From contig CAJYVD010000023.1 in the NCBI GenBank assembly GCA_913778495.1, positions 1 to 32,068 of the forward strand: a stretch of DNA of 32,068 bases, read 5' to 3'. The notes under the pieces were generated by a model. The model was given only the letters and a program-made list of their open reading frames with translations, was not told the origin of the DNA and searched no databases. The DNA is from an uncultured Pantoea sp. (GTDB lineage Bacteria; Pseudomonadota; Gammaproteobacteria; Enterobacterales; Enterobacteriaceae). The position numbers were made by a program, and so were the translations under genes. How positions within the stretch are numbered: the first letter of the stretch is position 1; the number at the start of each line of letters is the position of its first letter. Of the stretch, positions 1-32,068 are shown in pieces.

Positions 1-109
1 GCTGGCGCAGGGCGCGGATTGCAAAGGGCCGCGCCCATCGGCCCTTTGCCCGTACGCCGCAGCGGTGCGGCTGAAACTGCCGTGCGGTTAGCGGGCGGAA
101 CCTGCGCAG
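1..109. repeat. Left arm of long terminal inverted repeat
   Basis: Bases 1-109 are the reverse complement of 31945-32053, pairing position i with 32054-i. Bases 1-102 match exactly, there is one mismatch at 103, and 104-109 match again. The arm is rich in hairpins: an 11-bp perfect stem at 21-31/39-49 (GCAAAGGGCCG, 7-base loop) and a 5-bp stem at 57-61/66-70. No coding capacity is evident; open frames across it are low-complexity Ala/Arg/Gly-rich translations of GC-rich DNA. The arm may extend left of the window, because the right copy continues 15 bases to the end. Confidence 0.95.
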
Positions 110-466
110 AGTCAGGCCAGCGCAGCGGTCAGCGCGCGAGCCCGCGCAACACAAACCGGCTTTGCGGGCCGGAACCCGCTCAGAGTCAGGCCAGCGCAGC
201 GGTCAGCGCGCGAGCCCGCGCAACACAAACCGGCTTTGCGGGCCGGAACCCGCGCAGAGTCAGGCCAGCGCAGCGGCCCACGCGCGAGCCCGCGCAACAC
301 AAACCGGCTTTGCGGGCCGGAACCCGCTCAGCGTCAGGCCAGCGCAGCGGTCAGCGCGCGAGCCCGCGCAACACAAACCGGCTTTGCGGGCCGGAACCCG
401 CTCAGCGTCAGGCCAGCGCAGCGGCCCACGCGCGAGCCCGCGCAACACAAACCGGCTTTGCGGGCC
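97..466. repeat. Five head-to-tail 74-bp tandem repeats
   Basis: Units start at 97, 171, 245, 319 and 393 with a strict 74-base period. Each begins GGAACC(C/T)GC, runs through a GTCAGGCCAGCGCAGCGG block and ends ACAAACCGGCTTTGCGGGCC. Units differ at few positions: GAGTCAGG in units 1-3 versus GCGTCAGG in 4-5, and GGTCAGCG in units 1, 2, 4 versus GGCCCACG in 3 and 5. The period is not a multiple of three, so the array does not encode a repeat protein in one frame. Each unit holds an imperfect hairpin between GCCCGCGCAA and TTTGCGGGC. Related but diverged blocks occur inverted at 31791-31951. Confidence 0.93.
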
Positions 467-540
467 GAACTCCCGCTCACAAAACCTGGCAATTGAGCGG
501 GCCGAAACCCGCTCAGCGCCCGGCCATCGCCATGGCCCCC
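467..540 (-). terminator. Degenerate repeat tail with hairpin after hutU
   Basis: A decayed sixth repeat unit fills the gap between the 74-bp array and the hutU stop. It contains a perfect 8-bp stem, TGAGCGGG at 494-501 with CCCGCTCA at 508-515, loop CCGAAA. Read on the minus strand the hairpin lies 25 bases past the hutU stop. It is followed by AATTGCCAGGTTTTG, a weak T run. It could terminate hutHU transcription, but nearly the same hairpin follows ybiT at the other end, so it is primarily part of the repeat family. Confidence 0.5.
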
Positions 541-2226
541 TCACTCCTGCATGGGCAAATTCAAGCCAAATTTTGTTGCGCAGGCCTGCGCCTGCTCATA
601 GCCCGCGTCGGCATGGCGCATCACGCCGGTGGCGGGATCGTTCCACAGTACGCGAGCCAGGCGCGCATCGGCTTCGGCTGTGCCATCGCACACGATCACC
701 ACACCAGCGTGCTGAGAAAAGCCCATGCCCACGCCACCACCGTGGTGCAGGCTTACCCACGTGGCGCCGCCCGCGGTGTTAAGCAGGGCGTTAAGCAGCG
801 GCCAGTCAGACACCGCGTCGGAGCCATCCTTCATCGCCTCGGTTTCGCGGTTGGGTGAGGCGACAGAGCCGCAGTCGAGGTGATCGCGGCCAATGACGAT
901 CGGGGCTTTTAACTCGCCGTTGCGCACCATCTCATTAAACGCCAGCGCGGCTTGATGTCGCTCGCCAAGGCCCAGCCAGCAGATGCGCGCCGGCAAGCCC
1001 TGAAAAGCGATACGCGTCTGCGCCATGTCCAGCCAACGGTGCAGGTTTTTATGATCCGGGAACAGCGCCTTGAGCTTGGCATCGGTTTTGTAAATATCCT
1101 CGGGATCGCCCGACAGCGCTACCCAGCGGAACGGGCCTTTGCCCTCACAAAACAGCGGACGAATATAGGCCGGTACAAAGCCGGGGAAATCAAACGCGTT
1201 CGCGACGCCTTCATCCAGCGCGACCTGACGAATATTGTTGCCGTAGTCCACGGTCGGCACGCCCATGTGATGGAAGTCGAGCATCGCCTGGACGTGCACG
1301 GCCATCGACGCCCGCGCCGCTTTTTCTACTGCTTTAGGGTTGCTCAGACGCTCAGCCTGCCACCGCGCCACGTCCCAGCCCAGCGGCAGATAGCCGTTGA
1401 TGGGATCGTGGGCCGAAGTTTGATCGGTCACGATATCTGGCTTCATACCGCCTGCTTTGGCTCGCTTCACCAGCTCAGGCACAATCTCCGCGGCGTTGCC
1501 CAGCAGACCCACGGAGATCGCCTGTTTGGCCGCCGTGGCGCTTTCAATCAGCGTCAATGCCTCATCCAGCGTGTAGGCTTTGTGATCGACATAGCGGGTG
1601 CGCAGGCGGAAATCGATGCGCGACTCCTGGCACTCAATCGCCAGCACGCAAGCGCCTGCCAGCACCCCCGCCAGCGGCTGCGCGCCGCCCATACCGCCCA
1701 GACCGGCGGTGAGGATCCAGCGGCCACGGAGATCGTTGTGGTAATGCTGACGGCCCGCCTCGGCAAAGGTCTCAAAGGTGCCCTGGACAATGCCTTGGGC
1801 GCCAATGTAAATCCACGAGCCTGCGGTCATCTGGCCATACATCATCAAGCCGGCTTTATCCAGCTCGTGAAAGTGATCCCAGTTAGCCCAGTGCGGCACA
1901 AGGTTCGAGTTCGCCAGCAGCACGCGCGGCGCATCGGCATGCGTGCGGAACACCCCCACCGGTTTGCCGGACTGGATCAGCAGCGTTTCATCCGGCTGCA
2001 GAGCGCGCAGCGAACGCAAAATCTGTTCAAAGCAGGCCCAGTTGCGCGCCGCCTTGCCAATGCCGCCGTACACCACTAAGTCTTCCGGGCGCTCGGCGAC
2101 GTCAGGATCAAGGTTGTTCTGGATCATGCGGTACGCGGCTTCAATCAGCCAGTTGGCGCAATGCAGCGTGTCTCCCTGAGGGGCACGGATTTCACGCGCC
2201 ACGGCCTGCGTTAACGTTTCGCTCAT
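541..2226 (-). CDS. hutU: Urocanate hydratase (urocanase) HutU
   Basis: Second step of histidine breakdown: urocanate plus water to imidazolonepropionate, using tightly bound NAD+, in the cytosol. The 561-residue product has the usual family length and is colinear with known urocanases. The glycine-rich NAD-binding stretch [10 protein letters not shown] is at residues 175-184, and the C-terminal part has the [14 protein letters not shown] segment carrying the conserved Cys. An ATG at 2232 is also in frame, but the Shine-Dalgarno GAGGA (2234-2238) sits only 1 base from it and 7 bases from the ATG at 2226, so 2226 is preferred. The hutH stop TGA is embedded in this ribosome site, which suggests translational coupling. 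The gene is distal in the hutH-hutU operon and is followed by the left repeat block. Confidence 0.97.
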
Positions 2227-2236
2227 TATCATTTCC

Positions 2237-3790
2237 TCACTGGGTAAAAGAACGCTGGCTGGGCAGCAGCGCAGTCAACGTATCGGGCCACGCATCGCTG
2301 CTGGCCCACAGGCGCATGGCCTCAATATCCGGCGCCAGTAAACGATCGCGATCCAGAAACGCCACGCGCGCGCGGATGCGGCTAAGCTGCTGTTCCAGCG
2401 CGGCGGAGCTTTGTAGGGGACGATGGAAATCGATGCCTTGTGCCGCCGCCATGGCTTCAATGCCGACCACGGCTGCGGTGTTGAAACACATACTGCCGAG
2501 GCGACGCGCGGCGTAAGTGGCCATCGAAACGTGATCTTCCTGATTGGCCGAAGTGGGCAAGCTGTCAACGCTGCCGGGATGCGCCAGCGACTTGTTTTCC
2601 GACGCCAGCGCGGCCGCCGTAACCTGCGCAATCATAAAGCCGGAGTTGACACCGCCGTCGTGCACCAGAAAAGCAGGCAGCCCGGACAGGCCGGTATCCA
2701 GCAGCAGCGCCAGGCGACGCTCGGAGATCGCCCCGATTTCGGCGATCGCCAGCGCAATGATGTCGGCGGCAAACGCGACCGGCTCGGCGTGGAAATTGCC
2801 GCCGGAAATCACGTCACCGCTGTCGCTGAACACCAGCGGGTTATCGGAGGCGGCGTTAGCTTCAATTTGCAGCACCCGAGCGGCGTGGTGCAGATTATCG
2901 AGGCAGGCCCCCATCACCTGCGGCACACAGCGGATGGAGTAGGGATCCTGCACCCGACCGCAGTGGCTGTGCGAGTGCAGGATTTCGCTGCCGAGCAGCA
3001 GCTCGGACACCGCCGCCGCCACGGCGATCTGCCCGTGCTGGCCGCGCGCCGCATGAATACGGGCATCGAACGGTTTAACTGAGCCTTTAATGGCTTCCAG
3101 CGACAGGGCGCCTGCCACCAAACCGGCGGCAAACACGTTTTCAGCCTCGAACAGGCCGCGCAGGGCCAGCGCGGTGGACACCTGGGTGCCATTCAGCAGC
3201 GCCAGGCCCTCTTTGGGTCCAAGCACAATGGGCTGCAGCCCGACGCGGGCCAACCCTTCGCTCGCCGGGATACGCTGGCCGTCAACCCGCACTTCGCCTT
3301 CCCCCAGCAGCATCAGCGACAGGTGTGCCAGCGGCGCGAGATCGCCCGAAGCCCCCACCGAGCCCTTCTCAGGAATGCAGGGCAGGATACCGGCGTTAAA
3401 CAGCGCCAGCAGCGCATGGATCAGCTCAATGCGTACGCCGGAATGTCCGCGCGCCAGGCTGATAATCTTGGTGGCCATCACCAGGCGGGTGACGTTGTCG
3501 GGCAGCAGATCGCCCAGCCCTACGCTGTGCGACAGCACCAGATTGCGCTGCAGTTCCGCCAGTCGCTGCGACGGAATTTGCGTCTGGGCCAGTTTGCCAA
3601 AGCCGGTGTTGATGCCGTAAACCACTTTACCGGTGGCCACAATCTCGTCCACCGTTTGCTGCGCGCGCGTGATGGCCGCATAGGCCTCGTCGGCCAGCGA
3701 GAGGTGAACGCTGCGCTGATAAATGCAACGCAGCGTGGCGAGGTCCACTTCACCGGGAATCAGGCGAATGTTCTGACCAGAACCTGACAT
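2237..3790 (-). CDS. hutH: Histidine ammonia-lyase HutH
   Basis: First step of the pathway: L-histidine to trans-urocanate and ammonia, in the cytosol. The 517-residue protein has every hallmark of an active enzyme. The Ala-Ser-Gly tripeptide at 147-149 ([14 protein letters not shown]) cyclises to the MIO electrophile. Tyr58 lies in YGINTGFG, His in LSHSVGLG, Asn in LNGTQ, the QDPYSIR segment carries the catalytic Tyr, NFHAEP carries the conserved Phe, and QEDHVS the Glu. ATG at 3790 has AGGAG 6 bases upstream. That ribosome site abuts a HutC operator (3799-3812). hutU follows 10 bases after the stop. The upstream sigma-54 element and second HutC operator indicate nitrogen-limited, urocanate-induced expression. 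Contrast with the MIO-less paralogue at 12198-13700. Confidence 0.98.
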
Positions 3791-3798
3791 AGTCTACT

Positions 3799-3812
3799 CC
3801 TGTCTATACAAG
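3799..3812. promoter_or_regulatory. HutC-type operator at hutH ribosome site
   Basis: CCTGTCTATACAAG shares 13 of 14 bases with the operator at 3901-3914. It lies immediately upstream of the hutH Shine-Dalgarno, about 100 bp downstream of the predicted transcription start. Bound repressor here could act as a roadblock to elongation. Assignment rests on the TGTATATACA-like palindrome recurring before every hut transcription unit in the window. Confidence 0.7.
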
Positions 3813-3900
3813 TAATCAGAGGCGATCCGGCGGCGATGACGCTGCGTTAACCCGCGTTAGATCGGAAAGAAGAGGAGTGAGTGAAACATACGCGCCTAAT

Positions 3901-3914
3901 CTTGTCTATACAAG
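3901..3914. promoter_or_regulatory. HutC-type operator over hutH start site
   Basis: CTTGTCTATACAAG is a near-perfect palindrome directly downstream of the -12 element of the hutH sigma-54 promoter. It covers roughly -7 to +3 of the predicted start (about 3905, minus strand). HutC is a GntR-family repressor released by urocanate in other bacteria; the position suits direct repression of hutHU. Confidence 0.8.
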
Positions 3915-3915
3915 T

Positions 3916-3931
3916 AGCAAGCGCTATGCCA
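3916..3931 (-). promoter_or_regulatory. Sigma-54 promoter of hutHU
   Basis: The minus strand reads TGGCATAGCGCTTGCT, matching the sigma-54 consensus TGGCAYRNNNNTTGCW, with GG and GC separated by exactly 10 bases. The predicted start is near 3905, giving a leader of about 115 nt. An almost identical element (TGGCACAGCGCTTGCT) drives the importer operon at 8993. Confidence 0.85.
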
Positions 3932-3993
3932 GGTTGATCACATTCTGGAATACGGCCGCGCTGGCTTAGCTTTGAACGCCGTACGATGGCGCT

Positions 3994-4030
3994 GCACTGA
4001 AACGGCGCGGCGGCTGCACCGCGGACGCGC
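3994..4030. promoter_or_regulatory. Two NtrC-like sites upstream of hutHU
   Basis: GCACTGAAACGGCGC (3994-4008) has one mismatch to the NtrC pattern GCACY-N5-RGTGC. A weaker copy with one perfect half (GCACC, 4016-4020) runs to 4030, 22 bp further on. Centres are about -96 and -118 from the predicted hutHU start, typical enhancer positions. The same region separates hutH from hutC, so the weaker site approaches the hutC operator. Confidence 0.6.
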
Positions 4031-4032
4031 AG

Positions 4033-4044
4033 ATGTATATACAT
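4033..4044. promoter_or_regulatory. HutC-type operator before hutC
   Basis: ATGTATATACAT is a perfect 12-base palindrome 52 bases before the hutC start. It most likely overlaps the hutC promoter and gives autoregulation. I could not assign a confident -35/-10 pair here. The rest of the 305-bp hutH-hutC gap is accounted for by the sites listed. Confidence 0.75.
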
Positions 4045-4095
4045 TTACGATCTGAGGCAGTAAACTTTGGTGACTTTTTATCATAGGAACGGAAC

Positions 4096-4851
4096 ATGTC
4101 GGAGCAGAGGACGGTGGCGCAACTGGCCGCAGCGATGGGTGAAGAACCGGCCCCGATTTATCAGCGCGTGAAACAGGCTATCGTCAGCCAGATTCGCGAG
4201 GGCCACTGGAAAGCCAACCAGCGCGTGCCGTCAGAGAGCGAGCTGGTGAGTGCGCTGGGCGTCAGTCGTATGACCATTAACCGCGCGCTGCGTGAGCTCA
4301 CCGGCGAAGGGTTCCTGGTGCGTATGCAGGGCGTGGGCACCTTTGTTGCGGAGATGAAGGGCTACACCGCGATGCTGGAAGTGCACAACATCGCCGATGA
4401 GATTGCCCAGCGCGGCCATCGCCACAGCTGTAACATCTTATCGATTGGGCAGACCAAGGCCGATCCCGAGCAGGCTGCGCTACTGGGGCTGTCAACCGGA
4501 CAAACGCTGTTTCACTCGCTGATGGTGCACTACGAAAATGATCTGCCGGTGCAGCTGGAGGATCGCCTGGTTAATCCGCTGGTGGCGCCTGATTACCTCA
4601 CCCAGGATTATCACAGCGTGACGCCCTATACCTACTTGATGCGCGTGGCGCCGCTCACCGCCGGTGAGCACATTGTCGAAGCGGTGCTGCCCGATCTGCG
4701 CCAGCGCAAGCACCTGGCGCTGGATGAGCATGAGCCGTGCCTGCTGATCCGCCGTCAGACGTGGAGCGATACCAAAATCGTTACTTACGCGCGCCTGCTT
4801 TATCCAGGCTCGCGCTACAAGCTGCTGGGCCGTTTTCGGGGACACGGTTAA
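4096..4851 (+). CDS. hutC: Histidine utilisation repressor HutC (GntR family)
   Basis: DNA-binding repressor of the hut genes; urocanate is the inducer in characterised homologues. The 251-residue protein has an N-terminal GntR winged helix (about 18-85, with PSESELVSALGVSRMTINRA as recognition region) and a C-terminal UTRA effector-binding domain (about 95-240). It begins at ATG 4096 after AGGAACGGAA. It faces away from hutH, sharing the regulatory gap that holds three candidate operators, one just upstream of its own start. Its 3' end overlaps the convergent hutD by 71 bp, so the last two dozen codons of each gene are read from the same DNA. It is the only GntR/HutC-type regulator in the window and so the obvious binder of the TGTATATACA sites. 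Confidence 0.95.
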   Translation: MSEQRTVAQLAAAMGEEPAPIYQRVKQAIVSQIREGHWKANQRVPSESELVSALGVSRMTINRALRELTGEGFLVRMQGVGTFVAEMKGYTAMLEVHNIADEIAQRGHRHSCNILSIGQTKADPEQAALLGLSTGQTLFHSLMVHYENDLPVQLEDRLVNPLVAPDYLTQDYHSVTPYTYLMRVAPLTAGEHIVEAVLPDLRQRKHLALDEHEPCLLIRRQTWSDTKIVTYARLLYPGSRYKLLGRFRGHG

Positions 4852-5374
4852 GCGTCACCCACAGCAGGCTGGCCTCGGGTGTCGCCGGGGTCAGCGTCAG
4901 CACCTCATCTTGCCACCAGACGCCCTGTTGCGACGCCAGCGCTTCACCCTGCGCGGTGTGCCAGCTGCCGGTCAGCACCCACGCCACACCTTGCATGCCG
5001 GAAACCCTCTGCTGCACCACCGCCACATCCGCCTGCCAGCGAGCGCGGCGCGTCATGATATTGAAATCAAGACAGCGCCCATCAATCTGCGCCTCAATGG
5101 CCCACTCGCCGGGAAACGCCCACGGCTGATGCCGCTGCAAGCGCTGTTCGCCTTGCGCACTGCGCAATAGCACGCTGTCGCCGTCCAGTAAGGTGATCAC
5201 CCGATCCACGCCGGGAAAGCGGGAAAAGGGCCCGTCTACGGCGATGGTGGCAATGCTGGCGCGCCAGCCAAACTCCGCCTCGCCGGGAGGAAAGCTGACA
5301 ATCTCACGCGTGTGGCCGCCGCCGTTGCGCCAGCGCGTCACCGGCAGGCTGTCAAAGTCGTAATATGTTTTCAT
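4781..5374 (-). CDS. hutD: HutD family protein
   Basis: A 197-residue protein of the HutD family (cupin-type fold). The family is usually found in hut clusters. In Pseudomonas fluorescens HutD has been proposed to limit hut activity, perhaps by binding urocanate; its biochemical role is not settled. The N-terminal signature VTRWRNGGGHTREI (residues 12-25) is clear. A longer frame runs upstream to 5731, but it lies over hutF in another frame, so I take ATG 5374, which overlaps the hutF stop by 4 bases (ATGA). The C-terminal tail runs 71 bp into the convergent hutC gene. It is the second gene of hutF-hutD. Confidence 0.92.
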   Translation of the reverse strand: MKTYYDFDSLPVTRWRNGGGHTREIVSFPPGEAEFGWRASIATIAVDGPFSRFPGVDRVITLLDGDSVLLRSAQGEQRLQRHQPWAFPGEWAIEAQIDGRCLDFNIMTRRARWQADVAVVQQRVSGMQGVAWVLTGSWHTAQGEALASQQGVWWQDEVLTLTPATPEASLLWVTLNRVPENGPAACSASLDKAGARK

Positions 5375-6726
5375 TGCAGCGCCCGCACGGCAGCCACGAA
5401 ACGCTGCGCGGCAGCCTGCTCTTCGGCGTGGTGACCCTGATCGATCACCTGCTGACCGGCAACGAAGACGTCGCGAATCTGCTGGGTGTGACCGGCAAAC
5501 AGCCAGCGATTGAGGCGCGCAGCGGGCGTCACGCTGGCGAGGAGCGCATCCTGTTGCAATACCAGCCAGTCGGCGCGCAGGCCAACCGCCAGCGCGCCCA
5601 TCGACACGCCGCAGGCTTGCGCACCCCCTTGGGCGGCCTGCTGCCAGAGCAGATCGCCCACCGATGGCGCGTCGGGCAGCGCGATGCGGTTGCGGCGGCG
5701 ATCGCGCAGCCGTTGACCGTACTCCAGCCAACGGAGCTCCTCCAGCGCGCTCAGCGAGACGTGGCTGTCAGAGCCGACGCCCCAGCGGCCGCCGCGCGCC
5801 ACGTACTCCACGGCAGGGAAAATGCCGTCGCCCAGGTTGGCTTCGGTGGTAGGGCAGAGGCCCGCCACCGCCAGGCTGGCGGCCAACTGGGCAATTTCAT
5901 CGGCGGCCAGGTGAGTGGCGTGGATCAGGCACCAGCGGCGATCCACGTTAAAGCGGTTGAAAAGCCAGTTCACCGGACGTTCACCGCTCCATGTCATGCA
6001 GTCGTTGACCTCTTTCTCCTGTTCGGCGATGTGCAGATGCACCGGCAAGCTGGCGTCCGAAGCGGCCAGCACCGCGTGCATTTGCGCCTCGCTAACCGCA
6101 CGCAGCGAGTGGAAGCACACACCATGATTGAGACGCGGATGCGCACGACACGCGCGCGCCACGCGCTGCTGCTGCTCTAAATAGGCCTCTGTGTGCTGAA
6201 TGAATCGGCGCTGCCCCGCGCTGGCGGGCTGGGCGCCAAAGCCGCTCCACGTATAGAGCACTGGCAGCAAGGTCTGACCGATTCCGGTGCGGTCGGCGGC
6301 GTGTATCAACTGCTGCACCATCGCGTCGTCAGCGTAGGGCCGCCCCTGCGGATCGTGATGTAAATAGTGAAATTCCGCGACCTGACTGTAACCGCCTTTC
6401 AGCATCTCGATGTAAAGATGCGTGGCGATATCGCCGACCTGCTCGGGGGTGAGACGCGCCACCATGCGATACATCAGGTCGCGCCATGTCCAGAAACTGT
6501 CCTGGGGATCGCCGGCCACTTCTGCCAGCCCCGCCATGGCGCGCTGGAAAGCATGGGAGTGCAGATTCGCTATCGCCGGAATGACCGCACCGGCCAGGCG
6601 CATGGCCTCACCCGGCTGGCTGTTGGCGGCGATTGCGGTGATGTTACCGGCATCATCGGTGGTAATCGTCACGTCCTGCTGCCAGCCATCCGGCAGCAGC
6701 GCAGAGGGAGCAAAAAACACGGCCAT
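5371..6726 (-). CDS. hutF: Formimidoylglutamate deiminase HutF
   Basis: Fourth step in the five-step route: N-formimino-L-glutamate plus water to N-formyl-L-glutamate and ammonia. The 451-residue amidohydrolase-superfamily protein shows the metal and catalytic set at the positions I recall for Pseudomonas HutF: His56 and His58 (HSHAFQR), His232 and Glu235 (HLHIAEQE), His269 (HATHL) and Asp320 (GSDSH). The start is ATG 6726; the ribosome site is weak (GAGAA). It is divergent from hutI over 85 bp that contains a HutC-type operator, and overlaps hutD by 4 bases. HutF next to HutG shows that this cluster uses the deiminase/deformylase branch and not the one-step formimidoylglutamase of Klebsiella. 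Confidence 0.96.
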   Translation of the reverse strand: MAVFFAPSALLPDGWQQDVTITTDDAGNITAIAANSQPGEAMRLAGAVIPAIANLHSHAFQRAMAGLAEVAGDPQDSFWTWRDLMYRMVARLTPEQVGDIATHLYIEMLKGGYSQVAEFHYLHHDPQGRPYADDAMVQQLIHAADRTGIGQTLLPVLYTWSGFGAQPASAGQRRFIQHTEAYLEQQQRVARACRAHPRLNHGVCFHSLRAVSEAQMHAVLAASDASLPVHLHIAEQEKEVNDCMTWSGERPVNWLFNRFNVDRRWCLIHATHLAADEIAQLAASLAVAGLCPTTEANLGDGIFPAVEYVARGGRWGVGSDSHVSLSALEELRWLEYGQRLRDRRRNRIALPDAPSVGDLLWQQAAQGGAQACGVSMGALAVGLRADWLVLQQDALLASVTPAARLNRWLFAGHTQQIRDVFVAGQQVIDQGHHAEEQAAAQRFVAAVRALQ

Positions 6727-6749
6727 GGTTGATTCTCGCGCACGTTAAG

Positions 6750-6767
6750 TTGTATATACATATACAT
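6750..6767. promoter_or_regulatory. HutC-type operator in hutF/hutI divergent region
   Basis: TTGTATATACAT at 6750-6761 contains the perfect core TGTATATACA, followed by an overlapping partial copy (TATACATA). It sits 24 bases before hutF and 45-50 bases before hutI, so one bound repressor could control both directions. No GG-N10-GC sigma-54 element is visible here on either strand, so hutFD and hutIG probably use sigma-70 promoters, unlike hutHU. Confidence 0.75.
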
Positions 6768-6811
6768 ACTTTGGCATGCAGTGTAAATCGCCGGACGCGA
6801 AGGGGAGCAAG

Positions 6812-8029
6812 ATGGCAGCAACGCAGCAGATCGACAGCCTGTGGCTGGGGGCCGACATCGTCACCATGCGCGATGGGCGCTACAACCTGGTGCCTGACGG
6901 CGCGCTGGCGGTAAATAAAGGCGAGATTGTGTGGGTTGGACCGCGTGGCGCCCTGCCGCCGTTCTCGGCGCGCCAGCAGCGCACGTTTGACGGCGGGATC
7001 GTTACGCCGGGGCTGGTGGACTGCCATACGCATCTGATGTTCGGCGGCGACCGCAGCCTGGAGTTTGAGCAGCGCCTCAACGGTGTCAGCTACGCTGAAA
7101 TTGCCGGCCAGGGTGGCGGTATTCTTGCCACAGTGCGCGCCACGCGTGCCGCCACGGAGCGACAGCTGGTGGAGCAGGCGCGCGTGCGGCTGGCGCGGCT
7201 GCTGGCGGAAGGCGTCACCACGGTGGAGATCAAATCCGGCTATGGGTTGGATGAGGCCAGTGAGCTGAGGCTGCTGCGCGCCATACGTGCGCTGGCGCAG
7301 ACGGTCCCGGCGGATGTGCGCGCGACCTGTCTGGCGGCCCACGGTTTTCCACCGGAGTTTACCCATCAGCCGCAGGGCTGGATCGATATCATTTGCGAGC
7401 GGCTGTTGCCGCAGGTTAAAGCCGAAGGGCTGGCGGATGCGGTAGACGCGTTCTGTGAACATCTCGCGCTCTCACCGGCGCAGGTCAGCGCGGTGTTTGA
7501 TAAAGCCCGCGCGCTCGGCTTGCCTGTGAAACTGCACGCTGAGCAGCTCTCGGCGCTGGGCGGGGCGGAGCTGGCGGCCCGCTACGGAGCGCTCTCGGCA
7601 GATCATCTGGAGTATGCGACTGAGGCTGACGTCATGGCCATGGCGCAGCACGGCACCGTTGCGGTGCTGCTGCCGGGCGCGTTTTACCTGCTGCGCGAAA
7701 CGCAGCGTCCACCGGTGGCGCTGTTTCGCCAGCACGGCGTGCCGATGGCGCTGGCCAGCGATGCCAATCCGGGCACGTCCCCGGCGCTGTCGCTGCGCCT
7801 GATGCTCAATATGGGCTGTACGCTGTTTGGCTTAACGCCGGAAGAGGCGCTGGCGGGCGTGACGCTATGGGGCGCAAAAGCGTTGGGAATGGAACGGACG
7901 CACGGCTCGCTGGAGCCGGGCAAAGTCGCGAATTTCGTACACTGGGAGCTGCAGCGCCCGGCAGAGTTGGCTTACTGGCTGGGCGGGCAACTGCCGTGCC
8001 AGGTTATCTATCGTGGAGACGCGCAATGA
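6812..8029 (+). CDS. hutI: Imidazolonepropionase HutI
   Basis: Third step: imidazolone-5-propionate to N-formimino-L-glutamate. A 405-residue metal-dependent amidohydrolase of usual family length. Metal and catalytic residues are visible: His72 and His74 in CHTHLMF, His242 in KLHAEQ, His265 in SADHLEY and Asp317 in ASDANPG. An in-frame ATG at 6776 exists, but the one at 6812 has GGGGAG 5 bases upstream and matches the family N-terminus. The stop overlaps the hutG start (ATGA). Divergent from hutF. Confidence 0.97.
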
Positions 8030-8820
8030 CACCTTTTCATTTTACCGCCGGTACGCTGCCGCTGCTGGTGAGCATTCCTCACGCGGGCACGCAGTTAACC
8101 CCGGAAGTTGAAGCCGGATTAAGCGACGCGGCGCGCGGCCTGCCCGATACCGACTGGCACATTCCGCTGCTGTATGACTTTGTGCGCGATCTCGGCGCCA
8201 GCGTGCTGATTGGGCGCTATTCGCGCTACGTGATCGATCTCAATCGACCCGCCGACAATCAGCCGCTCTACAGCACGGCGACCACCGGGCTCTATCCCGA
8301 AACGCTGTTTGACGGCACACCCACTTTTGCGGCGGGCAAGACGCCGGACGCGGCGGTGCGCCAGCGCGATCTTGAGACCATCTGGCAGCCTTATCATCAG
8401 CAGATACAGCAGGAGCTGGCGCGGCTGAAGGCGCAACACGGCTATGCGCTGCTGTTTGATGCCCACTCCATTGCCTCCGTGATCCCGCGTTTATTTGACG
8501 GACGTCTGCCGGACATCAATCTGGGTACCAATGACGGGGCCAGCTGTTCATCGGCGGTCAGTGAGGCGCTGCAGGCGGTATGCGCCCAGCAGACGGCGTT
8601 CAGCTGGGTCGTGAACGGCCGGTTCAAAGGCGGCTACATTACGCGCGCTTACGGGCAGCCGGAACAGCACGTCCAGGCAGTACAGTTGGAGCTGGCGCAA
8701 TGTAATTATATGGATGAAACGCCGCCCTACGCCTGGCAGCAGGCGCGCGCCGCGCAGTTACAAACCGTGTTAAAGGCGCTGATCAAGGCGCTGCTTACCG
8801 CCGGCGCGCGGGCTGAATAA
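8026..8820 (+). CDS. hutG: N-formylglutamate deformylase HutG
   Basis: Last step: N-formyl-L-glutamate plus water to L-glutamate and formate. The 264-residue protein belongs to the N-formylglutamate amidohydrolase family, not the arginase-like formimidoylglutamases also called HutG in Klebsiella. Motifs: SIPHAG (16-21), DLNRP (71-75) and DAHSI (145-149), with conserved PxxF/Y blocks between. ATG 8026 overlaps the hutI stop by 4 bases. It completes the pathway with HutF. It is followed by a 268-bp regulatory gap and then the importer operon in the same orientation. Confidence 0.95.
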
Positions 8821-8905
8821 CGCCGTTTTCTCGCCACATCGCGGGCAATGCGACGCGTTTTAGCGCGACCATTGTCCGCACCTCTTCATCTTTCCTGGAT
8901 GCCTT

Positions 8906-8940
8906 TCACTATAAGCGTGCGCGCTGCGCCAAAAAGGTGC
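8906..8940. promoter_or_regulatory. Two NtrC-like sites upstream of importer operon
   Basis: GCGCCAAAAAGGTGC (8926-8940) has one mismatch to GCACY-N5-RGTGC. TCACTATAAGCGTGC (8906-8920) has two. They are 20 bp apart, centred near -86 and -106 from the predicted start at about 9019, mirroring the pair upstream of hutHU. Confidence 0.6.
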
Positions 8941-8992
8941 GCATTGGATATGCCGCTACCCCGTCATGCCCAGCAGGCTGCGGGCGCGTTTA

Positions 8993-9008
8993 TGGCACAG
9001 CGCTTGCT
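8993..9008 (+). promoter_or_regulatory. Sigma-54 promoter of importer/HAL-like operon
   Basis: TGGCACAGCGCTTGCT fits the sigma-54 consensus at every defined position (GG-N10-GC spacing exact). It differs from the hutHU promoter at a single base in 16. The predicted start is near 9019, 70 bases before the binding-protein ATG. The rest of the 8821-9088 gap holds only the NtrC-like sites and operator listed. Confidence 0.88.
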
Positions 9009-9011
9009 AGG

Positions 9012-9023
9012 TTGTATATACAT
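9012..9023. promoter_or_regulatory. HutC-type operator over importer start site
   Basis: TTGTATATACAT, extended to TTGTATATACATGCAA, lies directly after the -12 element and spans about -7 to +5. This is the same placement as at hutHU, making the importer and its HAL-like gene likely members of the HutC regulon. Confidence 0.82.
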
Positions 9024-9088
9024 GCAATGTCATTTGCTGCATGGACACCGTTAACCGTGCTTATTGACGATTCACCAGGAGAAACCGC

Positions 9089-9931
9089 ATGACATCCACC
9101 CCCTCGATTCGCCGTTTTTGCCGTAACGCGCTTTTAGCTGGCCTGCTGGTGAGCGCGATGAATGCGCAGGCTCAACCCCTCACTATCGCCACCGAAGGCA
9201 GTTATGAGCCCTGGAACCTGACGCTGCCCGGCGGAGCGTTGGGCGGCTTTGAACCGGAGTTAATGACGGATCTCTGCAAGCGAATGGGAACGGAGTGCAA
9301 GCTGGTGGTGCAAAACTGGGACGGCATGATTGCCGGTTTGAACGCCGGTAAATATGACGTGATCATGGATGCGATTGTGATCACACTGGAGCGCAAAAAA
9401 GTGGTCAACTTTACCGTACCCTATGCTTCCACTCCCGCCACGTTCATCAGCAGTAAAGACGCGCCGCTGCTGCCTGCCGAGCACACCCTCCTTAAATTGC
9501 ATGACGACGAAAAAGCCATTCAGGCGGCCATTGCTCCCCTGAGAGCGGCGCTGAAAGGCAAAACCATCGGCATTGCTTCCGGCACCGTCTACACGCCCTT
9601 TATTGATAAATATTTCAAAGATATCGCTGACATCCGCGAATATACCGCCTCCTCTGACGCCATTCTGGATCTGCAGGCCGGGCGTATTGACGCGGTGTTT
9701 GACGATGTCACTTTTGCGCAATCCATGCTGGCGCGCAAAGAAAACAGCAACCTGACGTTCAGCGGCCCGCAGTTGGGTGGCCCGATATGGGGCGAGGGTG
9801 AAGCCATGGGCGTACGTATGGCGGACAGCGATCTGAAAGCCAAACTCGATACGGCCATCAAGGCCGCGCTGGCGGATGGGACGGTGAAAAAACTCAGTGA
9901 AAAGTGGTTTAAAACCGACGTAACGCCATGA
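9089..9931 (+). CDS. ABC importer periplasmic binding protein (family 3)
   Basis: Extracytoplasmic solute-binding protein that would capture the substrate and deliver it to the membrane permeases. 280 residues with a cleavable signal peptide (about 1-28, ending AQA). The mature start TIATEGSYEPWN, the block QNWDGMIAGLNAGKYDVI and the C-terminal WFKTDVTP resemble opine-type binding proteins (NocT/OccT) and histidine/arginine-binding relatives. ATG 9089 follows AGGAG. First gene of a five-gene operon, with 12 bases before the next gene. Histidine, urocanate or a histidine conjugate is the likely ligand given the hut context and operator, but the substrate cannot be read from sequence. Confidence 0.88.
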   Translation: MTSTPSIRRFCRNALLAGLLVSAMNAQAQPLTIATEGSYEPWNLTLPGGALGGFEPELMTDLCKRMGTECKLVVQNWDGMIAGLNAGKYDVIMDAIVITLERKKVVNFTVPYASTPATFISSKDAPLLPAEHTLLKLHDDEKAIQAAIAPLRAALKGKTIGIASGTVYTPFIDKYFKDIADIREYTASSDAILDLQAGRIDAVFDDVTFAQSMLARKENSNLTFSGPQLGGPIWGEGEAMGVRMADSDLKAKLDTAIKAALADGTVKKLSEKWFKTDVTP

Positions 9932-9943
9932 GTGAGGTGAGAT

Positions 9944-10663
9944 ATGTTGAGCCTGCTGAGTTTCGGTGCTGACGGCTGGGGGCGGCTCCTGCTGATGGCC
10001 ACATTGACCACGCTGCTGCTGTCGCTGTCAGCGCTGCTGATTGGCGCGATAGCCGGCGCTGCCGTTGCAGCGGCGCGGCTGTCAACGCGACGTCGATGGC
10101 GCTGGGCAGGCGAAAGCTATTCCGTTGGCTTTCGCGGCATCCCTGAGCTGCTGGTGATCTACCTGTTCTACTTTGGTGGTTCGGGGCTGATCACGCTGAT
10201 GGGGCACCTGTTTGGCGCCGAGGGATTTATCGAAGCACCGCCGTTCCTGATTGGTGCGCTGGCGATCGGACTGATCTCTGGCGCCTATCAGGGCGAGGTG
10301 TATCGTGCGGCGCGTTTGGCGCTGGCCCCGGGCGAAATCGAGGCGGCGGTGGCGATAGGTATGCCGCGCTGGCGCATTTTGCAGCGCGTGATGTTGCCGC
10401 AGATTGTGCGGTATGCGCTGCCCGGCTTGTCTAACGTCTGGCAAATGAGCCTGAAGGATTCGGCGCTGATATCGGTGATTGGCATTGTGGAGCTGATGCG
10501 TGCCAGCCAGGTGGCGGCGGGATCCACACGTAACTATTTCACCTTTTATCTGATCGGCGCGGGCGGCTATTTGCTGTTGACGCTGCTGTCGAATCAGGCG
10601 TTTCGCCGCGCGGAAAAGCGTATGGGGCGCGCATGGCAGAGCCGCACGGCGGCGCAGCCTTAA
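9944..10663 (+). CDS. ABC importer permease 1 (HisQ/NocQ-like)
   Basis: Inner-membrane permease of a polar amino acid/opine importer, 239 residues with about five membrane segments. The cytoplasmic EAA loop that contacts the ATPase is at about 111-150 (GAYQGEVYRAARLALAPG through EAAVAIGMPRW). FRGIPELLVIYLFYFGG is the typical early block of this family. GAGGTGAG precedes ATG 9944. It pairs with the next gene as a heterodimeric channel. Confidence 0.88.
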   Translation: MLSLLSFGADGWGRLLLMATLTTLLLSLSALLIGAIAGAAVAAARLSTRRRWRWAGESYSVGFRGIPELLVIYLFYFGGSGLITLMGHLFGAEGFIEAPPFLIGALAIGLISGAYQGEVYRAARLALAPGEIEAAVAIGMPRWRILQRVMLPQIVRYALPGLSNVWQMSLKDSALISVIGIVELMRASQVAAGSTRNYFTFYLIGAGGYLLLTLLSNQAFRRAEKRMGRAWQSRTAAQP

Positions 10664-10673
10664 GGAGTCTTTG

Positions 10674-11402
10674 ATGGTTGATTTCGCCTTTCTTCTGGAC
10701 ACGTTTTTTAAGCTTTGCGCCGCGCTGCCGGTGACGCTGGGGCTGTTTATTAGCGCATTCCTGTGCGGCGGCCTGTTGGCGCTGGCGATTCTGGCAATGC
10801 GCATGAGTCGCTGGCGCTTACTGAGCGGGTTTGCCCGCGGTTATATCCTGGTGTTTCGTGGGTCGCCGCTGCTGATTCAGCTGTTTCTCATTTATTACGG
10901 CTTGGGCCAGTTCGGTGCGGTGCGACACAGCGTGCTGTGGCCGCTGTTGCGTGAACCCTTTATTTGCGCGGTACTGGCGTTATCACTGTGCACCGCCGCC
11001 TACACCACCGAAATACTGCGCGGTGGCCTGCTGGCCGTGCCTGCGGGGCAGGTTGAAGCGGGGCTGGCCTGCGGCATGTCACGCGGCGTACTGCTGCGGC
11101 GTATTATCGCACCGATTGTGCTGCGCTATGCGCTGCCCGCGTACTCGACAGAGGCCATTTTACTGGTGAAATCAACCGCGCTGGCCAGTTTGGTGACCGT
11201 CTGGGATGTGACCGGTGTGGCGCAGCAGATCATTCAGCGGACTTATCGCACGATGGAAGTCTTTCTCTGTGCGGCGGCAATCTACCTGCTGCTCAATTTC
11301 ATTATTGTGCAACTTTACGCGCTAATTGAGCGCCGTCTGACCCCGATGCAGCGCAGCCGAAAAAAGCCGCTGCCCGCCGTTAACCCGCTTGCCGGAGAGT
11401 AA
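10674..11402 (+). CDS. ABC importer permease 2 (HisM/NocM-like)
   Basis: Second inner-membrane permease, 242 residues. [20 protein letters not shown] near residue 60 and the EAA loop ([20 protein letters not shown], about 107-126, then ACGMSRG) identify the HisM type. A TTG three bases upstream is in frame, but ATG 10674 has AAGGAG 6 bases before it and is preferred. The gap to permease 1 is 10 bases and to the ATPase 1 base, so the four transport genes are tightly packed. Confidence 0.88.
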
Positions 11403-11403
11403 T

Positions 11404-12201
11404 ATGTCAATGCCTTCACCTGTGACTTTATCCGTGACCCAGCTGAGTAAATCGTTCGGCACGCTCGAGGTATTAAAAGGTATCTCGCTGCAGGCGCAGC
11501 AGGGCGAAGTGATCGCCATTTTGGGTGCCAGCGGCTCAGGGAAAAGCACTTTTTTACGCTGTATCAATTTGTTAGAGACGCCAGATGCCGGGGTAGTGAG
11601 CGTGGGTGGTGAAACCATCGCGATGAAGCGCGATGGGCGCGGTCGGGCACTTGCCGCGAATCCTCGGCAAATTGAGCGGCTGCGTGCGCGACTCGGCATG
11701 GTGTTTCAGAATTTTAATTTGTGGTCCCATATGACCGTGCTGCAAAACGTGATTGAAGGACCGCACTACGTGCTCAAGCGCGACAAAAAAAGCTGTATCG
11801 CGCAGGCCGAGCGGCTGCTGGATCGCGTTGGGCTGCTGAACCGCAAAGATTTTTATCCGGCTCAGCTCTCTGGGGGACAGCAGCAGCGCGTGGCGATCGC
11901 CCGCGCGCTGGCAATGGACCCGGAGGTGATGCTGTTTGATGAACCGACGTCGGCACTGGATCCCGAGCTGGTGGGGGAGGTGCTGAGCGTAATGCGCAGC
12001 CTGGCGGAGGAGGGGCGTACCATGCTGGTGGTAACGCATGAAATGAGCTTCGCCCGGCACGTTTCACACCGGGTGGTGTTTATGCATCAGGGAAAAATTG
12101 ACTGTGAAGGTCCGCCGGAGAGCCTGTTTGGTGCGGGTGGCTCGCCGCGCTTCCAGCAGTTTATTTCACGTCACCAGCACGCGGTGGAGCAGCCACGATG
12201 A
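11404..12201 (+). CDS. ABC importer ATPase (HisP/NocP-like)
   Basis: ATP-hydrolysing subunit of the importer, cytosolic face of the membrane, 265 residues. Walker [10 protein letters not shown] at 41-49, Q-loop in VFQNFNLW, signature [10 protein letters not shown], Walker B VMLFDEP, D-loop SALDPE and H-loop THEMS are all intact. Start ATG 11404 follows GGAGAG; the frame opens earlier at a TTG inside the previous gene. The stop overlaps the ATG of the HAL-like gene by 4 bases, coupling it to the transporter. Confidence 0.92.
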
Positions 12202-13700
12202 GGGTCGTGTGGGGCGACGCGCCGATTGGCTGGCAGAGCGTGGTGGCGGTTGCGTGTCATGATGCTGAGCTAAAGCTAAGCGCAGGCGCCTGGCAGCGCA
12301 TTGCGCAGGGGCGTGCGATCGTGGATCACATTGTCGCGTGCGGCCACATTGCCTACGGCATCAACACCGGGCTGGGGGCGCTGTGCAATATCACGCTGCC
12401 CGATGACCAACTGTGTCTCCTGTCGCGTAATACGCTGTTGAGCCACGCCTGCGGGGTAGGCCCACTGCTGACGCGCGCGCAGACGCGCGCCATTATGTGC
12501 GCCGCTATCGCCAATTACAGTCAGGGGAAATCGGGCGTATCGGTTGCGCTGGTGCAGCATCTGCTGACGCTGCTCAACCAGCAGATCACGCCGCAGGTGC
12601 CCTCACAGGGATCGGTAGGCTACCTTAGCCATATGGCGCACATCGGTCTGGCGCTGATCGGCGTCGGCAACGTGACGTATCAGCAGCATACGCTCCCGGC
12701 CAGCGAGGCACTGGCTCGCGTCGGGCTAGAACCATATCAACCTGGTGCTAAGGAGGGATTGAGTCTGGTGAACGGCACGCCCTGCATGACAGGATTGGCC
12801 TGCCTGGCGTTGGGTGAAGTCGCCGAGCTGCTGGACTGCGCTGATGTCACTGGCGCGATGAGTTTTGAGGCGCTGCGAGGGCAGCTGGCAGCGTTCGATG
12901 CCGAGGCGTTGGCCCTCAAGGCCAGTCCAGGGATACAAATCAGTGGTCAGCGCCTGCGGCAGCTGCTGCAAGGCAGTCCCCTGTTAGCTGCCAGCGTGGG
13001 CGTGCGTACCCAGGACGCCATGAGTCTACGATCTATGCCGCAGGTGCACGGTGCCAGCCGCGATCAATTCGCTCATGCGGTGCGGCAGATTGAAACAGAG
13101 CTCAACGCCTGTACCGACAATCCGCTGGTGCTGGGCACGCTGGATAATTGGCGCGTGGTGTCGCAGTCCAATCCGCACGGTGAGTCTGTGGCAATGGCGG
13201 CGGATCTTCTGGCCATCGCGATGGCGGAACTCGGCAGCATTGCCGAGCGACGGCTTGATCGCCTGGTGAATCCGCTGGTGAGCGGCTTGCCCCCCTTTTT
13301 GGTGGCGCAGCCGGGAGTGAATTCCGGGATGATGATCGCCCAATATGTGGCTGCCTCGCTGTGCGCGGAGAATCGTCACCTGGCGCAGCCTGCGGTGCTG
13401 GATAACTATGTCACTTCGGGCTTGCAGGAGGATCACTTGAGCCTTGGCACCGGCGCGGCACTCAAGCTGCTCAAGCTGGTGGGGAACGTATGGCACATTT
13501 TAGCGATTGAGTACCTGCTGGCCGCGCAGGCGCTGGACTTCCACGGCGAGGCGCAGCTGGCGCAAGGTACACAGCAGGCACTGCGAGCCTTGCGCGCGCG
13601 CGTAGCGAATTGGCAGACGGACCGCTGGCTGGCACCGGATATCACCGCGGCGGTGCAGGTGCTACAGCAGCATGCCGCGCGCTGGCGTGTGCTGGCATAA
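12198..13700 (+). CDS. Histidine ammonia-lyase-like protein lacking the MIO tripeptide
   Basis: A 500-residue member of the aromatic amino acid lyase family, full length and in frame. Fold-level motifs persist: YGINTGLG (Tyr53), [13 protein letters not shown] (Asn192), TDNPL and QEDHLSL. The active-site loop differs: HutH reads [14 protein letters not shown], while this protein reads [11 protein letters not shown]. The downstream residues stay in register only if exactly Ala-Ser-Gly is removed. In addition the QDPYSIR motif is QDAMSLR (Met275 for the catalytic Tyr), and the NFH Phe is Pro326. It therefore should not form MIO or deaminate histidine by the known mechanism. Last gene of the importer operon, 4-base overlap with the ATPase. 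Similar HAL-like genes beside ABC transporter genes occur, as I recall, in pseudomonad hut loci. The function is unknown; ligand binding or a different reaction on an imidazole substrate is possible. Confidence 0.9.
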
Positions 13701-13708
13701 GGAAAGGA

Positions 13709-13726
13709 GGCGGCCATCGGGCCGCC
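13709..13726. terminator. Hairpin between convergent genes
   Basis: GGCGGCC (13709-13715) pairs with GGCCGCC (13720-13726) around ATCG. It lies between the ends of the HAL-like gene and the flavin-reductase-like gene. No T run follows on either strand, so termination is only possible. Confidence 0.45.
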
Positions 13727-13734
13727 GTCACGCG

Positions 13735-14367
13735 CTAGCCGCGGCGGGCGTCCGGGCGCGTCAGGTCAAAACGCAGATCCTCGCTGATCGCGTAATAAGC
13801 GGACGGGCCGCCAGCGCGCAAAATCGGCTGCGCTTTGGCCGTTTGGTAAATGCCGTTTTCCAGCAGCGTCTCATCAATGTGGATCGCCACCACTTCACCC
13901 AGCACCAGCCAGCTTTCCAGTTCACCGCCTTGGGCGTCCTGCAGGCGAATCAACTGCGTGAGACGACACTCAAAGTTGACCGGGCTCTCGGCCACCATAC
14001 TGACATCCACGTGCGAAGCGGCTACCGGCGTTAAACCGGCAAGCGCAAATTCATCCCGGTCGGCAGGCACTGAGGCCGAGCTTTCGTTCATGGCCTCCGC
14101 CAGCGGGCGCGTCGCCAAATTCCAGACAAACGCTTTGGTCTCACTGATGTTACGCACGCTGTCCTTCCAACCGCTGCTGGCAAAGCCGATAATCGGCGGC
14201 GTGTAATTAAAGCAGTTAAAGAAGCTGTACGGCGCAAGATTGCGCTGGCCTTGCTGGCTTTGCGAGCTGATCCACCCGATAGGGCGCGGCCCCACGATGG
14301 CGTTAAGAGGATCGTGCGGTAAACCGTGGCCCGCGCGCGGCTGATAGGAATATTTATGGCGTGTCAT
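13735..14367 (-). CDS. Flavin reductase-like domain protein
   Basis: A 210-residue cytosolic protein of the FMN-binding flavin reductase-like family (DIM6/NTAB type). The N-terminal block DPLNAIVGPRPIGWISS (about 20-36) followed by LAPYSFFNCF is the usual flavin-site signature, and KDSVRNI and FVWNL follow as in relatives. ATG 14367 has AGGAG 7 bases upstream. It is a single gene, convergent with the importer operon and divergent from rlmF over 168 bp in which I see no clear operator. The natural substrate is unknown, and no HutC operator precedes it, so a hut role is not indicated. Confidence 0.85.
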   Translation of the reverse strand: MTRHKYSYQPRAGHGLPHDPLNAIVGPRPIGWISSQSQQGQRNLAPYSFFNCFNYTPPIIGFASSGWKDSVRNISETKAFVWNLATRPLAEAMNESSASVPADRDEFALAGLTPVAASHVDVSMVAESPVNFECRLTQLIRLQDAQGGELESWLVLGEVVAIHIDETLLENGIYQTAKAQPILRAGGPSAYYAISEDLRFDLTRPDARRG

Positions 14368-14535
14368 GACTGCTCCTGGTTATGGTCTGTCTGAGTGGCG
14401 TAATGCCAGAGGCGCACGCGTGCTCGCGCCATTGATGTGGGCAACAGCGTGATAGCGCGGGCGGAAAATCGCGTAAGCAGATTGTGCGATGCCGCCAGCC
14501 GGAGTATCTTACGCGCCTTATTTTCTGGAGATGCT

Positions 14536-15462
14536 ATGAACAAGTCTGCTGCTGCCTCGCCTTTTCATCCGCGTAACCGTCATCAGGGACGGTACGACTT
14601 CGCTGCGCTGATCGCCGCGCACCCGCCGCTCGCGGACAAGGTGCGTCCCAACGGTTACGGCGAGCTGTCGATTGCGTTCGACGATGCGCAGGCGGTGCGG
14701 CTATTAAATCAGGCGCTGCTAAAGCTGTTCTATAACCTTAACTGGCAACTGCCGGACGGCTATCTCACACCGCCCGTACCGGGGCGCGCGGATTACGTCC
14801 ACGCGCTGGCGGATTTGCTGGCCAGCGATAACGGCGGCGCTATTCCGCGCGAGCGCGACATCATGGACATTGGCTGCGGCGCGAACTGTATCTATCCACT
14901 GATCGGTCACGCGGAATACGGCTGGCGCTTTACCGGCACCGACACCAGCGCGGACGCCATCACCGCCGCCAGCCAAATTATAGCCAGCAATCCGGGGCTG
15001 CAGCGCGGTATTCGCCTGCGTCGTCAAAAACAGGCGGGCGCCATTTTTACCGGCGTGGTGCACAAAAATGAACGCTATCACGCGGTGATGTGTAATCCGC
15101 CGTTTCACGCCTCCGCCGCGGAAGCCGCAGCCGGTAGTCAGCGCAAAGTGCGCAATCTGGGCTTGAAACGCGATACGCCGCTTAACTTCGGCGGGCAGCA
15201 CAATGAGCTGTGGTGTGAGGGCGGAGAACAGGCGTTTATCGGGCAGATGATTGACGAGAGCGTGCAGTTCGCCGATCGCGTGATCTGGTTTACGTCTCTG
15301 GTCTCGCGTAAAGAGCATTTGCCCGCTCTGCGCGATCGCCTGAAAGCGATCGACGCGCATCAGGTGCGCATCATCGATATGGCGCAGGGCCAAAAGCAGA
15401 GCCGCTTTCTCGCCTGGACGTTTATACTGCCTGCTGCGCGCGCGCAGCGCATGGCGCGTTGA
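14536..15462 (+). CDS. rlmF: 23S rRNA adenine(1618)-N6-methyltransferase RlmF
   Basis: Methylates A1618 of 23S rRNA using S-adenosylmethionine. The product is 308 residues, the same length as E. coli RlmF, with HPRNRH near the N-terminus, SAM-binding [12 protein letters not shown] (111-122) and catalytic NPPF (187-190). [14 protein letters not shown] and AQGQKQSRF are also family landmarks. The frame extends upstream to 14437, but ATG 14536 has TGGAG 5 bases before it and matches the family start. Convergent with glnQ. In E. coli ybiO lies between rlmF and glnQ; it is absent here. Confidence 0.95.
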
Positions 15463-15525
15463 TCGGCAAAGCAAAAAAGTGCGTTAAACCGCAGCGTGTT
15501 ATCAGGAAAAACAGCAGGTAAGCAG

Positions 15526-15551
15526 GTAAAACAGGCGGCCCGCAGGCCGCC
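15526..15551 (-). terminator. Rho-independent terminator of glnHPQ
   Basis: GGCGGCC (15534-15540) and GGCCGCC (15545-15551) form a 7-bp stem. On the minus strand it is followed by TGTTTTA, just after the glnQ stop. It may also serve the convergent rlmF. Confidence 0.75.
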
Positions 15552-15558
15552 ACGCCGA

Positions 15559-16281
15559 TCACGAAACGTGTTGCAGGAACTCGCGTAAACGTTCACTCGG
15601 TGGGTTGGTAATCAACGCATCCGGGTGCCCATCTTCGGCGATGGTGCCTTTATCAATGAAGATCAGACGCGAAGCGACCTTCTGCGCAAAGCCGACTTCA
15701 TGGGTGACAATCACCATGGTCATGCCTTCTTCGGCCAGATCCTGCATCACTTTCAGCACTTCGTGACGCAGCTCGGGATCGAGCGCTGAAGTGGGCTCAT
15801 CAAACAGCATCATTTTCGGTTTTACCGCCAGCGCGCGGGCAATGGCCACGCGCTGCTGCTGTCCACCGGAAAGTTCGGACGGGAAGTGATGCGCCCGCTC
15901 GGCCAAGCCCACTTTACCCAGCAGTTCGCGTGCCAGTTTGTGCGCTTCTTCTTTGCCGCTGCCGCGCACCCGAATAGGGCCAAAGGCCACGTTGTCCAGG
16001 GCGCTCATTTGTGGGAACAGGTGAAACTGCTGGAAAACCATGCCGGCTTCCTGACGGATCAGCCGCTCATCGACTTTGGGATCGTTCACTTTCATGCCGT
16101 CGACGATCAGTTCACCGCTGCTGATCTCTTCAAGCTTATTGATGCAGCGCAGCAGAGTGGATTTGCCTGAGCCGGACGGCCCGATAATCACCACCACTTC
16201 GCCTTGGTTGATCTTCAGGTTGATGTCATGCAGTACTTTGGTCTGACCGAAGTTTTTAGAGACGTTTTTAAATTCAATCAC
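15559..16281 (-). CDS. glnQ: Glutamine ABC importer ATPase GlnQ
   Basis: ATP-binding subunit of the high-affinity glutamine importer. 240 residues as in E. coli, colinear throughout. Walker [10 protein letters not shown] (34-42), [10 protein letters not shown] signature, Walker B MMLFDEP and H-loop THE are intact; it ends EFLQHVS. The start is a GTG at 16281 whose GTGA overlaps the glnP stop by 4 bases. No ATG alternative fits. Confidence 0.97.
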
Positions 16282-16937
16282 AGGATTTTCACCCTTTTCT
16301 CAATACGGCGCAGCACAAAGCTCAACACCAGCGTAATAACCAGATAGATAATGGCGACCGCGCTCCAGATCTCCAGCGCGCGGAAGTTACCCGCGATGAT
16401 CTCTTGTCCCTGACGCGTCAGTTCCGCCACGCCAATCACGATGAACAGCGAGGTATCTTTGATGCTGACAATCCACTGGTTCCCCAACGGCGGCAACATA
16501 CGGCGCAGCGCCAGCGGCATGATCACATAGCGCAGCGTCTCCCGGCGTGACAGACCCAGCGCCAGACCCGCTTCACGGAACCCTTTGTTGATAGAGAGCA
16601 CGGCACCGCGGGTGATTTCCGCAATATAGGCGCCGGAGTTGATCATGATGGTGACCACCGCCGCCGTGAAGGGATCGATACGTAAATCGGGGAAAGCCAT
16701 CGGCAGGGCAAAGTAGATGAACATCACTTGCACCACGATAGGCGTGCCGCGGATCAATTCAATAAACACCAGCGCGATGTTGTTGGCGATCCAGCCGCCG
16801 TAGGCGCGCGCGAAACCGGCAACGAGGCCGATAATCAGGCCGCCGACCAGGCCAAGAACGGAAATAAGCAGGGTCATTTTGGCGCCGTCGATCAAGATCG
16901 GCAGGGCTGGCCAGATGACGCTCCAGTCAAACTCCAT
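16278..16937 (-). CDS. glnP: Glutamine ABC importer permease GlnP
   Basis: Inner-membrane permease of the glutamine importer, 219 residues, about five membrane segments and an EAA loop ([15 protein letters not shown]). [20 protein letters not shown] is characteristic. An earlier in-frame ATG at 16961 would add eight residues, but ATG 16937 has CTGGAG 7 bases upstream and gives the E. coli length. Translationally coupled to glnQ. Confidence 0.96.
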
Positions 16938-17020
16938 GTGTAACTCCAGAATCTGTTGCAACGGAAGGGTAAAAAGCAGGGAAATCGCGTTCCCTGCTCA
17001 AAAAGCGGCGTAAGCCAAAA

Positions 17021-17767
17021 TTATTTCGGTTCGGTGCCGAACCATTTTTTATAGATAGTGTTGTAGGTACCGTTGTCGCGCAGAGTTTTCAGCGCGCCGT
17101 TAACCTTTTCACGCAGATCGTCGCTGCCTTTCGGGAAGGCGATACCGTACTGCTGCGCTTCGATCGAATCACCCACAGCTTTGAAACGGCCTTTGCCCGC
17201 GGTGTGGATGAAATAGAGGATGTTTGGCGTATCGTGCAGCACGGCGTCTGCGCGGTTGGTGCCTAATTCCATGTAAGCGTTATCGATGTTAGGGAACTGA
17301 CGCAGATCTTTGGTTTTGATATGCGCTTTCGCGTAGTCAACCGAACCGGTTCCGCTTTTCACGGCAACGGTTTTGCCGTTCAGATCGTCAATGCCTTTGA
17401 TGTCATTTTCGTTGCTGCGCACCATGACCTGCAGGCCGCTTTTGTAGTAGCCATCAGAGAATTCTATGGCTTTTTTGCGCTCCTCAGTGATGGTGATGCC
17501 CGCCAGCGCCAAATCAACGTTTTTGGTTTGCAGAGCCGGAATGATGCCGCTGAAATCCATCGGCTTGAGGGAATAGTCCAGCTTCAGCTGTTTAGCGATG
17601 GCATCCCATAAATCGATATCAAAGCCGACATACTTATCGCCCTGTTTGAATTCAAATGGCACAAATGCCGTGTCGGTGGCGACGATCAGTTTCTTTTCTG
17701 CTGCGGTGGAAGAGAGAGAGAAGGCCAGCGCCAGCGCGGCCGCGGAGACTTTTAACAGTGACTTCAT
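17021..17767 (-). CDS. glnH: Glutamine-binding periplasmic protein GlnH
   Basis: Periplasmic glutamine receptor for GlnPQ. 248 residues with a signal peptide (about 1-22, ending STAA). The mature protein starts [17 protein letters not shown] and keeps [23 protein letters not shown] and the terminal WFGTEPK of E. coli GlnH. Tandem ATGs at 17770 and 17767 both lie near AAGGA; the second gives the E. coli start and is chosen. First gene of glnHPQ, controlled by a sigma-54 promoter. Confidence 0.97.
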
Positions 17768-17821
17768 CATTTTTTTCCTTATTACCCCTCAGGCCTGCTG
17801 GCCTGATGACGGCTTATCATA

Positions 17822-17838
17822 TGAAAAAACTATGCCAA
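17822..17838 (-). promoter_or_regulatory. Sigma-54 promoter of glnHPQ
   Basis: The minus strand reads TTGGCATAGTTTTTTCA. The GG of the -24 element is followed after exactly 10 bases by TC in place of GC, so the -12 element is one base off consensus. The predicted start is about 17811. E. coli glnH also uses a sigma-54 promoter. Confidence 0.75.
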
Positions 17839-17909
17839 CTTTTCAGGCCGCGCAAAATCCATGACTTTCATCGTGAAAGCTGACACGATTTTGCTGGAGA
17901 AAAAGCATT

Positions 17910-17955
17910 GCACCATGATGGTGATCCAAAACAGTGCGTTGTGCTGTTTTGGTGC
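17910..17955. promoter_or_regulatory. NtrC-like sites upstream of glnH
   Basis: GCACCATGATGGTGA (17910-17924) has one mismatch to GCACY-N5-RGTGC and is centred near -106. GTGCTGTTTTGGTGC (17941-17955) has one perfect half and is centred near -137. The placement fits NtrC enhancers. Confidence 0.65.
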
Positions 17956-18046
17956 GGGAACAGTTTGCACCAAGCGCAAGGGCAGGGAAAGAGAGGATCA
18001 AGGAAGTGTTAACGGCGTCAAAAAAGCACCAGAATGTTACAGATAT

Positions 18047-18069
18047 AAAAAAAGGCGGGATATCCCGCC
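18047..18069 (-). terminator. Rho-independent terminator of dps
   Basis: GGCGGGATATCCCGCC (18054-18069) is a perfect palindrome. On the minus strand it is followed by seven Ts, 16 bases after the dps stop. Confidence 0.9.
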
Positions 18070-18085
18070 TTGTGAATGGAAGCTG

Positions 18086-18589
18086 TTACTCGATATTAGA
18101 TTCGATAAACCACAGGAATTTATCAAGATCGCGCGAGGCGGCTGTAAAAATATCAGCGGTATCTTCGTCGCTCACTTCCGTGATGGCTTTACGCGTATCG
18201 TTAGCAACGATGGCGTAGCGATCGGCCAGCGCTTTAAGGTGATCCTGCACGCTGTGAATATTTAGCGGGTAGCTTTTCAGCGGCGTCTTATCGTTCACAA
18301 CTTGGGTGGTACCCGTTGCCACGCCGCCCAGCTGAACCACACGCTCAGCGATGGTGTCTTGGTGATCGGTGATAGCGGTACGGAAACCGTCCAGCATCTC
18401 ATGCACACCGATGAAATTTGCGCCACGCATGTTCCAGTGCGCCTGTTTGGTGATCAGTGACAGGTCAATAAATTCCACTACCAGACGGTTGAGCACCTCG
18501 ATAGTCGCTTTCTTATCGCTATCGGAAACGTCGTTACGGGTGTAAATCAGATCGGAAGATTTAGTTTTAACCAGTTTTGCGGTACTCAT
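18086..18589 (-). CDS. dps: DNA-binding starvation/stress protein Dps
   Basis: Dodecameric ferritin-like protein that binds DNA and oxidises iron with peroxide, protecting DNA in starvation and oxidative stress. 167 residues as in E. coli. The Lys-rich N-terminus [20 protein letters not shown] and the intersubunit ferroxidase residues (His51 in QAHWNMRG, then HEMLDGFR with His63 and Asp67) are present, and the C-terminus [16 protein letters not shown] is conserved. The frame opens 19 codons earlier, but ATG 18589 has AGAGGA upstream and the family N-terminus. Confidence 0.97.
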
Positions 18590-18636
18590 CATTAATGTCC
18601 TCTTATTGATGGTTGTCCTAATCAAGCACGAGAATA

Positions 18637-18645
18637 AGTATAGCA
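18637..18645 (-). promoter_or_regulatory. Extended -10 promoter of dps
   Basis: The minus strand reads TGCTATACT, an extended -10 element about 48 bases before the dps ATG. No good -35 is seen, as is usual for sigma-S or activator-dependent promoters. The remaining 18646-18874 gap to rhtA is AT-rich with no other feature I can support. Confidence 0.55.
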
Positions 18646-18874
18646 ACAGATTCTCGCTTTGCCGGATTGTTTATACCAATGGCAGAGATAGTTGAATGTC
18701 ACGCATTCACTGGTTGCGGAGTTTTATGGTTTACCGATTTAAAAACAATCCCTTATGAATTATGTCCAACCTGTTTCAATCCTGTTTCAAAATAATAACA
18801 AATTCAGCAATGAATATAGGATGTTGGTAAGTCACCGTTATATATGACAAAGACGGTGACCAAATAAACGCTAT

Positions 18875-19783
18875 TTAGCGCGACTCATTAAGGTCTATTG
18901 GATTTATTTTGGCTCGTTTGGGTTTCATCGTCAGTGTCGAGCCCGCAGAGGCAGCGATAATCGCCAGCAAGCCTATCCACTGCCTCCCGCCAAGCAGTTC
19001 GCCCAGGAAAAGGATACCCGAGATAGCCGCCACTGCTGGCTCCAGGCTCATCAGCGTGCCAAAGATACGCGCGGGCAGTCGGGTGAGCGCCATCATCTCG
19101 AGGGAATAGGGGATAGCGGTTGAGAGCAGCGCGATAAGCAGCGCCAAAGGTACCACATGCCAATCCCACACGCCCGGAGCGGCAAAGGTCAGTCCAAGGG
19201 GAACAAAAATCACGGACGCAATCAGCGAGCCCATCGCGACGGTCGCGGGACCATGTTCTGCCCCGGCGCGCTGGCCCATCAATATATAGACAGCCCAGCA
19301 GGCACCGGCACCCACAGCGAGCAGCGCGCCAAGCGGGTCGATATGGCGAATGCCTTCGCCAAGCGGTAAGAGGAACCACAGTCCGGTGACGGCCAGCAGC
19401 ACCCACAGGAAATCCAACGCGCGCCGCGCGCCGACCAGCGCCAGCGTAAGCGGTCCCAGAAACTCCAGGCCTACGGCAACCCCCAGCGGCACAGTACGAA
19501 TGGAAAGGTAAAAGAGGTAATTCATGCAACCCAGCGCCAGCCCGTACATCACCAGCGGTTTGCGCTGCGCGGCGCTGAAGCGTAAGCGCCAAGGTTTAAA
19601 GATAATGCACAGCATCAGCGTGCCGAACCCCAGACGCAGCGCGGTTATTCCCGGCGCGCCCACGGTTGAAAACAGCGATTTGGCCAAGGATGCCCCACCT
19701 TGTAGCGACAGCATCGCAATCAGCAGTACAGCAACGGGCAATAATACCGGGGTCATGGGGAAAGCGTTACGTGGGGCAGACAT
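18875..19783 (-). CDS. rhtA: Threonine/homoserine exporter RhtA
   Basis: Inner-membrane exporter of the drug/metabolite (EamA) superfamily that effluxes threonine, homoserine and related amino acids. 302 residues, about ten membrane segments, two EamA repeats. SLQGGASLAKSLF, FKPWRLRF, MNYLFYLSI and GQRAGAEHGPATVA closely match E. coli RhtA. The frame opens at 19840, but ATG 19783 is nearer the E. coli length; its ribosome site is weak, so the start is less certain. Located between dps and ompX as in E. coli. Confidence 0.93.
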   Translation of the reverse strand: MSAPRNAFPMTPVLLPVAVLLIAMLSLQGGASLAKSLFSTVGAPGITALRLGFGTLMLCIIFKPWRLRFSAAQRKPLVMYGLALGCMNYLFYLSIRTVPLGVAVGLEFLGPLTLALVGARRALDFLWVLLAVTGLWFLLPLGEGIRHIDPLGALLAVGAGACWAVYILMGQRAGAEHGPATVAMGSLIASVIFVPLGLTFAAPGVWDWHVVPLALLIALLSTAIPYSLEMMALTRLPARIFGTLMSLEPAVAAISGILFLGELLGGRQWIGLLAIIAASAGSTLTMKPKRAKINPIDLNESR

Positions 19784-20150
19784 CCTGTTATCCGTTTCAT
19801 TTTTCGCAGCAGAGGGGCGGTCAGTGTACTGGAAGTGCACCGCGAAAACGCCGTTACGGTGTAAAAAAAGCCATTTAATCGGCTAAAAAATAGCCGTTAT
19901 CAGGGCCAGTTAAGTAAAGAATTGTCAGGTTAGTTTAGGAATTTACTTAAAGGCACGTTTTGCCTGTCAGGTTTTTATGGCAGGAAAATGACAGTTTTTA
20001 TAAGTAAAATGAATGACCTATGAAAATCCATTAACTTTCTGTTACACGAAACAATCCGTTAGACAACAAAATCCGGGCAGAGTTTCTCGCTAAGTTTTGT
20101 TATATTTTTAGCGTTGTCAGGAGAGAAGTATATTCACATTTGAGGTGGTT
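19784..20150. other. rhtA-ompX intergenic region with hairpins
   Basis: 367 AT-rich bases without a supported gene. CGGCTA (19880-19885) pairs perfectly with TAGCCG (19891-19896). On the minus strand an alternative AGCC/GGCT hairpin follows and runs into seven Ts (19863-19869), which looks like a terminator or attenuator facing rhtA. The motif TGTCAGGTT occurs twice (near 19923 and 19967). The ompX promoter must lie near the right end; TATATT at 20101 is a possible -10. Confidence 0.4.
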
Positions 20151-20663
20151 ATGAAAAAAATTGCATGTCTTTCAGCACTGGCTTGTGTACTGGCCGTTTC
20201 TGCAGGTTCAGCCATGGCACAGAGCACCGTTTCTGCCGGCTACGCGCAGAGTGATTATCAAGGTATTGCTAACAAAGCAAACGGCTTCAACCTGAAATAT
20301 CGTTACGAAGATGGATCTAACCCACTGGGCTGGATCGGTTCTTTCACCTACACCGAAAAAGACCGTACTGAAGGTGGCGTTTACAATAAAGGCCAGTACT
20401 ACGGCATCACCGGTGGTCCTGCTTACCGTCTGAACGACTGGGCAAGCATCTACGGCGTAGTAGGTATTGGCTATGGCAAATACCAGGAAAACGTCTCTAA
20501 CTCACGTGCTAAAGATGATTCAAGCGACGTTGGCTTCTCTTACGGTGCGGGTATGCAGTTCAACCCAATCGAAAACGTTGCACTGGACGTAGGCTACGAG
20601 CAGAGCCGCATCCGCAGCGTGGACGTTGGCACCTGGATCGCTGGCGTAGGCTACAGCTTCTAA
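20151..20663 (+). CDS. ompX: Outer membrane protein OmpX
   Basis: Small eight-stranded outer-membrane beta-barrel of the OmpX/Ail family, involved in surface properties and stress responses. 170 residues with signal peptide (about 1-23, ending AMA). STVSAGYAQSDYQG, FNLKYRYEDG, IGSFTYTEKDRT and YEQSRIRSVDVGTWIAG match E. coli OmpX; the last residue is Phe, as needed for barrel assembly. A GTG six bases earlier is in frame, but ATG 20151 follows GAGGTGG and begins the signal peptide. The codons are A/T-richer than those of the hut genes, typical of a highly expressed core gene. Confidence 0.97.
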   Translation: MKKIACLSALACVLAVSAGSAMAQSTVSAGYAQSDYQGIANKANGFNLKYRYEDGSNPLGWIGSFTYTEKDRTEGGVYNKGQYYGITGGPAYRLNDWASIYGVVGIGYGKYQENVSNSRAKDDSSDVGFSYGAGMQFNPIENVALDVGYEQSRIRSVDVGTWIAGVGYSF

Positions 20664-20691
20664 GTTAAGCGTAGACCCGAATTGCTTTATG

Positions 20692-20717
20692 AAACGGCCC
20701 TTTTGGGCCGTTTTTTT
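20692..20717 (+). terminator. Rho-independent terminator of ompX
   Basis: AAACGGCCC (20692-20700), loop TTTT, GGGCCGTTT (20705-20713), then a T run to 20717. Confidence 0.93.
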
Positions 20718-20772
20718 ATGTGCTGAAAACGCGATAGCGCGACGCCGTGCTTGAACAGGGTCTGTCAGAGAC

Positions 20773-20809
20773 GAAAAAGGGCGGATTGGCTACTGGCCAA
20801 TCCGCCCTT
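20773..20809 (-). terminator. Rho-independent terminator of mntS-like gene
   Basis: A 14-bp perfect stem, 20777-20790 with 20796-20809, around TACTG. On the minus strand it is followed by TTTTTCG, 17 bases beyond the small gene's stop. Confidence 0.85.
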
Positions 20810-20826
20810 CAAAAAGGAAATAACGC

Positions 20827-21021
20827 TTAACCGCGCCAGATAAGGTTGGGGCAGGGGCGCGGAGACAAAGATTTACCGGTGAGCTTTTCGATCAGCATTA
20901 AACGCAGTGCGAAAGGGGAGCGAGTCAACAGGCACAGCCATGACTTCAGCTCAACCGCCGGTTTAGATTGCTCAACCCCGAAACACTTGCCGCAGTCGAG
21001 GCAGTTTTTCATGGTGCTCAT
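20827..21021 (-). CDS. mntS: MntS-like small protein with Cys-rich N-terminus
   Basis: A 64-residue protein divergent from mntR, in the place of E. coli mntS (a 42-residue manganese-homeostasis protein that, as reported, raises intracellular manganese by inhibiting MntP). The middle segment CLLTRSPFALRLMLIEKL resembles the MntS core (hydrophobic run, SPF, RLML). The N-terminus MSTMKNCLDCGKCFG carries a CxxCxxC cluster that I do not recall in E. coli MntS. GGAGGTGA directly upstream of ATG 21021 is a very strong ribosome site; a second ATG at 21012 is less well placed. An MntR box lies in its predicted promoter and a strong terminator follows. Identity rests on position, operator and one short motif. 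Confidence 0.68.
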   Translation of the reverse strand: MSTMKNCLDCGKCFGVEQSKPAVELKSWLCLLTRSPFALRLMLIEKLTGKSLSPRPCPNLIWRG

Positions 21022-21142
21022 GGTCACCTCCAAAAATATACGCTGTTACGGTAAGCCGAACCCTGCGTTATACAGCAGAAAGAGGGCTGTGAGGGAGCAT
21101 CACAGGTGCCTTCTTTATAATCTATTCGCTTACATTACGAAC

Positions 21143-21173
21143 AAAGATAGCACTGGCTATACTCTTTAGCCAA
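21143..21173 (-). promoter_or_regulatory. mntS promoter with MntR operator
   Basis: ATAGC (21147-21151) and GCTAT (21156-21160) form ATAGC-N4-GCTAT, the core of the enterobacterial MntR box. On the minus strand TTGGCT (21173-21168) and TATCTT (21149-21144), 18 apart, could be -35 and -10, so the box lies within the promoter. This predicts repression of mntS by Mn-bound MntR and a leader over 100 nt long. Confidence 0.72.
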
Positions 21174-21190
21174 CACTATTTATGAAAAAT

Positions 21191-21218
21191 TTGTGCTTCT
21201 TTGTGCCTGGTTTACAAT
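21191..21218 (+). promoter_or_regulatory. Candidate mntR promoter and leader hairpin
   Basis: TTGTGC (21191-21196) and TACAAT (21213-21218) are 16 bases apart. A 7-bp hairpin, CCGCACC (21232-21238) with GGTGCGG (21247-21253), lies in the leader shortly before the mntR ribosome site AGAGGAAG. Confidence 0.5.
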
Positions 21219-21275
21219 GAGCCCAGCCAGCCCGCACCGTAGGTAAGGTGCGGCAAATAATAAAGAGGAAGCTGA

Positions 21276-21734
21276 ATGAGTCGTCGTGCGAAAAGCGCCA
21301 TCAACACGCCCCAAGGGCCGCTTAAAGATATTGAGGAGCATGTCGAAGGATTTCGCCAGGTGCGAGAAGCGCATCGCCGTGAGTTGATTGACGACTATGT
21401 TGAGTTAATCTCTGATTTGATTCGTGAATTTGGTGAAGCGCGTCAGGTTGATATGGCTGCGCGTTTGGGCGTGTCGCAGCCGACGGTGGCGAAAATGCTC
21501 AAGCGTTTGAGTACCACTGGCTTGGTAGAGCAGGTTCCTTACCGCGGCGTTTTTCTGACGGCTGAAGGCGAAAAGCTGGCGGAAGCGAGCCGCGTGCGTC
21601 ATCATATTGTTGAAACCTTTCTGTTGGCGCTGGGCGTCAGCCCCGAAACCGCCCGCCGAGATTCTGAAGGCCTTGAGCATCACGTCAGTGATGAAACGCT
21701 GGCCATCTTCAAGCAGTTTTACGAAAGTCGTTAA
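21276..21734 (+). CDS. mntR: Manganese-responsive transcriptional regulator MntR
   Basis: DtxR-family regulator that, with Mn2+, represses manganese uptake (mntH) and mntS and activates efflux in E. coli. 152 residues: an N-terminal extension, winged helix (about 40-105; [17 protein letters not shown] as recognition region) and C-terminal dimerisation/metal part with [15 protein letters not shown] and [10 protein letters not shown]. Very close to E. coli MntR over [26 protein letters not shown] precedes ATG 21276. ybiR follows after 21 bases, probably co-transcribed. Confidence 0.96.
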
Positions 21735-21755
21735 CCTACAAGGCTTCCATCCATC

Positions 21756-22865
21756 ATGTCCATTGTGCTGCGTTCTTTAATGCGTGACCGTATTTTGCAT
21801 TTATTGTTACTCGTGGGTGTTATCTTGCTGCCGTTTGCGCAGTATCAATGGTCTGATTTGCCTAAAGCGGTGGACTGGCAGACCATCATGACGCTGACCG
21901 GTTTGCTGATGCTGACCAAAGGCCTTGAAAACAGCGGCTACTTTGATGTGCTGGGCGCGCGCCTCATCCAGCGCTTCGCGCATGAACGCACGCTGGCGCT
22001 GTTTATGGTTTGTGCAGCTGCGCTGCTTTCAACCTTCCTGACCAACGATGTCGCGCTGTTTATTCTGGTTCCGCTCACCCTAACGCTGAAAAAGTTTTCC
22101 AGCCTGCCGATATCGCGCCTGATCATTTTCGAAGCGCTGGCGGTCAATGCCGGATCGCTGCTTACGCCGGTGGGCAACCCGCAAAATATTCTGCTGTGGA
22201 GCCACGGTGCGCTCAGCGTTCCCGGTTTTATTTGGCAGATGACGCCGCTGGCGGCGATGTTGATGGTTACGCTGATGGCGCTCACCTGGTGGAGTTTTCT
22301 GGCGAACGACATTCAAAAACACGCACAAGACGAAACGCATCCGTGGCAAAAGCCGCTGTTCTTTGTCAGCCTCGCGCTCTACGTGCTGTTTATCGTGGCG
22401 CTGGAGCTGAAAATTACCGGTTGGGCGCTGCTGCTGGTGGCTGTCTGCTTCTTGATCATGGCGCGCGGCGTGCTGCTCAGCATTGACTGGAGTCTACTGC
22501 TGGTGTTCGTGGCCATGTTTATCGATGTCTTTCTGTTGATGCACCTGCCGATCCTCCAGCCGCGCTTCGCCGCTATTAGCCAACTGGGTGAAGGCGGACT
22601 CTATTTGCTGGCAATTGGTCTCTCGCAAATCATCAGCAACGTGCCTGCGACCATTCTGCTGCTGCAAAAAGTTCAGCCCTCAGAAGTGCTAGCTTGGGCG
22701 GTAAACATTGGTGGATTTGGTCTGTTACCCGGCTCGCTGGCCAATTTGATTGCGCTGCGTATGGCAAACGATCGTCGCGTGTGGTGGCAGTTCCACCTGT
22801 TTTCCCTCCCTATGCTGGCCTGGTCCATGCTCTGCGGCTGGCTGCTGTTAATGTGGCTGCGCTGA
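21756..22865 (+). CDS. ybiR: Inner-membrane transporter YbiR
   Basis: Putative ion transporter of the ArsB/NhaD-like (IT) superfamily, 369 residues, about ten membrane segments. Landmarks shared with E. coli YbiR are LLTKGLENSGYFDVLG, LSTFLTNDVALFI, AVNAGSLLTP with GNPQNIL, and GGFGLLPGSLANLIALRMAN. The two TND/GNPQN half-repeats are the usual substrate-binding elements of this superfamily. The substrate is unassigned; location downstream of mntR is conserved. The ribosome site before ATG 21756 is weak (AAGG), consistent with coupling to mntR. Confidence 0.92.
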   Translation: MSIVLRSLMRDRILHLLLLVGVILLPFAQYQWSDLPKAVDWQTIMTLTGLLMLTKGLENSGYFDVLGARLIQRFAHERTLALFMVCAAALLSTFLTNDVALFILVPLTLTLKKFSSLPISRLIIFEALAVNAGSLLTPVGNPQNILLWSHGALSVPGFIWQMTPLAAMLMVTLMALTWWSFLANDIQKHAQDETHPWQKPLFFVSLALYVLFIVALELKITGWALLLVAVCFLIMARGVLLSIDWSLLLVFVAMFIDVFLLMHLPILQPRFAAISQLGEGGLYLLAIGLSQIISNVPATILLLQKVQPSEVLAWAVNIGGFGLLPGSLANLIALRMANDRRVWWQFHLFSLPMLAWSMLCGWLLLMWLR

Positions 22866-22894
22866 GCACATTTCTCCCCCGGAATTTGCCTGTG

Positions 22895-22916
22895 ACGCGC
22901 TGAAAATTCAGCGCGT
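22895..22916 (+). terminator. Hairpin after ybiR
   Basis: ACGCGCTGAA (22895-22904) is complementary to TTCAGCGCGT (22907-22916), forming a strong near-perfect palindrome with a tiny loop 30 bases after the ybiR stop. No T run follows, so termination is possible but unproven. Confidence 0.45.
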
Positions 22917-23049
22917 TATCTGCCGATGGTGCAGAAAATGCGCGCAACGTTGGCTTATGTAAAGTTGCACTGGAATTTGTCAATTTCCGATCTAAGGTTA
23001 ACTTGACCGTTTACCCGAGGATCGGGGCCACAGCCAGTGATGACAACTT

Positions 23050-24219
23050 ATGAGCGATAATCAGCAGCAGCCAGCGCAGAACGACAACGATCGCAGTACC
23101 CACCGTCCTGATGACAACGATCGGCAAAAAAACGATCAAAACAACAACGACCAGAGCAGCAACGACAGCGAGCAAGCACGCAAACGCCCCGGCAAAAAGC
23201 CCATCATTATTCTGGTCATTGTGGTGGTGATTATGCTGCTGGTGGGGCTGTGGTTCTGGTTTACCACCCGTAATATTGAGTCCACTGACGATGCCTTCAC
23301 GGAAGGCAATGCGGCGACCATCGCACCGAAAGCCTCAGGCTACGTGGTCAAGTTGCTGGTCGGGGATAACCAGCGGGTTAAACAGGGCGATGTGCTGGTG
23401 GAAATTGATCCGCGCGATTATCTGGCCCAGCGCGATCAGGCGAGGGCGCAGCTCGGCTTAGCGCAGGCTCAACTGCATCAGGCGGAGGCGCAGCTCGCGT
23501 TGTCGCGCGTGCAGTATCCAGCCCAGCGCGACCAGGCGCTCGCCGATCAGGCCAAAGCGCAGGCGAATCTGCTCAACGCCCAATCAGATTATCGCCGCCA
23601 GCGCGGTGTCGATCCCCGTGCCACCTCGCAGCGCAATATCGATACTGCCGCTGCGCAACTGCGTTCGGCGGAAGCGCAATTCCAAAGCGCCAAAGCGCAG
23701 GTGGAAGTTGCCTCTCAGGTCGCGCTGCAAATTCGCCAACAGCAAACCAACGTCGAAGCGCGTCAGCAGCAGGTGGCACAAGCGCAGGCGCAGCTCAACA
23801 CGGCTGAACTTAATCTCTCTTACACCCAAGTGCGCGCGCCGTACGATGGCTTCATTACCAAGCGTAACGTGCAGGTAGGCACGCTGGTTCAGGCCGGATC
23901 GGCGCTGTTCTCACTGGTGTCTCCTGAGATCTGGATCACCGCTAACTTTAAAGAGTCGCAGCTCACGCGCATGAACCCGGGCGATAAAGTTGAGATCGGC
24001 GTTGACGCCTGGCCTGACATGAAGCTGGAAGGGCATGTGGACAGCGTTCAGATGGGATCGGGCTCGCGCTTCTCAACTTTCCCGGCAGAAAACGCCACCG
24101 GTAACTACGTGAAAATTGTGCAGCGCGTCCCAGTGAAAATCGTGATCGACAAAGGTCTGGACCCGAATCGCCCGCTGCCGCTGGGGTTGTCGGTCGAACC
24201 TAAGGTCACCGTCGAATGA
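23050..24219 (+). CDS. HlyD/EmrA-type efflux adaptor protein
   Basis: Membrane-fusion protein linking an inner-membrane MFS pump to an outer-membrane channel. 389 residues: a cytosolic tail (1-50), one membrane anchor (about 51-72), a biotinyl-lipoyl-like half (ESTDDAFTEGNAATIAPKAS), a long coiled-coil hairpin rich in Gln/Ala (about 115-275), a second lipoyl half (YTQVRAPYDGFITKR) and a beta domain. The tail is unusual: 25 of the first 40 residues are Asn, Asp or Gln. No strong ribosome site precedes ATG 23050. The stop overlaps the next gene by 4 bases. First gene of a three-gene efflux operon; the substrate is unknown. Confidence 0.9.
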   Translation: MSDNQQQPAQNDNDRSTHRPDDNDRQKNDQNNNDQSSNDSEQARKRPGKKPIIILVIVVVIMLLVGLWFWFTTRNIESTDDAFTEGNAATIAPKASGYVVKLLVGDNQRVKQGDVLVEIDPRDYLAQRDQARAQLGLAQAQLHQAEAQLALSRVQYPAQRDQALADQAKAQANLLNAQSDYRRQRGVDPRATSQRNIDTAAAQLRSAEAQFQSAKAQVEVASQVALQIRQQQTNVEARQQQVAQAQAQLNTAELNLSYTQVRAPYDGFITKRNVQVGTLVQAGSALFSLVSPEIWITANFKESQLTRMNPGDKVEIGVDAWPDMKLEGHVDSVQMGSGSRFSTFPAENATGNYVKIVQRVPVKIVIDKGLDPNRPLPLGLSVEPKVTVE

Positions 24220-25784
24220 GTGGGGGTGAAAGCTGGCGTCCGTCCAGCAACCCCTGGCTGGTCGCGATCACGGTGACGCTGGCGGTGTTTATGGAAATCC
24301 TCGACACCACCATCGTCAACGTGGCGCTGCCGCACATTGCCGGTTCGCTCTCCTCCAGCTACGACGAATCGACGTGGGTATTGACCTCCTATCTGGTCGC
24401 CAACGGCATTGTATTGCCTATCTCAGCGTTTTTTAGCCGCCTTTTTGGCCGCAAGAACTTCTTTCTCATCTGCATTGTTATGTTTACCGTTTGCTCCTTT
24501 TTGTGCGGGATCGCAACTGAACTGTGGCAGATCATCTTATTCCGTATTTTGCAGGGATTTTTCGGCGGCGGGCTCCAGCCGGTACAGCAGTCGGTGCTGC
24601 TGGACTACTTCAAAGCGGAAGATCGCGGTAAAGCGTTTGGCCTCTCGTCAATAGCCATCATCGTCGCGCCGGTGATTGGGCCGACGCTCGGCGGTTGGAT
24701 CACTGACAACTACAGCTGGCGCTGGGTGTTCTTTATTAATATCCCGGTTGGCATTCTGACCGTGCTGGCGATTTATCAGCTGCTGGAAGATCCGCCGTGG
24801 GAGCGGAAATGGGATAAGGGGCGGCTCAATATCGATTATATCGGTATCGGCCTGATCACGTTGGGCCTGGGCTGCCTGCAAGTGTTTCTCGACCGTGGAG
24901 AAGATGAAGACTGGTTCGCCTCGCACTTTATTCGCCTGTTCGCCATGCTGGCCGCGGTCGGCATCGTCGGGGCCGTTTACTGGCTGCTTTATGCGCGCAA
25001 GCCCGTCGTGGATTTGACCGTCATGAAAGACCGCAACTTCTGGGTGGCGGGCTTGTTGATGGCGGGCATGGCGATGATCCTTTACGGCAGTTCGGTAGTG
25101 CTTCCGCAGCTGGCGCAGCAGGACCTCGGTTACACCGCCACGTGGTCGGGGCTGGTGCTCTCGCCCGGTGCGATACTGATTGTACTGACGATCCCGCTGG
25201 TGCTGAAGCTGATGCCGATAGTGCAAACGCGCTACATCATCGCGTTTGGCTTCACCTGTCTGGCGCTGGCCTTTTTCTACTCCAGCACGCTTACGCCGAA
25301 TGTGGATTTCACTACGCTGGTGCTGATGCGCAGCGCGCAATCTATCGGGCTGGGCTTCTTATTTGTACCGCTGACCACCATTGCTTTCGTTACCGTGCCG
25401 CAGCGGCTCAACGCAGACGCTTCCGCCCTGTTTACCATGTTCCGCAACGTAGCCGGCTCCATCGGGATTTCGCTGGCCACCGCTGGCATCACCGAGCGTG
25501 AGCAGGTGCGTTCGGCCCACATGGTGCATAACATGACGCCGCTTAATGAGCAGTTCAGTTTAACGTTGCAGCATTGGGCACAAGCCATCCGCGATTTTAC
25601 CACCGCAGTGGGTGACCCGATTCAGGTGGCCAGCGGTCTGCTTTATCAAGAGATGATCGCGCAGGCGCGTATTTTGGCCTACATCGATGTCTTTATGGGA
25701 TTGAGTATTGTCGCGCTGTTGTTAATTCCTTTTTGTTGGTTGCTTTCGCCGATCAAGAGCGAAGGCAGTGCAGGAGCACATTAA
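24216..25784 (+). CDS. EmrB/DHA2-family MFS drug exporter
   Basis: Inner-membrane proton-driven exporter with about 14 membrane segments, 522 residues. The DHA2 landmarks are LDTTIVNVALPHIAGSL near the N-terminus, FSRLFGRK in loop 2-3, and the antiporter motif C region APVIGPTLGGW. It closely resembles EmrB. ATG 24216 overlaps the adaptor stop (ATGA), indicating coupled translation. With the adaptor and outer-membrane lipoprotein it forms a complete trans-envelope pump. No TetR/MarR regulator gene is adjacent, so control is not evident. Confidence 0.93.
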   Translation: MSGGESWRPSSNPWLVAITVTLAVFMEILDTTIVNVALPHIAGSLSSSYDESTWVLTSYLVANGIVLPISAFFSRLFGRKNFFLICIVMFTVCSFLCGIATELWQIILFRILQGFFGGGLQPVQQSVLLDYFKAEDRGKAFGLSSIAIIVAPVIGPTLGGWITDNYSWRWVFFINIPVGILTVLAIYQLLEDPPWERKWDKGRLNIDYIGIGLITLGLGCLQVFLDRGEDEDWFASHFIRLFAMLAAVGIVGAVYWLLYARKPVVDLTVMKDRNFWVAGLLMAGMAMILYGSSVVLPQLAQQDLGYTATWSGLVLSPGAILIVLTIPLVLKLMPIVQTRYIIAFGFTCLALAFFYSSTLTPNVDFTTLVLMRSAQSIGLGFLFVPLTTIAFVTVPQRLNADASALFTMFRNVAGSIGISLATAGITEREQVRSAHMVHNMTPLNEQFSLTLQHWAQAIRDFTTAVGDPIQVASGLLYQEMIAQARILAYIDVFMGLSIVALLLIPFCWLLSPIKSEGSAGAH

Positions 25785-25785
25785 A

Positions 25786-27303
25786 ATGATGACCTCACCG
25801 CGCCGTTCGCTGCTGGCGCTGTCACTGCTGCTGGCTGGCTGTGCCGTTGGCCCCGACTATCAGCCTCCGCAGGCGCAGACGCCGGGCAGCTTCCGTGCGC
25901 TCCCTTCGCAGGAAGCCTCCAAACCGCTGGCGACGGCCACGAACCCGCAGTGGTGGAAAAACTTCAACGATCCGCAGTTAGACAGCCTGATTGCGCGTGC
26001 AATTGCGGGCAACCTGACGCTGCAACAGTCGGTGTTGCGTATCGCAGGTGCGCGCGAGCAGCTGGCGCAGGCGCGCGGCGGCCTGTTTCCGTCGCTCAAC
26101 GGCTCGGCCAAAGTCACGCGGCAGCAGCTGGGACTGAAAGGCTTACTGAAATCGAACGGCGTCTACGATCAGGTCGACAGTAACGTTGCCGATCAGCTCA
26201 ATGGCCTCACCCATTCGGTCACGCTGTATCAGGGCAGCTTTGATGCAAGCTGGGAACTCGATCTGTGGGGCAAGGTGCGGCGTCAAATGGAAGCCGCCGA
26301 TGCCCAGCAGCAGGCAGCGATTGCGCAGCGCAACGATGCGCTGGTCTCGCTGGAAGCGGAAGTGGCGCGTGCATATCTGCAGCTGCGCGGCGCGCAGGCG
26401 GTGCTCGACACGCTGCAAGACCAAATCACGGTGGCACAGCAAACGTGGGAGCTCACCCAGAGCCAGCAGCAAAACGGGTTGGCACCGGCCACCAATGTGG
26501 AAAATGCCCGGGCGCAGCTGGCATCCCTGAACGCCCAGCTGCCGCAGTATCAGGCGCAGGCGCGCCAGGCCATGAATGGTCTCGCGGTGCTGTTGGGTAA
26601 AACGCCCGGCGCGTTGGATAACGAGTTAATGAGCAGTAAAGCACTGCCCGCGCTGCCGAAGATGGTGGCGGTGGGTATTCCCTCGACGCTGGCGCGGCGG
26701 CGACCGGATATCCGTCAGGCGGAAGCGAATCTGCATGCGCAAACCGCCAATATTGGCGTGTCGGTGGCTAATCTGTTCCCCAGCCTGTCGCTCACCGGTC
26801 AGCTTGGCGTGCGCAACACGGATGCCAGCTATCTTGACGACTGGAGCAGCCACTTCTTTAGCATCGGGCCGGCATTGTCGATCCCGATTTTCCAGGGCGG
26901 ACGCTTAGTTTCCAGCGTCAAGCTGGCGCGGGCGCAGCAGGCGAGTGCGGCGCTGGATTATCGCCAGACCGTGCTGACGGCTCTGCAGGATGTCGAAAAT
27001 GCGCTGGTGAGTTATCGCGCCGATCAGCAGCAGGTGACGGCACTGGATGACACTACGGGTGCGCTACAGCGCACCTTCGATCTTGCCAGCGACAGCTACA
27101 AGCAGGGACTGACGACGTTTCTGGACGTGCTTGATGCTCAGCGCCAGCTGGCGCAGGCGAAAGCGCAATCCACTCAGGCACGCGTCCAAAGCGCGTTGGA
27201 TCTCGTGGCACTTTACAAAGCCTTGGGCGGCGGCTGGGAACCTTACCAGCGCGTGACGCTGCCGGAATACAGCGTGTTTGGTCCCGCCACCTCCGTGCCG
27301 TGA
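25786..27303 (+). CDS. Outer-membrane efflux lipoprotein (NodT/OprM family)
   Basis: TolC-like outer-membrane channel, 505 residues, with two outer-membrane efflux repeats. The N-terminus has a lipoprotein signal with lipobox LAGC (Cys19) followed by AVGPDYQPP, typical of the NodT family; WWKNFNDPQLDSLI and LARRPDIRQAEANL-type blocks (here STLARRRPDIRQAEA) follow. The frame opens earlier inside the exporter gene; ATG 25786 lies one base after the exporter stop with CAGGAG 9 bases upstream. It completes the tripartite pump and is followed by a terminator. Confidence 0.93.
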   Translation: MMTSPRRSLLALSLLLAGCAVGPDYQPPQAQTPGSFRALPSQEASKPLATATNPQWWKNFNDPQLDSLIARAIAGNLTLQQSVLRIAGAREQLAQARGGLFPSLNGSAKVTRQQLGLKGLLKSNGVYDQVDSNVADQLNGLTHSVTLYQGSFDASWELDLWGKVRRQMEAADAQQQAAIAQRNDALVSLEAEVARAYLQLRGAQAVLDTLQDQITVAQQTWELTQSQQQNGLAPATNVENARAQLASLNAQLPQYQAQARQAMNGLAVLLGKTPGALDNELMSSKALPALPKMVAVGIPSTLARRRPDIRQAEANLHAQTANIGVSVANLFPSLSLTGQLGVRNTDASYLDDWSSHFFSIGPALSIPIFQGGRLVSSVKLARAQQASAALDYRQTVLTALQDVENALVSYRADQQQVTALDDTTGALQRTFDLASDSYKQGLTTFLDVLDAQRQLAQAKAQSTQARVQSALDLVALYKALGGGWEPYQRVTLPEYSVFGPATSVP

Positions 27304-27308
27304 CCGTC

Positions 27309-27337
27309 GGGCGCGCGGCGGCGCGCCCGCATTTTCT
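27309..27337 (+). terminator. Terminator of efflux operon
   Basis: GGGCGCGC (27309-27316) pairs with GCGCGCCC (27321-27328), loop GGCG, followed by GCATTTTCTTT. Confidence 0.8.
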
Positions 27338-27432
27338 TTCGCGTGAAAAAAATGCTCACTTTCTCTGTAACGATGAAAAATCCACCCGCTTTTTCTCCTG
27401 CATGAATCTGTTGTGTTGCGCATTAATGTGAT

Positions 27433-27455
27433 CAGGCGCGCTTTTTTGGCGCCTG
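27433..27455. other. Hairpin upstream of sugar-porter gene
   Basis: CAGGCGC (27433-27439) pairs with GCGCCTG (27449-27455) around a T-rich 9-base loop. It lies about 100 bases before the sugar-porter start; the 96 bases that follow are AT-rich and likely hold the promoter. Role unknown. Confidence 0.4.
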
Positions 27456-27551
27456 AATCTGCGCAGTCACGCAAAACGGAAATTTCATAATTAATTTTTG
27501 TGGCAAAAATAATCTATTTTTACTGCTTTCTTAGCCGTAAAGGAGTTTGCT

Positions 27552-29027
27552 ATGCCACGGGAATCCTATCTCACTCTCAACAAGGCCTCCGGGCCAAACA
27601 GCACGACCCCCACTGAGCCTTTCGTGAAAGTCATCGCCCTGATCGCCACGTTAGGGGGACTGCTGTTTGGCTACGACACTGGCGTCATCTCCGGGGCGCT
27701 GTTGTTCATGGGCAGCGATTTACACCTTACGCCGTTCACCACCGGCCTCGTCACCAGCAGCCTGCTGTTTGGCGCAGCGTTCGGCGCACTGACGTCAGGA
27801 CATTTTGCGGCGGCTGTCGGGCGGAGAAAAATCATTCTGGTTTTGGCGATCATTTTTGCGGCGGGCGCGCTCGGCACCGCGTTAGCGCCAAGCGTTGAAT
27901 GGATGATTTTCTTCCGCCTGGTATTGGGCGTGGCCGTGGGCGGCGCTTCCGCAACGGTGCCGGTTTACATTGCGGAGATGGCACCCGCTAACAAGCGCGG
28001 GCAGCTGGTGACCATGCAAGAGTTGATGATCGTATCCGGTCAGATGCTGGCTTATATCTCCAACGCGGGCTTTAACGCGGTATGGGGTGGTGATGCCACC
28101 TGGCGCTGGATGCTGGCCGTCGCCACTGTGCCTGCGGTGCTGCTGTGGTTCGGCATGCTCTTTATGCCGGATTCGCCACGCTGGTATGCCATGAAAGGTC
28201 GGTTAGCCGAGGCGCGGCAAGTGCTGGAGCGCACGCGAGCCCGACAGGATGTCGAGTGGGAACTGACAGAAATCGAAGAGACACTGGCGGAAGAGCAGCA
28301 GAAAGCACCGCCGCGTCTGCGCGAACTGCGTCAGCCTTGGCTGTTTAAACTCTTTTTGATGGGAGTAGGCATTGCAGTGATTCAGCAGCTCACGGGCGTC
28401 AACACCATCATGTATTACGCGCCAACCATGTTGAAAGCGGTGGGAATGAGCGACAACGCCGCGCTGTTTGCCACCATCGCCAACGGAGTAATCTCGGTGC
28501 TGATGACCTTTGTTGGCATCTGGCTTTTGGGGCGAATTGGGCGCCGCACCATGACGATGATCGGCCAGTTTGGCTGCACGGCCTGCCTGGTATTTATTGG
28601 AGCCGTCAGTTATCTGATGCCGGAAACCGTGAATAATCAGCCTGACCTGCTGCGTAGCTATATGGTTCTCGCCGGCATGCTGATGTTTCTCAGCTTTCAG
28701 CAGGGCGCGCTGTCACCGGTGACGTGGTTATTATTATCTGAAATATTCCCTACGCGCCTGCGCGGCATATTTATGGGTGGGGCGGTGTTTGCAATGTGGA
28801 TCGCTAATTTCCTTATCTCGCTGATGTTCCCGATTTTACTTGCGTCTGTCGGCTTGTCCGGCGCGTTCTTTATTTTTGCGGCTATTGGCATCGCTGGCGC
28901 GCTGTTTGTGGTGCGCTGCGTGCCTGAAACGCGCAATCGCTCGCTGGAGCAGATCGAACATTATCTGCACGACACCTTATCTGATGGGACATCGCAACCG
29001 CTCAACGCGGCGGCGCGTAAAGCCTAA
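27552..29027 (+). CDS. Sugar-porter family MFS transporter
   Basis: Proton-linked sugar or polyol uptake carrier of the inner membrane, 491 residues, 12 membrane segments. Sugar-porter signatures are GGLLFGYDTGVISGALLFM in helix 1, GRR in loop 2-3, PDSPRWYAMKGR after helix 6, QQLTGVNTIMYYAP in helix 7, GRIGRRT, and PETRNRSLEQIE at the end. It resembles IolT/YncC-type inositol or pentose carriers, but the substrate cannot be fixed. AAGGAG precedes ATG 27552. Stands alone, flanked by terminators, with no sugar-metabolism gene nearby. Confidence 0.93.
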   Translation: MPRESYLTLNKASGPNSTTPTEPFVKVIALIATLGGLLFGYDTGVISGALLFMGSDLHLTPFTTGLVTSSLLFGAAFGALTSGHFAAAVGRRKIILVLAIIFAAGALGTALAPSVEWMIFFRLVLGVAVGGASATVPVYIAEMAPANKRGQLVTMQELMIVSGQMLAYISNAGFNAVWGGDATWRWMLAVATVPAVLLWFGMLFMPDSPRWYAMKGRLAEARQVLERTRARQDVEWELTEIEETLAEEQQKAPPRLRELRQPWLFKLFLMGVGIAVIQQLTGVNTIMYYAPTMLKAVGMSDNAALFATIANGVISVLMTFVGIWLLGRIGRRTMTMIGQFGCTACLVFIGAVSYLMPETVNNQPDLLRSYMVLAGMLMFLSFQQGALSPVTWLLLSEIFPTRLRGIFMGGAVFAMWIANFLISLMFPILLASVGLSGAFFIFAAIGIAGALFVVRCVPETRNRSLEQIEHYLHDTLSDGTSQPLNAAARKA

Positions 29028-29052
29028 TAACTGAACATATTTACCTTACGTC

Positions 29053-29083
29053 TGGCCGACACGCGTTGTCGGCCATTTTGTCT
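29053..29083 (+). terminator. Terminator of sugar-porter gene
   Basis: TGGCCGACA (29053-29061) pairs with TGTCGGCCA (29067-29075) around CGCGT, followed by TTTTGTCT. Confidence 0.9.
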
Positions 29084-29442
29084 CTTCAATGGTGAAATGT
29101 GATTTACCCCACAAGCCGAAGTCTGCACATCCGATAAAAAAGTGTTTAATATACTACATTCCTTTCCCGCCTTATTGTTCCTGCCTCGCACCGCGCAATA
29201 ATCTTTCACTCCAGTTAAACACGGATAATTTGTTCTGAAATCGATACCAAAGCGGGGAAGTGCAATGTTGCGTCTGTTAATTGCGGGTTAATTAACAGCG
29301 CTTATCGGGTTTAAAACCTGCCTTAAGAAATAGACTAATAAGTTCGGAATTATCTGTACGCATAAATTAATTTATTTTTTTATTTGAATTGGGTAATCTT
29401 GCCACTACAGTTTATTTAAACCCCTTAAGCAAGGACATTGTG
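29084..29442. other. AT-rich leader region before H-NS-like gene
   Basis: About 360 bases with no supported gene, strongly AT-rich (for example the T-rich stretch 29366-29385). A 9-bp perfect hairpin, CTGTTAATT (29274-29282) with AATTAACAG (29290-29298), loop GCGGGTT, is the clearest structure. Such AT-rich, probably curved DNA suits autoregulation by an H-NS family protein; I cannot define -35/-10 confidently. Confidence 0.4.
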
Positions 29443-29844
29443 ATGAGTGATGCATTTAAAGTTCTGAACAACATTCGTACATTACGCGCGCAGGCTCGTG
29501 AACTGCCACTTTCTGATCTCGAAGAGATCCTGGAAAAATTAAACGTCGTGGTCACTGAGCGTCGCGAAGAAGTAGAAGCGGAAGAAGCGCAGAATCGTGA
29601 AAAAGAAGAAAAGCTGACAAAATATCGCGAAATGCTGCTGGCAGATGGTATTGACCCTAACGAATTGCTGGGTGCATTGGAAACCGGTAAAAAACGCGCC
29701 AAGCGCGCGCCGCGTCCGGCGAAATATACCTATACCGATGAAAACGGTGAGCAGAAATCCTGGACAGGTCAGGGCCGTACCCCAGCTGCGATTAAAAAGG
29801 CGCTGGATGCAGGTAAAAGCCTCGATAGCTTCCTGATCAAATAA
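29443..29844 (+). CDS. H-NS family nucleoid-associated protein
   Basis: Silencer of AT-rich DNA, 133 residues. The oligomerisation region [20 protein letters not shown] and coiled coil (about 1-65) are followed by [16 protein letters not shown], a basic linker [13 protein letters not shown] and the C-terminal DNA-binding motif SWTGQGRTP, with the AT-hook-like QGR at 110-112. It is closer to H-NS than to StpA by eye. E. coli hns is beside galU/tdk and its neighbours are absent here, so this is probably a second H-NS paralogue; the canonical copy would lie outside the window. AAGGA is 7 bases before ATG 29443; the frame opens earlier at 29389 without a ribosome site. Monocistronic. Confidence 0.93.
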
Positions 29845-29867
29845 GCCGCACACTCCTTGTCGACGGG

Positions 29868-29899
29868 AGCCGGGAGCGTTATCGCCCCCGGCTTTTTTT
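29868..29899 (+). terminator. Terminator of H-NS-like gene
   Basis: AGCCGGG (29868-29874) pairs with CCCGGCT (29887-29893). The stem extends inward through GCG/CGC around TTAT with one A-C mismatch, then runs into seven Ts. Confidence 0.9.
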
Positions 29900-30197
29900 A
29901 TTTCTTTAATTATTCTTCTTAATTCAAATACGAAAAGAAACCGCTGCGCCAAAACGGTGCTTTGCCACAGGCGGTTAAGCGCATCCGTTATTTTTTTGCT
30001 ATATCGCCGCGCGCTAAGCGTGCCACTGGCGCTAATATTGTTGCGCCACCCGTGCAGTGCACGCACTATTTTTTGCCTTACATCAGACGGTTTAGGCCGC
30101 GCCATGCTTTGTCATTCGTGCAGAGGTGGCTCCAGCAACGCGCTTCTGGCATAATGCCCGCTGTTTTTTCCTCCACTGCGTAACAAAGGTCCATGCC
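29900..30197 (+). promoter_or_regulatory. ybiT upstream region with extended -10 promoter
   Basis: About 300 bases without a supported gene. TGGCATAAT (30147-30155) is an extended -10, with TGGCTC 17 bases upstream as a weak -35; transcription would start near 30162, about 36 bases before ybiT. An imperfect hairpin flanked by AACCGC (29939-29944) and GCGGTT (29971-29976) lies further upstream. Nothing else is evident. Confidence 0.5.
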
Positions 30198-31790
30198 GTG
30201 TTAGTTTCCAGCAATATCACTATGCAGTTCGGCAGCAAGCCGCTGTTTGAGAATATCTCCGTTAAATTTGGCGGCGGTAATCGTTACGGTTTAATCGGTG
30301 CGAACGGCAGCGGTAAATCGACCTTTATGAAAATACTGGGCGGCGACCTGGTACCGACTAACGGAAATGTTTCCCTCGATCCCAATGAGCGCATCGGTAA
30401 ACTGCGTCAGGACCAGTTTGCGTTTGAGCAATATAGCGTGCTGGACACGGTGATCATGGGGCATACCGAATTATGGGCGGTTAAGGAAGAGCGCGACCGC
30501 ATATATGCACTGCCGGAAATGAGCGAAGAGGAAGGCTATAAAGTTGCCGACCTGGAAGTCGCGTACGGTGAGATGGACGGTTACAGTGCGGAATCACGTG
30601 CAGGTGAATTATTGCTGGGCGTCGGCATTCCGGTGGATCAACATTACGGTCCAATGAGTGAAATTGCGCCAGGCTGGAAATTGCGTGTGCTATTGGCGCA
30701 GGCGTTATTCTCAAATCCGGATATTTTGTTGCTCGATGAACCGACCAACAACCTGGACATCGATACTATTCGCTGGCTGGAGCAGGTGCTAAACGAACGC
30801 AACAGCACCATGATCATCATTTCGCACGATCGCCATTTCTTGAATATGGTGTGTACGCATATGGCCGATCTGGATTACGGCGAACTGCGCGTTTATCCCG
30901 GCAATTATGATGAATATATGACCGCTGCAACGCAGGCGCGTGAACGTTTATTAGCGGATAACGCGAAGAAAAAAGCGCAAATTGCCGATCTGCAATCCTT
31001 TGTAAGCCGTTTTAGCGCTAACGCGTCTAAATCTCGTCAGGCGACTTCGCGCGCAAAACAGATCGATAAAATTAAGCTGGATGAAGTAAAAGCGTCTAGC
31101 CGTCAAAACCCGTATATCCGTTTTGACCAAGACAAAAAGCTGTTCCGTAATGCGCTGGAAGTGGAGGCACTGACCAAAGGATTTGATGAAGGCCCGCTGT
31201 TTAATAAGCTCAACCTGATGGTTGAAGTGGGTGAGAAAGTCGCCATCCTCGGTGCTAACGGTATCGGTAAAACCACGCTGTTAAAAACGCTCATTGGTGA
31301 ACTGACGCCAGAAATCGGTACGGTGAAGTGGTCCGAAAATTCACGTATTGGCTATTATGCGCAGGATCACGCCCACGATTTCGCCGACGATCTCAGCGTA
31401 TTCGAGTGGATGAGTCAGTGGAAGCAAGAAGGCGACGACGAGCAGGCGGTACGCAGCGTGTTAGGGCGTTTGCTGTTTGGTCACGATGAGATCAATAAGC
31501 CCGCCAAAGTGCTGTCCGGTGGCGAAAAAGGCCGCATGCTGTTTGGCAAACTAATGATGCAAAAGCCGAATATCCTGGTAATGGACGAACCGACCAACCA
31601 CCTTGATATGGAGTCGATCGAGTCGCTCAACATGGCGCTTGAGATGTACGAAGGTACGCTGATTTTCGTTTCGCACGACCGCGAGTTCGTGAGTTCGCTG
31701 GCTACCCGCGTGATCGAGATGAAGGGCGATCGCGTGGTGGACTTCACTGGCAATTACGAGGATTACCTGCGGAGTCAAGGTATTCAGTGA
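30198..31790 (+). CDS. ybiT: ABC-F family ATPase YbiT
   Basis: Soluble ABC-F protein with two ATPase domains and no membrane segments; this family acts on ribosomes as translation factors. 530 residues, exactly the E. coli YbiT length. Walker A motifs GANGSGKST (34-42) and GANGIGKTT (about 352-360), Walker [14 protein letters not shown] and [12 protein letters not shown], and signature LSGGEKGRM in domain 2; domain 1 has the degenerate APGWKLRV also seen in E. coli. The frame opens at an ATG at 30126, but the family start is the GTG at 30198 ([12 protein letters not shown]), with AAAGGT upstream. In E. coli ybiS separates ybiR from ybiT; here the efflux, sugar-porter and H-NS-like genes do. 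Confidence 0.95.
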
Positions 31791-31951
31791 TGTTGAGCGG
31801 GTTCCGGCCCGCTCAAGCCGGTTTGGCACCAAGCGGGTGCCGGACGCTGACCGCTGCGCTGTGCTGGCACTGAGCGGGTTCCGGACGCCGACCGCTGCGC
31901 TGGCCTGACGCTGTGTGGGTTCCGGCCGCTCAGCCGGTATAACCCTGCGCG
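31791..31951. repeat. Right diverged repeat block
   Basis: Starts directly at the ybiT stop. It holds several irregular copies of the elements seen at 97-540, in the opposite orientation: GCGGGTTCCGG, GACCGCTGCGCTG and GGCCTGACGCTG. It opens with a 9-bp perfect hairpin, TTGAGCGGG (31793-31801) with CCCGCTCAA (31808-31816), nearly identical to that after hutU (494-515), which may terminate ybiT. Unlike the left block it is not a clean 74-bp array. Confidence 0.85.
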
Positions 31952-32053
31952 GGTTCCGCCCGCTAACCGCACGGCAGTTTCAGCCGCACCGCTGCGGCGT
32001 ACGGGCAAAGGGCCGATGGGCGCGGCCCTTTGCAATCCGCGCCCTGCGCCAGC
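31945..32053. repeat. Right arm of long terminal inverted repeat
   Basis: Reverse complement of 1-109 with one mismatch (31951 against 103). The last 15 bases of the window (32054-32068) have no partner in view because the left copy starts at base 1. Confidence 0.95.
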
Positions 32054-32068
32054 CTGCGCTGTTCCCTC

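Follow-up and report, generated by a model that had tools for sequence, protein, structure and literature searches.

The importer-lyase operon and the adjoining hut cluster

The window, which is the whole stretch of 32,068 nucleotides analysed from an uncultured Pantoea sp., carries a hut cluster and, to the right of it, an importer operon that ends in a gene for a protein related to histidine ammonia-lyase (HAL). The operon occupies 9089-13700, with all genes on the forward strand. It begins with a solute-binding protein (SBP) of family 3 (9089..9931), whose nearest solved relatives are nopaline- and octopine-binding proteins, and continues with an ABC permease of the ArtQ/HisQ type (9944..10663), a second permease of the ArtM/HisM type with a TTG start (10671..11402) and an ABC ATPase of the HisP type (11389..12201). 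The last gene, at 12198..13700, encodes a MIO-less HAL-like protein of 500 amino acids, a member of what is called here the HutH1 family. Its ATG start lies within the stop of the ATPase gene, giving a 4-base overlap.

The hut cluster is complete and consists of hutU, for a urocanase of the canonical class (541..2232, reverse strand), hutH, for a histidase with its Ala-Ser-Gly intact (2237..3790, reverse), the hutC repressor gene (4096..4851, forward), hutF (5371..6726, reverse), hutI (6776..8029, forward) and hutG (7867..8820, forward). The family match of hutG begins at residue 58, and its start probably lies inside this open reading frame.

HutH and the operon-borne lyase are the only two HAL-family matches in the window's genome as assembled, and are 45% identical. 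The lyase matches the PF00221 domain over its full length (525.2 bits, residues 12-466). Against the curated HutH model, TIGR01225, it scores 513.2, below the cut-off of 539.15; against the broader NCBIfam model for histidine ammonia-lyase, NF006871, it scores 525.9, narrowly above the cut-off of 524.

Loss of the MIO tripeptide and of its associated residues

The loop of the lyase that corresponds to the MIO loop (12609..12641, forward strand) has 11 residues in place of the 14 of HutH. Exactly three residues are missing relative to the window's own HutH, the register is identical afterwards, and the missing residues are Ala-Ser-Gly, the MIO precursor. A preliminary description of this DNA had proposed a precise deletion of the MIO tripeptide, with removal of three residues restoring the register, and the comparison with HutH agrees on both counts. 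The loop reads GSVG-YL[S/T]HMAH in 30/30 loci from the window's genus, that is, 29 of the 41 same-genus carriers plus the window itself. A sequencing error near 12616-12630, which had been raised as a possible cause, is excluded by these 30 loci and by the same loop in other genera.

A more permissive pattern (GSVGY, a hydrophobic residue, any two residues, MAH) had matches in 16 of 398 phylum genomes, among them that of the window, and all 16 read YL[S/T]HMAH; the reversed pattern gave no match in the phylum genomes, among the matches listed. Ala-Ser-Gly is absent from all 39 family representatives, most of which were chosen by the loop itself, and from 5/5 plasmid members chosen by protein similarity. 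Three loop residues, Tyr142, His145 and Met146, do not vary across the family alignment, these being residues of the search pattern; in the rhizobial plasmid copies, which are independent of the pattern, Tyr142 and His145 are kept and Asn replaces Met146.

In HAL, Tyr53 is the base that removes the beta proton. The window lyase keeps Tyr53 (codon at 12354..12356), His83 (12444..12446), Asn192, equivalent to HAL Asn195 (12771..12773), and Glu411, equivalent to HAL Glu414 (13428..13430), all on the forward strand. On the same strand, QDPYSIR has become QDAMSLR (13011..13031), in which Arg278 is kept and Met stands at the HAL Tyr280 position, and NFH has become NPH, with Pro326 at the HAL Phe329 position (13173..13175). 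Both substitutions had been described before and are confirmed, as is the reported retention of Tyr53, His83, Asn192, Arg278 and the Glu of QED, which are invariant columns in the 39-sequence family alignment. In HAL numbering, Tyr53, His83, Asn195, Gln277, Arg283, Gln412 and Glu414 are kept in 39/39 representatives, and Tyr280 and Phe329 of the MIO-dependent enzyme are present in none. The Tyr280 position holds Leu in 37 and Met in two, as in the window, and the Phe329 position holds Pro in 25, Ala in 13 and Cys in one. The window lyase thus shares family, length and Tyr53, His83, Asn195, Arg283 and Glu414 with HAL HutH (PF00221, TIGR01225; PDB 1b8f, 7tqr), but differs from it in lacking Ala-Ser-Gly, and hence MIO, and in the replacement of Tyr280 and Phe329.

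Tyr280 and Phe329 are both retained in 68/68 Ala-Ser-Gly sequences. Tyr280 occurs in 0/54 sequences without Ala-Ser-Gly, the solved ergothionase 6s7j included, where Leu, Met, Val or Glu takes its place; a further MIO-less sequence beyond the 54, in locus L312, has Val. Ala-Ser-Gly and Tyr280 are therefore present together or both absent in all 122 sequences compared. In the part of PMC11432326 that was available, mutation of Y52, H82, N194 or E411 abolishes activity of the Geobacillus HAL, and the F329G variant of the Pseudomonas putida HAL does not form MIO. Read together with these mutants, the aligned sequences indicate that the residues for binding and proton removal are kept in the HutH1 family and that the MIO-associated residues are gone.

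Distribution, phylogeny and selection

Among 147 genomes of the window's relatives, its own included, 44 contain a match of at least 64% identity and the next match is at 45% or less, which leaves a gap below 64%. Within the genus, 41 of 60 genomes carry a homologue, at 77-95% identity. An even sample of the class (369 genomes, own included) added one more carrier, G508, at 59%. A loop scan of named genomes gave at least 119 stretches; all 119 have an open reading frame with the motif, a circular result since the pattern required it. The genera, among the matches listed, are Pseudomonas (including P. aeruginosa PA7), Burkholderia, Paraburkholderia, Serratia, Halomonas, Salinicola, Nitrospirillum, Paracoccus, Labrys, Gluconobacter, Paenibacillus, Brevibacillus, Sulfobacillus and others. 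The earlier suggestion of pseudomonad relatives and a wider subfamily thus holds, with several other genera added. Broken or partial copies were seen in another genus (G529, G538, G556).

A protein search of plasmids returned 163 records at E < 1e-100, of which 140 are from Rhizobium. Most of the records, among the matches listed (25 of 163), are annotated as hutH or histidine ammonia-lyase. In each of the five that were read, of the 163, the same three residues are missing and position 280 is Leu; the loop variant GSAGY-L[T/V]HNAH occurs in three. The lowest identity of family members to the window protein is about 43%.

A tree was computed after removal of the loop and of eleven active-site columns, from 82 rows that include 28 of the 68 Ala-Ser-Gly sequences. 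The 40 HutH1-family rows lie on one side of one branch (SH-aLRT 99), and when plasmid members were added (FastTree) the 45 family rows still did so. Proteins with the YLS-type loop thus fall within one supported branch, a question that the preliminary description had raised, and an intact Ala-Ser-Gly homologue nested among close relatives was not found among those read. In the free tree the ergothionase-like rows (12) and the rows with the loop GSVGY-LIATAH (two) form separate groups. A tree that joins the HutH1 family and the ergothionase-like rows in one clade scores slightly better and is not rejected (p-AU 0.534), so MIO may have been lost once or several times.

The dN/dS ratio to the window copy is 0.07-0.15 in 13/13 same-genus copies, by which a relaxed or dying gene is rejected for the window's relatives. 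For five copies outside the genus it is 0.15-0.23 in four, with dS saturated in the fifth. HutH gave 0.42 in one of nine comparisons and 0.06-0.16 in the other eight.

Importers and hut genes around the lyase

The neighbourhood was read in 44 loci that are not mutually independent (38 named-genome regions, five others and the window). An importer gene lies directly upstream on the same strand in 40 of them: 19 are family-3 ABC importers, counting L272, whose contig ends before the SBP, 14 are OpuAC-type ABC importers, six are BCCT transporters and one is a family-5 ABC importer. Loci L252, L262, L273 and L279 have no importer upstream. The claim that the lyase always adjoins family-3 importers therefore fails, as only 19/44 loci fit it. 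On the tree (32 rows) the importer type switches at least seven times. Among the plasmid loci, four of five have a family-3-type ABC operon upstream; for the Aminobacter plasmid copy, neither importer nor hut genes were found nearby.

By their Pfam names, OpuAC (betaine class) and BCCT (betaine/carnitine/choline class) are betaine-type transporter families. The OpuAC SBP of Paenibacillus is closest to precursors of acetylcholine/nicotine sensors, followed by ProX and the ergothioneine protein EgtUC, and the best match of the Pseudomonas OpuAC protein is a glycine betaine/proline protein. For the BCCT protein searched, a trimethylamine transporter and BetP come nearest. At the positions that we take, after BetP, to form the ligand cage, the aromatic residues W, Y, Y, W, Y are found in 6/6 BCCT proteins, and a further reference Trp is Ile. 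The family-3 SBPs of lyase operons keep the Asp of the HisJ-type alpha-amine site, which presumably binds the free alpha-amine in HisJ-type proteins. The substrate specificity of the window's family-3 SBP is ambiguous.

Genes for hut enzymes lie within the stretch read in 30 of the 44 loci, with none nearby in 14, and urocanase is found in 39/39 genomes with the lyase family versus 4/14 control genomes. On plasmids of Rhizobium, Sinorhizobium and Burkholderia the hutC repressor gene is close to the lyase, and in Sinorhizobium sp. B11 the gene directly after the lyase carries the annotation N-methyl amino-acid oxidase.

Relation to HutH1 and ergothionase

The published order in Pseudomonas fluorescens SBW25 is hutU-hutTu-hutXWV-hutH1-hutH; in the available portion of that review hutH1 is called a histidase, with no mention of a missing MIO or of a substrate, and is not required on histidine, and HutXWV, an OpuAC-type importer, takes part in histidine uptake (PMC8871633). 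The layout in P. salomonii matches this order, and the lyase also follows a hutXWV-type importer inside the hut cluster in P. syringae, P. putida and P. aeruginosa PA7. From the order shared by P. salomonii and SBW25, the MIO-free family is identified by gene position as HutH1 of P. fluorescens, although the window's own importer, of family 3, differs from the hutXWV type. Of the proposed undescribed subfamily, the wide family stands, but the gene already had a name, hutH1, in P. fluorescens, where it was described as a histidase.

Ergothionase is a HAL homologue without MIO that frees trimethylamine from ergothioneine, according to the accessible part of PMC13405746, a case that shows MIO-free elimination of a quaternary amine to be within reach of the HAL fold. 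Like the HutH1 family, the solved ergothionase (PDB 6s7j/6s7q) has lost MIO and has Leu at the Tyr280 position, where the window has Met. Its loop is, however, one residue short in 6s7j and three short in the HutH1 family; position 195 is Ser in 6s7j, L288 and L303, whereas the HutH1 family keeps Asn195; and the ergothionase-like rows, on their separate branch, lie near another class of urocanase. A further MIO-less kind, the GSVGY-LIATAH proteins (L067, L069), shares the three-residue deletion, the Tyr after GSVG and Leu at the Tyr280 position, but differs in having Ser at position 195 and Gly at position 329 and in lying on a separate long branch.

Four genomes hold both a HutH1-family and an ergothionase-like lyase: Burkholderia sp. 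BCC1644, Paenibacillus sp. PL91, Gluconobacter and Brevibacillus. Their ergothionase-like genes, with the loop one residue shorter (L288, L303, L307 and one in L312), each lie about 5 kb or less from a urocanase of a second class, which is 48-52% identical to the window HutU and forms one branch (SH-aLRT 100). By comparison, 17 of 19 urocanases in HutH1-family loci are of the canonical class, at 64-100% to the window HutU. The exceptions are the Sulfobacillus urocanase (53%) and, in the Brevibacillus operon, a urocanase (47%) that directly follows the lyase beside a canonical one. P. salomonii has a long-branch urocanase (43%) by its Ala-Ser-Gly HAL, so a divergent urocanase does not always accompany a MIO-less lyase. 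Given the split of urocanase classes in the genomes with both kinds, the simplest reading is that the ergothionase-like kind more likely gives thiourocanate and the HutH1 family urocanate.

In two draft assemblies, those of Paenibacillus eucommiae and Gluconobacter sp. Dm-62, no Ala-Ser-Gly histidase was found. The single PF00221 gene of P. eucommiae is the HutH1-family lyase, in an operon of the order importer-lyase-hutU-hutI. Gluconobacter sp. Dm-62 has two PF00221 genes, one of them the HutH1-family lyase and neither with Ala-Ser-Gly, and hutF, hutG, hutI and hutU are present.

A proposed hercynine trimethylammonia-lyase

The HutH1 family forms a MIO-free branch among the histidine ammonia-lyases, and its members are probably hercynine trimethylammonia-lyases, the reading we consider most likely. 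A betaine-type importer together with urocanate as product would point to histidine betaine, that is, hercynine (N-alpha-trimethylhistidine), as the substrate. For the broader proposition the balance tips only slightly in favour: HutH1, annotated as a second histidase, would make urocanate from histidine betaine, and MIO would have been lost in several kinds of the HAL family, alongside Tyr280, where the leaving group needs no electrophile.

The catalysis, the substrate and the role assigned to each residue are deduced from alignments and gene context. In the proposed mechanism, the neighbouring importer would bring in hercynine, the imidazole would be held by His83 and Glu411 and the carboxylate by Arg278, and the beta proton would be taken by Tyr53. 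The MIO electrophile would be unneeded because trimethylamine would already be a good leaving group, and the trimethylammonium group could occupy the space vacated by MIO, Tyr280 and Phe329. The predicted products are urocanate and trimethylamine; urocanate would enter the neighbouring hut pathway and could induce hut via HutC. By analogy, the elimination would be like that of ergothionase, on a sulfur-free substrate.

Some observations point away from hercynine. The window importer is of family 3, and the Asp of its SBP would suit an ordinary amino acid equally; HutXWV is reported in histidine uptake, in the portion of PMC8871633 available; and 14/44 loci are without a hut enzyme nearby and 4/44 without an upstream importer. 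The Aminobacter plasmid copy with neither, the two non-canonical urocanases in HutH1-family loci, the divergent urocanase by an Ala-Ser-Gly HAL in P. salomonii, the lack of an EgtD match in the window's genome and the joint clade with ergothionase that is not rejected weigh on the same side.

If the HutH1 family were itself an ergothionase, it would release trimethylamine from ergothioneine and give thiourocanate. The existence of 6s7j as a MIO-free HAL homologue with Tyr280 replaced by Leu, the joint clade that is not rejected, the resemblance of the Paenibacillus importer to EgtUC and the extra divergent urocanase adjoining the Brevibacillus lyase gene would all suit this reading, but the HutH1-family loop is three residues short against one in 6s7j and most ergothionase-like rows, Asn195 is kept, the family has its own supported branch, and in the four genomes with both kinds it is the ergothionase-like gene that lies near the second urocanase class. 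Ergothionase proper is made less likely by the loop, residue 195 and the companion urocanase, and we regard it as unlikely. Another imidazole compound with a good leaving group, such as a partly methylated histidine, ergothioneine sulfonate or another modified histidine, could also be the substrate of a MIO-free lyase. It would suit the Asp for a protonated amine retained in the family-3 SBPs, the nearest solved SBPs, which bind the N-substituted amino acids nopaline and octopine, and the annotated N-methyl amino-acid oxidase gene of Sinorhizobium sp. B11; the OpuAC and BCCT importers of separate lineages point instead to a full quaternary ammonium, and such a substrate appears improbable.

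The protein might alternatively be a dead HAL that serves as a ligand sensor, an importer partner or a regulatory subunit of HutH. Loss of MIO and Tyr280, the position of the gene at the end of an importer operon in most loci (40/44) and the dispensability of hutH1 on histidine, as given in the available part of PMC8871633, are consistent with such a role. This is nevertheless doubtful at best, as the residues essential in HAL besides MIO are invariant in 39/39, two draft genomes carry the lyase without an Ala-Ser-Gly HAL partner, and the lyase is paired with four importer classes. Deamination of histidine without MIO would agree with the kept histidine-binding residues, with NF006871 and with the annotated plasmid records, but MIO and Tyr280 are lost, and we consider it very improbable. 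In P. aeruginosa PA7 a HutH1-family gene lies near hutH; we take this layout, in PAO1 numbering, to imply such a gene in PAO1 as well, corresponding, if the PA7 order holds, to PA5093. The part of PMC12772324 at hand reports that deletion of PAO1 hutH (PA5098) impairs growth on histidine, a further argument against MIO-free deamination, and names PA5093 hutG, with a growth defect on urocanate. That defect is compatible with hutG or with polarity and not with an upstream lyase.

The preliminary description had seen a repurposed lyase fold in a transport operon, acting as a ligand sensor, a chaperone for import or the catalyst of a new reaction. The operon and the fold stand. Among the three roles a new reaction is favoured, because the HAL-essential residues are kept, no Ala-Ser-Gly HAL was found in two draft genomes that have the lyase and urocanate-degradation genes, and a MIO-free ergothionase exists.

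Implications and supply of hercynine

In several genera the annotation of this gene as histidase is very probably wrong, and the joint Ala-Ser-Gly/Tyr280 rule would offer a simple sequence means of correcting database annotation. If the hercynine reading is true, hercynine would feed directly into histidine catabolism, and soil, plant-associated and opportunistic bacteria would use it as far as glutamate with release of trimethylamine. The dispensable second 'histidase' of pseudomonads would be explained, and the same elimination by one fold with and without MIO would provide a natural comparison.

No paper on a hercynine lyase was found among the matches listed in the open-access literature, a weak negative because common terms crowded several of the searches; subscription journals lie mostly outside this literature. 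The one paper with both hercynine and urocanate, among the matches listed and as far as its available part goes, is a metabolomics study. A family match search did not find EgtD, the hercynine maker, in the window's own genome. It has a match in 12/40 genomes with a HutH1-family lyase, so most would scavenge hercynine and an outside supply is assumed; hercynine is a product of fungi and actinobacteria.

Other MIO-less proteins and related clusters

Two same-genus genomes carry a second MIO-less type, with the loop GSVGY-LIATAH (L067, G041:C2:594000-598500; L069, G060:C7:47000-57000). Both genes have the same three-residue loop deletion as the HutH1-family lyase, and at the HAL active-site positions they carry Asn195 to Ser, Tyr280 to Leu and Phe329 to Gly replacements. 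HAL-family proteins of three further stretches (L289, L291 and L292) have the loop GT[LV]GE-GDL with Tyr280 replaced by Glu and Phe329 by Trp, and form another MIO-less kind.

Ergothionase-like genes were found in G041 (L068), Paenibacillus sp. PL91 (L303/L308), Burkholderia sp. BCC1644 (L288/L309) and Brevibacillus (L312). The active-site letters of L288 are identical to those of the solved ergothionase 6s7j. A second class of urocanase lies near the genes of L308, L309 and L312 and is a candidate thiourocanate hydratase. In P. salomonii (L311, G1005:C20), an Ala-Ser-Gly HAL is accompanied by family-3 importer genes of its own and by a urocanase that has diverged to 43% against the window HutU; this is a further hut-like cluster.

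Broken and split genes

Lyase copies were broken or partial in three of the ten matching genomes (G529, G538 and G556; L082-L084) of the genus and family of G508, which carries a family copy at 59%, and the gene therefore seems dispensable there. Split pieces of a HAL-family gene were found in the assemblies of Serratia rubidaea G1038 (L282; Ala-Ser-Gly type) and Polaromonas G1014, with the MIO-less gene open in both; assembly error may be the cause of the splitting.

Gene naming and neighboring genes

By the PAO1 gene numbering, the PA7 gene order implies that PA5093 is the MIO-less lyase. This conflicts with the name hutG, given to PA5093 in PMC12772324.

Directly after the lyase in Sinorhizobium sp. 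B11 is a gene annotated as N-methyl-L-tryptophan oxidase (L316, 8501-9631). In the window, a second family-3 ABC importer operon, of glutamine type by resemblance, lies downstream of the lyase on the other strand (15559-17770). The scanned portion of the window's right side looks ordinary, with flavin reductase, RNA methyltransferase, ferritin-like, OmpX-like, efflux and sugar transporter genes.
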